From Prosthecobacter dejongeii (GTDB lineage: Bacteria; Verrucomicrobiota; Verrucomicrobiia; Verrucomicrobiales; Verrucomicrobiaceae): 64,000 nucleotides of DNA. Of the stretch, positions 1 through 64,000 are shown piece after piece. Location: the NCBI RefSeq assembly GCF_014203045.1, contig NZ_JACHIF010000001.1, forward strand, positions 1-64,000, written 5' to 3'. A model generated the notes under the pieces. It made no database searches, was not told the origin of the DNA, and saw only the letters and a program-made list of their open reading frames with translations. Every line of letters begins with the position of its first letter. The first letter of the stretch is position 1. The position numbers were made by a program, and so were the translations under genes.

Positions 1-121
1 TTCACCATGAGGGTGAAGCATGCCATAGGTGTCAATCCCACACAGCGTCAATACCTTCGCTCACAACACCTCGCGCCTATTGCATCATCCGGGTTTAACA
101 TCCAAGAGGGGGATACGCAGG
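1..121. other. Short intergenic edge downstream of the first sulfatase
   Basis: No gene is seen here. The first bases form a small hairpin (TTCACC pairing with GGTGAA, about 1-17). It could belong to a terminator or to a neighbouring gene cut off by the window edge. Confidence 0.3.
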
Positions 122-1594
122 TCAGTTCTTCTTGCCCTTTTTCTTCTTTTTACCCGGAGCACCGCCCTTGGCTGCCGCTGTCTTCATTTGAGGTTTGGCC
201 TCTGGATGCGTGGCCAGGATGGCTGTCAATTCCTTGACGACTTCAGGACGCTCGCTCGCCAGGTTCTTGGTTTCAAGGGGGTCTTCCTGGTAGTCGTAAA
301 GTTCAAAGGCATCTGCAGGCTCGCCGCTGCCGGGCTTTTTCCATTCCACCAGCCGATAGCGATCCGTGCGAATGGCGCGGCCTAACAAGTTATTACGCGG
401 ATAGACATGAATGACGCTTTCGCGGGTCTTCAGCGCCGGATCTTTGACCACCGCAGCGAAGCTTTTGCCATCCAGTCCCTGCGGCGCTGGCAGGCCTGCG
501 AGATCGCTAAGGGTCGGGTAAAGATCCACCGTCTCGATGAATGAAGCCGACTGCACACCCGCCGCAGCTCCAGGGGCGGCGACGATGACGGGGATGCGGG
601 CTGCCTGCTCATAGTTCGTGTGCTTGCACCACATGCCGTGGTCTCCCAAGTGCCAACCGTGGTCCCCCCAAAAGACGATGATGGTATTCTGTGCCAAACC
701 TGAGTCGTCCAGAGCATCCAGCACGAGGCCTAACTGCGCATCCATGTAACTGGTAGCGGCATAATAACCGTGGATGAGGTGGCGAGTCGTCGCGTCATCA
801 ATCGGGCCTGTCTGCGGCATATCGCTGTATTGGCGCAGTTCCCCACCCGGCTGGCCTGCATACACGGGCGCCCCCTGCGGAGCATCTTTGACCTGGGGCA
901 TGGGCAGCTTCGCCGGATCATAGAGGTCCCAGTATTTTTTCGGAGAAACAAAGGGCAAGTGCGGGCGGATGAAACCCACCGCAAGGAAGAAGGGTTGATC
1001 CGGCTTTTTCGCGGCGGCTTCGAGACGTTTCACTGCTTCTCGGGCGATAAGTCCATCCGCATAGGTCTCATCGGCCGTATCCGCTTTTTCGGTGGCCCAG
1101 CCGCGATCCCCTCCAACCTTCGCCTCGCGCGTCACAGCAGTGCTTTCCTCATTCACATAGGTCGTCGCCTTCGGTTTCCAGGAAGGCACGGACCACGAGG
1201 CAGCGTCGTCCGTGTTACCATGTCCCACGTGCAAGATCTTGCCCAGCCCCTCGGCCTTGTATCCCTGCGCCATGAAGTGCTGGGTCATCGTGACCGCATT
1301 CGGCGCAGCCTTGCGGAAGTTCGTCATGAGCTCATAGATGCCTAGAGTCTGGGGCCTCAGGCTAGTCATCAGGGCATTGCGCGAGGGCGAGCAAACAGCT
1401 TGGTTGCAGTAGGCTTTTTCAAAGAGCACCCCGCGTTTGGCCAGCCGATCAATATTAGGCGTCTGAGCCACCACGTCTCCATAGCAGCCGAGCGTGGGCT
1501 TCAGATCGTCCACACAAATCATGAGGACATTTGGTTTGGCAGCCTGGGCCGTGGCAGCGGCAAAGAGGAAGAGAAAAATCTGGCGGAGGTGCAT
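122..1594 (-). CDS. Exported sulfatase, iduronate-2-sulfatase-like, with lysine-rich tail
   Basis: Predicted secreted or periplasmic type I sulfatase that hydrolyses sulfate esters, probably on a polysaccharide. The frame is open to 1633, but the ATG at 1594 starts a clean signal peptide (MHLRQIFLFLF, ending near AQA), so I prefer it; the product is about 490 residues. The N-terminal metal-site strand reads PNVLMICVDDLKP (about 21-33). The formylglycine core C-x-P-S-R is CSPSRNAL with Cys about 68, the residue oxidised by the formylglycine-generating enzyme. A distal GDHGWHLGDHGMW segment carries the usual Asp/His residues. The motif pattern resembles iduronate-2-sulfatases, but the true substrate cannot be read from sequence. 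The last 15 residues are nearly all Lys and Gly, which is not part of the catalytic fold. It lies about 100 bases downstream of the DUF2126 gene on the same strand and may or may not be cotranscribed. Confidence 0.93.
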   Translation of the reverse strand: MHLRQIFLFLFAAATAQAAKPNVLMICVDDLKPTLGCYGDVVAQTPNIDRLAKRGVLFEKAYCNQAVCSPSRNALMTSLRPQTLGIYELMTNFRKAAPNAVTMTQHFMAQGYKAEGLGKILHVGHGNTDDAASWSVPSWKPKATTYVNEESTAVTREAKVGGDRGWATEKADTADETYADGLIAREAVKRLEAAAKKPDQPFFLAVGFIRPHLPFVSPKKYWDLYDPAKLPMPQVKDAPQGAPVYAGQPGGELRQYSDMPQTGPIDDATTRHLIHGYYAATSYMDAQLGLVLDALDDSGLAQNTIIVFWGDHGWHLGDHGMWCKHTNYEQAARIPVIVAAPGAAAGVQSASFIETVDLYPTLSDLAGLPAPQGLDGKSFAAVVKDPALKTRESVIHVYPRNNLLGRAIRTDRYRLVEWKKPGSGEPADAFELYDYQEDPLETKNLASERPEVVKELTAILATHPEAKPQMKTAAAKGGAPGKKKKKGKKN

Positions 1595-1695
1595 GGCCCC
1601 CCGAGAACGACTGGCCGCAGGACCATCTTGCATGGAAGCTCCTGCTCCTGGCGGCGAAAGCTGCGCAGAGCAAGAGTCACAGTGAGCGCTGCCTT

Positions 1696-4600
1696 TTAGC
1701 CTAGACGAAGGTCCAGTGTGAAGGGAAACTCTGGCACGCTGGGGATGATGATCGGATTGATCTTTCCAGGGGTGTGCCCGGTGATGGTAAACCGTGAACG
1801 ACGACGGCTTTCGGCCTCGTAACCATTTACCGGGAAGGTATCAAAGCTGCGGCCACCCGGATGGGTCACATAATAATTTCCACCGCCCAAGCTGCGATTG
1901 TTCCAGGTATCCACCAGGTCAAAGATCAGCGGCGCGTGGATGCCGATGGTCGGCTGCAGGGCATTCGGTGGCTGCCAGGCGCGATACCGCACGCCCGCCA
2001 CGTATTCCCCCACAATCCCAGAGGGATGAAGCGGCACTTGGCGGCCATTGCAGGTGACGATGTAGCGATTGTTCACCAGTCCGGCAGTCTTGATCTGCAC
2101 ACGCTCAAGGCTGCTGTCCACATATCGGGCCGTGCCACCTGCGGTCGCTTCTTCACCCAGGACATGCCAGGGCTCCAAAGCGGTGCGGATCTCGAGGTTC
2201 ACGCCACGCTGAGTGATCTCGCCAATGCGGGGAAACTTGAATTCAAAGTGGGGCTCAAACCAATCCGGAGTGAGGCCATATCCTGCGGCTTTAAAGTCCT
2301 CCATCACGTCTTTGAAATCATCCCAGACGAAGTGGGGAAGGAGGTAACGGTCATGCAACTCGGTGCCCCAACGCACCAGCTTTTGCTCATAAGGCTCCTT
2401 CCAGAATCGGGCGATGGCAGCACGCATGAGAAGCTGCTGGGCCAGGCTCATCTCAGGATGCGGAGGCATCTCAAAGGAACGCAACTCCACCAAACCAAGG
2501 CGACCAGAACTGCTGCCGGGATCAAACATTTTATCAATGCAGAACTCCGTGCGGTGCGTGTTCCCCGTGACATCTGCCAGCAAGTTCCGGAAGATGCGGT
2601 CCACCAGCCAGGGGGTGGTGTGACCATGCGCAGCCGTATTACGATCCAGCTCTTTAAAGGCCAGCTCCATCTCAAAGAGCGCATCATTGCGCGCCTCATC
2701 AATGCGAGGGTGCTGGCTGGTAGGCCCGATGAATAGGCCACTGAAGAGGTAACTCAACGACGGATGATTGTGCCAATAGCCTAACAAAGACTTCAACAAA
2801 TCTGGCCGACGCAGGAAAGGAGAATGCCGTGGGGACTCCCCCCCCATAACGATGTGGTTCCCCCCACCGGTGCCCGTGTGGCGGCCATCCATCATGAATT
2901 TCTCCGTGCCCAGGCGGGTCTGGCGCGCTTCATCATAGATGGTGCGTGTAGTATCCACCAGCTCGTTCCAGGTTTTCACCGGGTGGGTATTCACCTCGAT
3001 CACCCCTGGGTCAGGTGTGACCTTCAGCACCTGCAAACGTGGGTCATACGGAGGCGGCGTGCCCTCCACGATGAGGGGCACTTTCAGAGTGGTAGCCACA
3101 TCTTCCACAGCGGCGACGAGGTCCAAATAATCCTCCACATCTTCCACCGGAGGCATGAAGACGTGCAGGCGACCTTCGCGTGACTCGACACAGAGCGCGG
3201 TGCGGATGATCCAGGGGGCCGACTCCTGAGGAGCGGGGAAACGTGCAGCGGGGTTTTCGGTTTGCTCTTCCGTCAGCGGGTCCAGCCTACGGCGTTCGGG
3301 CTTGCCCTGGCCGGAGTAGCCCCCTTCTGTGTAGCTAGCGGGGGCCTGGGAAAGACCGTCCAGCATGTCCCCAATGCCACTGAGAAACTGCTGACGGCTC
3401 TCGGGGCGCGGGGGCAGCTCTGGCCAGTCTTTATTGGGGTCAGTGGGGTAGATCCAGGGGAAATCAGCAGCACTCACCCAGGGGATAGAATCCAGCGGCA
3501 GGCGCAGCCCCATGGGCGAATCTCCAGGAATCAAATACATGGTGTCATCGCGCACGTACCAGGGGCCGCTCTGCCACTTCAGTTCATTGCCGACGTAATT
3601 TCGTTGCAGGGGCAAAGCGTAGCCGACCACTTTATCCAACCCCTCTTCAAAGATGCGGGCGAGGCGCTTGCGCTCGTACTCGTCTTTAAGGTTAGACTTC
3701 AGCGGGTCCACATTCACGGGCATGCGCTTCTCCTTCCATAGGTAGTAGAAGGCATCTTCATAACCCGGCTTGAGCCATTTCGGGCTCACGCCCAGAGCTG
3801 CCGCAAGGGCCAGGCCAAAACGTTGGGCCACGGTTTCATCATGACCGTAGCTTTTCGATTCATCGGCAATGAATGAATCATCGCTCCAGACTGGCACCCC
3901 ATCTTTCCGCCAATAACAGCCTAACGACCAACGTGGCAACTGCTCCCCAGGATACCATTTGCCCATGCCGTAATGAAGCAAGCCCCCGGGGCCGAAACGA
4001 TGGCGGAGACGCTTGATGAGCTGGCCGGAAAGCAGGCGCTTCGTCGGGCCCACGGCACCCGTGTTCCATTCATCACCTTCCATGTCATCAATGCTCACGA
4101 AGGTGGGTTCTCCCCCCATCGTGAGGCGCACATCGCCAGCCACCAGTTCATCATCAATCTGGTAACCCAGAGCCTCAATGTCCTGCCACTGCTCGGACGT
4201 GTAAGGCTTCGTCACACGTGCGGTTTCAAAGATGCGCGTGACGGACATTTCGTGGTCGAATTCCACCTCGCATTTATCCACCAGACCATCCACCGGAGCG
4301 GCGCTGGAGGGATCAGGCGTGGCCGCCAGGGGGATGTGCCCTTCCCCGGCAAAAAGGCCAGAGGTCGGGTCTAGCCCCACCCAGCCTGCACCGGGGAGAT
4401 AAACTTCACACCAGGCATGGAGATCGGTGAAATCCACCTCCGTGCCACTGGGGCCATCCAGGGATTTCACGTCGGCCTTGAGCTGAATGAGGTAACCGCT
4501 GACGAAACGGGCCGCAAAGCCCAGATGGCGAAAGAGCTGCACCATCAGCCACGCACTGTCACGGCAGGAGCCGCAGCCGAGTTCCAGCGTCTCCTCCGGC

Positions 4601-5121
4601 GTCTGCACTCCGGGCTCCAGGCGAATGTTGTAGCTGATGTCCTTCCAGAGCATCTGGTTCAGCATGACCAGGAAATCATTCGTCCGCATGGGCTCCTTCC
4701 CAGCCGTCATCTGCTGGCGCACCCCGCGCAGATACCCTCCAATGAGCGGCGTGAGGGGAAGCTTGCGATGGTAGGGCTCCAGCTCATGAGCCAGGATGGG
4801 ATCGTAACGGAAAGGCACCCGCTCCGCCTCCGGCTCCAAGAAGAAATCGAAGGGGTTATAAACCGCCATGTCGGCCACCAGATCCACCTCCACACACAGC
4901 TCCGTGGTCTTTTCCGGAAAAACCAAACGCGCCAGGTAATTACTTTGAGGGTCCTGCTGCCAGTTGATGAAATGCGTGTCTGGTTTGATCGTCAGCGAGT
5001 AAGCCAAAATCGGGGTGCGACAGTGCGGGGCAGGCCGCAGACGCACAATGTGAGGTGATAGATTCACCGGGCGGTCAAACTTATACCGCGTGACGTGACG
5101 GAGTGCGACGTGAATGGACAT
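1696..5121 (-). CDS. Transglutaminase-like protein fused to DUF2126 (1141 aa)
   Basis: Large cytoplasmic protein with an N-terminal bacterial transglutaminase-like region (about 1-260) followed by DUF2126 (about 330-1141). The thiol-protease-type triad is visible: Cys186 in GCGSCRDSA, His235 in LHAWCEVY and Asp251 in GLDPTSG. DUF2126 proteins usually stand with an alpha-E (DUF403) protein, a circularly permuted ATP-grasp protein and a second transglutaminase, and have been suggested to take part in peptide or amide modification; none of those partners is in this window. No signal peptide is seen. The start ATG at 5121 gives MSIHVALRHVTRYKFDRPV, a typical family opening. The family assignment is firm and the reaction unknown. 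Confidence 0.93.
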   Translation of the reverse strand: MSIHVALRHVTRYKFDRPVNLSPHIVRLRPAPHCRTPILAYSLTIKPDTHFINWQQDPQSNYLARLVFPEKTTELCVEVDLVADMAVYNPFDFFLEPEAERVPFRYDPILAHELEPYHRKLPLTPLIGGYLRGVRQQMTAGKEPMRTNDFLVMLNQMLWKDISYNIRLEPGVQTPEETLELGCGSCRDSAWLMVQLFRHLGFAARFVSGYLIQLKADVKSLDGPSGTEVDFTDLHAWCEVYLPGAGWVGLDPTSGLFAGEGHIPLAATPDPSSAAPVDGLVDKCEVEFDHEMSVTRIFETARVTKPYTSEQWQDIEALGYQIDDELVAGDVRLTMGGEPTFVSIDDMEGDEWNTGAVGPTKRLLSGQLIKRLRHRFGPGGLLHYGMGKWYPGEQLPRWSLGCYWRKDGVPVWSDDSFIADESKSYGHDETVAQRFGLALAAALGVSPKWLKPGYEDAFYYLWKEKRMPVNVDPLKSNLKDEYERKRLARIFEEGLDKVVGYALPLQRNYVGNELKWQSGPWYVRDDTMYLIPGDSPMGLRLPLDSIPWVSAADFPWIYPTDPNKDWPELPPRPESRQQFLSGIGDMLDGLSQAPASYTEGGYSGQGKPERRRLDPLTEEQTENPAARFPAPQESAPWIIRTALCVESREGRLHVFMPPVEDVEDYLDLVAAVEDVATTLKVPLIVEGTPPPYDPRLQVLKVTPDPGVIEVNTHPVKTWNELVDTTRTIYDEARQTRLGTEKFMMDGRHTGTGGGNHIVMGGESPRHSPFLRRPDLLKSLLGYWHNHPSLSYLFSGLFIGPTSQHPRIDEARNDALFEMELAFKELDRNTAAHGHTTPWLVDRIFRNLLADVTGNTHRTEFCIDKMFDPGSSSGRLGLVELRSFEMPPHPEMSLAQQLLMRAAIARFWKEPYEQKLVRWGTELHDRYLLPHFVWDDFKDVMEDFKAAGYGLTPDWFEPHFEFKFPRIGEITQRGVNLEIRTALEPWHVLGEEATAGGTARYVDSSLERVQIKTAGLVNNRYIVTCNGRQVPLHPSGIVGEYVAGVRYRAWQPPNALQPTIGIHAPLIFDLVDTWNNRSLGGGNYYVTHPGGRSFDTFPVNGYEAESRRRSRFTITGHTPGKINPIIIPSVPEFPFTLDLRLG

Positions 5122-5193
5122 GTGAGGTTGGTTGTCCTTAGCCTCTAAAGCATGGCGCGTGCCAGCGATGAAATGGAAACTTTTATTCGGTTC

Positions 5194-6003
5194 CTACGCC
5201 TCATCCTCAGAGGGACGAAAGACCAGATGATACATCCCTGACCCGAACACGGCCCCCAAAACAGGTGCCAAAACATACACAGTGAACCAGCCTAAACCAT
5301 TGACGCTGAACGGATAACTCCCCCACCCAGCCAGAGCTGAAAAGAGCCGAGGAGCCAAATCCCGCGCTGGGTTCAGGCCCGCCATGGTCAGGGGGCCGAG
5401 CAATGAGATGAGCAAAGTCACCGTCAGGCCGATGATGATGGCAGCGTGAGGGCCGACGCGCGACGCGTTCCGCGCATCCGTCACCCCACAGATCACAAAC
5501 AGGAGAACAGCGGTGCCTACGGCCTCGGCAAAAAAAGCCCTGAGATGGGACATCCTCAGGCGGCTAACCTCCGTCAGGGGCTGCCCCGCTGGGCTGGGGA
5601 AAAACTCGCCAAAGATCATCGCTGTTGCTTCACTGCCGGGACCACCGCGCGGGATGTGGTGCGTGAGTTCATAAGACGTCAGCGCATCCTGGAAAATGCC
5701 GTAAAGGACGGCGGCAGCCACAAAGGCCCCCAACATTTGCGCGAGAATGTAGGCCAAAACGCGCCGCCTGGGAAACCTCTGCCAAACACTGAAGGCCACC
5801 GTCACAGCAGGATTGAGATGCGCGCCACTGAGCCCTGCGGTGAGATAAATCGCCGTGGCGATGCCCAACCCCCAGACGATGGCCACCTGAAACACACCCA
5901 CTTGGGCGCCTGTGAGCACGGCTGAGCAAACGCTGCCACAGCCGAAAAAAACCACCAGGAAAGTCCCCACGAACTCTCCCATGAACCAGGTGGGCCATCT
6001 CAT
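5194..6003 (-). CDS. Aquaporin / glycerol facilitator in the ars operon
   Basis: Six-helix MIP-family channel of 269 residues. Both half-helix motifs are intact: NPA at about 64-66 (HLNPAVTVAF) and NPA at about 211-213 (LNPARDLAPR). The Asp directly after the second NPAR is the glycerol-facilitator signature, so the pore should admit small uncharged solutes including glycerol and arsenous acid. It is the last gene of a minus-strand run behind arsR, a DUF6428 gene and arsC, 11 bases after the arsC stop. In Sinorhizobium meliloti an aquaglyceroporin (AqpS) in an ars operon serves as the exit for arsenite made by ArsC; I infer the same role here. An alternative start is the ATG seven codons downstream. 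No ArsB or Acr3 pump is seen in the window. Confidence 0.92.
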   Translation of the reverse strand: MRWPTWFMGEFVGTFLVVFFGCGSVCSAVLTGAQVGVFQVAIVWGLGIATAIYLTAGLSGAHLNPAVTVAFSVWQRFPRRRVLAYILAQMLGAFVAAAVLYGIFQDALTSYELTHHIPRGGPGSEATAMIFGEFFPSPAGQPLTEVSRLRMSHLRAFFAEAVGTAVLLFVICGVTDARNASRVGPHAAIIIGLTVTLLISLLGPLTMAGLNPARDLAPRLFSALAGWGSYPFSVNGLGWFTVYVLAPVLGAVFGSGMYHLVFRPSEDEA

Positions 6004-6014
6004 AACAAACAGCG

Positions 6015-6455
6015 CTAGATTCGACCCGCCATCCTTTCCCGCAGACCCGCGGCGTATGCGCCAAAGACGAGACGGATCTGGTCACGCACCCGTCGAAAGT
6101 CGGCCATGATTTCAGCCTCCGTCCCGGTCGCATGCGCGGGATCGTCAAACCCCCAGTGATGGCGATTCATCTGGCCCGGGTATATTGGGCAAGCTTGGTC
6201 CGCATTGCCACAGACGGTGATGACCGTTGTGATGTCCCGATCCAGGAAATCATTCATGGATTTGGACGTGTGGGCGGAGATATCTAGACCGATCTCCTCC
6301 AAGGCAGCGATGGCTTTGGGGTGGACATATCCTGCGGGCTTGGAGCCTGCACTGTGTACTTCCACTAAGTCACCAGCCGCCGCGCGCAAGATGCCTTCCG
6401 CCATGTGGCTGCGGCACGAGTTCCCGGTGCAGAGAATGAGAATGCGAGGTTTCAT
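6015..6455 (-). CDS. arsC: Arsenate reductase, thioredoxin-coupled LMW-phosphatase type
   Basis: Reduces arsenate to arsenite in the cytoplasm using thioredoxin. The low-molecular-weight phosphatase P-loop is CTGNSCRS with Cys9 and Arg15. The two further redox cysteines of the thioredoxin-linked class are present as Cys82 and Cys89 in [10 protein letters not shown], matching the Cys82/Cys89 relay of Staphylococcus ArsC. The product is 146 residues from the ATG at 6455; the frame is open to 6494, but that extension would overlap the upstream gene and lacks family similarity. It lies 13 bases after the DUF6428 gene and 11 before the aquaporin. Arsenite made here would leave through the aquaporin. 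Confidence 0.95.
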
Positions 6456-6468
6456 CTTTAAAAAAAGA

Positions 6469-6945
6469 TTAACAGCAGCCGCTGCCAGGCGCACAGCCCA
6501 GGAGATTCAAGGTAGGCGCAGGGCCACACACGCCGGGCAGGCAAAGTTCCTTAGCCAGGCAATCCGTGTGCTTCAGCCCTAACTGAAAGGCCAGAGATCC
6601 TTCCACCACTTGCACTCCAGTGACTGGAAATTGACTGACAGAAAAGTCTTCATACTCCACCTCCACGGGCAACTCATGGTTAGGCAAAACATCCCCTGCT
6701 CGACCGAAGATCATGTCCAATTTTCCCGCGATCAAACGATGCTCCACATCATCCGCCACCCAAGTTTGCAACAGGCAACTTTCCGTGCTGCGGCGGGTGC
6801 CCCCACAATCAATGAAGTTCTTTTTCACATGGCCCACTTCCGTGATGTGGAAATGCGCCTGGATGCTGCCGCCATCCGGCAAGAGGAAGAGCAAAGGCTT
6901 CTCTGGGTGTGCTTTGAGGTGGGAGATAAATTCGGTGATGTTCAT
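6469..6945 (-). CDS. DUF6428 family protein, ars operon member
   Basis: Small soluble protein of 158 residues with no signal peptide. I recognise it as the DUF6428 family, which recurs next to ArsR-type regulators and arsenate reductases; its molecular role is not known to me. The C-terminus is rich in Cys and Gly ([10 protein letters not shown] and CAPGSGCC), which would suit metalloid or metal binding, but that is inference. Position in the operon: 23 bases after the arsR stop and 13 before arsC. Confidence 0.75.
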
Positions 6946-6968
6946 GGTAAAATTGGGGGGTCAGAGGT

Positions 6969-7298
6969 TCAATCACAGCAGCTCGTCCCGCAGTTTTCAG
7001 CTTCTGGGGCCAGCTCATCCAGGCAGCGTAAAAAGGTGCCCAGACAGGTGCAGGCCAGACGGTAGTAGATATTCAGCCCGCGTTTCTCGCAGGTGAGCAC
7101 GCCTGCCTTGCGCATGAGAGTGAGGTGCTTGGACACGGTGGACATATCGGCGCCCACGAGGGTCTGCAGATCGCACACGCATTTTTCCCCGCTCATCAGA
7201 GTCTCGGCAATGAGCATGCGAGAGGGGTGTGCGAGTGCCTTGATAACCTCCACGCGCCGCATGATGGCTTCTTGAGGTGCTGTTTTGAGTGTGGACAT
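6969..7298 (-). CDS. arsR: ArsR-family metalloregulator, arsenic operon repressor
   Basis: Winged-helix repressor of 109 residues. The ArsR metal site lies in the recognition region as EKCVCDLQTL, followed by the DNA-reading helix MSTVSKHLTLMRKAGVL. Additional cysteines occur at ACTCLG, RCLDEL and in the terminal NCGTSCCD, giving a Cys-rich tail that could add an arsenite ligand. It is first of four minus-strand genes and probably autoregulates through the inverted repeat that touches its start codon. Because that repeat ends exactly at the ATG (7298), there is no room for a normal ribosome-binding site: either the mRNA is nearly leaderless or translation begins at the internal ATG at 7262 (MRRVEVIKAL). 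Confidence 0.95.
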   Translation of the reverse strand: MSTLKTAPQEAIMRRVEVIKALAHPSRMLIAETLMSGEKCVCDLQTLVGADMSTVSKHLTLMRKAGVLTCEKRGLNIYYRLACTCLGTFLRCLDELAPEAENCGTSCCD

Positions 7299-7322
7299 CT
7301 ATTTGGCATAATCGCCAAATAG
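7299..7322. promoter_or_regulatory. Perfect 9-bp inverted repeat, putative ArsR operator
   Basis: CTATTTGGC (7299-7307), a 6-base spacer, then GCCAAATAG (7314-7322): the arms are exact reverse complements. It is immediately upstream of arsR on the minus strand, where ArsR operators normally sit. Its position against the start codon suggests that bound repressor covers the transcription start. Confidence 0.75.
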
Positions 7323-7377
7323 TTCCCCTTCTGCAACTGACAATATTTACTTTCCGCGCCTTGCTCTAGTCTCCATC

Positions 7378-7890
7378 ATGCTTTTCGTTATGTCCCGCAT
7401 GAGAACTACGCCTAACCTCTTCCTTGTTGCTTCACTTGCCATCGCCGCTGGCCTGACCAGTTGTGGAACCGCCCCCGAAACCCCTGCTGCAACGACTAGC
7501 AGCACCACCACGGCCAACGCCGCCCCTGCGACCAACGCCGCCGGAGACATCACCGATCCTAACCAGGTGGTGAGCCGCAGCCATTTCTCCAAAGCTGCCG
7601 CTCAAATCCAGAACGGCGTGACGACCAAAAAGGACCTCGTGCGTAAGCTGGGCCTCTTCTACAAAAAAGGCACCGACGCCAGCGGCAAGGCCACCGCCAT
7701 CTGGACCTTCAAGCAGAGCAAATCCACCGCCAAGGCCTTCATCCCAGGCTCCGCCTTCATTCCAGGAGCGGTCGTGACTTATTACCAGACTCTCAGTGTC
7801 GTTTTCGATGCGAATGAAGTCGTGACTTCCCACGCCTTCTCGGAGAGCACCCAGGAGAAAACTGGCCTCGGCTTCAGCTACGGTTCTTAA
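7378..7890 (+). CDS. Small lipoprotein, SmpA/BamE-like architecture
   Basis: Exported lipoprotein of up to 170 residues. A signal sequence ends in a lipobox LTSC, followed by a Thr/Ala/Pro-rich linker (TPAATTSSTTTANAAPAT). The remaining ~110 residues contain a pattern like the SmpA/OmlA fold (repeated short beta strands with a helix containing VSRSHFSKAAAQIQNG and VTTKKDLVRKLG). Function unknown; such small lipoproteins often sit in the outer membrane. In-frame ATGs at 7378, 7390 and 7399 are all possible; 7399 gives the most compact lipoprotein signal. It is transcribed divergently from the ars operon and followed by a strong terminator. Confidence 0.8.
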   Translation: MLFVMSRMRTTPNLFLVASLAIAAGLTSCGTAPETPAATTSSTTTANAAPATNAAGDITDPNQVVSRSHFSKAAAQIQNGVTTKKDLVRKLGLFYKKGTDASGKATAIWTFKQSKSTAKAFIPGSAFIPGAVVTYYQTLSVVFDANEVVTSHAFSESTQEKTGLGFSYGS

Positions 7891-7911
7891 TTTTTGTAGT
7901 GGATCGATTCA

Positions 7912-7942
7912 AACGCACCGGGTCACTCTGGTGCGTTTTTTT
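7912..7942 (+). terminator. Rho-independent terminator after the lipoprotein gene
   Basis: AACGCACC (7912-7919) pairs with GGTGCGTT (7930-7937) around a 10-base loop, followed by a run of T to 7942. It lies about 20 bases after the lipoprotein stop codon. Confidence 0.88.
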
Positions 7943-7973
7943 ATGGCTCGCTAACTAACTGTTAGGCCCACTT

Positions 7974-9392
7974 TCACGGCGCTTTCAGAGCTTCGCGAAT
8001 GGCCTGTTTCATCACGGCCTCACTGCCCGGAGGTGTCCAGGCCCAGTCGTTGAGATTGCTGTCCTGCTCTTTCCAAGAACGCTCGATGGGTATGTACCCA
8101 GGACCGCACTCCCCATAACCTAAAGTGAAAACAAAACTCTCTGGACGGCAGGCCTGAGCATAGAGTTGAAACTCCACATACGCCTCTGCTGGCAACAGGA
8201 GGAGCTGAGCGGGGCCAAAGTCTGCACAGGGCACCTGGACACGATGCCCACGCTTCACCCGCTCATACCAGGCTAGGCCCATCGCGGCCTCCGCCCGCTC
8301 AAAAGGACTCACGCCAGAGGCTAAACGGTGGCGCAGGATCGTCTCGGTATGCACCAGAGTATTGCGTGCGCCCAGGGGCATGAGGGCGAGATTAAACTGC
8401 ATCTGTTGCAGGGGGTGTTTTTGCGTGGACTTCCAGGCCGCCTCCATGGCTGTGTGCAGGCGTGAGGCCAGGACTTGCAAGCTATCGGCCGCGCCTTGAT
8501 TCCACTTCCCCGCAGTGACATTGCCGGAGCAACCGCTGGCGTAAATTTGCAATACTTTTGGGTAGGCCTGCTGCATCATGTCCCGCGCACGACCTGTAAA
8601 ATCAGCCGAAACACGCCCCTTTCCATACGCACTCATGGGATGCACCGCATAACCATGCAGCGCACAGACAGGTGTCTCAACATCCCAGAAACTGAGCGTG
8701 CGTAGCCAGGGATCAATGGTGCCCACATCGGCCGCTTGGGCTTCGGGAATGGTGCTCCGGCTCATGCGATTGTAAAACACCCGGCCTGCGGGGTTCAGAT
8801 AACGGCGGTTGCTAGCCACCTGCTGCACCTCCGCTTTCCCGAGACCGATGTGGGTGACAGCACGCGCCTGTGGCAAGGCCTCACGCAGGGCCGTGGCCAC
8901 ACGCTGGATGCATTCGTCATTAAAAGCTGGCCAACAGACCGAGGCCACCTGGATGGGTGCCTCAGGGGCTGGCGGTGGGATGTTTTTCCAAGCTCCCGTG
9001 GCCTCCATGTCGCGCAGTATTTTCTCCGCATCTTCATCCATGACAGGCGCATCATGGACGTGAGTGCTGTGGATCATGACACGCTCCGGCTGGGTGCCTG
9101 CCGCGCTCGCTAAGGCCTGCTGCCATTTTTCAAAGGAAGTGCCGCGAATCTCACACCAGTCAAAGCTGACCAGGACGAGAGGAAGATCCCCACCCAAAAG
9201 CACGAAGCCTTTGGCATACAGGGGATCTGCCACTTCTTTCACTGGGGCGATCCCACCGCCCATGCAGGGGTGCCCTTTGGGAATGGTGACATCCACACTG
9301 AAGGTGGCGAGGCGGAAACTCGACGCACTTTGCCCAAGTGTCAGCGTGACACAGCCCAGCCAACAGCAGACGAGAAACAAAAGGAACCGCAT
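7974..9392 (-). CDS. Exported neutral/alkaline ceramidase-like hydrolase
   Basis: Secreted protein of about 470 residues resembling the N-terminal catalytic domain of neutral ceramidases. A signal peptide starts at the ATG 9392 (MRFLLFLVCCWLGCVTLT); the frame is open to 9446 but the added residues are charged and unlike a leader. Family-like metal-site segments are MIHSTHVHDAP (the THTHSGP equivalent), LHGYAVHPMSAYG and IYASGCSGNVTAGKWN (the GDVSPN equivalent). Such proteins are common next to sulfatases in Verrucomicrobiota and Planctomycetes, and most have unproven substrates. It is divergent from the sulfatase starting at 9480, with an 87-base shared upstream region, so the two may be co-controlled. 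Confidence 0.85.
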   Translation of the reverse strand: MRFLLFLVCCWLGCVTLTLGQSASSFRLATFSVDVTIPKGHPCMGGGIAPVKEVADPLYAKGFVLLGGDLPLVLVSFDWCEIRGTSFEKWQQALASAAGTQPERVMIHSTHVHDAPVMDEDAEKILRDMEATGAWKNIPPPAPEAPIQVASVCWPAFNDECIQRVATALREALPQARAVTHIGLGKAEVQQVASNRRYLNPAGRVFYNRMSRSTIPEAQAADVGTIDPWLRTLSFWDVETPVCALHGYAVHPMSAYGKGRVSADFTGRARDMMQQAYPKVLQIYASGCSGNVTAGKWNQGAADSLQVLASRLHTAMEAAWKSTQKHPLQQMQFNLALMPLGARNTLVHTETILRHRLASGVSPFERAEAAMGLAWYERVKRGHRVQVPCADFGPAQLLLLPAEAYVEFQLYAQACRPESFVFTLGYGECGPGYIPIERSWKEQDSNLNDWAWTPPGSEAVMKQAIREALKAP

Positions 9393-9479
9393 CTCCTGGA
9401 TACGGCTTCGTTTTCGCATTCCTGCCAGACAATTAAGAAAGTGCAAGATACCCCAGCACCTGCCGTTTCAGCGCGCATC

Positions 9480-10910
9480 ATGCGCCCTCTGCTAGCCCTT
9501 TTTCTCACCTTTCTCACCAGCGCCCCCCTACAGGCAGCACCGCCTAACATTGTCTTCATCATGGCTGATGACCTAGGCTACACCGATGTAGGCACCTTTG
9601 GCAGCCAGTACTATGAGACGCCTAACCTGGACAAACTGGCGGCCCAGGGCATGAAGCTCACGAGCCACCACCACTGCCAGAATTGCCAACCCACCCGCGC
9701 GGCGCTGATGAGCGGCCAGTATGGCCCCCGCACGGGCGTTTACACCGTGGGTGAGATCGGTCGTTTCGAGTGGCAGACCCGTCCGCTCCAGCCCGTGGCA
9801 AACGTCACCTCCCTGCCTTTAGAAAAGATCACCCTCGCTCAATCTCTCAAAAAAGCAGGCTACGCCACCGGCATGTTTGGCAAATGGCATCTGGGGATGA
9901 AAGACGAGTATCAGCCAGGCAAACGCGGTTTTGATGAAGCCATCGAATCCAGCGGCAAGCACTTCGATTTCAAGACAACTCCTGAAGTGGACTACCCCAA
10001 ACGGCAGTACTTGGCCGATTTCCTCACGGACAAAGCCGTGGATTTCATCCAGCGGCACAAGGCGGAACCGTTCTTCCTTTACCTCCCTCACTACGGCGTG
10101 CACTCGCCTATCCACGCCAAGCCCGAACTCATCGAAAAATTCAAAGCCAAACCCGGTGTCGGAGGCCATCACAACCCCGTCTATGCGGCCATGATCGCGA
10201 GTGTGGATGAGAGTGTGGGACGAGTGATGGCAGAGCTGGAGAAACAGGGCCTCGCGGAGAATACCGTGCTCATCTTCACCAGTGACAATGGCGGAGTCGG
10301 CGGGTACACCCGCGAAGGCATCAAAAAAGGCGGAGACACGACTGACAATGCGCCGCTGCGCAGTGGCAAAGGTAGTCTGTATGAGGGCGGAACCCGTGTA
10401 CCTTTCATCGTCCGTTGGCCCGGCATCACCGCTGCTGGCAGCCAGACGGGGGTGCCCAGCATCCACGTGGATCTTTACCCCACGCTCCTGGAGATCGCAG
10501 GTGGGGCAGCGCCAGAAAATTACCCGCTGGATGGAGAGAGCCTGGTGCCCTTGTTTAAAAACTCCCAGGCCACGCTGAAGCGCCGCGCCATTTACCAGCA
10601 CTTTCCCGGTTACCTGGGCGCGGGGGAAAACACCTGGCGCACCACGCCCGTAGGCCTGATCCAGCAGGGAGACTGGAAGCTCATGGAATTCTTTGAAGAC
10701 GGTCGCCTAGAGCTCTACAACCTCGCAGAAGACATCGGTGAAAAGAACAACCTGGCCTCGGCACAGCCTGAGAAAGTGAAGGAATTGCAGAGCCAGATGA
10801 TCGCCTGGCGGAAAGAGATCGGCGCGAAAATGCCCACTCCGAACACGCCCACGGAGGCACCGAAGAAAAAGGGTAAAGGCAAGGGGAAGAAAAAGAAGCA
10901 GGCTGACTAA
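9480..10910 (+). CDS. Exported arylsulfatase-type sulfatase with lysine-rich tail
   Basis: Secreted type I sulfatase, 476 residues from the ATG at 9480. The frame is open back to 9270, but that part overlaps the divergent gene and is not signal-like. Signal peptide MRPLLALFLTFLTSAPLQA; first metal-site strand NIVFIMADDLGYTD; formylglycine core C-x-P-T-R as CQPTRAALMSG with Cys69; then GKWHLG and a TSDNGGVGG segment typical of arylsulfatase A-like enzymes. The C-terminus is again Lys/Gly-rich (KKKGKGKGKKKKQAD). Substrate unknown, probably a sulfated glycan. The inverted repeats and hairpins at 10926-11080 follow it. Confidence 0.94.
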   Translation: MRPLLALFLTFLTSAPLQAAPPNIVFIMADDLGYTDVGTFGSQYYETPNLDKLAAQGMKLTSHHHCQNCQPTRAALMSGQYGPRTGVYTVGEIGRFEWQTRPLQPVANVTSLPLEKITLAQSLKKAGYATGMFGKWHLGMKDEYQPGKRGFDEAIESSGKHFDFKTTPEVDYPKRQYLADFLTDKAVDFIQRHKAEPFFLYLPHYGVHSPIHAKPELIEKFKAKPGVGGHHNPVYAAMIASVDESVGRVMAELEKQGLAENTVLIFTSDNGGVGGYTREGIKKGGDTTDNAPLRSGKGSLYEGGTRVPFIVRWPGITAAGSQTGVPSIHVDLYPTLLEIAGGAAPENYPLDGESLVPLFKNSQATLKRRAIYQHFPGYLGAGENTWRTTPVGLIQQGDWKLMEFFEDGRLELYNLAEDIGEKNNLASAQPEKVKELQSQMIAWRKEIGAKMPTPNTPTEAPKKKGKGKGKKKKQAD

Positions 10911-11205
10911 CCCCCATCTTCCGTTAGGCCGATCCCGAGAATAAAACAGTTGCTTCATCCTTGATCGGCCTCCAGGAAGATCGGCCACATGTCTCTTTCG
11001 TTTGAATCCGCCATCACCTGCGCACCTCACGTGCAGGTGAGTCCGCCATAGTTCTCGAGGAACCACCTCACGTCAGGTGGTCACATCCTCCTTTTTAGAT
11101 GCGGGGTTTCAGCCTTTGGCTGCCCCGATAGATTTCTATTCATGCGCTCCACCGTGCCTGCGGACACGGCGGCGTGGCTTTTCACTTTCCGCATTCCTAT
11201 TCCTC
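10911..11205 (+). promoter_or_regulatory. Structured intergenic region between sulfatase and SulP gene
   Basis: Three inverted repeats fill this gap. AGGCCGATC (10926-10934) pairs with GATCGGCCT (10963-10971), 9 of 9. CACCTGC (11015-11021) pairs with GCAGGTG (11033-11039). CCACCT (11063-11068) pairs with AGGTGG (11075-11080) and is followed shortly by CCTTTTT. The octamer TCCGCCAT occurs twice (about 11008 and 11042). The last hairpin plus T-run may be a terminator; together they may form an mRNA leader of the sulfate-transporter gene. The open frame of the transporter runs back through part of this region (from 11077), but the encoded residues do not look like a SulP N-terminus. Confidence 0.5.
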
Positions 11206-12687
11206 GTGTTCTCCAAAAAATCTCTCTCTCAAGAATGGTTCTTCAACATTCGCGGTGACTTGCTCTCTGGCCTTGTCGTCGCCCTAGCCCTCATCCCAGA
11301 AGCGATCGCGTTTTCCATCATCGCCGGGGTGGACCCCAAAGTGGGGCTCTATGCCTCCTTTTGCATCGCGGTGGTCACCGCTATCTTTGGGGGGCGCCCC
11401 GGCATGATCTCCGCTGCGACGGGGGCCATGGCGCTGCTGATGGTCACCCTCGTCAAAGAGCATGGTCTGCAATACTTACTCGCGGCCACTTTACTGACGG
11501 GTGTTTTCCAGATCATCGCGGGTCTGTTTAAAATCGGCGATGTCATGCGCTTCGTTTCGAAGTCCGTCATGACTGGGTTTGTCAATGCCCTCGCCATCCT
11601 CATCTTCATGGCTCAGTTGCCCGAATTCAAAGGCGCTAGCGTGACGATGTACGCCATGGTGGCCGGGGCGCTCGCCATCATCTACCTCCTGCCGCGCCTG
11701 ACCCAGGCTGTGCCCTCTCCTCTGGTGGCCATCATCGTGATGACAGTCATCGCCATCGTCTTTAAACTGGATGTTCGCCGCGTCGGTGATCTCGGGGATT
11801 TGCCTGATTCTCTTCCGATCTTTCTCTGGCCCCAGGTCGCCTGGACATTGGATACGCTGTGGATCATCCTGCCTTATTCCATCGGACTCGCCGCAGTAGG
11901 CCTTTTGGAGTCTCTGCTCACGGCCCAGATTGTGGATGACATGACGGACACGCCCAGTGACAAAAATCGTGAATGCACAGGCCAGGGGCTGGCGAACATC
12001 GCAGCAGGACTTTTCGGGGGTATGGCAGGCTGCGCCATGATCGGCCAGTCCGTCATCAATGTGAAATCCGGGGGCCGGGGCCGCCTTTCCACCTTTGTCG
12101 CGGGCATTTTCCTGCTCATCCTCCTGGTCGTGCTTGGCCCTTGGGTGAAACAGATCCCCATGCCTGCTCTGGTGGCCGTGATGATCATGGTCTCCATCGG
12201 CACCTTTTCCTGGGCCTCCTTTAAAAATATGGGTCTGCACCCGAAGAGCTCTAGCCTGGTCATGATCGCCACGGTCACGGTCGTCGTTTTTACTCACAAT
12301 CTGGCTCTCGGTGTGGGGGTGGGCGTGCTCCTGAGCGCCCTCTTTTTTGCGCGTAAAGTGGCTCATTTCCTGTCGGTCAGCAGCCACCTGGATTCGGATT
12401 CGACCCGCACTTACACCATCACGGGTCAGTTGTTTTTCGCCTCCACCACCGCGTTCAATCGGGCTTTTGACTATCGTGAGAAACTGGCCCGAGTGCGGCT
12501 GGATGTCACCCATGCTCATCTGTGGGATCTCAGTGCCGTCGCCGCCCTGGATAAAGTGGTGCTGAAATTCCGCAGCCTCGGAACAGAAGTGGAAGTGCTG
12601 GGGCTCAATGAAGCCAGCTCCACCCTGGTGGATCGCCTGGGTATCCACCACAAAACAGACCGCCTGGAAGATATTCTGGGGCACTGA
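11206..12687 (+). CDS. SulP-family anion transporter with STAS domain
   Basis: Inner-membrane sulfate/bicarbonate-type transporter of about 493 residues. It has the family opening [20 protein letters not shown], followed by about ten or more hydrophobic helices and a C-terminal cytosolic STAS domain (from about residue 400; [20 protein letters not shown] is the STAS core). I place the start at the GTG 11206 (reading [17 protein letters not shown]); the frame continues to 11077, but those 43 residues are unlike the family. An anion importer beside sulfatases would fit uptake or exchange of released sulfate; bicarbonate transport is an equally possible role. Confidence 0.88.
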
Positions 12688-12703
12688 TTCACCACTGGGA
12701 AAA

Positions 12704-12733
12704 CCTTCCGCGCTGCCACGAAGGCGCGGAAGG
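12704..12733 (+). terminator. Stem-loop after SulP gene, possible terminator
   Basis: CCTTCCGCG (12704-12712) pairs perfectly with CGCGGAAGG (12725-12733), 17 bases after the SulP stop. There is no T-tract, so termination is a guess. A second small hairpin (GCCCC/GGGGC, about 12800-12816) lies in the same gap; nothing else is seen up to the topB start. Confidence 0.45.
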
Positions 12734-12915
12734 CTAGAAAAAGAAGACGGCTGAATAAGAGGCTCTTTGCAGAAAAACCCTTTCTGCTCGCTCTCAAACG
12801 CCCCCTCTTTTGGGGCATCTCCCCAGGGAGAGCTGCGGTCTAGCCACTGAAAAATTTGACAGGGGGGCGGAACGCGTGCCCTTGATTGCCCCCGTTTCCG
12901 TTCACGACACCCATC

Positions 12916-15546
12916 ATGCCTAAGGCCCTCATCATCGCCGAAAAACCCAGTGTGGCCACCGACCTTGCCCGTGCTCTCGGGAAGGCCCCGGGCATGACGC
13001 CCTTCACCAAGGAGAAGGACTACTTTGAGAATGAAACCCACGTCATCTCCAGCGCTGTCGGTCACTTGATCGAGCTCGGCATGCCCGAGGTGAATGGCAA
13101 AAAGATCGGCTGGGGCTGGACACACCTGCCCATCATGCCGCAGGAATTTGAACTGAAACCCATCGAGGACAGCGCGGATCGTTTCAAACTGCTCAGCCGT
13201 TTGATGAAGCGCAAGGACGTGGACCAACTCATCAATGCCTGCGATGCTGGCCGTGAGGGGGAACTGATTTTCCGCTACATCGTCGAGGCAGCCGGGATCA
13301 AAAAACCCGTGCAGCGCCTGTGGATGCAATCCATGACGCAGGGGGCCATTTTAGAAGCCTTTAAAAAACTGCGCAGTGACACGGAGATGCGTCCGCTGGC
13401 CGATGCCGCCAAGTGCCGCAGTGAGTCTGACTGGCTCGTCGGCATCAATGCCACACGTGCCCTCACGGCCCTGAATTCCCGCAATGGCGGATTCCGCCTC
13501 ACCCCAGCTGGGCGTGTGCAGACGCCGACCTTGACCATCCTGGCCAAGCGTGAACTCGAAATCCAGGCTTTCGTGCCGCGCACTTATTTTGAGGTTCACG
13601 GCCTCTTTGAAGTCAGCGCTGGTAAGTATGAGGGGCGCTGGTTTGATGAAACCTTCAAGAAGGACGAGAGCGACGACCACAAGAAGCCGGAGCGTCTCTG
13701 GGATCTGGAAAAGGCTCAGGCCATCGTTCAGCGCTGCCTGGGCAAACCGGGCAAGATTGAGCAGGTGACCCGCCCGACCAAGCAGATCGCCCCGCTGCTG
13801 TATGACCTCACCAGCCTCCAGCGCGAGGCCAGCAACCGCTTTGGTTTCTCCGCCCGCCGCACCCTGCAGATCGCCCAGGCGCTCTACGAAAAATTCAAGG
13901 TCCTGACCTATCCCCGTACTGATTCCCGTTACTTGCCCGAAGATTACCTGGGCACGGTGAAGGAAACCCTCGGCACCTTTGCCCGCCAGGATACCCGCAA
14001 ACCAGGGGCCCTGCCGCAGGATCTAGGCACCCATGCCGCCACCGCTCTGGATAACAACTGGGTACGCCCGACCAAACGTGTCTTCGACACCACGAAAGTC
14101 AGCGACCACTTTGCCATCATCCCCACGGGCCTCATTCCGCCCAAGGAACTGCCCGAGGCGGAGCAAAAGCTCTTCGACATGGTGGCACGCCGTTTTGTAG
14201 CCGTGTTTTTCCCACCGGCTGAGTTTGAAGTGACCACCCGCATCACCCGCGTGGAGCAAGACGCTTTCAAGAGCGAGGGTAAGGTCCTCGTAGAATCAGG
14301 CTGGCTGGCTGTTTATGGCAAAAAGGCCGCCGAAGAAGCGGCTGCGGAAGGCGATAGCAAGTCCAAACTCCTGGTGCTGGCCAAAGATGGCGACAGTGCT
14401 AAAACCCTAGACCTGGAAGCTGCTGAAATGCAGACCAAACCCCCAGCCCGTTTCAATGAGGCGACCCTACTTTCCACCATGGAAGGCGCGGGCAAGCTGG
14501 TGGAGGATGAAGAACTGGCCGAGGCCATGAGCGAACGCGGCCTGGGCACCCCAGCCACCCGCGCGGCCATCATCGAAGGTCTCATCTCCGACAAATACAT
14601 CGAGCGTGTGGAACGGAACATCGCCGTGACCACGAAAGGGCTGACGCTGATTGACCAGATCAGCCAGATCGGCATTGAGGCCCTCAGCAGCCCCGAACTC
14701 ACCGGCCAGTGGGAATACAAGCTGCGCCAGATGGAGCAGAACAAACTGGACCGTGGCAGCTTCATGCGGGACATCCGCCACCTCACCAATCAGGTGGTGG
14801 AAAAGACCAAGGCGTACCAAAAAATCGCCAAGGAACGGGTGTATCCAGACTTTGACGCCAAATGCGGTGTTTGTGGCCAGCGTGGCTTTGAGCAGAAAGA
14901 GGAGTATGTGTCCTGCAAAAACCCGGAATGTAAGGTGCGGGTGTACAAAGTCATCGCCGGCCATGAGCTGGGTGAAGACCTGCTGCGCGAGCTCCTGGAA
15001 AAACGTTTCCTGCCGCCTATGGAAGGCTTCCGCAGCCGTCTGGGTAAAGAATTTACCGCTGGTATCGAGGTCAAAGACGATGGCAAAACCGCCTTTGTTT
15101 TCCCAGGTGGAGAAAACGATCCGGACGCGCCACCTCCGTTCGACTTTGTCAGCGCCTCCCCCATCGCCGTCTGCCCCGTCTGCAAGCCCAAGAAGCGCGA
15201 TGGCAAGATTTACAACACCCCAGACCATTACATCTGCAATGTGGCCGCCAAAGAGCCCAAGCTCTGCAATGCCCGCCTGCCGAAAGTGCTCTGCAAAAAG
15301 GAAATCAGCGAAGCCAACGCGATCAAGTTCTTCACGGAAGGGAAAACCGACCTCATTGAGGGCATGATCTCCAAACGTGGACGCCCCTTTAGCTCCTTCC
15401 TGCTTTGCAAAGCTGGGGAGAAGCGCCTGCTCGGCTGGGAATTCCCACCTCGTGAAGCAAAGCCCAAGGCTCCCGCAGCCCCTAAAAAGGGTCGTTTTGC
15501 GAAGAAAGCGGCAGCTACAGAGGCCGAAGAAGCCCCTGAAGAGTAG
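12916..15546 (+). CDS. topB: DNA topoisomerase III (type IA)
   Basis: Type IA topoisomerase of 876 residues that relaxes or decatenates DNA by single-strand passage. TOPRIM elements: IIAEKPSVA near the N-terminus and [13 protein letters not shown] (about 109-121). The active-site tyrosine is in [11 protein letters not shown], Tyr about 332. The MNEXXLLxxME-like element appears as [17 protein letters not shown]. Two cysteine clusters near the C-terminus (CGVCGQRG...CKNPEC and CPVCKPKK...CNVAAK) look like zinc ribbons. The extreme C-terminus is Lys/Ala/Pro-rich. ATG 12916 is preferred over the frame opening at 12886 because [12 protein letters not shown] is the normal family start. Confidence 0.95.
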
Positions 15547-15633
15547 CCTCAGGTGCGACCCAAAAAGAGAAATTCAGTTCGGCCACAAGCTGGATAGGCT
15601 TTCTTTTTCGGGGTAGAAAGCCGCTACGCAAAG

Positions 15634-15656
15634 GCCTAAAAGGCAGCCTTTTAGGC
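15634..15656 (+). terminator. Strong stem-loop terminator after topB
   Basis: GCCTAAAAGG (15634-15643), a 3-base loop, then CCTTTTAGGC (15647-15656), a perfect 10-bp stem, followed by AATTTTG. About 88 bases after the topB stop. Confidence 0.7.
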
Positions 15657-15791
15657 AATTTTGATGTCTCTTTAGGGCGTTTTGCACGATGCGCCTGCTG
15701 CTTGCAAAAGTGTGCCAATCCTGCCGCTTTGAAATCGGAAGGTTGATTTTTTGCAACTTAGTGTCATTTGTGGTTTCCCGTTTCTCTACCT

Positions 15792-16652
15792 GTGACTAAA
15801 CCTGCCTTTCAACTTACCACCGGTGGCATCCTGTTTTTTGGGATCCACGCTCTTGCCATCACAGCATTTTTTGTGAAACCGGATCTGACGGCTATCCTGC
15901 TCTGTCTGGGATTGTTTCTGATCCGTAAATTTGGAATTACTGGTGGCTACCACCGCTACTTCTCCCATCGTTCTTATAAAACCTCTCGCTGGTTCCAGTT
16001 TGTCCTGGCTTGGCTGGGAGGCATGTCTGCCCAAAAAGGTGCTCTCTGGTGGGCTGCGCATCACCGCCACCATCACCAGCATTCCGACCAGGAAGACGAC
16101 ATTCACTCTGTCAAACAGCAGGGTTTTTACTGGGCCCACGTCGGCTGGATCTTGGCCCCAGATTACAATGACTATGATGCTAAGCGCGTAAAGGACCTGA
16201 CCAAGTTCCGCGAACTCGTCTTCATTGATAAGTTTCATTTCATCCCACCGGTCACTTTGGCCATCGCCACGTATGTCTTCGGACTGCTGATGACGGGCAC
16301 AGCCATGGGTGGTCTGATGTATTTCCTCTGGGGATTCTGCCTCAGCACCGTGATTCTCTATCACACCACCTTCGCCATCAATTCCTTCTGCCATCTGCTG
16401 GGCAGCCGCCGTTATGAGACGGGTGAATCCAGCCGCAACTCCTTCATCCTGGCCATCCTGACTCTGGGTGAAGGCTGGCATAACAACCACCACTACTACC
16501 CTCACTGCGCACGCCAGGGGTTCTTCTGGTGGGAAATTGACCCGACCTACTACGTCATCAAGTTCTTGAAATTCGTGCGGATCGTGCACGAGATCAAGGA
16601 GCCAAATGCCCGTGTGTTGGAAGGCAAAGAAGCCACTGCCGCGCTCGGCTGA
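15792..16652 (+). CDS. Acyl-CoA / fatty-acid desaturase (delta-9 type)
   Basis: Membrane di-iron desaturase of about 286 residues that introduces a cis double bond into an acyl chain. All three histidine boxes are present: HRYFSH (about 54-59), a His cluster AAHHRHHHQHSD (about 88-99) and EGWHNNHHYYP (about residues 230-240). Hydrophobic hairpins flank the first box and precede the third. Start choice: the frame extends to a TTG at 15768; GTG at 15792 (reading TKPAFQLTTGG) looks better, but neither has a clear ribosome-binding site. Flanked by terminators on both sides, so probably monocistronic. Confidence 0.93.
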   Translation: MTKPAFQLTTGGILFFGIHALAITAFFVKPDLTAILLCLGLFLIRKFGITGGYHRYFSHRSYKTSRWFQFVLAWLGGMSAQKGALWWAAHHRHHHQHSDQEDDIHSVKQQGFYWAHVGWILAPDYNDYDAKRVKDLTKFRELVFIDKFHFIPPVTLAIATYVFGLLMTGTAMGGLMYFLWGFCLSTVILYHTTFAINSFCHLLGSRRYETGESSRNSFILAILTLGEGWHNNHHYYPHCARQGFFWWEIDPTYYVIKFLKFVRIVHEIKEPNARVLEGKEATAALG

Positions 16653-16680
16653 TCGGCTAAGCGAACATCCCTTTTTGAGA

Positions 16681-16709
16681 AGCGGAGGCTGAAAAGCCTC
16701 CGCTTTTTT
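16681..16709 (+). terminator. Rho-independent terminator after desaturase
   Basis: AGCGGAGGCT (16681-16690), loop GAAA, AGCCTCCGCT (16695-16704), then a T-run to 16709. Perfect 10-bp stem with a GNRA-type loop. Confidence 0.95.
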
Positions 16710-16802
16710 ATGCCCGCATCGTTTCCCTCTTAAACGACACACCTCACTTTCTTCGAGTGCTTGCTGGACGAATCCCCTGTCACTGTGGAGACTCCAGTCA
16801 CC

Positions 16803-18611
16803 ATGCCCTCGTTTACCTATCCCCTTGCTCTCTGGGCCTTGCTCGGGATCCCGGTGGTGCTGGCGATTCATTTTCTGCAAAGGCGCAGTCGTCGTGTCAC
16901 GGTGACCACCCTCTTTCTCCTTCAGCAACTCCAGCGCGAATCTGAAAAGGGCAATCGCATCGAAAAACTGCGCTTTTCCGTTCCTCTCTGGCTGCAACTG
17001 CTGATGGTGCTGCTGCTCACCTGGATGCTGGCAGGACCTCAGTGGTTACGAAACGATGCCGTCCACCGCATCGCCCTGGTTCTGGATAGCTCCGCCTCCA
17101 TGCAGGCCTTTCGCCCAGCGGCTGAAAAAGCGGTGAGTGAAACTCTAGCCACTCTAGTGCCAGCGGGAGCCCGTGCCGAGCTGACCCTGCTGAGCACGGA
17201 TGTCACCGCCCCCAGTCTTTATTATGGCAACTCGGCCTCCGAACTGGTGGCCACCTTATCCCAATGGCAGCCCCGGCTAGGCACGCATGAGTTTACTCCC
17301 GCACTGCGCAGCGCGCGCAGTCTCACGGGGCCGCAAGGGGCGGTGCTACTGATCACGGATCACCCCCTTCCCACCGCACCCGCCTTTGGCGCCAAGGTGC
17401 TATCCATCGGCCAAGAAACCGCCAACGTCGGCTGGGCGGGCGTGACCCTGGAGACCCCCGAAAGCGGGCCCACTCTGTGGCGGGCGCTGGTGCGTAACTA
17501 CAGCACCAGCCCACAAACGGGCGACTGGTGGGCCGAAACGGAAGGCCAGGCCTCCACCCCCATCTCCCTGACTCTCGCCCCTGGGGAAACACGCACGCTC
17601 AGCGCCCCCTTTCTAGAAGGCGCTCCCAGCCTGACACTGCACCTAACCAAAGATGCTTTCACCCTGGATGACCACCTGCCGCTGGTGCACTCACGGCCTA
17701 AGCTGCTGTCCCTGCATCTTCCCGTGGCCAAAGAGGAGGCCACGCGTGAGCTGGTGGACTTGTTTGGCCGCTTTGCCGATACGGTGATCCAAAAACAAGC
17801 CTCTCAAGCGGATGTGCAAGTCATCATGTGGCCACCGAGTCTCGCGCTGGAAGCCACCCAGCACGCCTGCCTTTTTTCCACGCCATCTAAGGTGGCCAAT
17901 CCCCCAGCCCTACGGGGCATGATCGTGGCTGAGGTGCATCCGCTCACAGAGGGGCTGAACTGGCAATCCCTGCTAGCGCGTGAAGGCATGGTGATGCCGC
18001 GAGATTCGCGAGATCGCGTCCTGCTTTGGCAAGGGGAACGGCCGCTCATCAGCCTGCGTGAAACACCCGCAGGAGCACGGCAGCTCTTTTGTCATTTTGA
18101 CCTCGCCAACAGCAATGCGCGGAAACTGCCTGCCATGGCCGTTTTACTGCACCGCTTTCTGGAGATGATCCGGCAGGAGAAGATCGCCCCAGAAACGACC
18201 AACTATGATCTGCGGCAGCGCCTCACGGTGGCGCACCAGCGAGGGGAAATGGCCGCGCCACTCATTCTCAAAACTTCGAATGGCCTAACGGAAAGTGTGG
18301 CCCCTCATCAAGCCCATCTGCTCCGGGCTCCTGCGATGCCGTGCCACTTTACCCTCACGCAAGGCGAAAGCCCTCTGCTCAATGCCGCAGCCCACTTTGC
18401 CGATACTCGCGAGGCTGACCTCAGCGCGGCCAAACCCTACGATGAGCGCGCTCAACTGGAGATGGAGCAAGTCGCCACCCTTCAGGAAAGTGATCCCCGC
18501 TGGCGCTTGTGGACCCTTGTTTTGCTAGCCGCCCTGCTCGGCAGTTGGTGGTGGGGGCGGGAAAAAGTCGCTGTTTCACCTGCATTCAAACCACATCTGA
18601 ACCAAGTCTGA
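16803..18611 (+). CDS. BatA-like membrane protein with von Willebrand A domain
   Basis: Inner-membrane protein of about 602 residues. It opens with the BatA N-terminal hairpin (YPLALWALLGIPVVLAIHFL, then a basic LQRRSRRVTV), a second membrane helix near 62-80, and a VWA domain whose metal site reads LVLDSSASM (Asp95, DxSxS). A further beta-rich part and a last membrane helix (about 575-595) follow. Such proteins usually act with MoxR ATPases in envelope protein assembly or activation; no MoxR gene is in the window. The ATG at 16803 starts the BatA motif directly; the frame is open to 16761. Its TGA overlaps the next gene's ATG by one base (18611), indicating translational coupling. Confidence 0.88.
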   Translation: MPSFTYPLALWALLGIPVVLAIHFLQRRSRRVTVTTLFLLQQLQRESEKGNRIEKLRFSVPLWLQLLMVLLLTWMLAGPQWLRNDAVHRIALVLDSSASMQAFRPAAEKAVSETLATLVPAGARAELTLLSTDVTAPSLYYGNSASELVATLSQWQPRLGTHEFTPALRSARSLTGPQGAVLLITDHPLPTAPAFGAKVLSIGQETANVGWAGVTLETPESGPTLWRALVRNYSTSPQTGDWWAETEGQASTPISLTLAPGETRTLSAPFLEGAPSLTLHLTKDAFTLDDHLPLVHSRPKLLSLHLPVAKEEATRELVDLFGRFADTVIQKQASQADVQVIMWPPSLALEATQHACLFSTPSKVANPPALRGMIVAEVHPLTEGLNWQSLLAREGMVMPRDSRDRVLLWQGERPLISLRETPAGARQLFCHFDLANSNARKLPAMAVLLHRFLEMIRQEKIAPETTNYDLRQRLTVAHQRGEMAAPLILKTSNGLTESVAPHQAHLLRAPAMPCHFTLTQGESPLLNAAAHFADTREADLSAAKPYDERAQLEMEQVATLQESDPRWRLWTLVLLAALLGSWWWGREKVAVSPAFKPHLNQV

Positions 18612-21322
18612 TGATCCTGAGACACCCAGAATGGCTCGCCTTGATGCCCGTGATCTTACTGCTCGGGTGGTGGCTGCCCCGGCTAGGCCTGTGGCAGCCT
18701 TTGAGACTCTTTTTGTTAGGCCTCATCTCCCTCACGCTTGCCCAGCCGCAATGGCGCATGCTTGCGGATGGGGTGGACCTGTGGGTGCTGCTGGACAGTT
18801 CTTCCTCAGCCGAAAAACCCATGGCCAAAGGGCTACCGGAATGGGAAAAGCTGCTGGAGCAAAGCCGTGGCCCCAGTGACCGGCTGCACTACCTGAACTA
18901 TGCGGAAGAGGTGATGCGGCGCGGCGCAGAAGGGGCAGAGCTGTACGACCGCCAACGCCAGGCCACGCGCACGGCCCTGGCCCTCACACAGTCCCTGGCT
19001 CATGTGCAAAAGGAAAGTCAGGGGAGGCCTGCCAGGCTGCTGCTTTTTAGCGATGGTTATTCGACGGAACCGCTGACGGGCATTGCTGAAAAGCTCAAGG
19101 CTCAAGGCATCGAACTGGACTATCATCTGGCCCGTGATCCTGAGCCCACGGACTACCGCATCTCTGCCCTGCGGCTGCCCGCCAAGGCCCAGTTGGGCGA
19201 GCCCTACCTCATCGAAATCGAAGTCCGTGGCACTCGCGATGGGCAGGTGCCGATCAAAATCTTACGCCAGGGCCGCGAGCTCAAATCCACAAATGTGGAA
19301 GTGCGCCTGGGCACAGGTTTGGTGCGGTTTACGGATCGCCTCGGTTACGCTGGGGTAGCCCATTATGAGGCCGCCATTCAGCCCACCGTGGATGCACATC
19401 CGGGCAACAATCGCCATGAGGCCATGATCGAAATTGCCGGAGGTCCGCGCGTGCTACTGCTCACTTCCTACACGGATGATCCTGTGGCGGCCACGCTGAG
19501 TCGCCAGGGTTTCACGGTGGAGTTGGTCACCTCTCTACGCGAGGTCAGAACCGGGCAGCTCGCGGGAGCGAAATGCGTGATCCTCAACAATGTCCCGGCC
19601 TTTGAACTCCCGGCAGATTTCCTCGCCGGACTGGATTTTTATGTGCGCGAACAAGGCGGCAGTCTGCTGATGGCCGGTGGGCAAAAGAGCTTTGCTGCAG
19701 GAGGTTACTTTGAGTCGGCCATTGATCCCCTGCTGCCTGTTTCCATGGAGCTGAAACAGGAGCACCGGAAACTCATGGTGGCCATGGGCATCGTCATGGA
19801 TCGCAGCGGCTCCATGAGCATGACGGTGAAGAATGGTTTCACCAAAATGTCTCTGGCCGATGAAGGGGCCGCCAATGCCATCCGCTTCCTGGGGCCGCAG
19901 GATCTCCTGACGGTCTTCGCGGTGGACAGTGAGGCGCATACCATGGTACCGCTGCAGCCCGTGGGCCCCAATCGAGAAAAAATGGAAAGCGCTGTGCGCC
20001 GCATTGAGAGCACTGGAGGTGGCATCTTCGTGTACACAGGACTGAAGGCGGCCTGGGATCAGCTCAAGAAAGCCGCTGTGGGACAGCGCCACATCATTCT
20101 TTTTTCTGATGCTGCGGATTCGGAAGAACCAGGAGATTACAAGAACCTCATTGATGAAATCGTGGCCAATGGCGGCACCATCAGCGTCATCGCCCTGGGC
20201 ACCCGTGCCGACACCGACGCGGCGTTTTTAGAAGACATCGCCACACGCGGGAAAGGACGCCTCTTTTTCACCGACAAGGCCGAGGAACTGCCCAGCATTT
20301 TCAGTCAAGAAACCGTGGCTGTGGCCCGCAGTGCCTTCATTCGCGATCCGGTCAAAACCTCCGCCACCCCGGGTTGGTTTGAAATCACCAGCCAACCGCT
20401 CGATTGGTTAGGCCAAGCCGATGGCTACAACCTGAGCTACCTGCGCGATTGGGCCAGCCAGGCTCTCATCACGCAGGATGAATACGCGGCCCCACTCGTC
20501 TCCTTTGGCCAGCGTGGCATCGGGCGCACTGCGGCGGTCAGTTTTCCCCTGGGCGGTGAGTTTTCCACGCAGATCCGTGCCTGGCCCAAGTATGGGGACT
20601 TTCTCCAAACGCTGACCCGCTGGCTCATGGGCGAGGCATTGCCACCGGGCATCGGCTTGAAGCATCGTCTGGAAGGCACCATGCTGACGCTGGACCTCCT
20701 GCATGATGAGACCTGGGCACCGCGTCTCATGGCCCAGGCTCCGCGCATCATGCTGGCCCACGGTGCCCGCGCAGATTCCACCCACGAAGTGGCTTGGGAA
20801 AGGCTCTCCCCAGGTCATTACCAAGCCCAGGTGGACTTGCCAGAAGGCGAGATGGTACGCGGCGCGGTGCAGGTAGGCAGCCAAGCGCTGGCCTTCGGTC
20901 CCGCCATCGTCGGCAGCAGCACGGAGTGGGCCTTCGATGAACGGCGCACGGAGGAACTGAAACAAGTCTCTCTGGCCAGTGGTGGGCGGGAGTTACTGGA
21001 GCTGGGCCAAGCCTGGCGCACCCCGCGTACGGAACGTTTTGTGGACCTTCGAAATAGCCTACTGGTCCTCATCTTGCTCCTCATGCTGGTGGAGGCGCTC
21101 ATCACCCGCACGGGCTGGCATCTGCCGGAATGGGCCTTTGCAGGCTGGGCGAAAACCGTGCGAATGCCCCAGCGCAAGCCCAAGGTGAAACCCGCGCCAC
21201 GAGTGGCTAAACCTGTCCCCACCGTGGCCCCCGTTTCACCGCCCCCTAACCCGCCACCCTCCATTCCTGAAGACAAGGAAGGACAACGCCAGAGCCGATT
21301 TGACCGAGCGAAGCGACGCTAG
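18611..21322 (+). CDS. Large membrane protein with von Willebrand A and amidotransferase-like domains
   Basis: About 903 residues. Two membrane helices near the N-terminus (LALMPVILLLGWWLP and LRLFLLGLISLTLA) precede an incomplete VWA-like part (WVLLDSSSSAEK). A glutamine-amidotransferase-like segment follows (FYVREQGGSLLMAGGQKSF), then a full VWA domain with metal site IVMDRSGSMSM (about 394-404) and the downstream ILFSDAADSEEPGDY. A C-terminal membrane helix (SLLVLILLLMLVEALI) leads to a Pro/Lys-rich cytosolic tail. It is translationally coupled to the preceding BatA-like gene and probably forms a complex with it. Exact role unknown. Confidence 0.85.
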   Translation: MILRHPEWLALMPVILLLGWWLPRLGLWQPLRLFLLGLISLTLAQPQWRMLADGVDLWVLLDSSSSAEKPMAKGLPEWEKLLEQSRGPSDRLHYLNYAEEVMRRGAEGAELYDRQRQATRTALALTQSLAHVQKESQGRPARLLLFSDGYSTEPLTGIAEKLKAQGIELDYHLARDPEPTDYRISALRLPAKAQLGEPYLIEIEVRGTRDGQVPIKILRQGRELKSTNVEVRLGTGLVRFTDRLGYAGVAHYEAAIQPTVDAHPGNNRHEAMIEIAGGPRVLLLTSYTDDPVAATLSRQGFTVELVTSLREVRTGQLAGAKCVILNNVPAFELPADFLAGLDFYVREQGGSLLMAGGQKSFAAGGYFESAIDPLLPVSMELKQEHRKLMVAMGIVMDRSGSMSMTVKNGFTKMSLADEGAANAIRFLGPQDLLTVFAVDSEAHTMVPLQPVGPNREKMESAVRRIESTGGGIFVYTGLKAAWDQLKKAAVGQRHIILFSDAADSEEPGDYKNLIDEIVANGGTISVIALGTRADTDAAFLEDIATRGKGRLFFTDKAEELPSIFSQETVAVARSAFIRDPVKTSATPGWFEITSQPLDWLGQADGYNLSYLRDWASQALITQDEYAAPLVSFGQRGIGRTAAVSFPLGGEFSTQIRAWPKYGDFLQTLTRWLMGEALPPGIGLKHRLEGTMLTLDLLHDETWAPRLMAQAPRIMLAHGARADSTHEVAWERLSPGHYQAQVDLPEGEMVRGAVQVGSQALAFGPAIVGSSTEWAFDERRTEELKQVSLASGGRELLELGQAWRTPRTERFVDLRNSLLVLILLLMLVEALITRTGWHLPEWAFAGWAKTVRMPQRKPKVKPAPRVAKPVPTVAPVSPPPNPPPSIPEDKEGQRQSRFDRAKRR

Positions 21323-21775
21323 CCTTGAACGGCCTTTCGGCTTAGAAAGGCATGAGTTGATAGCCGGAGGGAAAGAGTACACTTTGGGGGTGCGGAGGGC
21401 CTTTCTCGCCTCCCTTCAGGAGGCCCCGCTGGCAGGGTGTGTTGTGATTTCGCCGGTCCGGGGGTTCTCGGCGGCTGCGCCACCTGCACCCCCGGCTAAG
21501 GGCTTTCGTCCCTCCGGGACGAGGGGAAAATGGACCTTGTTTTGCGCCCATTTTCGTCTTGGCGGGACGAAGGAGGCAGACCTCCTCTTGCCTCAGTACC
21601 TTTCGTCCTGGAGGGACGCGAGAAAGGTCGTTGTCTGTGAAAAACCCGCGCGACGATGGTGGGTATCTTCAACAGCCTTGCCCTCAAGAGGCTTTTTTGT
21701 CAGGCTGGGAAGGAACTGTCTAAACCTGGCGATTCATCCCGTATGAATTGCCCGGTCTTTTCCGACCTTTTTCCC
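21323..21775. repeat. Intergenic region with three spaced palindromes
   Basis: No gene is seen. Three related palindromes lie 48-49 bases apart: CGTCCCTCCGGGACG (21507-21521), CGTCTTGGCGGGACG (21555-21569) and CGTCCTGGAGGGACG (21604-21618), each preceded by TTT(T). The outer arms CGTCC/GGACG are conserved and the centre varies. A further hairpin GCCTCC/GGAGGC occupies 21408-21424. Function unknown: repeated hairpins of a REP type or binding sites upstream of the reductase operon. Confidence 0.6.
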
Positions 21776-22537
21776 ATGAGTCATAGCATCGATCTTCAAG
21801 GCAAAGTCACCCTCATCACGGGGGCCTCTCAGGGCATCGGAGCCCAGATGGCCCGCACCTTTCATCAAGCCGGAGCCACGGTGATCCTGAATCACCCCGG
21901 GCTGGGCAACACGGCAGCCGATGCACAAAAGATCGCCGACGAACTCAATGCCCTGCGCGCGGGCAGTGCCGCTACGGTGGGAGCGAATGTGGCGGATCCA
22001 CAGGCCGTGCAGGCGATGATGGAGCACATCAAGGAAACCCAAGATAGGCTGGATTTTCTCATCAACAATGCCGCCATTATCCGAGACCGTACCATTGCTA
22101 AAATGAGCCTGGAGGAATGGGAGGCCGTGATGGATGTGAACCTCTCAGGCGTGTTTCACTGCTGCAAATACGCGCTGGAAATCATGCGTGACCATGGGGC
22201 CATCGTCAGTCTGGGTAGCATCGCCGCCATTCAAGGGTTCTACGGACAGGCGAACTATGCAGCGGCTAAGGCAGGTGTGCAGGCGATGATGCGAGTGCTC
22301 AGCCGTGAAGCTGCCCGCCGCAACATCCGCGCGAATGCCATCGCCCCCGGCGTGGTGGATACGGCCATGGCGGCCACCATCCCTGAGAATGTGCGCACCG
22401 AGATGTTGAAGAACGTTCCGTTAGGCCGCTTTGGCACGCCCACGGAGATCGCCCAAGTGGCCCTCTTCCTGTGCTCGCCTCTGGCCTCCTACGTCACCGG
22501 TCAAACGCTGGAAGTGAACGGAGGCTGGCGCGGATGA
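21776..22537 (+). CDS. SDR-family 3-oxoacyl / acetoacetyl-CoA reductase
   Basis: Short-chain dehydrogenase of 253 residues. NAD(P) motif TGASQGIG (about 15-22), NNAAIIRD, catalytic Ser in VSLGSIAAIQ and the YxxxK pair in NYAAAKAG; the C-terminus VTGQTLEVNGGW is typical of FabG/PhaB enzymes. It is first of three overlapping genes with a CoA-transferase and a thiolase, which points to interconversion of 3-hydroxyacyl and 3-oxoacyl-CoA, for instance acetoacetyl-CoA. FabG and PhaB cannot be told apart here; context favours PhaB-like or hydroxybutyrate metabolism. ATG 21776 is chosen; its stop overlaps the next ATG by 4 bases. Confidence 0.9.
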   Translation: MSHSIDLQGKVTLITGASQGIGAQMARTFHQAGATVILNHPGLGNTAADAQKIADELNALRAGSAATVGANVADPQAVQAMMEHIKETQDRLDFLINNAAIIRDRTIAKMSLEEWEAVMDVNLSGVFHCCKYALEIMRDHGAIVSLGSIAAIQGFYGQANYAAAKAGVQAMMRVLSREAARRNIRANAIAPGVVDTAMAATIPENVRTEMLKNVPLGRFGTPTEIAQVALFLCSPLASYVTGQTLEVNGGWRG

Positions 22538-24066
22538 GGGCAGCGGCAAGTTTCGTCAGTGCGGAGGAAGCCGTGGCTGCCATTCCCCATGGAGCTTGCG
22601 TTGCCGTGGGTGGTTTTGTCGGGGCTGGACATCCCGAGATGCTAACGGCGGCGCTGGAGCGGCGGTTTTTACAAACCGGCACGCCCTCGGACCTAACCTT
22701 GTACTACTGCGCTGGCCAAGGAGACCGTGGAGAGCGCGGGCTCAATCATCTCGCTCATCGGGGTTTGATTCAACGTGTCATCGGAGGCCACTGGAATCTC
22801 GCGCCCAAGCTTGGAGCGCTCGCATTGGCCAATGAAATCGAAGCCTACAATTTCCCTCAGGGCGTGCTGAGTGTGCTGCTGCGTGAGATCGCGGCCAAAC
22901 GCCCTGGCCTCTTCACTCAGGTGGGGCTGAATACGTTCATTGACCCCGCTCAAAGTGGCGGCCGCATGAATGCCAGAACCACGGAGCCGCTGGTGGAGCG
23001 CGTGGAACTGGATGGCCAGATCTGGCTGCGCTACAAACCTGTGCCGGTCAGTGTGGGCCTCATCCGTGCCACCACGGCCGACAGACGTGGCAATCTAAGC
23101 ATGGAACGCGAAGGCCTGGTAGGAGAGGTCCTGCCCATCGCCCAAGCGGCAAAAAATCATGGAGGCATCGTCATCGCCCAAGTCGAGCGAGTGGTGGACT
23201 ACCTGCCCGATCCTAAGTCCGTGCGTGTTCCCGGCATCTTGGTGGACTACATCGTCACCAGTGAAGGTGTGCAGCATGATCAAACCTTTGGGGAGGTCTT
23301 CAAGGCTGACTTTGTCAATAGTTGCCAAGGCCACTTTGACCTGCCTGCGATGGCTTTTTCAGAGCGCAAGATCATCGGCTGGCGCACCCTGCAAGAGATC
23401 CAGCAGGGAGACATTGTGAACCTAGGCATCGGCCTACCCGAAAGTGTGGCCATGGTGGCCGCCGAGACGGGGCGGCTGCAAGAGTTCACCCTCACGGTGG
23501 AAAGTGGGCCGACAGGTGGTGTGCCCGCTTCCGGCCTCAGCTTTGGCTGCAGCCACTTTCCCGAAGCCATCATTGACCAGCCCTCCCAGTTTGATTTCTA
23601 CGATGGTGGCGGTCTCGACATCGCCGTGCTGGGCGCGGTGGAAGTGGATGCGGAGGGCAGTGTGAATGTGGCCAGTTTTGCGGGCCGGTTTGCAGGCGTG
23701 GGCGGTTTTGTGAACATCGTCCAGAGTGCACGCCGGCTGGTATTTTGCCTGACGCTGCGGGCCGGAAATCTAGAGGTGCACGTGGATGCAGGCAGGCTGG
23801 TCATTGCCCAAGAAGGCCGCCATGCCAAATTCGTCCGCCACATCCAGCACGTGTGTTTCCACGGCCCCACCGCCCTGGCGCGCGGCCAGGAGGTCCTGTA
23901 TGTGACAGAGCGCGCGGTGTTCAAACTCACGCGTCAGGGGTTGCAGCTCATCGAGCTGGCGCCCGGCATTGACCTCTCCACACAGGTGCTGGCGCAGATG
24001 GATTTCGCGCCTGTTTTTGAAACGATTTCACCCATGCCTGCGGGCAGCTTTTCTACCCACCCATGA
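22534..24066 (+). CDS. Fused acyl-CoA:acetate / 3-ketoacid CoA-transferase
   Basis: CoA-transferase of 510 residues with alpha and beta subunits fused, as in propionate CoA-transferases. The N-terminal half contains the glycine-rich GACVAVGGFVGAGHP; the second half contains DIVNLGIGLPESVA and the catalytic-glutamate segment TVESGPTGGVPASG. It would move CoA between an acyl-CoA and a short carboxylate such as acetate or acetoacetate. ATGA overlaps at both ends (with the reductase at 22534 and the thiolase at 24063) make coupled translation likely. Substrate preference cannot be read from sequence. Confidence 0.92.
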   Translation: MRAAASFVSAEEAVAAIPHGACVAVGGFVGAGHPEMLTAALERRFLQTGTPSDLTLYYCAGQGDRGERGLNHLAHRGLIQRVIGGHWNLAPKLGALALANEIEAYNFPQGVLSVLLREIAAKRPGLFTQVGLNTFIDPAQSGGRMNARTTEPLVERVELDGQIWLRYKPVPVSVGLIRATTADRRGNLSMEREGLVGEVLPIAQAAKNHGGIVIAQVERVVDYLPDPKSVRVPGILVDYIVTSEGVQHDQTFGEVFKADFVNSCQGHFDLPAMAFSERKIIGWRTLQEIQQGDIVNLGIGLPESVAMVAAETGRLQEFTLTVESGPTGGVPASGLSFGCSHFPEAIIDQPSQFDFYDGGGLDIAVLGAVEVDAEGSVNVASFAGRFAGVGGFVNIVQSARRLVFCLTLRAGNLEVHVDAGRLVIAQEGRHAKFVRHIQHVCFHGPTALARGQEVLYVTERAVFKLTRQGLQLIELAPGIDLSTQVLAQMDFAPVFETISPMPAGSFSTHP

Positions 24067-25229
24067 TTTACACATCCCCCGTTTACATCACCGACGCACG
24101 GCGCACTCCCATCGGTCGTTTGGGTGGCGGGCTGCGCAGTCTTTCGGCGACCGATCTGGCCCTACCTGTGGCCCAGGCCATGGTTCCCGAGGCACTGAAA
24201 CCAGCCATCCAGCAAGTCATCCTAGGGCAGGTCCTGCCAGCGGGCTCGGGCATGAATGTGGCACGGCAGCTGGGGCTGAAACTGGGCCTCCCCCAGAGCA
24301 CCCCTGCTTATGGCGTGAATATGGTCTGTGGATCCGGCATGAAAGCTGTGGCGCTAGGCGCAGATGCCATCGCCTCAGGGGAAGCATCCCTCGTCTTAGC
24401 AGGAGGTGTGGAATCCATGAGCCGAGCGCCCCACTATGCCACGGATCTGCGGCAGGGCTGTAAGCTGGGAAACAGCACGCTGGCAGACGCCATCCTCACC
24501 GATGGCCTAACCGATCCTGTGTTAAACATCGGCATGGGTGAAACGGCCGAACGCATCGTGGATGCCTGTGTGATTTCGCGCGAAGATCAGGACGCCTTTG
24601 CTCTGCGCAGCCAACAACTGGCTGCGGCCAATCGCGACGCTTTTCAACGTGAGATCGTCCCGCTCACGACTCGCGAAGGCACGGTGCAGCATGACGAACA
24701 TCCCCGAGCCGATACCACCCTGGAAAAGTTAGCGTCACTGAAACCCGCGTTCCGCAAGGATGGCAGCGTCACTGCCGGCAATTCGTCGGGAGTGAATGAT
24801 GGTGCGGCTTTGCTGCTGCTGGCCTCGAGTGAAGCGATCCGACAACATGGACTCACCGCACGCGCACGCATCGTGGCCTGCACCGCCGTGGGCTGTGACC
24901 CTGCGACCATGGGACTGGGGCCTGTCCATGCGATCCGCCGCCTGTGTGAAGAGACCGGCTGGGACCTGGCGGAAGTGGATGCCTTCGAGATCAATGAAGC
25001 TTTTGCTGCGCAGGCCCTCGCCTGTGCGCGCCAGCTTCACCTGGATCCCGCTAAGCTGAATCGCCGGGGTGGGGCCATCGCCCTCGGTCATCCCGTCGGT
25101 TGCAGCGGTGCACGCGTGCTCGTCACGCTTCTGCATCTCATGGAAGACCTGCAACTCCCCCGTGGCATCGCCTCCCTGTGCATAGGTGGAGGTATGGGGA
25201 TCGCCATGGCGATTGAGTGGGAGGGATGA
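24063..25229 (+). CDS. Acetyl-CoA acetyltransferase (thiolase II type)
   Basis: Degradative or biosynthetic thiolase of 388 residues. The nucleophile Cys89 is in NMVCGSGMKAV, with the downstream EINEAFAAQAL, GGAIALGHPVGCSGAR and LCIGGGMGIA blocks that hold the catalytic His and second Cys. With the upstream CoA-transferase and reductase it gives a small pathway linking acetoacetate or 3-hydroxybutyrate and acetyl-CoA, in either direction. It is the last gene of the operon; the following 327 bases are full of repeats. Confidence 0.95.
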   Translation: MIYTSPVYITDARRTPIGRLGGGLRSLSATDLALPVAQAMVPEALKPAIQQVILGQVLPAGSGMNVARQLGLKLGLPQSTPAYGVNMVCGSGMKAVALGADAIASGEASLVLAGGVESMSRAPHYATDLRQGCKLGNSTLADAILTDGLTDPVLNIGMGETAERIVDACVISREDQDAFALRSQQLAAANRDAFQREIVPLTTREGTVQHDEHPRADTTLEKLASLKPAFRKDGSVTAGNSSGVNDGAALLLLASSEAIRQHGLTARARIVACTAVGCDPATMGLGPVHAIRRLCEETGWDLAEVDAFEINEAFAAQALACARQLHLDPAKLNRRGGAIALGHPVGCSGARVLVTLLHLMEDLQLPRGIASLCIGGGMGIAMAIEWEG

Positions 25230-25309
25230 GCGGCGGCTTGTTTTTCCGATGGTGTGGGGAAGAACCCTGGCAGCAGGGCTTCGCGGACGAAGGCCTAACG
25301 TACAGTAGT

Positions 25310-25328
25310 CATCACTCTCCGAGTGATG
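25310..25328. repeat. CATCACTC hairpin element, copy 1
   Basis: CATCACTC (25310-25317), loop TCC, GAGTGATG (25321-25328). Preceded by GTACAGTA (25300-25307), which is also found beside the other copies. Confidence 0.75.
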
Positions 25329-25439
25329 CGTTCGCCCCCAGCGGATCGTCCGCTCCATCCTGTAGCTGCCTGCGCCAGCAGGTGGGGCTTGGGGAGCGAA
25401 CGGAGGCCTCGGGGTGCCCGCACTCGCTAGGAAAGTGAG

Positions 25440-25461
25440 GCGAGTTAAAAACTCGCGCTCC
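25440..25461 (-). repeat. GGAGC-hairpin element
   Basis: On the minus strand GGAGC (25461-25457) is followed directly by a 7-bp stem, GCGAGTT and AACTCGC, with loop TTT. It has the same layout as the element beside the RAYT transposase at 53992 but different arm sequences. Confidence 0.7.
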
Positions 25462-25556
25462 GTTCTGTGGCCTTCGATGCGGGAGGAGTGGAGGGGCAAG
25501 CTGTGGGCTGTTCGTAAATCCGTCGGGTGGCCTTCGATGCGGGAGGAGTGGAACGA

Positions 25557-28500
25557 CTAGTGGTTAAATAAGAACGCGGGGGAATTGATGAGGGCCCAGG
25601 CGAGGTCCTGTGCGGCGGTGAGTCGTTTGTTGCCCAGTTGTTTAGAGCTGAGGTCCGCATCACGGCGGAGCTGCACCAGTTTAGGATCTAGCGTGATGGG
25701 ACTCTGGCTGCTCTGGTATTTGGCCTCCAGGGCAACCAGTTGCGTATCCACTGGCAAGGGGCGCTTGGCGGCAGCCAGGGACTTTTTCGTGGTCTGATAG
25801 TCGCGTGCTTGATCCAGGAAGTGAGCCACCAGCGCGGCTTTTTGCTCAGTGGTGCGTTTAGCCGCAGGGGTTTTGATGCCGTCTGCCACGGCCTTCGCCA
25901 CGCCGAAACGGACCACGGGGCTGGAGGTCACCCACAGGCGGAAACGCCCCAGATTGTAGCGACCATTTTGGAAGGGCTGGCTCATCTGGATGATGAACTG
26001 CGAACCGCCTTTGAAGGCCACAGGATTGGCAAACTCAAAGGTCGCTTCATGGCGGAAGCCACCTTCAGGAGACACGGCCCAGCCCCGATCCCGATTGCCC
26101 TTTTTCAACGCTTCCGTAACTGCGAAGTTTGCCTGCTCAAAGTCTGCTTTGGGATTGCGTAGTTCTTGCGGAACACCGCCTTTGACACGCTGACCACCCG
26201 CCGGATTCAGTGCGGTGGCACTGACATTAAACTCGCTGAGCACAAAGTTACCATCTGGGGCGATGCCAGGCCCATTGTTAGGCAGGCGATCATCTGGCAG
26301 CGCTTCCAGCTTGATGGCCGTGACATTTTCCAGCGAGGTCTTGCCACTGAGTTGATAATTGCCAGCGGCTAAACGCCCTTCTGAAAAGGCGGTGGCGAAG
26401 ACAGAGCCATCAGGCTGGACCTCCAGCTTCTCCACGCCGGCGGCACGGGTGACGGCGAGCTCCAGCGGCACCCATTCCGTCGAGAGATCGGCATACTGCT
26501 CCCAGCGTGGCTGCTGCATCGGCGCGGTATCAGCCGCTTTTTTCACGGCCTCTTCGGCTTTCTTGATCGCAGCCAGACGGGCTTCTGCCTTTTTCTTCAC
26601 TTCGGGGGCCATTTTGACTTGGTAGTCTTCCAGTTCCTTCTTAGCAGCGGCAATCAGAGCCAGGCGCTCGGCTTCAGCCTTGGCGATCACAGGCTTTTGC
26701 TCGGCCTCTTTCGCCTGCCATTCAGCAGCGAGTTGTTTATGCTCCACATCCATGCCCGCCATGCTGGCCAGGGCTGCATTGATCTCCTTGCCTGTCGGTT
26801 TGCGATTGAGAATGCGCAGGAAGATTTCTTCCACCAGCTTGGCGTCGTCCTTCACTTCATTCGTGAGCTTGGCGATGGCGTTGTTCGGATCGCTGATGGC
26901 ATCTCCCACCGTCGGGCCCGACATCAGGGCCATGACGGGGCCGAGATTCACCTCGTTGCTGCGCTCGCACTCGCACACGCTCTCACGCGCAGGTTTACCA
27001 AAGTTGGTTAGGAAGCCATCGGGCAACTGAGTTTGACCGTCAATGAGCTGGGCCGCCCGTGTGCCTTTGGGCACGCCGGGGATATTCGGCATAGAACCGG
27101 TCACGGCAAAGACGGAGTCAAACAGCACCTCTGCAGGCAGGCGGCGGGCCTTGGCATGGCTGTAGTTCACCTTGTCGTCCTCGTTCCATTTGTTGGTGGA
27201 GAGGCTGAGTTGATAGGTGCGGCTCTGGGTGATGATCTTCATCAGGTGACGCACATTGAAGCCACTCTGCACAAACTCATTCGTCAGGTATTGGAGGAGC
27301 TCAGGATTGCTAGGCGGGTTGCCTGCACGGATGTCGTCCAGGGGCTCGATGACGCCCGTGCCGGTGAGATAGCCCCAAATGCGATTGGTGTAGCTCATGG
27401 CGAAGTAGTCGTTTTCCGGGCTGGTCATCCAGGTCGCAAACTGCTCGCGGCGGCTGGTGGCGGTCTTGCTAACCAATTCCATGTCAAAAGGCACCTGCGG
27501 GGCCACGGGGGCATTTGTGCGGAGGTGATTCATCTCGCCCATGGTTTTGTCACCGACGATTTCATACAGAGGCTTGGCCCCTTCCACAGCGGTACCACCA
27601 ATGGTCTTGCCAGCGCTTGCGGGATCGGTCTTCAGATCCACTTGGGCAAAGAAAGCGGCGGTCTGGTAGTATTGGTCCCAGGTCCATTTTTCAAAAGGAT
27701 GGTCGTGGCACTTGTTGCAATTGAATCGAGTGGCCAGGAAAAGGTGCGTGGTGTTTTCCACCAGTTCTTCCGGGGTGCGCACTGTCTTGTAATAGGCAGC
27801 AGCGGGGTTGTCCTTGGTAGAACCCGTGGCCGTGATGATGCGGTAGGCCATCCGGTCGTAGGGGGTGTTATCCGCGACCTGTTGCTTGATCCAATCCCGC
27901 AAAATCTTGACACCTTCGTTGCCGAGGAATTTGCTGTTCACTTGCAACATGTCCGCCCATTTGTTCGACCAATGATCCACAAAGTCTGGATTGCCGATGA
28001 GCTTATCAATGACCTCATTGCGCTTCGTCCGGCTGTCTCGTGCATCTGCTACAAAGGCGCGCACTTCTTCCACCTTTGGAGGCAGGCCGGTGAGGTCAAT
28101 GTGAATGCGGCGTAGGAAGTCTTCATCGCTGCACAGTCCGCTGGGTTCGATCTTCATGCGCTCCCACTTGCGGGTCACGAGTTCATCAATCTTGGTCCAC
28201 TTCTCAGGCTCCTTCCAGGCGAAGCCGGTGCGGTCTCCCATGACGGTGACGGTGGTGGCAGCATAGGCCCCTTCAAAGCGGGCGAGGATGGCGGCCTCGC
28301 CACGGCGCAGACTGGTCACCAGGCCGGTTTTGTCTGCCTCCAGCACTTCCATGTTGCCGCTGTCCACAAAGGCTTCCGCGGTGACATCTTTGACATAACC
28401 ATCCGCATAACGGGCGATGACGCGGATCTGCTGGCGGCTGCCGATGCGCTCCAGCACAGGGTTTTTGGGGAACACCTCGATGCTGGTCACCCGTGGGGTC

Positions 28501-30674
28501 TTGAGGTCGAGCTTAGCGCCCTGGCTGATCCATGCCTTCAGCGTTTCATAATACAGTTCACCAGGGACGGTCAATTGCCCGCCTTCATGGGGAACCGAAC
28601 CACTGGCCTTCAGCAGCATCAGCGAATGATCTGGAGAGGCCACGTTGGCACGACGGCTGGCGAGTTCATCGGTAAAAGCGAGCACGTCATAAATGGGGTC
28701 ATAACCGCGCAGGCTGAGCTTGAAGCCCGCCTTGCCATCCTTGGCCCCATGGCAGGTGCCCATGTTGCAACCGAGCTTGGAAGTGATGGGCATCACATCG
28801 CGCACGTAGTCCGGTTTCAGGGCTAGATTCATACCTGTCACCGTCACGGGCACAGTGGCGCTCTTGCCCATGAAGGCGATCTTCACCTCACCTTTGCCAT
28901 CGCTGCCAGGGCGCAGCAGACCACGCTCATTGATGCTCGCCGCTTCACCGCCCAGGAAGGTCAGTTTGGCCATGCGGGTGACATCGGCCTTCGTGCCATT
29001 GCTTAGAGTCGCTGTGACCAAAAGCTGGGCGTATTCCATCGGCTTGCTGAGGCTGATGGTGGTGGGCTGCACCTCAATGGAGGCAACGGTGAGGCCGGGA
29101 ACCAAGGTCTCCACTTTGTCATCCTTCACCGCTGTCGCACGCACGCTATCATCGGCGATGACCTCACTGGCCGCGATGGCTTTGTTTTCGACCAAAGGTA
29201 CGCTAACAAACTCTTTGGCAATCTTACCCGTTGTGGATTCGATGAGACGGATGCGACCATCCTGGCCCGCAGCAGCCACGGTTTGGCCATCGGGACTGAA
29301 GCTGACGGTAAAGATGCCACCGGTGGGCATGGGCACACTGGCGATGAGCTTTACGTCTTTGACAATCCAGTCCTCAAGCGCCTTGCCAGCGCCACTGCGA
29401 GTTTCGACGATGGTCTTCACCTCGTCCGGCATCGTGCTGTCATAATCGGAGGTGTAGATATTCACCTGGCCCGTGCCTTCATGCGAGGCACCAGCGGCGA
29501 TGCGTTTGCCATCGGGCGCGAAGTCCACGCCGAAGATGCGGCCCTGCATGAGGGGAAACTTGCGGATGAGGTTGGCATTGTCCCCGATGACTCGTTTGGT
29601 GATGCGCTCCATGCGGTAGATGGCCGGCATGCCATCGGTGCCGCCGATGAGGATTTCATTGCGCAAAGGATGGCGCACCAGGGCCTGCACACCGCCCTTG
29701 AGAGCACCCGGTGTGATGGAGGTGATATTGTCCACAAAACGCTGCGTTTCTACCTCGGTGAGTTTCACGCTCATGTCACGGCCGCAGGAGGCGATGAACT
29801 TGCCATCCGTGCTCCACACGGTGTCCAGCACCCAGTCACTGTGGCCACCCATGAAGAGGGTTTCTTTGCCCGTGGCGGCTTCAAAAGCGCGCAGGCCATT
29901 GTCCGCACAGCCCACAGCGATGAACTTGCCATCGGGCGACCAACTGGCACCGTAAAGGGTGTCGAAAGTCAGGGACTTGGACAGCTCCAGCTTCTTCTTC
30001 GCCACATCCCAGACCTGGATCTCCCCTTCGCGTGCCGGGCTGCCGCCAGTGACGAGGATCTTGCTGCCATCGGGCGACCAGGCCAGCTTTTGAATGCGCT
30101 CCGCCAGCCCAACCAAACGTGTAACAATGCCACTGCCATCGGCCTTATGAATGAGCACTTCATGGTAACCGGCCACTGCGAGCAGGGTGCCATCGGGCGA
30201 ATACTCCATGGAGGTCACGGCTGGCGCGGTGACATACACGGGCGGGTGCTCCATGTCATAGTGCGCCATGGCAGAAGCGGGGGTATCATCTTTGGCCCCC
30301 TCGCTGACCCAGCGCTTGATGAGGGCGACCTGCGTTTCATGAAGAGGATCGCCCTTGGGTGGCATCTCCACCTTGCCTTCGGCATTGGGGGTGGAGACCT
30401 TTAGGAGGTTCGATTCCTCTGGCTTACCGGGGACGATGGCGTTGCCCTCTTCTCCACCTGCCAGCAGTTTGGCGAAGTCGGTCATCACGTAGTCGCCCTT
30501 GGCCTTCGCTGGCTGGTGGCAGCCCGTGCAGTTTGCCTGGAGGATGGGGCGGATGTGTTTGTAAAACGAGACCGGTTTGTTGGGATCAATGCTCTCCTCT
30601 TTCTTCGGCGGGGCAGCCTGGACGGCCAGCGCGAGAACAAACAGGCTGGAAAGAGAAAGCAGGAACGTCTTCAT
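25557..30674 (-). CDS. Giant secreted PSCyt1 / WD40 / DUF1549 / DUF1553 protein
   Basis: Exported protein of about 1705 residues of the planctomycete-verrucomicrobial cytochrome type. Signal peptide MKTFLLSLSSLFVLALAVQA; a c-type haem site CTGCH (Cys49, Cys52, His53); WD40/YVTN-like repeats over roughly 130-500 (recurrent SPDGxxxAVxG units); a bacterial Ig-like segment; a second cytochrome-like CNMGTCHGAKDG; then DUF1549 (PSCyt2) and DUF1553 (PSD1) with CNKCHDHPFEKW. A Lys/Ala/Glu-rich helical stretch is inserted in the last third. These proteins are thought to be periplasmic or surface electron-transfer proteins linked to polymer degradation, without a proven reaction. I start it at the ATG 30674; the frame is open to 30731 but lacks a leader. 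Confidence 0.93.
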   Translation of the reverse strand: MKTFLLSLSSLFVLALAVQAAPPKKEESIDPNKPVSFYKHIRPILQANCTGCHQPAKAKGDYVMTDFAKLLAGGEEGNAIVPGKPEESNLLKVSTPNAEGKVEMPPKGDPLHETQVALIKRWVSEGAKDDTPASAMAHYDMEHPPVYVTAPAVTSMEYSPDGTLLAVAGYHEVLIHKADGSGIVTRLVGLAERIQKLAWSPDGSKILVTGGSPAREGEIQVWDVAKKKLELSKSLTFDTLYGASWSPDGKFIAVGCADNGLRAFEAATGKETLFMGGHSDWVLDTVWSTDGKFIASCGRDMSVKLTEVETQRFVDNITSITPGALKGGVQALVRHPLRNEILIGGTDGMPAIYRMERITKRVIGDNANLIRKFPLMQGRIFGVDFAPDGKRIAAGASHEGTGQVNIYTSDYDSTMPDEVKTIVETRSGAGKALEDWIVKDVKLIASVPMPTGGIFTVSFSPDGQTVAAAGQDGRIRLIESTTGKIAKEFVSVPLVENKAIAASEVIADDSVRATAVKDDKVETLVPGLTVASIEVQPTTISLSKPMEYAQLLVTATLSNGTKADVTRMAKLTFLGGEAASINERGLLRPGSDGKGEVKIAFMGKSATVPVTVTGMNLALKPDYVRDVMPITSKLGCNMGTCHGAKDGKAGFKLSLRGYDPIYDVLAFTDELASRRANVASPDHSLMLLKASGSVPHEGGQLTVPGELYYETLKAWISQGAKLDLKTPRVTSIEVFPKNPVLERIGSRQQIRVIARYADGYVKDVTAEAFVDSGNMEVLEADKTGLVTSLRRGEAAILARFEGAYAATTVTVMGDRTGFAWKEPEKWTKIDELVTRKWERMKIEPSGLCSDEDFLRRIHIDLTGLPPKVEEVRAFVADARDSRTKRNEVIDKLIGNPDFVDHWSNKWADMLQVNSKFLGNEGVKILRDWIKQQVADNTPYDRMAYRIITATGSTKDNPAAAYYKTVRTPEELVENTTHLFLATRFNCNKCHDHPFEKWTWDQYYQTAAFFAQVDLKTDPASAGKTIGGTAVEGAKPLYEIVGDKTMGEMNHLRTNAPVAPQVPFDMELVSKTATSRREQFATWMTSPENDYFAMSYTNRIWGYLTGTGVIEPLDDIRAGNPPSNPELLQYLTNEFVQSGFNVRHLMKIITQSRTYQLSLSTNKWNEDDKVNYSHAKARRLPAEVLFDSVFAVTGSMPNIPGVPKGTRAAQLIDGQTQLPDGFLTNFGKPARESVCECERSNEVNLGPVMALMSGPTVGDAISDPNNAIAKLTNEVKDDAKLVEEIFLRILNRKPTGKEINAALASMAGMDVEHKQLAAEWQAKEAEQKPVIAKAEAERLALIAAAKKELEDYQVKMAPEVKKKAEARLAAIKKAEEAVKKAADTAPMQQPRWEQYADLSTEWVPLELAVTRAAGVEKLEVQPDGSVFATAFSEGRLAAGNYQLSGKTSLENVTAIKLEALPDDRLPNNGPGIAPDGNFVLSEFNVSATALNPAGGQRVKGGVPQELRNPKADFEQANFAVTEALKKGNRDRGWAVSPEGGFRHEATFEFANPVAFKGGSQFIIQMSQPFQNGRYNLGRFRLWVTSSPVVRFGVAKAVADGIKTPAAKRTTEQKAALVAHFLDQARDYQTTKKSLAAAKRPLPVDTQLVALEAKYQSSQSPITLDPKLVQLRRDADLSSKQLGNKRLTAAQDLAWALINSPAFLFNH

Positions 30675-30814
30675 GGATGGTTGAAGGGGGGATTCTAACA
30701 AAGTGTAACGTATTGTAACGCCTCCTATCACGGGTCTCTTGCGTTAGCCAGTCCACTCAGGCGGGATCATCCATGCCTGTGGGTGGGAAGTGACACGGTT
30801 GCAGTAGTACAGTA

Positions 30815-30833
30815 CTCCTCACTCTCCGAGTGA
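30815..30833. repeat. CATCACTC hairpin element, copy 2 (compensatory change)
   Basis: CCTCACTC (30815-30822), loop TCC, GAGTGAGG (30826-30833). Relative to copy 1, the second stem base is C instead of A and its partner G instead of T, so pairing is preserved. Preceded by GTACAGTA (30805-30812). The rest of 30675-30896 shows only a twice-repeated TGTAACG near 30704-30720. Confidence 0.75.
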
Positions 30834-30896
30834 GGTTTTCCCGTCGAAGCTAGTGGGAATTGCCCAGCCCTTGTTCTGCCACTCGGCAGGATTCGA

Positions 30897-31256
30897 TCAC
30901 GTGACGGATGAGTCTTCCCCAAAGATCGCTGCGCATACAGCAGGATCAGCTAGAATCTTGCTTCCCACCTGAACCTCATCCTCCGTCCGGTCTGTCAACC
31001 AGATGGTAATTGGCCATCGGGCCTTGATTGGAACATCTGGATCACGAATATTGAGGTGCGTCACGCAAATCTGCGCAGTCGCTGAAAGGGCACTTCCGTC
31101 AGGTCGCACCATAGTCACCGGTTCCTCTCGTTCACTCCAACCGCGCGTACTCCAGCCGTCAGGCATCATTAGAGTGGGCGACAATACCAGCATACGAACT
31201 CCAGGCCTGCAAAAATCGAAGGTCTGCTCCACTGTCAGTAGTTCGCGCAGGTTCAT
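30897..31256 (-). CDS. Hypothetical protein (119 aa)
   Basis: I do not recognise this protein. It is soluble, has no leader, and has strand-like segments (VRMLVLSPTLMMPDG, ICVTHLNIRDPDVP, WPITIWLTDR) suggesting a small beta-rich fold. Its ATG overlaps the stop of the upstream gene by 4 bases (31253-31256), so the two are probably cotranslated. Codon use and base composition look less GC-rich than the metabolic genes. In these accessory positions such pairs often follow mobile insertion, but nothing proves it here. Confidence 0.65.
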   Translation of the reverse strand: MNLRELLTVEQTFDFCRPGVRMLVLSPTLMMPDGWSTRGWSEREEPVTMVRPDGSALSATAQICVTHLNIRDPDVPIKARWPITIWLTDRTEDEVQVGSKILADPAVCAAIFGEDSSVT

Positions 31257-31753
31257 TTCTCGCCACTTGGCTGTTTGAATCCGTCTGCCTTATTCGTTGG
31301 GGCTAAAAGATAGGTTTCTTGATGCTTCATTGATCTCACCTGAAACACCGCGCTGCCATCATCCTTGAGGGTGAGGATATTCTTCCAAGTGGGATGATCT
31401 GACCAGGCTCTGTAGGTCAGGACATTCGGCGTGACCTCCAGAACAGTCACTCCCTTGCTTCTGATCACGTCGCCGGTTGGGTCCGTCCATATCTGTTGGA
31501 TCGCACCGCTTTCATGGCGTCGAAATTGGATCACCAACTCGGAAGGAAACTTGCCCTTAGGAGTCTCCTCCCCCAACGCTTCAAAATCCGCCTCGCCCTC
31601 CCGGAGAGTTCTGAAAAAATGCTTCTGCACATGCCATGTGCCCTGAAACTTCGCTTCGGGAACATCCATTGTGGTTTGGGCATGTCCAGAGCCCGAAGGC
31701 AGTGCCAAATACAGCACGCAGGCGATCATGCATTGTCGTAGGAGTCGGATCAT
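31253..31753 (-). CDS. Exported hypothetical protein (166 aa)
   Basis: Unrecognised secreted protein. It starts with a signal peptide (MIRLLRQCMIACVLYLALPS, ending near GHA) and continues as a beta-rich domain with regular hydrophobic strands (KFQGTWHVQKHFFRT, SELVIQFRRHESGAIQQIW, TPNVLTYRAWSDHP, SAVFQVRSMKHQETYLL). The layout resembles small lipocalin-like or surface-exposed proteins, but that is only a shape impression. It is first of a two-gene unit with the 119-aa protein. Confidence that it is a gene comes from the leader and the 4-base overlap. Confidence 0.68.
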   Translation of the reverse strand: MIRLLRQCMIACVLYLALPSGSGHAQTTMDVPEAKFQGTWHVQKHFFRTLREGEADFEALGEETPKGKFPSELVIQFRRHESGAIQQIWTDPTGDVIRSKGVTVLEVTPNVLTYRAWSDHPTWKNILTLKDDGSAVFQVRSMKHQETYLLAPTNKADGFKQPSGEK

Positions 31754-31834
31754 TTTAAGGGAACGTCAAAGAACTGGTAACCCACAAGCGGGAGTGAGCC
31801 TTGAATGCGGGATTGAGGTTGGAATGCCAGGAAA

Positions 31835-32278
31835 TCATCTCGACTCGGAGCCGGCACCCGATTGACCTGCACCACCTTGTTCGCCTGGTTTTGTTGCTTT
31901 GGCGATGACCTCCAACAGATCCTTCTTCAGGTCTGGATCCATCTTCGAAAGGTCATGATCGGGAAAGTGAAACACCTCGGTGCGATCCTCATCCAGCTCG
32001 GTCGTAAACTCGCCGGCCTCTCCAGCCGATTTTCGAATGACCTTAAAGTGGCGAAACAAAGCTGAAATGATCTCGCCGCCCTTGAAGTGACAAACCCACT
32101 GTCTGCCCTCAGCGAAATGCTCTACAAAGGCATCAATGCAGACGATCTTCCCCGCAACCGATGTCACCGCAATATTGCTCCCGCCACAGGCCTGCTCCCA
32201 ATCTCTATTCTCCGTTTGTGGCTTTTCTGCGAAAGCGATGATGGACGAACCGAGCAATGCTAGAAGAATTAGTTTCAT
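31835..32278 (-). CDS. Exported hypothetical protein (147 aa)
   Basis: Unrecognised. Signal peptide MKLILLALLGSSIIAFA from the ATG at 32278 (the frame opens at 32308 with non-leader residues). The mature part has two well-spaced cysteines (EQACGGSN and KIVCIDAF), another in WVCHF, and a C-terminal Gly/Ser-rich tail. It is 81 bases upstream of the 166-aa exported protein on the same strand, so the three small genes may be one unit. Base composition is lower in GC than the flanking core genes. Confidence 0.65.
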   Translation of the reverse strand: MKLILLALLGSSIIAFAEKPQTENRDWEQACGGSNIAVTSVAGKIVCIDAFVEHFAEGRQWVCHFKGGEIISALFRHFKVIRKSAGEAGEFTTELDEDRTEVFHFPDHDLSKMDPDLKKDLLEVIAKATKPGEQGGAGQSGAGSESR

Positions 32279-32538
32279 GTTGAGTCTTGGCTGGCGTTCA
32301 CACGTCATTTACCGACAAATTCGCTGTCTTGTCAGCCACTTTATCTCCGACTCAAAGGTGGCTCCAAGCCGGACTCTTGAAGTCATGCGGTGGGTTTACC
32401 CGATCATCTGCGCGCCAAGCAGCCCACCAATGATTCCCTGCCCAAACAATACGGCCCCCATTCAAAATCTTGTTAATCCTGAAATCGTGTCAATCCTGTT
32501 AAAAAAACGGTGCCCTCTTCCCGCCCGTCGATAATTGA

Positions 32539-32697
32539 CAGGGAAGAACCAAACAGCAGTTCCCAGACATCACCGAGGAAGAGGCCCGCCGCATCCTCGC
32601 CCAGCGCCTGGACCGCCAGCGCCGCCGGGAGGATCGCGGGCTGTTCGTGGCCGTGCCCCCGCAACAAGCGGCGGTGTCTTTGGGTGAAGGTCGGTAG
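32539..32697 (+). pseudogene. Headless coding remnant (about 52 aa)
   Basis: An in-frame stop lies at 32536-32538 and the frame then runs to TAG at 32695-32697 with strongly coding-like composition (PDITEEEARRILAQRL, then many Arg residues, then GLFVAVPPQQAAVSL). It has no start codon and looks like the C-terminal end of a basic helical protein. I cannot name the parent. Probably debris of an inserted or deleted gene. Confidence 0.35.
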
Positions 32698-32868
32698 TTC
32701 GGATCAAAAGGCTTGCCGGAGCCCCCGGTCTCCCTCCACCACCAGGCATGCCCAACTGGCCCTGGTCCACGACGTCCCCGCCCACTCAAAAAAATCCCCA
32801 CTTGGCCCAAGTCCCCCTTTTGCCCCTTGCCCGCCCCCGCCTCTTCCCGCACCTTGCCCCACGTCCTA

Positions 32869-32931
32869 GAGCGCGCGCGTCTCGCGTGCCGTTTTCGGCG
32901 TCCCGCCGAAGACCGTTCTCACGCCCCGCCA
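32869..32931 (+). repeat. Two-hairpin repeat, diverged copy
   Basis: Plus strand: AGAGC (32868-32872), stem GCGCGCG/CGCGTGC (32873-32879 and 32883-32889, one G-T wobble, loop TCT), then TTCGGCG (32894-32900), loop TCC, CGCCGAA (32904-32910), then GTTCTCAC. Element order and loops match the copies at 58220, 60900 and 61004 (minus sense), with changed but paired arms. Confidence 0.65.
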
Positions 32932-33212
32932 GCCCCCAAAAGTCCCCAGGTGGGGAAATCCATCCCCATCAAATCCCCATCAAATCCCCATCCCAACCCA
33001 CTCACCCTCAACCCCTTAGACCCAAAATCCCCCAATGGGGAAAAATCAAATTTCTCCCCAAAATCCTCCGTTCCCCTTTTCCGTGTCTTCCGCGTCTTCC
33101 GCCTGTCCCGCGACTGCGGCGATGGTTGACCAACCTCCCACCCCCCTAAAACACACCCCACCAACCGGACAAAAGTTGCAGTCCCGGTTTGTCCTGTCAG
33201 GATGGGCAGCCC

Positions 33213-34688
33213 ATGCCAGCCGACCAACTCAGCCAGCGCCTGTTTGCCAGTGTTTCAGCGGACTTCTTTCGTCCGCTGGTGCGCCCCTCGGCCCCGGTGT
33301 ATGTGGACGGGGCAGATCGCCTGATTCAGGAGGCTGGGGAAGCGGGTCGCCTGCCACAAACGGATGCCCTAGCCATCCTGCGTGAGGTGCTTTCCCAGAA
33401 CCCCCAGGTGGCCCTCCAAGAAGACGAGGGTGGAGGCCTGCAAGACATCCGCGCGCGGGCTGGCAAGCTGTACAATCAACTGCTGCAAGTGCGCTGGATC
33501 GAGGAGCAAGCCGTGAGCCTCCATGAGCGCTGGGTGGTCATCTCCCCTTCCCTGCGCCCACTGATGCGCACCCTGCGCGACCTCGCCGAAAATGAGGTGG
33601 CGGAGCTGAAAAGCTTTGCTGATACCCTGCGCGGCGTCTGCACCTCTCTGGAGCAGCGGGATGTGCTGAACCCCTACATCGTCCCCGCCATGGAAATGCG
33701 TGGCACGATCCACGATCTCCTCCTGCGCATGGAAAGCGCCATCCTCCAGCTCCACGGGGTGGAGAAGCTGGTGCACAGCTTTGAGCGGCGGCAGCGGGAA
33801 ACGGAGTCTGGCGCGGAGACGCTGCGCCTGTTTTACCACGACTTTCATGAAGGCCAGCACATGGTCTGTTACGATGTCCTGCGCGGTGGTGGCCTGCTGC
33901 CACGCCTGCAACGAGCCCGCAGCCGCGTGCGCGATGCAGCGGATGATCCCTTGGTGATCCAGCACCTCGCAGATGGCATCGCCGAATACCGCAACCTGGA
34001 GCCAAACGAAGCCTGGGAACTGGCCAACATCCAAATTCAGCGGCTGGAGCGCCAACTCGCCGGCCTGCGCCTGAGGGCAGAGGCGATTGATGCCCGCGTG
34101 GCCTCCTTTAACCGTCTGTCCGTGCAGCGGTACCGTTACCAGTCGGAGCTACGCGGTCGCCGCCCAGACATGATCAAACGCTACTGTGAGGCGATCAATA
34201 CCGCCCATCGCGGCACCAAGTTCAATGACCTGCGGATCGAGCCGGACTTTGCCCTGGCCACGCCCGAGGTGGATTTCTTTTACGGCATCGCTTCCCTGGC
34301 CCGTCCACGGCGGTCCCGCTCACCTGTAGCACTGGAGCTGGGACAAACGCTTTCGGCTGAAGATGAGGCCGCCGATCTGGAGCGCCTGCGCCAGCGTCAA
34401 AAATTCGCTCTGACTCCGCACCGCGCTGCGCGACTGGTCGCCCGAATGATCCGGGAGCACGGCCCGGGCATCGCCACCGACGGTTTTACCCTGGAGACAC
34501 CGGATGAGTTGCTGGACCTCATGGCCGCTGCGGCCTACACCCACGGCATGGATGCCACCAGTGGGGAAGAGCAGCGCTGGCACATCGTCAGCAGCAGCCG
34601 CGATCACAGCCTCGAACCTGAAAACATCCCTCGTGACGCCCAGGCTGGCTGGCGCGTCGAACGTTTTGCCTTTACCCGCCCCACATGA
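33213..34688 (+). CDS. jetA: Wadjet system protein JetA
   Basis: First subunit of a Wadjet anti-plasmid complex, 491 residues, the MukF/kleisin-like component that bridges the SMC heads. It is mostly alpha-helical with winged-helix-like N-terminal part and long charged helices (for example QIQRLERQLAGLRLRAEA). Identification rests on both family resemblance and on sitting directly before JetB-, JetC- and JetD-type genes in the canonical order. ATG 33213 (MPADQLSQRL) is preferred to the TTG opening at 33189. Its stop overlaps the jetB ATG by 4 bases. Confidence 0.9.
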   Translation: MPADQLSQRLFASVSADFFRPLVRPSAPVYVDGADRLIQEAGEAGRLPQTDALAILREVLSQNPQVALQEDEGGGLQDIRARAGKLYNQLLQVRWIEEQAVSLHERWVVISPSLRPLMRTLRDLAENEVAELKSFADTLRGVCTSLEQRDVLNPYIVPAMEMRGTIHDLLLRMESAILQLHGVEKLVHSFERRQRETESGAETLRLFYHDFHEGQHMVCYDVLRGGGLLPRLQRARSRVRDAADDPLVIQHLADGIAEYRNLEPNEAWELANIQIQRLERQLAGLRLRAEAIDARVASFNRLSVQRYRYQSELRGRRPDMIKRYCEAINTAHRGTKFNDLRIEPDFALATPEVDFFYGIASLARPRRSRSPVALELGQTLSAEDEAADLERLRQRQKFALTPHRAARLVARMIREHGPGIATDGFTLETPDELLDLMAAAAYTHGMDATSGEEQRWHIVSSSRDHSLEPENIPRDAQAGWRVERFAFTRPT

Positions 34689-35332
34689 GTTCCCTCCCCT
34701 GGCCATCTTTCTGGGCTGACGTCCCTGAACGCGACCGCTCCCCCATCCGCGATGTTCTTGCGGACCTCCTCCGCTACGGCGTCATCCTGGGGGATGAAGG
34801 CAGCGGCCGCGATTCCTACCTTTTGGTTAGGGATCAATATCCAGACCACATTCGTGACTACCTTTCCCCCCTCGGTCTGGAGCTCATCATTGACCATGAG
34901 CCGCCGCTCATCCAGGCCCGCCCGGTGCCGGAGGAGTGCCAACTCCTGGCCGCCTTCACGAAGGATGAAACCCTCCTGGTCCTGGCCCTGTGGCGCATCT
35001 ACGATGAATCCCGCAGTGAGCAGGCCAGCGAAACTGTCATCATCAGCGCCAATGACCTGTGGGTGAAATGGCGGGTGTTCTTTGAGCACATCGAGCCCCC
35101 AGGCATCACCGCGCTGGAGGAGCTGCTGTCCCGCCTGCGCCGCAAAAAGCTCATCCGCTTTCAGCGCGCGGAGGATAGCACCCGCCCTGGTGAGGCCATG
35201 ATTGAAGTGCTGCCCAGCCTGTCTCGCAGCATCCCGTTTGACAGCATCGAAGCCTGGCTGGAACGCGCCAAGCTGTATGAGCCGGAACAGGCCGCCGCGG
35301 CCATCGTGCTCGAAGAGTCCCCTCAGCCTTAA
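34685..35332 (+). CDS. jetB: Wadjet system protein JetB (DUF4194)
   Basis: MukE-like winged-helix subunit of the Wadjet condensin, 215 residues, DUF4194 family by my reading. It opens with a helix-rich segment (RSPIRDVLADLLRYGVILG) and has a central LLVLALWRIYDE helix followed by the paired LEELLSRLRRKKLIRF winged-helix motif. It bridges JetA and the SMC-like JetC in the complex. Overlaps jetA by 4 bases; 21 bases separate it from jetC. Confidence 0.92.
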   Translation: MSSLPWPSFWADVPERDRSPIRDVLADLLRYGVILGDEGSGRDSYLLVRDQYPDHIRDYLSPLGLELIIDHEPPLIQARPVPEECQLLAAFTKDETLLVLALWRIYDESRSEQASETVIISANDLWVKWRVFFEHIEPPGITALEELLSRLRRKKLIRFQRAEDSTRPGEAMIEVLPSLSRSIPFDSIEAWLERAKLYEPEQAAAAIVLEESPQP

Positions 35333-35353
35333 TTTTCCCCGAATCTCTCCCTC

Positions 35354-38300
35354 ATGGATCGCCCTCAGCGCATCACTCTCAGCCGCATCATCGCCATCAA
35401 CTGGTATGGCTTTCGCCGCATCATTGATGTCAACGGCCTCGCCCTGCTCTGTGGTGAAAACGGCACGGGCAAGTCCGCCCTACTGGACTTGGTGCAATTC
35501 GTTTTGTTAGGCAGCAAAGGCACCCGATTCAACCGCGCCGCAACAGGCGATGGCAAACGCCCCACGGGACGAGATCGTGATCTGCGCGGCTACTGCCTCT
35601 GCGATACGAATACCAAGACCAAAGATGGCCAGCCGCGCTACCTGCGCCCCAGTGGGGTGACCATCGCGGCCCTGGAATTTGAGTGGCCGCTGGAAGAAGG
35701 CGGCACCGAGCCCCGCCGCGAAACCTGGGGCGTGCGCGTAGAGTATGAAGGCCCCACTTCGGATGCCCGCTACGTCTGGTTTTACACTCCAGGGCGCTTG
35801 CATTGGGCGGATGTGATCCGCGAGCAGGACATCACCAAACCTGATCGCCAGGAAATGCTGGCCGAAGATGAATTTCGCGTGCGTGTGAAGCGTGATCTCC
35901 AGGGCGAACACTTTGGCCGTCTGGATACTTACCTGGATGAGATGGGAGCCCGTGAGCACCTGTTCTTTGATCGCACCCAGATGAACAAAACCCTGCCGGG
36001 AGCCATCGCTTTCCAGCCGGTGGAAAACTTTGAAAGTTTCATCCGCGAAAACATCCTGGAGCCCGGTCTGCCTGAGGTGAAGGAAGTGCGCCGCAGCCTG
36101 GATGCCCTGCGGGAGGCGGAGCGCCGTGTGGACACCCTGGGGGACCAACTCGGCTTTCTCCAGCGCATCCGCACGCACCACCTCAGCTTCAGCGAAGCCC
36201 GCCGTGAAGAGGCCCTCTTTGGCCACCTGCGCGCCGCCCTGGACCATGCGGAATCGGAAGAAAAGTTCCATCGGGCCGATAGTGACCTGAGGCTGCTGCG
36301 CGAGCGCCATGCAGAGGACAAAACCAACATGGCAGTGGCCGTCAAAGAGCGCGATGAGGCCAAGGCCCGTTATGATGAGGTGAAGCTCGTCGCCGGGCGT
36401 GATGACAGCCTGCGGAAGCTCAATGACCTGCGTCGCCAGCGGGCAGATCTGATGCCCCGCATCGAGCGCCTGCACCACGCCTCACGCACCGCGCATGAGA
36501 TGCTGAATGAGCGCGCGCTGCACTGGGATGAATGGCTGCGCCACGGCCTGCGTGTCGGTTTGAATGCCAAGCTGGAGCGCGCCGAGCTTCTGCCCCAGCT
36601 CCGCAATGAAGAGGCCCATGTCGGCCTGGAGGCCCTGCCAGGGCTAGCCCGTGAGTATGACCGCATCAGCCGTCTAGGTGAAGACTGGCTGCGCCCGAAA
36701 CTGGAAGAAGTGGAGGAGCTGGAAAAGGCCGAGGATGAACTGCAACGCCAGCTCGTGAGCCTAAGCGAAGGGCGCACCCAGGCCACCCCGCTGCTGGACG
36801 GTCTGCGCGCCCGGGGTAACAAGGCGGAACTCTTTGCCCGAGTGGTGGAGGTGAAGCCTGAGTTTGAAGCCTGGTGGCCGCTTTTGGAATCCGTACTGGG
36901 CGCCCACCGCCAGACCGTGCTGGTGGAAGATGACTGCTACCTTGCGGCCTGGGAACAATTTCAAAAGAACAGTGGCACCGAGCTGCTGGCCAATGCGGAA
37001 GAGCTGCGCGAGCTGAAGCCGAAAGCCGAAAAAGGCTCTCTGGCCGAAATGCTGGAGACCAAGCACCCCACAGCCCACCTCCTCATCAATCATTTGTTAG
37101 GCCAAATCATCGCCGTCAACAGCTCCACCAAGCTGAAGATGCATGAGCACGCCATCACGCAAGAAGGCTTGCTGAAACAACCCGGGGTGCGCCGCCATCT
37201 CAGCGCGGAGAAGGAACTGACCCTGGGTGAGGAAGGCCTGCGCCGCATGCGCAAGGAGCGTGAGGAAGGCCTGGAACGTGTGCGTGGCTTCATGAACGAA
37301 TTCCGCCGTGAGGTGCATGCTGTGCGTAGCTGGCTGAAGCGCGGCCAAGAGTATCGCCTGGGCGAAGACTCCCCGAAAGCCTCCGCCATCGAGCTTTCCC
37401 AACTCCCCGGCCTGGAGGCCAACGAGCGCCAGTTGGAAGAAACCATCCAGCTCCTGGCCACGCCGGAACAGGACCGCCAACTCCAGGAAATGGACGAGCT
37501 GGAAATGCGCCTGCGCGGCCTGGAACAGCGCATCGGCAGCCTCAGCACCTCTGTCACCGCTTTTGTCGTGAATGAGCGGCAGATGCTGGAGCAACTGGAC
37601 CTGTGCCGGGAAGAATTCCAAAGTGCCACCCTGTCCCTGCATGAGAGTCTGAACAGCCTGCCTCGCGGCCTGGCCCAAGATGAAATCGCGGCAGCGATGA
37701 AGGCAGCGCTGGAAGCCGGAGGCACCTGGCAAAAGCGCAAAGACCAGTCCGAGTATGGCCGTCAATACGCCCACGACCGTGCCGAGCGCACTCGCCGTGA
37801 TCGCAATGATGAACGCCGCAAGCTGGCGGAGGCGCACCCTGAATATCGGCATGACTTCGATGCTGAAGAGGAGGACAACGCCCGCTACGATGCCCGCTGC
37901 AACGATCTCGAATCGCATCAACTCAGCCACTACCGCCAGATCGCCGAAGAGCGCCGCCGCGAGTGGGAAGAGCGCCTGCAGAGCCAGGTGCTGGATGTGC
38001 TGCGGGAAAAGATTGACGAAGCCACACGCACCATCAAGGAACTGAGCAAGATCCTCGATCAAGACATCGGCCGTTATCGTTACCGCATCTCGCAGATCCG
38101 CGACCGTGCTCAGTCTGCCATGTGGAATCTCATCGAGAACGGGCTCGAAGGCTTCAACCCCTCCGATGAACTCTTTGCTTCCTCGAAGCAGGAAGAAATC
38201 ACCAAGGCCAAAGAAGAGCTCATGGCCGCGATTGATAACCCGGAGGATGCCAAAGCGCAGCGCCTGCTGGACTACCGCTTTTATCATCGTTATGACATGC

Positions 38301-38722
38301 TCATGATCCCCAGCGGTCATAGCGAAGAGGCCGCTATTTCCCTCCAGAACAACGCCCGTAAAATGAGTGGTGGGGAAAATCAGGCCCCCTTCTTTGTCTC
38401 CATGCTCGCCGCCTTCCACCGCGTCTATGACCTGGGGCGCAAGGACAGCCGACGGAACCTCGGATTGGTGGTCATGGACGAAGCCTTCTCCAAGCTCAGT
38501 GGTGATCGTATTGATGACTGCCTAGCCCTGGCCAGCAACTTCGGCCTCCAGCTCCTCCTCGCCTTCCCCATGGACCGCCTCGGCACCATGATTGACCACG
38601 CGGATACCGTCATCGAATGCCGCGTGGACCGCAAACGCGACGGCCAAGGCCGCGACATCCACATCGAAAACTGGGTGGTGCCGTGGAACAAAGACAAACT
38701 GCTGCAGGCGCTGGCGGGGTGA
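35354..38722 (+). CDS. jetC: Wadjet system SMC-like ATPase JetC
   Basis: MukB/SMC-type motor of 1122 residues that extrudes DNA loops. Walker A is GENGTGKSALLD (about 34-45) near the N-terminus. The ABC signature is RKMSGGENQ (about 1000-1008) and Walker B is LGLVVMDEAFSKL (about 1035-1047), in the split-head order of SMC proteins. Between them are long heptad coiled coils with a central interruption around 500-640 that should be the hinge. JetA and JetB would load on the heads. High GC and codon use look like the rest of the chromosome. A GTTAGGC heptamer occurs at 35510 and 37097. Confidence 0.96.
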   Translation: MDRPQRITLSRIIAINWYGFRRIIDVNGLALLCGENGTGKSALLDLVQFVLLGSKGTRFNRAATGDGKRPTGRDRDLRGYCLCDTNTKTKDGQPRYLRPSGVTIAALEFEWPLEEGGTEPRRETWGVRVEYEGPTSDARYVWFYTPGRLHWADVIREQDITKPDRQEMLAEDEFRVRVKRDLQGEHFGRLDTYLDEMGAREHLFFDRTQMNKTLPGAIAFQPVENFESFIRENILEPGLPEVKEVRRSLDALREAERRVDTLGDQLGFLQRIRTHHLSFSEARREEALFGHLRAALDHAESEEKFHRADSDLRLLRERHAEDKTNMAVAVKERDEAKARYDEVKLVAGRDDSLRKLNDLRRQRADLMPRIERLHHASRTAHEMLNERALHWDEWLRHGLRVGLNAKLERAELLPQLRNEEAHVGLEALPGLAREYDRISRLGEDWLRPKLEEVEELEKAEDELQRQLVSLSEGRTQATPLLDGLRARGNKAELFARVVEVKPEFEAWWPLLESVLGAHRQTVLVEDDCYLAAWEQFQKNSGTELLANAEELRELKPKAEKGSLAEMLETKHPTAHLLINHLLGQIIAVNSSTKLKMHEHAITQEGLLKQPGVRRHLSAEKELTLGEEGLRRMRKEREEGLERVRGFMNEFRREVHAVRSWLKRGQEYRLGEDSPKASAIELSQLPGLEANERQLEETIQLLATPEQDRQLQEMDELEMRLRGLEQRIGSLSTSVTAFVVNERQMLEQLDLCREEFQSATLSLHESLNSLPRGLAQDEIAAAMKAALEAGGTWQKRKDQSEYGRQYAHDRAERTRRDRNDERRKLAEAHPEYRHDFDAEEEDNARYDARCNDLESHQLSHYRQIAEERRREWEERLQSQVLDVLREKIDEATRTIKELSKILDQDIGRYRYRISQIRDRAQSAMWNLIENGLEGFNPSDELFASSKQEEITKAKEELMAAIDNPEDAKAQRLLDYRFYHRYDMLMIPSGHSEEAAISLQNNARKMSGGENQAPFFVSMLAAFHRVYDLGRKDSRRNLGLVVMDEAFSKLSGDRIDDCLALASNFGLQLLLAFPMDRLGTMIDHADTVIECRVDRKRDGQGRDIHIENWVVPWNKDKLLQALAG

Positions 38723-38743
38723 TCTTTCTTTATTTTACTCACT

Positions 38744-39982
38744 ATGCCACCAGCCTGGCTCCAGACTCTTTTCGAGAAATGGCGTGCCACGCGGGGGGAC
38801 AGACTGGCTCCAGCCAAGAACCCGTTCTCCACTCCCTGGCCAGAACTTCTAGAGGAAGCGGGCCTCAAGAGGGTCGAGGATCAACGTGCGGCGCAGCGTG
38901 ATTTGGAACAACTCCACAATCAAGGACGCCTCAAAAGCGTCACTCACGATTACCGTCTTTATTTGATTCAGAGGGTGCAAATTCCAATTGAGGCTGAACC
39001 ATGGCTCCAAGAAACTTTTGGCCACCGACCAGCCAGTGATCGCCATGCGCAGTCACTACTCACGGTCAAAGAATTTGAAGCCAAGCATCATCCTCGATTC
39101 CCTGAACTTTGGCAGCAGTGGTGTGGTCGAATCTATAAAACATTCGGGCAAGGCCTCAATGTCCCACCCCTCATGTGGAAAGCTCCCGAAAAAATGCGGG
39201 ATATGCTGGACCTGACTTTTCGATTTACCTCGGTTGCTTGGGCAGAGAATACACCCGTCCGCACCGCGAGTATCGCGCTAGGACTTGAAGGAGGAAGCAA
39301 AGAATTAGAGCCACGGAAAGCAAACCTCGAATCTTGTTTTAACTCTTTGTTCGGCAGACCTGTCACTTTAGAATCATGCGGCATTCAATTGACCGAGCCT
39401 AAAGTGGATGTCGCAGGGCAAATCACTCTGCATTCCTTTGATGAGAAGGACATCATCCATGCCCTGAAAGGAGTGGTCAGCCTGTCTCTAACGCCCGACA
39501 TAGAACAGGCCACACGCATCTCCACCCCAGCCACTCGAGTCCTCTTGGTGGAAAACAAAAAGACAACGCTTCCCCAACTAGCTTTAAAAAATAAAGCGGG
39601 CGGCACCTTGCTTATCGGCTGCAGTTTCCCCAACAGTGCCGTCCTCCGCTTGCTTGAATTGCTGCCACCAGATCTTCCCGTTTATCACTTTGGTGACACA
39701 GATCCTGCGGGTTTCCTCATCCTGGCTAAACTACGCGAACAGACAGGACGCAACATTCAACCATTCCTCATGCAGCATCGGCGTGGATCGGCAGCCATTG
39801 CGTTGACCGAGTATGATCGTAAAATTTTGCCAGGGCTGCTTGAAAATCCTTGGTTAGAGGATGTCCGAGCTGAGCTGGAATCCATCGCTTTCAGTCAGGA
39901 CAAAGGGCTTTATGAGCAGGAAAACCTGGGCCAGCCAGATCTCAACGAGTGGCCGTTTTACTCGGTAAGCGGCCTTGCATGA
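38744..39982 (+). CDS. jetD: Wadjet system TOPRIM nuclease JetD
   Basis: DUF3322/DUF2220 protein of 412 residues that cleaves the DNA (closed circular plasmids) held by the JetABC motor. The N-terminal part is winged-helix-like; the C-terminal TOPRIM shows the acidic residues in LLVENKKT (Glu about 269) and YHFGDTDPAGF (Asp-x-Asp about 318-320). It follows jetC by 21 bases. The segment is visibly poorer in GC than jetA-C (for example 39000-39300), hinting at a different recent history. The assignment is firm because the four genes stand in the canonical order. Confidence 0.95.
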   Translation: MPPAWLQTLFEKWRATRGDRLAPAKNPFSTPWPELLEEAGLKRVEDQRAAQRDLEQLHNQGRLKSVTHDYRLYLIQRVQIPIEAEPWLQETFGHRPASDRHAQSLLTVKEFEAKHHPRFPELWQQWCGRIYKTFGQGLNVPPLMWKAPEKMRDMLDLTFRFTSVAWAENTPVRTASIALGLEGGSKELEPRKANLESCFNSLFGRPVTLESCGIQLTEPKVDVAGQITLHSFDEKDIIHALKGVVSLSLTPDIEQATRISTPATRVLLVENKKTTLPQLALKNKAGGTLLIGCSFPNSAVLRLLELLPPDLPVYHFGDTDPAGFLILAKLREQTGRNIQPFLMQHRRGSAAIALTEYDRKILPGLLENPWLEDVRAELESIAFSQDKGLYEQENLGQPDLNEWPFYSVSGLA

Positions 39983-40011
39983 CCTCGCACTCGGCTCTTC
40001 TGTCGCCGTCC

Positions 40012-40887
40012 ATGAAAAGCATGACAGGATTTGGCCGGGGTGAGTCGCGGCAGGCAGCAGGCACCGCCTGGGTGGTGGAGTGCAGCAGTGTGAACCGGAA
40101 ACAACTGGAGGTCTCGGTCAATCTCCCACGTGATCTCCATGATCTGGAGACGCAGGTGCGCAATCAAGTAGCGGCGGCTTGCTCACGCGGGCGAGTCAAT
40201 GTGCTGATCCGCAGCGATGCCGCTGAAACATCTCACCTGCCGCAGGTGGATGAAGCCGTGGCGGCCAAGTATCTGGAGAACCTGCGCGCGCTGGCGGGCA
40301 AGCTGGGCATCTCACCCGAGATCAGCCTCAGCGAAATCATCCGCCTGCCGGGCGTGCTGGCGGGGGAATCTACCCCTGCTGATCCGGAAACGGCGTGGCC
40401 AGCCATTCAGGAGGCCCTGGCTGCTGCCCTTGAGCAACTACGCGCCATGCGCGGCACGGAAGGCCTGCACCTGCGGGAAGAAATGGAAACACGCCTGCTC
40501 AGCATCGAAGCTCATGCAGCGCTCATCGCTGAAAAAGCCCCACTGGTGCCAGAGCATCAACGCCAAGTGCTGCATCAGCGCCTGGAGCAGGCCGGGCTAC
40601 CGCTGCCACTGGACGATGAGCGCCTGCTCAAGGAGATCGCCCTGTTTGCCGACCGCACGGACATTTCCGAAGAGCTATCCCGCGCGGCCAGTCACCTGAA
40701 ACAGTTTCGCACTTATCTCGCCTCCGCAGAGCCCGTGGGCCGCAGCCTGGACTTCCTGGTGCAGGAGTTTTTCCGCGAGTTCAACACCATGGGCTCCAAG
40801 TGCAACAATGCCGAAATCGCCCACGCCGTGGTCAGTGCGAAGACGGAGTTGGAGAAGATTCGCGAGCAGGTACAAAATGTGGAGTGA
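40012..40887 (+). CDS. yicC: YicC-family endoribonuclease
   Basis: YicC/YloC family protein of 291 residues. It begins with the conserved MKSMTGFGRGE and has the C-terminal DUF1732 part with RSLDFLVQEFFREFNTMGSK. E. coli YicC is an endoribonuclease involved in small-RNA turnover; in many genomes it stands before gmk, which is not the case here. ATG 40012 is chosen (frame open to 39949), 29 bases after jetD. Its last 56 bases overlap the 3' end of the MFS gene on the other strand. Confidence 0.93.
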   Translation: MKSMTGFGRGESRQAAGTAWVVECSSVNRKQLEVSVNLPRDLHDLETQVRNQVAAACSRGRVNVLIRSDAAETSHLPQVDEAVAAKYLENLRALAGKLGISPEISLSEIIRLPGVLAGESTPADPETAWPAIQEALAAALEQLRAMRGTEGLHLREEMETRLLSIEAHAALIAEKAPLVPEHQRQVLHQRLEQAGLPLPLDDERLLKEIALFADRTDISEELSRAASHLKQFRTYLASAEPVGRSLDFLVQEFFREFNTMGSKCNNAEIAHAVVSAKTELEKIREQVQNVE

Positions 40888-42088
40888 CGCCACGCAGCGC
40901 GCGGAAAGCCAGGAACAAGGCGAAAGTGGTGAGCACGGCGCTGGCAAAAAAAGCCACACCGGGAAGATGCACGGGTGCTTCTTTGCTCACGAAGTAGCCA
41001 AATAAACCCGTACACATGGGCGGGCCCACGATGCCCGCCACACTGGCCAAGCTGGTGAGGGAACCCTGCAGTCCCCCTTGCTGATCATCCGGCACACTGC
41101 GCGACATGAGCCCCTGCACCGCCGGGCCCGCCACACCCGATAAACTGCCCACCAGGATGCAGGCGTAGATCATCCAGCCTTCCGTGGCCAGGCCATAGCA
41201 GACATACATCACCGTTCCCAGGGCCAGTCCGATCAGGGCCGTTTTCACCTCCCCCAGACGGTCCACAATCACACGCGCCAGGCCGCCTTGGACGATCGCC
41301 GCCATCACGCCCACGAAGGCCAGGGAAAGCCCTGTCGCCTTGGTATCCCAGCCATAACGATAACTCGTGTAAAGCACCCAGATCGCCGGATAAACCTGAT
41401 GCCCCAGGGTAAAGAGAAAGCTGGTGGTGATGAGTCCCAGCACACTGGGGAAACGACGTAGCGCCATGAGAGAACCAACCGGATTACTCTTGGCCCAACT
41501 AAAAGTACGTTTATTTTCTGGAGCTAGCGACTCTGGCAGCACAAAGACCCCATAGAGCCAGTTCACTAGGGTCAGCGCCCCAGCGGCGAGAAAAGGCACC
41601 TTCAGGCCGTAATCCCCCAGCCAACCGCCCAGCGCAGGCCCGATGATGAAGCCGATGCCAAAAGCGGCACCGATGAGACCAAAGTTCGCCGCGCGTTTCT
41701 CCGGCGGACTGATATCTGCGATGTAGGCCGTCCCAGCAGCGAAATTGGCCCCTGTGATCCCGGCAATGATGCGGCCCACGACAAACCAGGTCAAATTCGG
41801 CGCGTAGGCAATGAGCAAGTAGTCCAGCCCCGACCCAAAAAGCGAGATGAGGATCACCGGCCGCCGGCCAAACCGGTCTGACAGACTGCCGATCAACGGT
41901 GCGAAGAGAAACTGCATCAGCGCATAGGTGGAATGCAGGAGTCCATACGTCGTCGAAGCGGTCGTCACATCCCCACCCTGATATTGCTCGATCAACTTGG
42001 GCAAGATGGGCACGATGAGACCAATCCCTAGAATATCGAGAGCGAGGGTGACGAAGATAAAACCAAGGGCAGGTCGGCGGCTGGACAT
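40832..42088 (-). CDS. MFS drug/metabolite transporter (TetA-like)
   Basis: Twelve-helix major-facilitator transporter of about 418 residues. The MFS motif A appears as [14 protein letters not shown] after helix 2, with [21 protein letters not shown] in helices 4/5 as in TetA-type tetracycline exporters. A hydrophilic loop ([12 protein letters not shown]) separates the two halves. Start: ATG at 42088 or 42100; the frame extends to 42292, but that overlaps the divergent protease start and is not membrane-like. The C-terminal [10 protein letters not shown]... tail overlaps the yicC 3' end. Substrate unknown. Confidence 0.88.
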
Positions 42089-42257
42089 AGCGGGCCGCAT
42101 CCATGCGCATGAAAGCGCCTGAGTGCAAATGACAGCTCCTTGACTCAGTCCTCCTTTTCCAGGCCGCTGGGTCTGTTTGCAGATTGCACAAACGTTCAAA
42201 AATACAGCTGGGAAAAAAGAATGAACCTTCCACGAATCTAGGGCATCATAGGCCGTC

Positions 42258-45200
42258 ATGGTTTCCTCCACTGCGCCCCTGCGGCTCATCATCGCCTTGC
42301 TATCTTTGACGGTAGCCGTGGTGCAAGGTCAGACGCGGACAGAGCAGGTGGAGGGGGAGGTCATCGTCACCTTCAAGTCCACCGCCACACGCCGCTCCGC
42401 CGAGTCCACTCTAGCGCGACGTTCCCTGCGTTTTGAGCGGCAGTTTCCAGAGATCTCCGCACTCCGGCGCAAGCCCATGGGCCTGGTGCGAAAACAGGGG
42501 CGTAAAACCCAGGACCTCATCCAGGAACTGAAAGCCGACCCCACGGTGGAAACCGTCGAGCCAAATTACCTCCGCTGGGTGCAGGCTACGCCTAACGACA
42601 CACGTTTCAGTGAGCAATGGTCCCTACAAAACACCGGCCAGACTGTGAATGGCACCAAGGGCACCAGTGGAGCAGACATCAAATATCTGCAGGCCATGGA
42701 AAAAGCCCGCACACCCACCGGCGAGATGGTCATCGCCGTCATAGACACAGGCGTGGATGTGGAACACCCCGATCTAGTCCCCCGCATGTGGGTGAATACG
42801 CTGGAGACGCCTAACAATAACCGTGACGACGACGGCAATGGCTATACCGATGACTACTACGGTTACGACTTTGCGGGAGATCTCTCCAATCCCATGGATT
42901 CAGGTGACCATGGCACCCATGTGGCCGGCACGATAGCCGCCCAAGGAAATAACAACCTCGGCCTCATCGGCGTGCAGGATCAGGTGAAAATCATGGCCCT
43001 GAAAGTCTCCAGTGATGGTGATGTCATCAGCAGCTCTGGCGTGATCGAAGCCGTCGAATACGCCGTGGCCATGAAGCGCCGGGGCGTGCCCATCGTGGCC
43101 TTGAATGCCTCGTATGGCGGAGGGGGCTTCAGCACCGCAGAAAGAGATTCCATCGCCACGGCCGGAGCGGAGGGCATCATCATGTGCGCAGCGGCTGGCA
43201 ATGACACCTCCAACAACAATCTTTCCCCCAGCTATCCAGCCTCCTACGATGTTTCAAACATCATCGCTGTGGCCTCCACCGATTCCAAAGACGCGCTCTC
43301 CAGCTTCTCAAATTATGGTAGCACTTCCGTGGATATCGCCGCTCCCGGCACCAGCATCTTATCCACAAAACCCAGGAGCATCGCCGTTACAGTCGGCAGC
43401 AAAAAGTATGAAACCCTGCCCATCACCTTTGCCGGGCAGACCACGGGCCTCAGCGGAAGAATTTACGACTGCGGCATTGGCAATCCCACAGAGTTTCCCG
43501 CCGCCGTCAGTGGCCAGATCGCCCTCATCGCGCGTGGCACTTTGACCTTCGCGGAAAAGGTCACTCACGCCCAGGCTGCCGGGGCCAAAGCCGTGCTGGT
43601 TTACAACAATGTGGACGGTCCTTTCCTGGGCACGCTGGGCAGCGCTGGCAGTTGGATCCCCGCCGTGTCTCTGACGCGTGCAGATGGTCTCGCCATCAAG
43701 GCCCTGGCATTGCCTGTAAATTGCACCTGGGAGCTTGAGTTCGGCTATCAGTTTCTCAGTGGCACCTCCATGGCCACGCCTCATGTGTCTGGAGCCGTGG
43801 CCTTTGCCGCACTGAATTTCCCCAATGATACAGTGACTCAGCGCATCGCCCGCATCCTCAACAATGTGGACGTCAAATCCAGCCTTCAAGGCAAAGTGAA
43901 GACGTCTGGGCGACTGAACTTAAACCGTATCGTGGATGCAGACCAAGATGACACCGCAGACTGGCTAGCCTCCGCCCTTACCATCCTCAATCCGAACGCG
44001 CTCAAAGGCGGCGTCATCGGCATGCCCTACACGGAGACTTTGACGACCCAGCAAGGCACTGCGCCCTTCACCTTCACTGTCACACAAGGAGCCTTGCCGG
44101 CAGGGCTGACCCTCACCACCAGCGGTGCACTCAGTGGGCAAGCGACAGTGGCAGGCTCCTTCAACTTCACGGTGTTAGTCACGGATGGACTCAACCGTAC
44201 CGGAGGTAAAAACTTCACCCTCACCATCGCTGCCACAGCCCCCCAGATCACCACCGCAGACCCACTGCCACAGGGTAGCACGGGGGCCCCCTACACCACG
44301 CCTCTCATGGGCAGCGGTGGCACAGCTTCCTACACCTGGAGCCTTCTCTCCGGCAGCCTGCCCGCAGGGTTCACCCTCAGCAGTAGCGGCCTGCTCACGG
44401 GCCTGCCCACAGAAGCGCTAACCACAAGTTTCACGGTGAAGCTGACGGATGCGCACCAACTCACCGCTGAAAAGGAGCTGCATCTCACCGTCACCCTTTC
44501 CCCCATCACCATCACCACAGGCTCCGCCCTGCCCTACGGCATCCGTGCCGAGCCCTACCTGCAATCCCTCTTCGCAGAAGGCGGCCAGGCCCCCTACACC
44601 TGGACCCTCGGCAGTGGCAGCTTGCCGCCCGGCATCCAGCTCAGCACCACTGGATTCCTCCAAGGAAAGCCGACTACCGCCGGTAACTACAGCTTCCGCG
44701 CGCAGCTCAGTGATGAAAATGACGTCATCACCTCCAAGTCCTTCACCGTGGAAATACGCAGCGTCTTCGAGCGTCCCGTGATGAATCCTCTGGTCTTAGG
44801 GAGCACCTTTCTCGGGGCTCAATACAGCGCCAGAATCAGTGCTACCAATTACCCCAAAAGTTTCTCCCTCAAAGGCCTGCCCAAAGGCCTAACTTACAAT
44901 GCCAAAACCGGGATCATCAGTGGTCGCCCCCAGGTTTCTGGAGATTTCCCACTCACCGCCACAGCCACGAATCCCGCTGGAACCAGTCTCCTCGCCGCCA
45001 CAGGTCAGCTCACCGTGCGCGGTCTCGATCCTGCATGGATCGGGAGTTTTTCAGGCCTCATTTCTCCGCATGGCGATGTGAATCGAAACCTGGGCAGCCG
45101 CATCACACTCACCACGACAGCGCTAGGTTCCTACACGCTGAAAGTCACCACCGGGGCCACCACCAAAAGCCTCGTCGGGTTTCTATCCGAAGCTGCGCCT

Positions 45201-46139
45201 CAAATCTCCGTTACGGTGAATGACCAACCGTTAGACCTCACACTGGATGGCAGCAATCAACTCCTGGAAGGCACTCACGGCGTGGCCCTCATCGAAGGCT
45301 GGCGCAATCCCTGGCATGCGAAAAACCTGCCCGCCACGCTTCACGCAGGCTATTACAGCGCGGCCCTTCAGCTCACGGAACCGGGTGACCAAAGCCAAGC
45401 AGCCATCCCTCAAGGCAGCGGCTACCTCACCGCCCGCATCAGCACCGCAGGCATCGTCACCATCGCCGGACGCACGGCCACTGGAGACAACTTGACCAGC
45501 TCATTCGGACTGGGGCCTGAGGGCCAGACGGGCGTGTATCAATCTCTCTACAAGCACAAAGGCTCCCTGACAGGCCCCTTTACCGTGAATCTCGCAGAAG
45601 GCAACGCCCCCGTGGGTAACCACCTAACAGGAAGTTTGACCTGGAGTAAACCTTCAGACACCTCACGCACCTACGGGCCCGGCTTCAGCGACCTCAAACT
45701 CGGCCTAACTGGAGGTTACCTCGCGCTTAAATCCTCCGGCAGCATCGTGCAGGGCATCCCCCAGCCTGGCAGCCCTGCCTTGACCTTCACCGAGGCGGGC
45801 CTGGACCTCTCCGATACGGAGCCCGATGTAGCAGCCTTTGACTACAGCAGCACCTACGTGGTGAAAATGCCACTGGCTGGCAGCCACGGGAATCCTGCCC
45901 GTGCCATCCTCACCCTCAATAAAGCTACGGGCACCGTCACGGGCAGCTTCACGCTGGCAGAGCAAGATTCCCCGCTGAAACGCAAAGCCAGCTTCTTCGG
46001 CATGGTGGTTCCGCAGCCCTCCGGTGAGGTACGTGCGCAGGGTTACTTCCTCCTGCCACAGTTGCCCGTGGGTGAACAAAAAGCGACCACAACCCCCATT
46101 TTGAGTGGGGGCATGCAGGTGCGGCAAGCCCTGCCGTAA
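42258..46139 (+). CDS. Secreted S8 subtilisin-like protease with PA and He_PIG domains
   Basis: Exported serine protease of 1293 residues. Signal peptide about 1-24; an I9-like propeptide to about 105; catalytic Asp163 (AVIDTGVDVEHPD), His218 (DHGTHVAGT) and Ser504 (SGTSMATPHVSG). A PA-type insertion sits between His and Ser (roughly 380-490). After the catalytic domain come about four repeats of a He_PIG-like Ig domain (about 575-935, with recurring GxLPxGL and SGxLxG turns) and a C-terminal beta-rich domain of about 350 residues typical of verrucomicrobial surface proteins. Likely cell-surface or extracellular, degrading proteins. It is divergent from the MFS gene. Confidence 0.93.
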   Translation: MVSSTAPLRLIIALLSLTVAVVQGQTRTEQVEGEVIVTFKSTATRRSAESTLARRSLRFERQFPEISALRRKPMGLVRKQGRKTQDLIQELKADPTVETVEPNYLRWVQATPNDTRFSEQWSLQNTGQTVNGTKGTSGADIKYLQAMEKARTPTGEMVIAVIDTGVDVEHPDLVPRMWVNTLETPNNNRDDDGNGYTDDYYGYDFAGDLSNPMDSGDHGTHVAGTIAAQGNNNLGLIGVQDQVKIMALKVSSDGDVISSSGVIEAVEYAVAMKRRGVPIVALNASYGGGGFSTAERDSIATAGAEGIIMCAAAGNDTSNNNLSPSYPASYDVSNIIAVASTDSKDALSSFSNYGSTSVDIAAPGTSILSTKPRSIAVTVGSKKYETLPITFAGQTTGLSGRIYDCGIGNPTEFPAAVSGQIALIARGTLTFAEKVTHAQAAGAKAVLVYNNVDGPFLGTLGSAGSWIPAVSLTRADGLAIKALALPVNCTWELEFGYQFLSGTSMATPHVSGAVAFAALNFPNDTVTQRIARILNNVDVKSSLQGKVKTSGRLNLNRIVDADQDDTADWLASALTILNPNALKGGVIGMPYTETLTTQQGTAPFTFTVTQGALPAGLTLTTSGALSGQATVAGSFNFTVLVTDGLNRTGGKNFTLTIAATAPQITTADPLPQGSTGAPYTTPLMGSGGTASYTWSLLSGSLPAGFTLSSSGLLTGLPTEALTTSFTVKLTDAHQLTAEKELHLTVTLSPITITTGSALPYGIRAEPYLQSLFAEGGQAPYTWTLGSGSLPPGIQLSTTGFLQGKPTTAGNYSFRAQLSDENDVITSKSFTVEIRSVFERPVMNPLVLGSTFLGAQYSARISATNYPKSFSLKGLPKGLTYNAKTGIISGRPQVSGDFPLTATATNPAGTSLLAATGQLTVRGLDPAWIGSFSGLISPHGDVNRNLGSRITLTTTALGSYTLKVTTGATTKSLVGFLSEAAPQISVTVNDQPLDLTLDGSNQLLEGTHGVALIEGWRNPWHAKNLPATLHAGYYSAALQLTEPGDQSQAAIPQGSGYLTARISTAGIVTIAGRTATGDNLTSSFGLGPEGQTGVYQSLYKHKGSLTGPFTVNLAEGNAPVGNHLTGSLTWSKPSDTSRTYGPGFSDLKLGLTGGYLALKSSGSIVQGIPQPGSPALTFTEAGLDLSDTEPDVAAFDYSSTYVVKMPLAGSHGNPARAILTLNKATGTVTGSFTLAEQDSPLKRKASFFGMVVPQPSGEVRAQGYFLLPQLPVGEQKATTTPILSGGMQVRQALP

Positions 46140-46206
46140 GATTCCTTCATTTCGTGCAGAACCAGTCGCTCATCCGTGGGTTGAAGGACTTCACACGCCA
46201 CCCACC

Positions 46207-46980
46207 ATGAATCCCGCCCCTTTCCACATCCGCTTTGACCGCCGTCGTCTTTTGCAGAGCCTCCTGCTGACCACGGGCGGCATCATCACCAGCTCCATCT
46301 ATGCAGAAGCTCTCACGCTGACACCGCGTGCCACAGAAGGCCCGTATTACCCAGATCATCTACCGCTGGATCAAGACAATGACCTTCTGCAAATCCAAGG
46401 AAACGCGGCACAAGCCGTCGGCACGGTGACGGAATTCGGGGGGCGGCTGCTGAACGTGGATGGCCAGCCCATCCAGGATGCCTTGATCGAGCTGTGGCAG
46501 GCGGATAACAATGGATGCTACATCCACAGCCGTGGCACCCAGCGTGGCAAAGAGCGCGATCCCCAGTTCCAGGGTTACGGCAAGATCGTCACCAATGAAA
46601 AGGGTGAATACCGCTTCCGCACCATCAAGCCCGGCCTCTACACCGGGCGCACCATTCACTGGCATGTGGCGGTGAAACAGGGGGATAAACGCATGCTCAC
46701 CACCCAGCTCTACATCGCTGGCGTGCCGCAGAATGATCGCGATGGCGTCCTCCGTAGCATGGGCACGGAGGCGCAGCGCCTCTCGGTGATCCGTGAGTTT
46801 AAGCCCAAACAAACCGGCAGTGCTGACCTCGTCGGCACCTGGGACATTGTTCTCGGCAGTACCCCAGAAGACCCGGAACAGCGCCGTGGCCCTGGTGGCC
46901 CTCCACCGAAAGGCGGCCGCCCACCTCGGGGTGAAGGGCCACCTCCAGGTGGCCCCGGTGGCCCACCACCTGCCCGGTAA
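46207..46980 (+). CDS. Exported intradiol ring-cleavage dioxygenase-like protein
   Basis: About 257 residues. An RR-type leader (FDRRRLLQSLLLTTGGIITS) suggests Tat export. The dioxygenase fold is visible with non-haem Fe(III) ligands: Tyr in TEGPYYPDH, Tyr in FQGYGKIVTNEKGEY and the two His in TIHWHVAV. Intradiol enzymes open catechol rings between the hydroxyls, usually in the cytoplasm; an exported form could act on phenolics or lignin-like substrates, which is inference. The last about 30 residues are a Pro/Gly/Arg-rich tail of unknown role. ATG 46207 is chosen; the frame is open back to 46105. Confidence 0.88.
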   Translation: MNPAPFHIRFDRRRLLQSLLLTTGGIITSSIYAEALTLTPRATEGPYYPDHLPLDQDNDLLQIQGNAAQAVGTVTEFGGRLLNVDGQPIQDALIELWQADNNGCYIHSRGTQRGKERDPQFQGYGKIVTNEKGEYRFRTIKPGLYTGRTIHWHVAVKQGDKRMLTTQLYIAGVPQNDRDGVLRSMGTEAQRLSVIREFKPKQTGSADLVGTWDIVLGSTPEDPEQRRGPGGPPPKGGRPPRGEGPPPGGPGGPPPAR

Positions 46981-46992
46981 AGCCACCGCTGT

Positions 46993-47030
46993 GGCTCAGC
47001 CCAGGTCACCGCAAGATCCTGGGCTGAGCC
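46993..47030. terminator. 13-bp inverted repeat between convergent genes
   Basis: GGCTCAGCCCAGG (46993-47005) and CCTGGGCTGAGCC (47018-47030), perfect 13-bp arms with a 12-base loop, lying between the dioxygenase and kdgK stop codons. Probably a bidirectional transcription stop, but neither side has a T-tract. Confidence 0.65.
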
Positions 47031-47033
47031 AGG

Positions 47034-48095
47034 TCACCGTTTCACCCGACCGGAGGCATCTCCCGCCATCAGGGCCTCCACCTCATCCCGTGTGGTGTAG
47101 TTAAAATCTCCCGGGATAGAATGCGCGAGGCAAGAGGCTGCTACGGCAAAAGACACCGCTTTGCCCGGCGCGCTCAGTTCTGGAGTGGTGAGAGCAAACA
47201 GCAGCCCCGCCGTAAAGGCATCTCCACCGCCCAGGCGATCCACCATGTCGGTGATGGCATACGGCTCATACTGCCCGGCCTGCAAAGGGGCACGGAAGGC
47301 CTGACTTGAAGCCGTTTCATACAGCATCCCGCCCCAGTTGTTATGCGAAGCTGAGATGCCCTCTCTCAAGGTCATGGCCACGTAGCGCAGGCGCGGATAC
47401 GCTTTTGCAATCTGGCCCGCTACGGCCTCGGGCTCCACCGCGCTCATCTCCAGGCCCAGCATCTGGGTGGCATCCTCACGCCCGCCAATGAAGAGATCCA
47501 CCAGCGGCATCAGCTCACGCATGGTTCGTGTGGCGAGCTCCTGCGCACTCAGCCCCGGCTCCCACTGCCAGAGTTTACTGCGAAAGTTCATGTCACAGGC
47601 GATTTTCACGCCTCGGCTCGCCGCCTCCTGCATGGCCACGCGCGCTACCTCAGCGGCATTTCGGGAGATGGCAGGGGTGATGCCGGAGATGAGAAACCAC
47701 TCCGCCTCTGCAAAAATGGCTGCCCAGTCATACGCCGCAGCCGGGGTGATGGCCATCGCCGAGCCTTCCCGGTCATAGATCACCTGCCCGGCTCTTTGGT
47801 TGGCCCCCGTCTCTAAAAAATAGAGGCCTAACCGGCCCTGCTCCGTGCGCAGGATGTGCCGGGTCTCCACGCCTACCGCGCGCAGGTTTGCCACACACGC
47901 ATCGGCAATCGCATGCTGGGGCAGAGCCGAAACAAAAGCCGCCTCACCGCCGAGGTAGGAGATGGACATGGCCACACTGGCCTCTGCCCCGGCGAAGGTC
48001 ACCTCCAGCGTTCCTGGCATCGCCTGCTGAAAACGCCCATGCCCAGGCGTAGCCAGCCGCGCCATGATCTCTCCCAGCGTGACGATGCGGCTCAT
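47034..48095 (-). CDS. kdgK: PfkB-family sugar kinase, probably 2-keto-3-deoxygluconate kinase
   Basis: Cytoplasmic kinase of 353 residues. N-terminal MSRIVTLGEIMARLATPG and GAEASVAMSISYLG (sugar-binding part), and the C-terminal PfkB signature DRLGGGDAFTAGLLF with the catalytic Asp. The next gene upstream on the strand is a KDPG aldolase whose stop overlaps this ATG by 4 bases (48092-48095), which supports KDG as substrate: KDG is phosphorylated to KDPG and then split. The pathway handles products of uronate or deoxy-sugar degradation. Confidence 0.9.
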   Translation of the reverse strand: MSRIVTLGEIMARLATPGHGRFQQAMPGTLEVTFAGAEASVAMSISYLGGEAAFVSALPQHAIADACVANLRAVGVETRHILRTEQGRLGLYFLETGANQRAGQVIYDREGSAMAITPAAAYDWAAIFAEAEWFLISGITPAISRNAAEVARVAMQEAASRGVKIACDMNFRSKLWQWEPGLSAQELATRTMRELMPLVDLFIGGREDATQMLGLEMSAVEPEAVAGQIAKAYPRLRYVAMTLREGISASHNNWGGMLYETASSQAFRAPLQAGQYEPYAITDMVDRLGGGDAFTAGLLFALTTPELSAPGKAVSFAVAASCLAHSIPGDFNYTTRDEVEALMAGDASGRVKR

Positions 48096-48763
48096 GCCTG
48101 GCCTCCACGGAGCTGGTTCACCACGGCCTTCACCCGGCGCGCATTCGTCGTGATCGCGTCCCAGTTTTGGGTGTGGATGAGGGGCTTTGAGGCCAACCAG
48201 GAGCCGCCTAGAGCCAACACGGAAGGCTCCTTCAAATAACTTTCCGCATTGTCCGCGCCCACCCCGCCTAACGGAATGTATTTCACGCCCAGGTGAGCGA
48301 AAGGTGCAGCGATGGTGCGCAGGTAGGCCAGCCCGCCGCAGGGTTCCGAAGGAAAAAACTTCAGCAGGCGGCAGCCCTGCTCCAGCGCCAGCTCGATATC
48401 CGTCGGTGTGCAGATCCCCGGTGCAAACGGCAGGCCGATGCGCACCGCCTCTGCCACCACGCGCGGGTTCATCCCGGGAGCCACACCAAAGGCAGCCCCC
48501 GCTTCCTTCACCTCATTCACCTGGGCCACGTTCAGGATCGTGCCCACACCAATGTTCATCTCGGGCACCTCCGCGCGGATCGCACGCAGGGCCTCCATGG
48601 CCACGGGCGTGCGCAGTGTGAGCTCGAGACAATCCACCCCGCCCGCCAGCAGGGCGCGCGCGACCGGGACCGCATCCTTGACCTCATCAATCATGAGGAC
48701 GGCGATGACACCCGTGTGGTGAAGATGGGTCTGAAGAGAATCTGGAAAAGCAGAAGAAGACAT
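48092..48763 (-). CDS. eda: 2-keto-3-deoxy-6-phosphogluconate aldolase
   Basis: KDPG/KHG aldolase of about 223 residues, cleaving KDPG to pyruvate and glyceraldehyde 3-phosphate. Motifs: LELTLRTP (general base Glu), GVGTILN, the Schiff-base lysine in RLLKFFPSE, and the phosphate-binding IPLGGVG. ATG 48763; an alternative ATG lies at 48769. It overlaps kdgK by 4 bases and starts 14 bases from the stop of the BNR protein gene, so the three genes form one operon. Confidence 0.95.
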   Translation of the reverse strand: MSSSAFPDSLQTHLHHTGVIAVLMIDEVKDAVPVARALLAGGVDCLELTLRTPVAMEALRAIRAEVPEMNIGVGTILNVAQVNEVKEAGAAFGVAPGMNPRVVAEAVRIGLPFAPGICTPTDIELALEQGCRLLKFFPSEPCGGLAYLRTIAAPFAHLGVKYIPLGGVGADNAESYLKEPSVLALGGSWLASKPLIHTQNWDAITTNARRVKAVVNQLRGGQA

Positions 48764-48777
48764 GATCATAAAAATGG

Positions 48778-49947
48778 TTATTCCAACACCCCGAACATGA
48801 TGCGTTCCTTGCGGCTCACGTCCGTATCCCCCTGAGTCACGCTGAGGTAGATGCGCCCTTCATGCTCACGAAAGACCGGGTACTGAAAAGACTTCTCGGT
48901 TTCAAAGCGGTACTTCCTCTCCCAGGTCACGCCGTCTTGAGACACGTCCAGATTGAAGACCGACCGGCTCACTCCCTGGATCTGCGTGGCCTCCTGCCAG
49001 CCCAGGTAATAAAGCCCTTTCAAGCGGTCAAAGGTAGGCTTGGAAGACGTGCCATTGGGTACCCAGGCACGCGGCTCATTCTTGGTCCAGGTGCGGCCAT
49101 CCCGGCTGCTGCTGAAGGTGTAGTTCCGTGTTCCTCCTTCTTGGCGGCAGATCGCCAGCCACGTGCCATCTGGCAGGCGATTCACCGCCGATTCGGTCAA
49201 CTTCAGATCACCCGGTTCATTGTAGTGGCCTAACACTTCAAACGTGTCCAAATCCGCATTCACCACTGCCAGGGCATTCTGACCACCGGGGTAGTTATTC
49301 AGCGCCACGTAGGTCTTGCCATCGAAGACCTTGAAGGAATCAAACAGGTAAAGGCCAAAGTCCACCGCTGGTCGGGTGAATCCCTGCGCGGCGGCGTCTT
49401 GGTGAAAGTACTGCGGCTGCATGTCAAAGGTGCCTGCGGCTGTCTTGATCTTGGCCTTGTGCAGTTGCGATTCAAAAGCCCCCTTCTCCAAATCGTAATC
49501 CAAAAACCACGTCTGCGCCTGCCGCTGTTTCGGGGACTCACTGGCAAAATAGCAGCGCAGCGTGCGCTCATCCTTTTGCAAAATCCTTGGCACGAAACAG
49601 GCCCCGACAGGCAGTGTTACATTTTCAAACACCTGCTCTGACTTCGCAAAACAGACACTCTTTTCCACCTTCAGCGTCTTCACATTCACCACGGCAAGCG
49701 TGACGTAAACAAAGGGCCAGTCCGCACTTTCCCCACCCTTCACATCATTCGCTTCGGCCACGATGTAGGCGCGGTCCTTCACGATCACCATCTCGGCATC
49801 ATGCGCCCCTTTCACCCGAGCTTCCGTGGTATTCACCAGCCCGGCCATCACGCGATCTCCCGCCGCCTTCGCATCCCAACCGGGAGGTAGAAGTGCAGCG
49901 GAAGCGAAGACCGGAAAACACAAGGTAAAGAGGAGAGTGCGCAGCAT
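48778..49947 (-). CDS. Exported sialidase-like BNR-repeat protein
   Basis: About 389 residues with signal peptide MLRTLLFTLCFPVFASA (start ATG 49947; frame open to 49977). The body shows a sialidase/BNR-propeller rhythm with Asp-box-like turns (SSSRDGRTWTKNEP and NLDVSQDGVTWERK) and an HDAEM segment near residue 48. It may be a glycoside hydrolase that frees a sugar acid, since it is first in an operon with eda and kdgK. True sialidase activity is not proven: the arginine triad cannot be assigned by eye. Confidence 0.78.
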   Translation of the reverse strand: MLRTLLFTLCFPVFASAALLPPGWDAKAAGDRVMAGLVNTTEARVKGAHDAEMVIVKDRAYIVAEANDVKGGESADWPFVYVTLAVVNVKTLKVEKSVCFAKSEQVFENVTLPVGACFVPRILQKDERTLRCYFASESPKQRQAQTWFLDYDLEKGAFESQLHKAKIKTAAGTFDMQPQYFHQDAAAQGFTRPAVDFGLYLFDSFKVFDGKTYVALNNYPGGQNALAVVNADLDTFEVLGHYNEPGDLKLTESAVNRLPDGTWLAICRQEGGTRNYTFSSSRDGRTWTKNEPRAWVPNGTSSKPTFDRLKGLYYLGWQEATQIQGVSRSVFNLDVSQDGVTWERKYRFETEKSFQYPVFREHEGRIYLSVTQGDTDVSRKERIMFGVLE

Positions 49948-50128
49948 GTCAAAAAAGGGAGCCAATCCACACCACAAGCGGCGGGTGTAGGCAAGCTAGG
50001 ATACTGAGGAAGCGCCCGCATCTATCGCTTTTCTGCATGGCCTGGGTTCCTCAATGAGTCATGCCAGGAGAGCGCGCCTCGATTTATTCTGCATTTTGTG
50101 GCTATGTCCCGCGAAGAGCTTCGTTTCC

Positions 50129-52237
50129 ATGCGCCACATGAAGTTCTTGCTCGCTCTCAGTTGCCTCTTTGCCCTCACGCTCAGTGCGGCAGAGCGGCCC
50201 AATGTCGTCATCATCTTGGCCGATGACTTCGGCTACGGCAGCGCTGGCTGCTACGGGGCCGATGGGAAACTGGTGCAGACCCCGCACCTGGATCGCCTGG
50301 CCCGTGAAGGGCGGCGCTTTACCGATGCCAGCACCACCTCCTCCGTCTGCTCCCCCACGCGCTACTCGCTCATCACCGGCCGCTACTGCTGGCGCACCAC
50401 GGCCAAAAGCGGCGTCCTGGGTACCTTCTCCCCGCTGCACATTGAGACCACCCGCCTGAACATGGCCTCTCTCTTGAAAAAGCAGGGTTACAGCACCGCA
50501 GCCATCGGCAAATGGCACCTCGGTTATGGCCGCGCCGATGACTCCCCCCAGTGGCGCACCGACTACACCGCCGAGCTTTCCCCCGGCCCTCTCGAAATCG
50601 GCTTTGACTATCACTTCGGCGTGCCTGCCAATCACGGCGACATCACGGGCATCTACGTGGAAAACCGGCATGTCTATGGACTACGCAGCGGCAAGATCCC
50701 CGCTGGGATGAAGGTGCCAGGGCCCGACAGTGATGACCCTAATTACAAGCCCACCTACACAGCGGAAGACACCGAATCAGGCCGCGCGAAAATCCTCGAT
50801 CTCGATGCCCCACGCCGGGTCAATGACCGGGTCATGCCGCTGCTCACTCAAAAGGCCACGAGCTGGATCCGCGCCCAGCCCAAGGACCACCCCTTCTTTC
50901 TCTACTACACCCCGGTGGCCGTGCACAATCCCGTCACGCCTAGCGCCGAGCTCGCTGGCAAGAGCCCCGCAGGTCTGTATGGCGACTGGATCCATGAGCT
51001 GGACCGCAGCGTGGGCAGTGTGCTCACCGCCCTGGATGAAAGCGGCCAGGCAGGCAATACCCTCATCCTTTTCACCAGTGACAATGGCGGCGTCTTCAAG
51101 CCCGAACGTGACATGCTGCAAACCACCGCTTACAAAGCCGGTCTGAAAGTGAATGGCGCGCTCCGTGGCGGCAAGCACACCGTCTGGCAGGGCGGCTTTA
51201 AGGTCCCTTTCATCGCTCGGTGGCCGGGCAAGATTCCGGCAGGCACCGTGTGTGATGAAATGGTGAGTGTGGCCGATCTCCTCGCCACCACCGCAGCCCT
51301 CGTCGGTGAAAAAATACCCACGCCCGAACAGGCCGCCGAAGACAGCCACAACTTCCTCCCCGCTCTGCTGGGAGAGAACGCCCCACCTGCCCGTGATCAC
51401 CTCATCGTTCACAGCTCTGACGGTGTCTTTGCCATCCGCCAAGGTCCGTGGAAATGGGTGGAAGGCGTGCCTGCACCGGGCGTCAAACAACGCCGGTCCG
51501 ACGAATTCCACGCCCAGCTTTACAACCTCGAAAAAGACCCGGCTGAGACCCTGGACCTCAGCGCCCAGCACCCCGACATCGTTGAAAAACTCAGCTCCCT
51601 CCTCACTCGCTATCGCGAAGGTGGCTACAGTCGAGAACTCCCACCTGTGAAGGTCAAGCAACCGACGAAAACCACCACCTTTGCCCCCATCCCTGGCACA
51701 CCCCTTTTAGAGGCCTCTTTGACCGCCCTGCCCGATGCCCCCTGGGCCATCACACGCGGCACCTGGAAAGCGGAGGAAGGTGCCGTGTGGGGCCTCCAGA
51801 AAGGCAGCAAAGACGCAGGGGCCACCCTGCGCGTGCCGGTGACCTTCACCGAGGCCACGCTGGACTACCGCATCCAGTTCCAGGGGGCAGATCGCCACTC
51901 CTTGCGCATTGAGGCGGGCTCTGAACGCCACAGCTTCCGCATCGAGATCAGCCCCACTCACCTAGGCCTCACCAAAAATCCAGATCCCGGCCAGACCCAG
52001 GAGCACACCGTTCCCCTCGCCCGCAAAGCGCTGGAACTTCAACCCCAGACTTGGTATCCCGTGCGCATCACCTTTCACGGCAGCGAAGTCACCGTCCAGG
52101 TCCAGGAAACCCGCATCACAGGCACGCATCCCCTTCTTCAGGAAGAGAAAAAAGCCCTCAACTTCCTCGTCTTCGGAGACCGCGCCGGCTTCAAAGACAT
52201 CCGCCTCGTTCCATCATCGCCCAGCGCCAGGCCTTAA
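50129..52237 (+). CDS. Exported arylsulfatase with C-terminal DUF1080-like domain
   Basis: Secreted sulfatase of about 702 residues. Signal peptide after MRHMKFLLALSCLFALTLSA (ATG at 50129, or 50138). First metal strand NVVIILADDFGYGS; formylglycine core C-x-P-T-R as CSPTRYSLITG with Cys74; GKWHLGYG; TSDNGGVFKP. The catalytic domain ends near 500; from about 535 an additional beta-sandwich follows (with APWAITRGTWKAEEGAVWG, WYPVRITFHGSEVTVQV and LVFGDRAGFKDIRLVP), which matches the 3-keto-disaccharide hydrolase/DUF1080 type that may bind sugars. The fusion suggests glycan targeting of the sulfatase. Confidence 0.93.
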   Translation: MRHMKFLLALSCLFALTLSAAERPNVVIILADDFGYGSAGCYGADGKLVQTPHLDRLAREGRRFTDASTTSSVCSPTRYSLITGRYCWRTTAKSGVLGTFSPLHIETTRLNMASLLKKQGYSTAAIGKWHLGYGRADDSPQWRTDYTAELSPGPLEIGFDYHFGVPANHGDITGIYVENRHVYGLRSGKIPAGMKVPGPDSDDPNYKPTYTAEDTESGRAKILDLDAPRRVNDRVMPLLTQKATSWIRAQPKDHPFFLYYTPVAVHNPVTPSAELAGKSPAGLYGDWIHELDRSVGSVLTALDESGQAGNTLILFTSDNGGVFKPERDMLQTTAYKAGLKVNGALRGGKHTVWQGGFKVPFIARWPGKIPAGTVCDEMVSVADLLATTAALVGEKIPTPEQAAEDSHNFLPALLGENAPPARDHLIVHSSDGVFAIRQGPWKWVEGVPAPGVKQRRSDEFHAQLYNLEKDPAETLDLSAQHPDIVEKLSSLLTRYREGGYSRELPPVKVKQPTKTTTFAPIPGTPLLEASLTALPDAPWAITRGTWKAEEGAVWGLQKGSKDAGATLRVPVTFTEATLDYRIQFQGADRHSLRIEAGSERHSFRIEISPTHLGLTKNPDPGQTQEHTVPLARKALELQPQTWYPVRITFHGSEVTVQVQETRITGTHPLLQEEKKALNFLVFGDRAGFKDIRLVPSSPSARP

Positions 52238-52279
52238 CCACAGGGCTTTACGTTACGCCCTTCAGGCTCTATATCGCGC

Positions 52280-53851
52280 GTGTTGCAAACGCCTGACCAA
52301 GAACCTCTGGATACCCTGGGGACATCCCCTCCCTGCTGGAGCCCCGCCCTTACTCAAAAGTTAGCGCAGGACATTCTCCCCCGCTACCTATCCCAGTGCC
52401 GATGGTTCGGGGGAAAAGCACGCGCTTTGCAAAAGGTGGAGATCATCCAGGACACGCTCTTCCCAGGCACCTCCGTGCACATCCTCGGGGTGGAGATCAC
52501 CTTCCAGGAAGGCCCGCCCGAGCACTATCTCATGCCCCTCTGCGTCCGCTCCCCAGGCGAGCCACGAGAAGAGACCACATCGTCTCCGCATCGCTTGTTA
52601 GGCCAGTGGAGCGATGGCACCCGGCTTGAGGATGCCCTGCACACTCCCGAGTTCCAGGCAGCCCTCTTCCGGGGATTGATCGGCCACACCCCTTTAGCAG
52701 CCCCCCTTTCACTCACCTTAGAAAGCCCCGTCCAAGCCCCCACAGCCGACTTGACTCTAGCCGCCCTCCAGGCCCGCGTGCTCAGCGGTGAACAGTCCAA
52801 TACCTCCCTCAGCTACGCCGACCGCTGGCTGATCAAGTTTTTCCGCAAATTTGAATTCGGCATCCACCCGGAGGTGGAGTTGACCCAGCACCTCACGCGA
52901 CATCACTTTCAGGTCCCACCTTTTTTGAGCGCGCTCAATCTCCAGGCTCAGGGCCAGAGCGGCGTCGCCGCCATGCTCACGCACTACACCCCGCATGAGA
53001 ACGATGGATGGACCTTCACCCTGAAAGCCGTGCGGCAAGTGCTGGATCAAGTCCGGCAAACTCGCCAAACGCATTCAGCCGAAAGAGAAGCCGCCGTCAT
53101 CGGCAGAAGCAGCTACCCCAGCCGGGCCGCCCAGTTAGGCCAACTCACCGCCCGCATGCACATCGCCCTGGCGGCAGATTCCCTCCATGCCGACTTCAAA
53201 CCGCAGCCCTTCACCCACCACGATGGCCAAATCCTCAGCCAAGACATGCAGGCCAAGGCCACCCGCGTGCTCCAAGAACTGCACCAGCAATACCACCAAC
53301 TCCCCGAGTCCGCCCAGGCTCTGGCGCGTGAAATTTTAGACGGCCAGGACCACCTTTTACACGCCTACGAAAAGCTGCAGCAGGCAGACATCCAGTGCAG
53401 CCGCATCCGCGTGCATGGCGATTTCCACCTCGGCCAAACCCTCAATACCGGGCAGGATTTTGTCATCATTGATTTTGAGGGCGAACCCCGCTTGCCCCTC
53501 CACGAGCGGCGTCTGCATCGCCCCGCCCTGCGGGATGTCGCCGGCATGGTCCGTTCCTTTGAATATGCCGCCTCCGCCGCACTGCACGAGGCCCCTGCCG
53601 AGGAGCACCCCCTGCTCGCCCCCTGGGCCCAAGCCTGGGCCGACACCACCGTCCAAGCCTACCTCCACGCCTACTTCTCCACCGCTCACGGCCAAAGCTT
53701 CCTGCCCCAAACTCCCGCCAGCACCCAACTGCTGCTCGACCTCCACATCCTCGACAAAGCCCTCTACGAGATCGGTTACGAACTCAGCTACCGCCCCCAC
53801 CTCGTCCCCATCCCCCTCCGCGCCGTCGCCCGACTGCTGAAGACGATTTGA
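52280..53851 (+). CDS. Maltokinase-like phosphotransferase
   Basis: Aminoglycoside-phosphotransferase-fold kinase of 523 residues, related to the maltokinase half of trehalose synthase/maltokinase fusions. Visible motifs: CRWFGGKARAL near the N-terminus, catalytic RVHGDFHLGQTLNTG and metal-binding DFVIIDFEGEPRLP. It would phosphorylate maltose to feed the GlgE alpha-glucan route, but no treS or glgE gene lies nearby. The start is GTG at 52280 or TTG at 52283. It is 42 bases after the sulfatase stop. Confidence 0.83.
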   Translation: MLQTPDQEPLDTLGTSPPCWSPALTQKLAQDILPRYLSQCRWFGGKARALQKVEIIQDTLFPGTSVHILGVEITFQEGPPEHYLMPLCVRSPGEPREETTSSPHRLLGQWSDGTRLEDALHTPEFQAALFRGLIGHTPLAAPLSLTLESPVQAPTADLTLAALQARVLSGEQSNTSLSYADRWLIKFFRKFEFGIHPEVELTQHLTRHHFQVPPFLSALNLQAQGQSGVAAMLTHYTPHENDGWTFTLKAVRQVLDQVRQTRQTHSAEREAAVIGRSSYPSRAAQLGQLTARMHIALAADSLHADFKPQPFTHHDGQILSQDMQAKATRVLQELHQQYHQLPESAQALAREILDGQDHLLHAYEKLQQADIQCSRIRVHGDFHLGQTLNTGQDFVIIDFEGEPRLPLHERRLHRPALRDVAGMVRSFEYAASAALHEAPAEEHPLLAPWAQAWADTTVQAYLHAYFSTAHGQSFLPQTPASTQLLLDLHILDKALYEIGYELSYRPHLVPIPLRAVARLLKTI

Positions 53852-53984
53852 GAAGAAGGAAAACCACCCGTCAGGCCTAACAAAACGTTTAGATCCCTCG
53901 CCTTCTTCGGGGTCAACACGGAAGACATCTTGTTAAAGTGGCCTCGCAAGCGGAGCCCGAACATAGTGGGCCACCTGGCTCCGT

Positions 53985-54015
53985 CCCGAGAGGAGCGCGG
54001 AGACTCTTCTCCGCA
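53985..54015 (+). repeat. GGAGC-hairpin element next to RAYT gene
   Basis: CCCGAGA then GGAGC (53992-53996), stem GCGGAGA (53997-54003), loop CTCT, TCTCCGC (54008-54014). Perfect 7-bp stem. It ends 13 bases from the 3' end of the transposase gene, the usual neighbourhood of a REP element. Confidence 0.75.
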
Positions 54016-54027
54016 TCGTGTGCCGCA

Positions 54028-55125
54028 TCACCCTACCGCACGCACTCGCAATCGGCGCAGCGAAAACAGATTCCCCGCACACTCGCTCAGCTTTCGCGCG
54101 CCATCTTTGCGTTTTGGGCCGAACCAACCCCGGTTCTCTTCAAACACGCTTTCCACAAACGCCTGGTTTCCCAGCACCAGCCCATCGGTAAAATAGCGCA
54201 CCCGCAGCCGCACCAGTTCCGCTGGGCTCAGTTTCCCCTTCTCAGCCAGCACTTTTCGGGCCTCCTCCGCGGTTACTCCCGGCCTAACCACGTTTGTGTT
54301 CTGCGCATCTCTCACCTCCATGCCACTGGCATACAGCAGGCAGCGGTAGGCCTTCGCCGCCTCGTGTTTCACCCATCCATCCACAGGTTTAGCCACCACT
54401 TTGCACAGCCCACGCTGGGCTCTCCGGCTACCACCCACGGCCTCGACATACCCACACCAGCGATAGTCTTTGGGATCTTCCACCAATCCCGCCCGCACCG
54501 GGTTCAGATCAATGTAAGCCGCCATCGTCCGCAGTGCTTCGCCCCCACTTTCCACCATCACGCTTTTGAAACGATCCATCCACAACGTGCCGCGTCGGCC
54601 CCGGCGTTTGTTGAACCAACGGCTGAAGCGTTCTTTGACCTCCTTGACGTAAAGGGAGAGGTCACAAAAACGTTTGTAGAGAGCTTCCAGTTTCTCCTGC
54701 ACTCGGGCTTCCAGTCCCAGGCGACGCAGCTCCGCGAATTCCTCACGCAGAAAGGCCAGGTAGGTCTTGCTGTAAAGCAGGCGCAGATGTTCGAAGAGTT
54801 TTTCTTCAGCAGCGGGACCTGCGAATCGCTGCAACCATACCTCACGCCGAGGCACCTCCACCAACACATGGAAGTGATTGCCCATGATGCAGTAAGTCAC
54901 CAGCTTCACGCCTGAAAAGTCCGCCAGCCGCCACATCAGCCGCTTCAGCGCTTCCTTTTCAACGTCGTCAAAAAAGACCTCACCACCGCAGGTGCGTGAC
55001 ATGACGTGGTAACAGTAACTTTCCAAGGGCCCCTTTCCCACCACTCGCCTGCGCCCGCCGGACCAAGAACGCGCCGCTGGGTAAGGAGCCGTCTTGGCAT
55101 TGATCCCAACAAGCTGCCGCTCCAT
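54028..55125 (-). CDS. REP-associated tyrosine transposase (RAYT, Y1_Tnp)
   Basis: Y1-type HUH nuclease of 365 residues, related to IS200/IS605 transposases and domesticated to mobilise REP hairpins. The HUH motif is YCIMGNHFHVLVEVP (His84 and His86 in this frame), with the RAYT-type C-terminal RRGRRGTLWMDRFKSVMVE and AAYIDLNPVRAGLVEDP blocks. The catalytic Tyr is not certain: LSLYVKEVKERF is a candidate. ATG 55125 has AAGGGA about 11 bases upstream and is preferred to the ATG at 55164. The flanking hairpin at 53992 has the same layout as elements at 25440, 58253, 60934, 61038 and 61685. Confidence 0.9.
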   Translation of the reverse strand: MERQLVGINAKTAPYPAARSWSGGRRRVVGKGPLESYCYHVMSRTCGGEVFFDDVEKEALKRLMWRLADFSGVKLVTYCIMGNHFHVLVEVPRREVWLQRFAGPAAEEKLFEHLRLLYSKTYLAFLREEFAELRRLGLEARVQEKLEALYKRFCDLSLYVKEVKERFSRWFNKRRGRRGTLWMDRFKSVMVESGGEALRTMAAYIDLNPVRAGLVEDPKDYRWCGYVEAVGGSRRAQRGLCKVVAKPVDGWVKHEAAKAYRCLLYASGMEVRDAQNTNVVRPGVTAEEARKVLAEKGKLSPAELVRLRVRYFTDGLVLGNQAFVESVFEENRGWFGPKRKDGARKLSECAGNLFSLRRLRVRAVG

Positions 55126-55206
55126 GGCATTCCCTTGAAGATCAAGCGTTCGGGTGGTTTTCATGAGGAGAAATCAAAGCCAAGAAATTAAAGAAGCAGC
55201 ACTGAT

Positions 55207-55345
55207 TGCCTGGCATGAATGGCACATGCTCTTGCAACCCGGAAACCTAGGCTGAGTTGCACTGGCCACCCAACCGTTCCACACTTTTCAAACAGCTCAA
55301 AATCAACGATACCTTACCTTAACTGAGTGGCATTCATGCCAGGCA
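55207..55345. repeat. Inverted repeat of 19 bases flanking a 101-bp segment
   Basis: TGCCTGGCATGAATGGCAC (55207-55225) and GTGGCATTCATGCCAGGCA (55327-55345) are reverse complements except for one position. They lie upstream of the RAYT gene and just beyond the stop of the next gene. They could end a tiny MITE-like unit or form a large hairpin. Confidence 0.65.
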
Positions 55346-55355
55346 TCTTTTTCCT

Positions 55356-55961
55356 TTATTTTTGGGCACTCAAAATGAGTAGCGCATCAATTCTCTTAAG
55401 ATTAATGATTGATGAACCAATAAGTATTGTATTTGATTTTTCATTTATATCCATAATTCTCATTTGAGCGGCAATCTTGGATTCTTGGAGGGCTACTACA
55501 AATTCTTCAACTGTCACAAATTTCGATTTTAACTTGGGTTTTTCTGTGACGACTGCTAGTAGATCGGGTGTCACCGCAAACCATTGTGACGAATAGATCT
55601 CAGATTGTGGACCACGCACAGTTATTTTGGAATGATCAAATTCAACAATTCCTCCGTGGTACTCAGCTAGTATAGTTAGCATCTCACCAATATTGAATTT
55701 CTCCAGATCGAGATTTATTTTTGGCACACCAATCTCAACCTCCGGCCACCCTTCAAAAATGATCGCAGCTTTCAATTCCGCCGCCAACTCTTTAGAAACT
55801 CCAGCAAGGGCCTTCATACAATCATCTCGAATACTATTTGTGGTAACCATCACGCCAGAAGAATATTGCACATTAAGCAGGGATGGTATAGACACTTTAG
55901 TATCGAGCGCACAGAGAGAACTCACGAAGAAAGCAATTATTACATAAAAATATATTTTCAT
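55356..55961 (-). CDS. Exported protein with STN-like domain, candidate immunity or partner of the RHS tip
   Basis: About 201 residues, signal peptide MKIYFYVIIAFFVSSLC from the ATG 55961. The middle part (INLDLEKFNIGEMLTILAEY...) has the pattern of a secretin/TonB short N-terminal domain, followed by a segment (FVVALQESKIAAQMRIMDIN) with a similar rhythm. It is distinctly AT-richer than the chromosome. It begins 14 bases after the RHS-tip stop codon, the usual place of an immunity gene, but a leader would send it out of the cytoplasm, which suits only an effector acting in the periplasm. Role unproven. Confidence 0.68.
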   Translation of the reverse strand: MKIYFYVIIAFFVSSLCALDTKVSIPSLLNVQYSSGVMVTTNSIRDDCMKALAGVSKELAAELKAAIIFEGWPEVEIGVPKINLDLEKFNIGEMLTILAEYHGGIVEFDHSKITVRGPQSEIYSSQWFAVTPDLLAVVTEKPKLKSKFVTVEEFVVALQESKIAAQMRIMDINEKSNTILIGSSIINLKRIDALLILSAQK

Positions 55962-55975
55962 AATGAAATTTCCAT

Positions 55976-56598
55976 TCAACGAAATGAATTAATGATATAA
56001 CTTGGAACTCCACCTGGACCGGGTTCTCCAGGTCCATATACATAGTCATCCCCCCCACCTTCCCGCCCATCACCCACATAATTTTTTTGCTTACTGCCAT
56101 CTTTGTTGGGTACATTGCTTCGCGTCAAATCAGGTTGAGGGGGTTGGCCCCCACCAGGATGGGTATGATACTCTCCCGTTTTAAACCAACCTTCAGGACA
56201 TGGTGCTTTATCTGGATTCACTACGCCCGTATCTCCGCTAATAGGACCCGTAAAGATATATTTAACTTCGCAGCTTTTTTTAGCACATATAAGGCCCCCG
56301 TATTCGTTACCTAACTTACCTCGTGGAAATTTATCTTTTTGACGTGAAACTATTGGGTTTTGGCGAGCTTTACTTTTATCGTCAGATTGACGTGTAAGCT
56401 CTTTAGCTAATGTCAAAGCTACGCGTGCAGCTTCGTCTGACGAGTCATATTCAGTGGCTAGACCAAGATAATCTACTCGATTCACTGGATCATTCCCAAC
56501 CATCCCATACAGGTTAATCCCTCCATCTTCCTCGATCGGATCCCGTGACAGCCACCGGCCCAGTTCCGGTGCATAATAGCAAAAAAGATGCCAGGCAT
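55976..56598 (-). pseudogene. Truncated RHS protein: C-terminal core plus variable tip
   Basis: Only the end of an RHS-repeat protein remains. The RHS core signature reads [14 protein letters not shown] with [20 protein letters not shown] (56578 to about 56465), then a variable tip of about 140 residues. The tip contains [17 protein letters not shown], resembling the JAB/DUF4329-type metal-site motif found in RHS-linked toxin domains. The upstream frame runs to 56638 but shows no RHS repeats, and there is no plausible start with homology. An orphan tip of this kind may serve as a donor for exchange of RHS tips; no complete RHS gene is in the window. Confidence 0.72.
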
Positions 56599-56888
56599 AA
56601 TATAAGACGTGCGTTATAAATCCCTGATATTCAATGAATTAAACGCTAACTTTCGTTAACCTGCTGGCGTGACGTAATGCATTGAGCACCTGGTATCTTT
56701 TCTTTTTTGCTTCTTTTAGCCCTGATCGTGGAGGGGAAAGAAAGTGGGTTATGGGTTAGACCATGAGGGAGGGGGCGAAGTTTTGCAGCGGTTCCTGGTT
56801 AGGGGTTTTGGGCCTCGGTGTGGAGTCTCGACGATGGGGAATGGCGAAGTGATAATTGACGGATGGTGGAATGATGGTTTGCTAATGA
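56599..56888. other. Intergenic region after RHS cassette
   Basis: No gene is supported. The first 120 bases are AT-rich with a weak inverted repeat (CGCTAAC and GTTAACC near 56644-56661); the rest returns to normal composition. Confidence 0.3.
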
Positions 56889-57185
56889 ATGCCATATGCG
56901 GACCCTGAAAAGCAAAAGGCGGCGAAGGCCAAGTGGTACCGGGAAAAACGTGCGAGCGACCCGGCCTTTGCCCTGCGTGAGGAGGAGCGTGTGAAGGCGT
57001 GGAAGGAGGAGAACCGTGAGGTGCACCTGGAACAGATGCGCGAGTATGCACGGCGGCGCTATGAGGAGGAGGTGAAGGCGACGGCAAAACCGAAGCGGGC
57101 GAAAAAGAAGGCGGTGGCGGATCCTCGAGTCAAGGGCGCGGAGCCGCTGAAGCTGATCAAAACAGGGTCCCGCCACGTGGCCTAA
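56889..57185 (+). CDS. Small basic helical protein (98 aa)
   Basis: Not recognised. It starts MPYADPEKQKAAKAKWYRE, an opening seen in small phage- or plasmid-type proteins that carry HNH or DNA-binding parts, but no HNH motif follows. It is highly charged (Lys/Arg/Glu) and strongly helical to about residue 70, with a Lys/Ala-rich tail (KPKRAKKKAVADPRVKG). Codon composition is coding-like. It is on the plus strand between two minus-strand genes; its stop is 11 bases from the caspase-like gene's stop. It could bind nucleic acid. Confidence 0.6.
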   Translation: MPYADPEKQKAAKAKWYREKRASDPAFALREEERVKAWKEENREVHLEQMREYARRRYEEEVKATAKPKRAKKKAVADPRVKGAEPLKLIKTGSRHVA

Positions 57186-57196
57186 CGGGAAGGAAT

Positions 57197-58138
57197 TCAA
57201 CGATAGACTTCGGCGAGGTCGCGGAGGAGGAATTCGAGGTCGGTGTAGTAGCGGGCTTCACCGAGCTTTTCACGCTGGACTTTCAGGTCTTCGAGGGCGC
57301 GCTCGAGAGTGTCGCGCTTTTGGCGTTGGGCGTCGGTGAGTTTTTGTTCTTCGGGACTGAGGACGAGGGCGATCTGGGCGGCACGCGCGCCATCGGACTG
57401 GGGGCTCTGGGCCGTGACACCGATGTAGGCTTCGGCACGGGTGCCTTGGCCGTCGGCGTTGTCTTCGAGGAGGGCGTGCTCGGTGGCGAGACGGGCTTCT
57501 TTTTCGTAAAAGTCGGCGGTCTGGTGGCTGGCGTGAAGGAAGGCCTCCAGGAGGGAGACTTGGCGATCTTGATCCAGATCGGCCTCGGGCAGGCCTGCGA
57601 TGGCGGGGGCGAAGTGCTCGCCAAAACGGGTGTAGAAGACTTCATCGGGGCCTTTGGTGGCGCTGATGAGGACGCGATTTTTGCCGATGAGCGGGGGGAG
57701 GAATCCGGCGCTGGCGGAGGCGGTGTGGATGAAGATGAGTTCCTGCGTGAGGGGGGTGAGTTCCTCCGCCAACTGGCGGGCGCTGAGGTCCGGGCCACGG
57801 AGGTTAAACTTGGCTTCGCGGCCGTCGAAGGTGCCGTGGCCGATGAGGACGAGCCAGAGCTGGCCGGTGGGTTTGGCGCGGGCCTGCTGAAGGGCGGTGG
57901 TGAGCTGGGCGAGGTCGGTGGGGGCGTCTTTCGCGGGGGGGTCTTGGCCAATGATTTGCAGCGGGAGACTGGCTTTTTCACAGGCCTGTTTCCAAGTGGT
58001 CACCTGAGCCTGGAAGAGGGGGGCGTATTCCTCTGTGCCGGGTGCACCGAGGGCGAGCAGGACCTGGGCGTCCCGTGGAGGAAGCTGGGCGCTGAGAGCG
58101 GTGGCGAGGCTGAGCAGGAGGACGAGGAGGCGGGGCAT
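57197..58138 (-). CDS. Exported caspase-like protein without the catalytic cysteine
   Basis: About 313 residues with signal peptide MPRLLVLLLSLATALS. The middle has the caspase/legumain-type strand WLVLIGHGTFDGREAKF (His101), and then, where active enzymes carry Cys, the segment IFIHTASASAGFL (about 136-147) has Ala and Ser. An EF-hand-like DLDQDRQVS follows. It is therefore probably a catalytically dead relative; similar hypothetical proteins occur in Planctomycetes. The C-terminal 70 residues form a charged helix. It belongs to a same-strand trio with the amidotransferase-like and coiled-coil genes, though 212 bases with repeats separate it from the next. Confidence 0.75.
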   Translation of the reverse strand: MPRLLVLLLSLATALSAQLPPRDAQVLLALGAPGTEEYAPLFQAQVTTWKQACEKASLPLQIIGQDPPAKDAPTDLAQLTTALQQARAKPTGQLWLVLIGHGTFDGREAKFNLRGPDLSARQLAEELTPLTQELIFIHTASASAGFLPPLIGKNRVLISATKGPDEVFYTRFGEHFAPAIAGLPEADLDQDRQVSLLEAFLHASHQTADFYEKEARLATEHALLEDNADGQGTRAEAYIGVTAQSPQSDGARAAQIALVLSPEEQKLTDAQRQKRDTLERALEDLKVQREKLGEARYYTDLEFLLRDLAEVYR

Positions 58139-58219
58139 GGGGAGGCAGTTTTCAGTGTTCGGTTTTTTAGTGGGCGGATCTAGATGAAGGGCGGTGGTTG
58201 GGTTTCAGCGAACGAGGGG

Positions 58220-58278
58220 GTGATAACGGAGTTCCGCGAGACGCAGAACTCAGCACGCAAGACGCGTGCGCTCCATGG
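58220..58278 (-). repeat. Two-hairpin repeat, copy at 58.2 kb
   Basis: From the minus strand: GGAGC (58274-58270), stem GCACGC/GCGTGC, then a GTTC...GAAC hairpin and GTTATCAC. One base shorter than the copies at 60900 and 61004. Together with the neighbouring CATCACTC hairpin it fills the gap 58139-58350. Confidence 0.75.
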
Positions 58279-58305
58279 CGGACGGGGGTATCTTGGGGTG
58301 GACGG

Positions 58306-58324
58306 CATCACTCGGAGAGTGATG
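58306..58324. repeat. CATCACTC hairpin element, copy 3
   Basis: CATCACTC (58306-58313), loop GGA, GAGTGATG (58317-58324), then AATACTGTAC, the reverse complement of the GTACAGTA flank seen in copies 1 and 2. Confidence 0.75.
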
Positions 58325-58350
58325 AATACTGTACGGGGAGGCATTCATGG

Positions 58351-60744
58351 TTAGGCGAGGCCATGGCGGCGGCGGAGGTACCACTCCAGGGTGAGGAGGG
58401 CGAGGATGAGGAGGAAGAACCAAGGGGTGTGCCAGAGGGGGGTGGAGAGGGTTTCCTCCACGGGGACGCGGATGTTCTTGAGCAGCTCGGGGAGCTGGGC
58501 GACATCGGCGAGGTGTAGGGCCTGGCCCCCGCTTTCTTTAGCCAGGTTGGTGAGCCCTTCGGTGCCGGGTTTGAGGTGGGCAAATTCGGCGGTGAGGGGA
58601 TCGTGCGCCCAGCCGGTGGCGGGACCGCCTAACAATAAGGTGGAATGCGTGGAGGTGCCTGCTGTTTGCGCCTCGGCGGTGGGTGGGGCACGCACCTCCG
58701 CCACGGCGCGGTAGGGGCCGGGCTGGCGGGGGTAAAAGTCGGCCTCGAAGAGACCGGGCTCTTTGAGGCTGGGCTCGGCGTAGAGGGTGGAAGTTTGGGC
58801 ATCGGGCGTGGTGATGGCGATTTTGACGAGGGCGTCATCCACGGGAATGAAGGCGCGGTCACGCACGCGGACTTGGAGTTTGACGCGGTCGGCCTGCGGG
58901 GTGGCAGTGATCTGGAGGCGATCTGGCACGTCCACGACGAGGGAGCGCATCATTTGCCGCCAGGCACGCTGGTGATCTTGGGCGGCGGCTTCATCACTCA
59001 GGCCCCAGCGCCAGAGATCTGCCACCATGAGGGCGCTGACGCGGCCTTCGCCAAAACGATGGGAAGCGAGGGCTGGCAGGGCCTCCTGTTCATCGCCACT
59101 GACGGTGGCGATGACGCTGGCACCGGGCTTGATGGAGAAGGTCTGATTCACAGCCTGGAAGGCGGGCATCTTAGCGAGGCGTTTTTCATCCTCCTCTCGG
59201 TTAGGCCGCAGGCGTGTCCAGGGCTCCAGCCAGCCTTCGCGGGTGAGATTGAGCCGGGCGTTTTGGAGGGCGGGGGCCTGGCTGATGCGGTCGAGATAGA
59301 CTGGGAGCATGCGGCCGATGGGGGTGTGATCGTACCCACCGGCCTGGTAACATTCCTGCCCGCCGAGCATGAGGAGAGCGCCGCCGCGTTCGCTGACGAA
59401 GCGCTCGATGAGGTTCATCTGCTCCTGGGTGAAGAAGGCGGCTTCGAGGTCATCAATGACGATGGCGCGGTATTCGCCAAAGAGGTCTTCTGGGGTTTTA
59501 GGGAAACCGTCGCTCAGTTCCTGGGCATCGCGGGTGCCCAGGCGGATGAGCACGGGCTGGTCATAACGCTGGGCTTCGGCCTGCTGGCCAAAACCGCGAA
59601 AGAGGGGGTTGCTGGTCTCGCCCGTGCGGCCGCGCCATTCAAACTTAGGCTCGCGTTTGGCGATACGGATGAGGGAGGGCATCTGGATTTCATCATCGCC
59701 GAGGAGGGCGCGGCGCATGAATTTGTACTCCCAGTTAGGCCGCCCGGAGACGTAGAGGATGCGGTAGGGGCCTGCGCCGCGATCCACGGAAAGGAGGCGT
59801 TCGTTATTGGCCAGGGTGGCTTCTTGGGCGAGGGTCTTCCATTCACCCTGGGGAAGCTTGGGCAAAAGAGCGGCCTGGAGGACGAGCAGGCGGTAAAAGG
59901 ACACGCCGGGTTTCACAGTCGGGAAACGCAGACGGACGGTGTGTGCGGTGTCATCTTTGGTTAGGCGGAGTTTTTCACTAGCGACGGTTTTTCCAGCCTC
60001 ATCCATGACAGCGACGGCGATTTCCTGACCGCTGAAGCCGTGTCCGGCGACCTGGGCGGTGAGGGTGATGGGGGTGTCCTCAAAGCAGGTCTGGGTGAGG
60101 CTGTGCTGGAGGAGGTGGAGATCTGGCTGGGGGGCGGCGAGGCCAACCTGGACGGTGAAGATGGGGATGCGGGGCCCGGCGGGTGACGGTGCGGTGGCGG
60201 GTGCATCGGTAGGGGAGCCATCGCTGAGGAGGACGATGGCGGCGACGCGGCTGCCGGGGCCGCCGCTGCTCAGAGTGGTGAGAGCGCGGTGCAGCTCTGA
60301 CCGGGGGCCGGTGGAGTCCAGGCCTCGAAAGTCGGCCACGCTTTGCAGGCGGTCATCGGCGAGGAGGGTCTTGACACGGAAGCTTTTTCCCAGCTCTTCG
60401 ATCCAGGCGGGTGGGGTGGTTTGATCGGCATTCAAGGCGCTGCGGAGCTGGGCGGCGCGGGTGGGCTGGCCGGGCTGTTCGGCGATGCTGAGGGAGGCGC
60501 TGTTATCGGCGACGATGAGGACTTCGTTCTCACCCGTTTTGGGCTGGCGACGGGTGGCGACGGGATCGGTGAGGCAAAGGGCGAGCAGGGCCCAGGCGGT
60601 GGCTTTGCAAGCGAAGGCGACCCAGCGGGTGGGGCCGCGCCAGGAGGTGCGGCGGTAGCCGAGGACGAGGAGGACCAGCGCGACGGCAAGGAGGCCGAGG
60701 GCGAGCGCAAGACGCTCGGGGTGCTGGAGGGCGAGGTCAGTCAT
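58351..60744 (-). CDS. Membrane protein with von Willebrand-like and glutamine-amidotransferase-like domains
   Basis: About 797 residues. Two N-terminal membrane helices (about 10-30 and 40-60), then a VWA-like domain with metal site VADNSASL (Asp80, DxSxS) and IVLLSDGSPTD; an amidotransferase-like region around RIVIDDLEAAFFTQEQ and GGALLMLGGQECYQAGGY; a late beta-rich part and a C-terminal helix FFLLILALLTLEWYL followed by RRRHG. Its layout parallels the protein at 18611-21322. The following minus-strand gene is caspase-like and the preceding one is coiled-coil; the three probably work together in the envelope. Function not established. Confidence 0.85.
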   Translation of the reverse strand: MTDLALQHPERLALALGLLAVALVLLVLGYRRTSWRGPTRWVAFACKATAWALLALCLTDPVATRRQPKTGENEVLIVADNSASLSIAEQPGQPTRAAQLRSALNADQTTPPAWIEELGKSFRVKTLLADDRLQSVADFRGLDSTGPRSELHRALTTLSSGGPGSRVAAIVLLSDGSPTDAPATAPSPAGPRIPIFTVQVGLAAPQPDLHLLQHSLTQTCFEDTPITLTAQVAGHGFSGQEIAVAVMDEAGKTVASEKLRLTKDDTAHTVRLRFPTVKPGVSFYRLLVLQAALLPKLPQGEWKTLAQEATLANNERLLSVDRGAGPYRILYVSGRPNWEYKFMRRALLGDDEIQMPSLIRIAKREPKFEWRGRTGETSNPLFRGFGQQAEAQRYDQPVLIRLGTRDAQELSDGFPKTPEDLFGEYRAIVIDDLEAAFFTQEQMNLIERFVSERGGALLMLGGQECYQAGGYDHTPIGRMLPVYLDRISQAPALQNARLNLTREGWLEPWTRLRPNREEDEKRLAKMPAFQAVNQTFSIKPGASVIATVSGDEQEALPALASHRFGEGRVSALMVADLWRWGLSDEAAAQDHQRAWRQMMRSLVVDVPDRLQITATPQADRVKLQVRVRDRAFIPVDDALVKIAITTPDAQTSTLYAEPSLKEPGLFEADFYPRQPGPYRAVAEVRAPPTAEAQTAGTSTHSTLLLGGPATGWAHDPLTAEFAHLKPGTEGLTNLAKESGGQALHLADVAQLPELLKNIRVPVEETLSTPLWHTPWFFLLILALLTLEWYLRRRHGLA

Positions 60745-60899
60745 GAGGGACGTGAGAGGGGGGCTTCAACATGGAGTTGACTGCGCCAGCAGGTGGCCAC
60801 TGAAGGACCGATAGGTCTGGGGCGAACGGAGGCGTGAGGATTCAAGGTGTGACGGCGTCTCGCCTTCAGCTTGAGGAGTGTGCAAGGGGGGGATGGGGG

Positions 60900-60959
60900 G
60901 TGATAACGGGGTTCCGCGAGGACGCAGAACCCTGCACGCGAGACGCGTGCGCTCCATGG
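60900..60959 (-). repeat. Two-hairpin repeat, copy at 60.9 kb
   Basis: Minus strand: GGAGC (60955-60951), stem GCACGCG (60950-60944), loop TCT, CGCGTGC (60940-60934), then GTTCTGCG (60930-60923), loop TCCT, CGCGGAAC, then CCCGTTATCAC. Nearly identical to the next copy. Confidence 0.8.
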
Positions 60960-61003
60960 TGTCCGCGCTCTCCTCGAGAGGGTGCAAAGGGGCGGACGAA
61001 GAT

Positions 61004-61063
61004 GTGATAACGGAGTTCCGCGAGGACGCAGAACCCTGCACGCGAGACGCGTGCGCTCCATGG
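61004..61063 (-). repeat. Two-hairpin repeat, copy at 61.0 kb
   Basis: Minus strand: GGAGC (61059-61055), stem GCACGCG/CGCGTGC with loop TCT (61054-61038), then the second hairpin and a terminal GTTATCAC. Separated from the previous copy by 44 bases. Confidence 0.8.
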
Positions 61064-61111
61064 CGAACGGGTGCAGGCAGGAGTGCCTGCATCACTTTGG
61101 GCGGACGAAGG

Positions 61112-64000
61112 TCAGTTGCCATGGCCGAGCTCCTGGTAGTAACGTTTTACGAGGTCGCGGAAGGCGGGGGGGACGGGGTCGCGGTCCACGGGGACGGTGG
61201 GGTTGGCGGGGTCGCGCCTGGCGAGTTCTTCGGCGACGCGGTTGCGGAGTTCGACGAGGGGCTGGGTGATGCACATGCCGAGGTGGTCGGACTGGGGCGC
61301 GAGGTTGTTGCGCTCGTGGTCAATGCGGAGGGCGCGGGCGTTGTCGAGAACTTTGGCGGCTTCGTTCCGAAGCTGCGGCTGGGTGAGAAGCTCTTCGACG
61401 TTGCGGAGGCGGTCGGCCCATTCTTGGTAACCGCTGCCTGTGAGGGGGCTGCGGTCGGTTTGCTCGGCGGTTTCGTCGAAGAAGAAAGCACCGCCGCTGC
61501 GGTCGGCCCCGGTGGCCTGAGGGTAGCTGCTGCGGCGATCGTTGCCGGAGAGGTTGCGGCCTGCGGAGGGGGTGGAAGCATTGCCATTGGCCAAAGTTTT
61601 ACCACCCTTGTTGTTAGGTGAATTGCCAGGGCCGTTGGGTTGATTGGGTGCGTTGGGATTGGCGGGAGCGTTAGAGCTGGCGTTGCGAACAGGAGTGTCC
61701 GCGCTCCCCTCGGGGGAGTTAGCGAGGCCTTGGACGCCTTGACCTCCAGGCGTGGTAGGATCTTGCGAGCCGTTGGGGCCTTCGCTTGGTTTTTGACCGC
61801 TTTGACCACCTTGACCTTGGGCCATTTGGGGGATGGGATTTCCGGGGTCGCCGCTGGGTTGTTCGCCTTTTTGGCCGCCAGTGGAATCTGGGCCTTCGCC
61901 GGGTTTGGGAGTTTTTTCGCTGGGGGCCTGGGCGGTGGCTTGGCCGTCTTTTTGGTTAGGTTGGCTGCCTTGGCCGTTTTCGCTAGGTTGGTTTGGGGTG
62001 GTGGGGCTTTTGGGATTGTTGGAGGCGATAGAGCTTTCGTTGCGGACAGGCTGCGTAGCCGCGGAGCGAATGTCCGCGCTCCCCTCGGGGGCGTTCGCTG
62101 CGGTTTGGCGGCCTTGACCCGCTTGACCTTGCTGACTGCCTTGACCTTCTGACTCACCCTTCCCTTCCTCCTGCTGAATGCCTTCGATGAGTTTATCCAG
62201 CTCGCTGCGAGCGAGGCGTAGAGATTCGGTTTCGCTGCCGAGGACGCTTTCGGCGGCTTTTTCGACGTTTTGCTGGAGCTGGGTGACGGTGGTGTTTGCT
62301 TGGCGTTCGGCGTCTTGGGCTTCGCTGCGGTTGCCGTAGCGGGATTGCAGGCGGGCTTCTTCGAGGTTTTCTTCGAGGCCACCGGTTTGGGCGTCGCGCA
62401 CGGCTTCGTAGAGGCGGCGATGCAACAGGGGGTTGTTGCCTTCGGCCTGCTCGCTGAGGCGGCGCATGTTTTCCAGGAGGTCTTTGACCTGGCTGGCTTG
62501 ATCCTCGATCTGGCGGGCGATCTGGCTGCCATCGAGGACTTTTTCCAAGGCGGCGCTGGTGTCGCTGCCGGCCTTGGGGGTCTTTTGGTTTTCGAGAGCT
62601 TCGCTGATCTTTTTCTGGGCTTCGGCCACGCTGCGGGCCTGCTGGCGCACCTGGGTCATTTCATCGGTGAAACGTTTGGCGGTCTTTTGTTTGAAGTCCT
62701 CCTGCATGGCCTCCAGTTCGCGCTGGGCGCGGGTGGCGGCGTTGGCGGCTTCGGCCAGTTGCTGCTGCTTGAGCTTTTCAGCGGCGTCCATCACTTGCTC
62801 GCGCGTTTGTTCCAGTTGGTCTTTGGCCTCGGCGAGGTTGGAGGTGTTTTCGGAGGTGTCCATGCGCTCCTGGAGGTCGTCCACATCGCGGAGGAGTTGT
62901 TCTTGCTCGTCCTGGAGGCGTTTGAGTTGATTGGCCAGCTCCTGTTTTTCTTCTTCGCTCTGGGCCTTGTCGAGTTGCTTTTGCAGCTCTTTCATTTTCT
63001 CCGCCAGGGCTTCCTGGCGGCGGGCCAGTTCCTTGAGGCGATTGAGAACTTGGAGGTTTTCTTGTTGTTCAGCCGTTTGTTCGGGGCTGGCTTTTTTCTC
63101 CTCTTCGTAGCGCTGTTCCTGCTGCTTGAGTTCCAGATTCATGATCTGGTTTTGCTGGGATTGTTCAGAGGCGCTGGCGCTCTGGCTAGGCTGGTTTTGC
63201 CGCATCACGCTGTGCTCGCGGCTCTGGGCGCGGTGCAGCCATTCGAGGGCGCTTTGTTCAAAGGTGAGGGCCTGATTCAGCGAGGCGCGTTTCTTTTCCT
63301 CAGCCGCCTGGGTGAGCGGGGACTGGGCGTCCTTCATGGACTTCCAGGCCTCGGTGAGGGTGTTGCGGATCTCTGGATCTTCGGCCTTTTCCATGAGCTC
63401 TTTGGTCTGCTCAAGGGCGAGGTTTTGAGATTCCTGGACGACGCTGACATCGGGCGAGGCGGCCTCCATGGTGCGGCCCGCATTGGCATCGCGGATGAGT
63501 TTCCAGGTGGCGTTGACGATCTCTTTTTCCAGCTTCACCAGCTTGTCCAGATTGGTCTCTTTTTTGGGTTCGCCGGGTTCGGGCGGTGGGGCTTCAGCCT
63601 CGCGGAAGATGTCTTCAAAATGGCGGACGTCGGCAAAAAACATGTCGCTCATGGCGCGGCGGACTTCCCCCTGGGGGCCTTTGTCTTCGGCCCAAAAGTG
63701 GTAACTCACGAGCTGGCGCGGCTGGGCGCTTTCATGCTCCAGGGCCAGTAGCTCGCGCACATCCTGTTTTTTCGCTGGGGCGGTGGGGCCATGCTTAAAG
63801 ACGACCTCCTTACTCTGCCCGGCGAGGCTGAAGCTGACGCCACTCTGGGTGACACCGAGATCATCCCACACCTTCGCCTCCACGGGGAGTTCCTGAATGG
63901 CGGAGACCTGGATGTCGCGTTTGGGGAAGACGACTTCGATTTTGGCGAGTTGATTCGACTGCACCTTCACGCTGAGCCAGGGCGGATTTTTATTGGCGCG
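61112..64000 (-). CDS. Very long coiled-coil membrane-linked protein, cut by the window edge
   Basis: C-terminal about 960 residues of a larger protein; the frame is still open at base 64000 (reading ...RANKNPPWLS), so the start is outside. A beta-like periplasmic part near the edge is followed by long Gln/Glu/Lys-rich coiled coil (about 150-620 of the visible part, with QEALAEKMKELQKQLDKAQ-like heptads). Then comes a low-complexity linker of about 230 residues (Gly/Pro/Asn/Ser/Gln) and a conserved C-terminal block of 100 residues. The layout resembles DUF4175-type proteins that stand with BatA/VWA proteins. Two GGAGC-hairpin repeats lie in frame in the linker (61685-61707 and 62042-62082). 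Confidence 0.85.
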   Translation of the reverse strand, partial: RANKNPPWLSVKVQSNQLAKIEVVFPKRDIQVSAIQELPVEAKVWDDLGVTQSGVSFSLAGQSKEVVFKHGPTAPAKKQDVRELLALEHESAQPRQLVSYHFWAEDKGPQGEVRRAMSDMFFADVRHFEDIFREAEAPPPEPGEPKKETNLDKLVKLEKEIVNATWKLIRDANAGRTMEAASPDVSVVQESQNLALEQTKELMEKAEDPEIRNTLTEAWKSMKDAQSPLTQAAEEKKRASLNQALTFEQSALEWLHRAQSREHSVMRQNQPSQSASASEQSQQNQIMNLELKQQEQRYEEEKKASPEQTAEQQENLQVLNRLKELARRQEALAEKMKELQKQLDKAQSEEEKQELANQLKRLQDEQEQLLRDVDDLQERMDTSENTSNLAEAKDQLEQTREQVMDAAEKLKQQQLAEAANAATRAQRELEAMQEDFKQKTAKRFTDEMTQVRQQARSVAEAQKKISEALENQKTPKAGSDTSAALEKVLDGSQIARQIEDQASQVKDLLENMRRLSEQAEGNNPLLHRRLYEAVRDAQTGGLEENLEEARLQSRYGNRSEAQDAERQANTTVTQLQQNVEKAAESVLGSETESLRLARSELDKLIEGIQQEEGKGESEGQGSQQGQAGQGRQTAANAPEGSADIRSAATQPVRNESSIASNNPKSPTTPNQPSENGQGSQPNQKDGQATAQAPSEKTPKPGEGPDSTGGQKGEQPSGDPGNPIPQMAQGQGGQSGQKPSEGPNGSQDPTTPGGQGVQGLANSPEGSADTPVRNASSNAPANPNAPNQPNGPGNSPNNKGGKTLANGNASTPSAGRNLSGNDRRSSYPQATGADRSGGAFFFDETAEQTDRSPLTGSGYQEWADRLRNVEELLTQPQLRNEAAKVLDNARALRIDHERNNLAPQSDHLGMCITQPLVELRNRVAEELARRDPANPTVPVDRDPVPPAFRDLVKRYYQELGHGN
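61685..61707 (-). repeat. GGAGC-hairpin element inside a coding linker, copy 1
   Basis: Minus strand GGAGC (61707-61703), stem GCGGACA (61702-61696), loop CTCC, TGTTCGC (61691-61685, one G-T wobble). The encoded peptide is EGSADTPVRN. Confidence 0.72.
62042..62082 (-). repeat. GGAGC-hairpin element inside a coding linker, copy 2 (expanded loop)
   Basis: Minus strand GGAGC (62082-62078), stem GCGGACA (62077-62071) with TGTCCGC (62048-62042), loop of 22 bases that itself contains GGCT/AGCC. The encoded peptide is EGSADIRSAATQPVRN, the copy-1 peptide with six residues added after GSAD. Confidence 0.72.

Follow-up and report, generated by a model that had tools for sequence, protein, structure and literature searches.

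A GGAG-tagged REP hairpin of Prosthecobacter dejongeii is likely to belong to a short RAYT and not to the transposase gene beside it

Introduction

In the 64-kb stretch of the Prosthecobacter dejongeii genome analyzed in this study (hereafter, the window), a hairpin preceded by GGAGC lies on the plus strand at positions 53992 to 54014, 13 bp from the stop codon of a transposase gene, which raises the question of which enzyme this repeat belongs to. In the papers on REP-associated tyrosine transposases (RAYTs) considered here, the canonical guide is GT[AG]G, and subclass 2.6 and class 3 are the ones described with atypical feet. The reading that we favor, with a probability of approximately 0.85, is that the hairpin, a REP with a GGAG tag, is likely to belong to a short RAYT of approximately 210 amino acids, which was not found in this genome, and not to the adjoining transposase of 378 amino acids.

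Results

GGAG-tagged hairpins in the window and in the genome

The hairpin at 53992-54014 reads GGAGC GCGGAGA ctct TCTCCGC and is placed between the frames at 52280-53851 and 54028-55164; the identical 23-base sequence is found in relatives next to two short RAYTs, L169 and L179. The first-pass annotation listed eight stretches with a common layout, i.e., GGAGC followed by a stem, and all eight are present as it described them, with AGAGC as the tag at 32868-32889. Six of the seven GGAGC sites lie on the minus strand, and 53992-54014 is the one on the plus strand. R1, a small covariance model built from copies of the P. dejongeii genome itself, matches the window eight times at E ≤ 1, once per site (the site at 62042 is matched as 62061-62082).

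Three stem families occur in the window, namely, A (GCACGCG), B (GCGAGTT), and C (GCGGACA or GCGGAGA). Family A comprises a REP on the minus strand at 60934-60955 (GGAGC GCACGCG tct CGCGTGC) and two REPINs, each of which spans both strands and was recognized by its stem families and its R1 match. In the REPIN at 58228-58274, the plus-strand arm (58228-58248; GGAG TTCCGCG aga CGCAGAA) has one unpaired position and the minus-strand arm (58253-58274; GGAGC GCACGCG tct TGCGTGC) has one wobble. The REPIN at 61012-61059 is composed of a plus-strand arm at 61012-61033 (GGAG TTCCGCG agga CGCAGAA) and a minus-strand arm at 61038-61059 (GGAGC GCACGCG tct CGCGTGC). The AGAGC copy at 32868-32889 (plus strand) is probably a degenerate family A REP, and family B is found at 25440-25461 on the minus strand (GGAGC GCGAGTT ttt AACTCGC); these two, like the REP at 60934-60955, were recognized by layout and R1 match. 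Family C, to which 53992-54014 belongs, has two minus-strand copies assigned by layout and stem family: 61685-61707 (GGAGC GCGGACA ctcc TGTTCGC), with one imperfect pair, and 62042-62082, in which a 22-base loop separates GGAGC GCGGACA from TGTCCGC.

The families were sorted in 864 kb, i.e., the window and 40 further stretches, 20 of which were mostly chosen around Y1 transposases. Family A consists there of GCACGCG tct, in REPINs with GGAG TTCCGCG as the partner, family B of GCGAATA tcc and GCGAGTT ttt, and family C of GCGGACA ctcc together with the GCGGAGA ctct of the window; further stem families adjoin the genome's own RAYTs L007, L008, and L009. Free arm variation inside one family was ruled out, as the copies sort into families that have their own stem, loop, and flanks. 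The arms covary, as had been suggested, but they do not do so freely and fall into discrete families. In the same way, the supposedly fixed GGAGC tag is fixed in GGAG but not in the fifth base, which is C or T in P. dejongeii, whereas some loci in relatives have A or G as well.

Pairing in family C was assessed by a pattern search in which two positions per arm varied independently and pairing was not demanded; this search replaced alignment A3, which was circular in that its rows had been picked by pairing. Among the matches listed, 78 had zero mismatches to the pattern, and the arms of 75 of these are complementary, two contain a G-T pair, and one is mismatched, whereas shuffling gave 29 of 78 complementary on average. 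Therefore, the family C stems are under selection for pairing, within limits, and this part of the earlier proposal stands. The wide stem variation that a RAYT was said to tolerate is observed between RAYTs; any one short RAYT goes with a stem family of its own, in which a few compensated pairs vary.

GGAGC hairpins are far more frequent than in shuffled sequence, both in the window and in a 464-kb portion of its contig. In the window, GGAGC with a perfect 6-bp stem and a loop of 3 to 6 bases occurs five times, where shuffled sequence averages 0.13 (30 shuffles), and it ranks highest of all 1,024 pentamers for such hairpins. With a perfect 7-bp stem and the same loop range, 11 copies were counted in the 464 kb versus 0.45 after shuffling (20 shuffles, maximum of 2), and the scrambled tag GAGGC gave 1 versus 0.35 in the same count. 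Genome-wide, R1 gives at least 112 matches at E ≤ 1 for all families taken together, with approximately one expected (150 of 3,019 candidates scored). The R1-matching GGAG hairpins bunch in a few regions of the genome, on contigs C3 (11-142 kb), C5 (355-462 kb), and C16.

Short RAYTs as likely partners of GGAG

Sixteen Y1 matches were found in the P. dejongeii genome: four of the 378-residue type, five proteins of 148 to 158 amino acids that match the IS200 profile over its full length, and seven short RAYT-like proteins, one of which lies inside a ClpB frame. Among the other six, GGAGC hairpins flank L007 on both sides and L008 on one, and L009 is accompanied by GGAGT hairpins. Across 35 short-RAYT loci (6 own and 29 from relatives, for the most part the best locus per genome), GGAG ranks first among the tetramers, being present at 22 loci with 110 counts over 358 hairpin registers (22-fold), where one long stem may count in several registers. 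The GGAG-linked proteins have approximately 210 amino acids and form a clade that is distinct from the 378-residue type. They share the HUH and Y---NP core and the residues W94, Q95, D100, and R104 (alignment A4, in which 10 of 16 rows are GGAG-linked). Against the NCBIfam RAYT profile, L007 scores 81.5 bits, which is over the cut-off of 80, and L169 scores 61.7 bits, which is under it. The core of the first-pass annotation is upheld: the GGAG(C)-tagged repeats are a real REP family, and RAYT-type transposases accompany them. The GGAG hairpins are likely recognized by a short RAYT rather than by the 378-residue neighbor.

The residue four positions after the conserved tryptophan (Phe98 in E. 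coli TnpAREP) tracks the tag across 95 short-RAYT loci, i.e., the 35 loci above and 60 from among the matches listed. GGAG occurs at least twice at 29 of the 34 loci with Tyr98 versus 2 of the 61 loci without it, and both of these 2 loci have more GTGG. GT[AG]G, by comparison, occurs at least twice at 2 of the 34 Tyr98 loci. REPs lie on both sides of the short RAYT gene at 27 of the 34. Most GT[AG]G users have His101, and GT[AG]G occurs at least twice at 28 of the 38 loci of the His101 class. In the tree of this first set, from which 2 of the 95 loci were left out for short coverage, the GGAG users are one clade among the labelled rows (99/99). R101 alone was considered separately as the tag determinant and was rejected; R101 without Y98 goes with GGAG in 0 of 18 cases, and R101 is reported in subclasses with GT[AG]G in the portion of PMC6006769 considered.

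The association was weaker in a second set, for which the best 80 of 431 matches from named genome records were taken and 13 duplicates were dropped; among the 67 counted, GGAG was found in 14 of 29 with Tyr98 versus 5 of 38 without it (p = 0.0024). GGAG lies on both sides in records of Lamprocystis purpurea and Candidatus Methylomirabilis in this set, and the RAYTs using GGAG are thus spread over Verrucomicrobiota and reach into these two records. At L323, L299, and L318, which are exceptions to the Tyr98 rule, GGAG hairpins were observed at RAYTs with ESWDR or ESYDH motifs. When the labelled rows were pooled (63 of 160 rows were dropped, as they had no clear guide), Tyr98 with Arg or Thr101 corresponded to GGAG in 41 of 42 rows, and the remainder corresponded to GT[AG]G in 52 of 55. 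The guide needs three changes on the pooled tree, and the residue rule has two or three independent pairs, where at least six are needed. Because the independent switches are so few, residues 98 and 101 are put forward from the sequence correlation as hypothetical determinants of the tag.

GGAG would be no guide of its own if these hairpins were REPs of the ordinary GTAG type, as in Pseudomonas (GTAGGAGC followed by the stem), in which GTA had eroded. According to part of PMC3686654, GTAGGAGC or GTGGGAGC often precedes the stem in Pseudomonas REPs, so GGAGC occupies the same place. However, the Tyr98 loci favor C, A, and A (54, 60, and 66%) in the three bases before GGAG, and erosion would not leave GGAG unchanged next to such a variety of RAYTs and stems; we consider this origin very unlikely.

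The 378-residue transposase as a probably separate mobile element

The coding frame beside the hairpin was corrected to 54028-55164 on the minus strand. It encodes a RAYT-like Y1/HUH transposase of 378 amino acids, with the HUH motif HFH and the catalytic tyrosine in YIDLNP (Y1_Tnp, 39.9 bits; cut-off, 23), which its translation, profile, and copies identify as a multicopy mobile gene. Three more full-length copies (97, 96, and 84%) are present in the genome, and this total of four differs from the general rule for RAYTs of one full-length gene per REP type. The gene is found in 37 of 55 relatives at E ≤ 1e-20, with at least 35 copies in one of them.

The homology of the element starts at a GATGCCAGGCA tag (often AATGCCAGGCATT in relatives), approximately 50 bp before the ATG, and stops at, or a few bases beyond, the stop codon. 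The left-end tag in the window is CATGCCAGGCAATCAGTG, at 55200-55217 on the minus strand, and GATGCC.. is found in the other own copies. The left-end tag of this family is often in tandem, up to four times, with a short flank between the tags at some loci (tandem tags at L018, L063, L066, L119, L139, L142, L147, and L148). In the copies L132 to L141 of genome G049, the last codons and the stop vary by copy, as if they were supplied by the flank. A stretch of 128 bp upstream of the transposase (55225-55352, no strand assigned) is 90% alike to one upstream of the paralogue L019 and adjoins the inverted arms TGCCTGGCATGAATG / CATTCATGCCAGGCA. No empty site of the element was found in the eight genomes queried, five of which gave no match; the relatives G033 and G018 have other sequence after the homologue of the gene at 52280-53851, which we take to be maltokinase-like. 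The empty-site search with the flank of L019 found no second copy of it.

The first-pass annotation took this adjoining protein to be the RAYT that uses GGAG(C), and its position and motifs are consistent with such a role: it adjoins the hairpin in the window, has the HUH and Y motifs, and matches NCBIfam REP_Tyr_transpos partially, under the cut-off. A GGAG hairpin lies within 50 bp of the stop codon in two of the four own copies, namely, that of the window and an imperfect one beside L018, which is outside the perfect-stem count described below. At 59 loci of the 378-residue type (4 own, 40 retrieved, and 15 of 29 relative loci), GGAG is still the top tetramer (8-fold, 7 counts over 80). Nevertheless, GGAG hairpins with a perfect 7-bp stem within 700 bp are present at 5 of these 59 loci versus 22 of the 35 short-RAYT loci. 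The residues with which RAYTs read the guide (W94, Q95, E/D100, H/R101, and R104) are absent; the protein reads WMDRFKSVMV, i.e., the tryptophan is followed by MDRFKSVMV and not by the Q....(E/D)(H/R)..R of E. coli TnpAREP, whose guide residues are given as W94, Q95, E100, H101, and R104 in the portion of PMC6006769 considered. REPs were not found on both sides of the 378-residue gene, and the window hairpin is on one side only.

Comparison of genomes gives the same answer. The copy number of the 378-residue gene is unrelated to the number of R1 matches at E ≤ 0.05 in 56 genomes (rho = 0.13, p = 0.33), where the counts in relatives are lower bounds (145 candidates per genome scored, with stricter filters). 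Of the 13 genomes outside the genus that carry the gene, 10 lack R1 matches at E ≤ 0.05, which indicates that they have no close family rather than no GGAG REP, as R1 was trained on the P. dejongeii genome. The excess of hairpins had been expected to depend on the presence of the RAYT; instead, 10 genomes of the genus without the 378-residue protein equal 25 with it, own included, in R1 matches (Mann-Whitney p = 1.0). The family C copies tend to be fewer in the genus genomes that have the gene (p = 0.057). The locus counts and the 56-genome comparison lead us to reject the 378-residue protein as the cognate enzyme, which makes the role first proposed for it very unlikely; it is probably not the enzyme to which the REP at 53992-54014 belongs, and its position near REPs may reflect insertion beside REPs or into REP-rich spacers, or some weak functional link. 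If the hairpins were transcription terminators or another kind of RNA hairpin, with no tie to transposases, this would fit the place of the window copy between two frames and the conserved pairing. However, they have a fixed 5' tag and are found to both sides of RAYT genes and in either orientation, and the copies listed have no T run after the stem, which leaves this interpretation scarcely credible.

Family C copies as probable relics

RAYTs with the sequence WQPDYFDRLIR were found in relatives (L169, L173, L179, L192, L197, and L212), and these carry GGAGC hairpins with the arms GCGGACA, GCGGAGA, GCGGGCA, or GCGGTCA. The P. dejongeii genome contains 18 family C copies within one mismatch, 5 of which are exact, and a reversed-pattern control gave none. 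A family C RAYT was not found in this genome, in which the best match is L007 at 50%, with different REPs; its absence is likely but not certain, and the assembly is rated 96% complete. Family C copies number 6 to 28 in the seven genus genomes that have a family C RAYT, which is higher than in the remaining 28 (one-sided p = 0.008; p = 0.085 when RAYT fragments are counted as presence). Six genus genomes with no family C RAYT match of at least 60%, own included, contain 16 to 29 copies. The copies in P. dejongeii are probably relics of a lost RAYT or are served by a related RAYT.

RAYT genes inside host genes

A short RAYT-like Y1 transposase was observed in frame, with no stop, inside a ClpB-type AAA+ gene on the minus strand of contig C6 (L006:412-3252). 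It is located between the AAA_lid_9 and AAA_2 domains in an open frame of 1,114 amino acids, and no match that covers both ClpB flanks was found among those listed for relatives. In relatives, host domains lie on both sides of a RAYT in CarB (L175), a glycosyltransferase (L168 and L187), and a zinc dehydrogenase/GFO_IDH_MocA (L210 and L220), and on one side in an adenosine deaminase (L218) and an Eco57I methylase (L226). GGAG REPs surround the RAYT within the glycosyltransferase frame in L168 and L187. The in-frame position of these RAYTs within host enzymes would point to an ability of RAYT genes to move as a unit, together with REPs in two of the cases.

Discussion

By analogy with E. coli TnpAREP, a short RAYT would read GGAG just 5' of the foot of the hairpin on single-stranded DNA and would cut and rejoin at this tag, by which the repeats could be spread between genes. 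After loss of the RAYT, the repeats would stay as relics, as has probably happened in P. dejongeii. The tag may depart from GT[AG]G since the residues near the guide differ, i.e., Tyr98 is combined with Arg or Thr101. The 378-residue gene is best explained as a separate mobile element that came to lie beside the REP, and the locus is a caution that the transposase nearest a repeat need not be the enzyme of that repeat.

GGAG, if this is true, would be a second address tag for RAYTs beside the known GTAG/GTGG, and a clade with correlated residues would make the reading of the tag a direct question of residue swaps. The more general proposal of a readable RAYT guide code, comprising a GGAG clade, residues 98 and 101 that set the second base of the tag, and REP specificity that is predictable and switchable, is a tentative one, to which we give somewhat less than an even chance. 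A search of the running text of open-licence articles for words that start with GGAG found none alongside RAYT, TnpAREP, or REP-associated tyrosine transposase, and the main text of PMC3733652 contains no word beginning with GGAG. The tag looks like a variant guide that is apparently new.

The 378-residue gene resembles TIRYT/TIRtron (PMC3733652) and TnpAY1 subclass 2.3 (PMC6006769), as far as they are described in parts of these articles, in being RAYT-like, long, and multicopy, with no REPs of its own found; the likeness is one of description. Its copies are 96-97% alike within the genome, unlike those reported for subclass 2.3 in the portion considered. The GTAG- and CGTC-tagged repeats are also tagged palindromes and also occur in the PVC superphylum, of which Opitutus terrae is named as highly enriched in GTAG repeats; they differ in their tags, which are GTAG and CGTC and not GGAG (PMC3733652, in part).

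The closest known systems are the REPs and RAYTs of E. coli, Pseudomonas, and Stenotrophomonas, as described in parts of PMC2817692, PMC3686654, and PMC6006769. They likewise have a 4-nucleotide tag 5' of a hairpin, families of copies, REPINs (inverted doublets), one REP family per RAYT, and REPs on both sides of the gene, and their proteins share the HUH and Y---NP core and W94, Q95, (E/D)100, and R104 with the GGAG-linked ones. On the other hand, the tag of the GGAG-linked RAYTs is GGAG and not GT[AG]G, and they combine Tyr98 with Arg or Thr101; the corresponding residues of E. coli TnpAREP (4er8, with numbering from W94) are Phe98 and His101.
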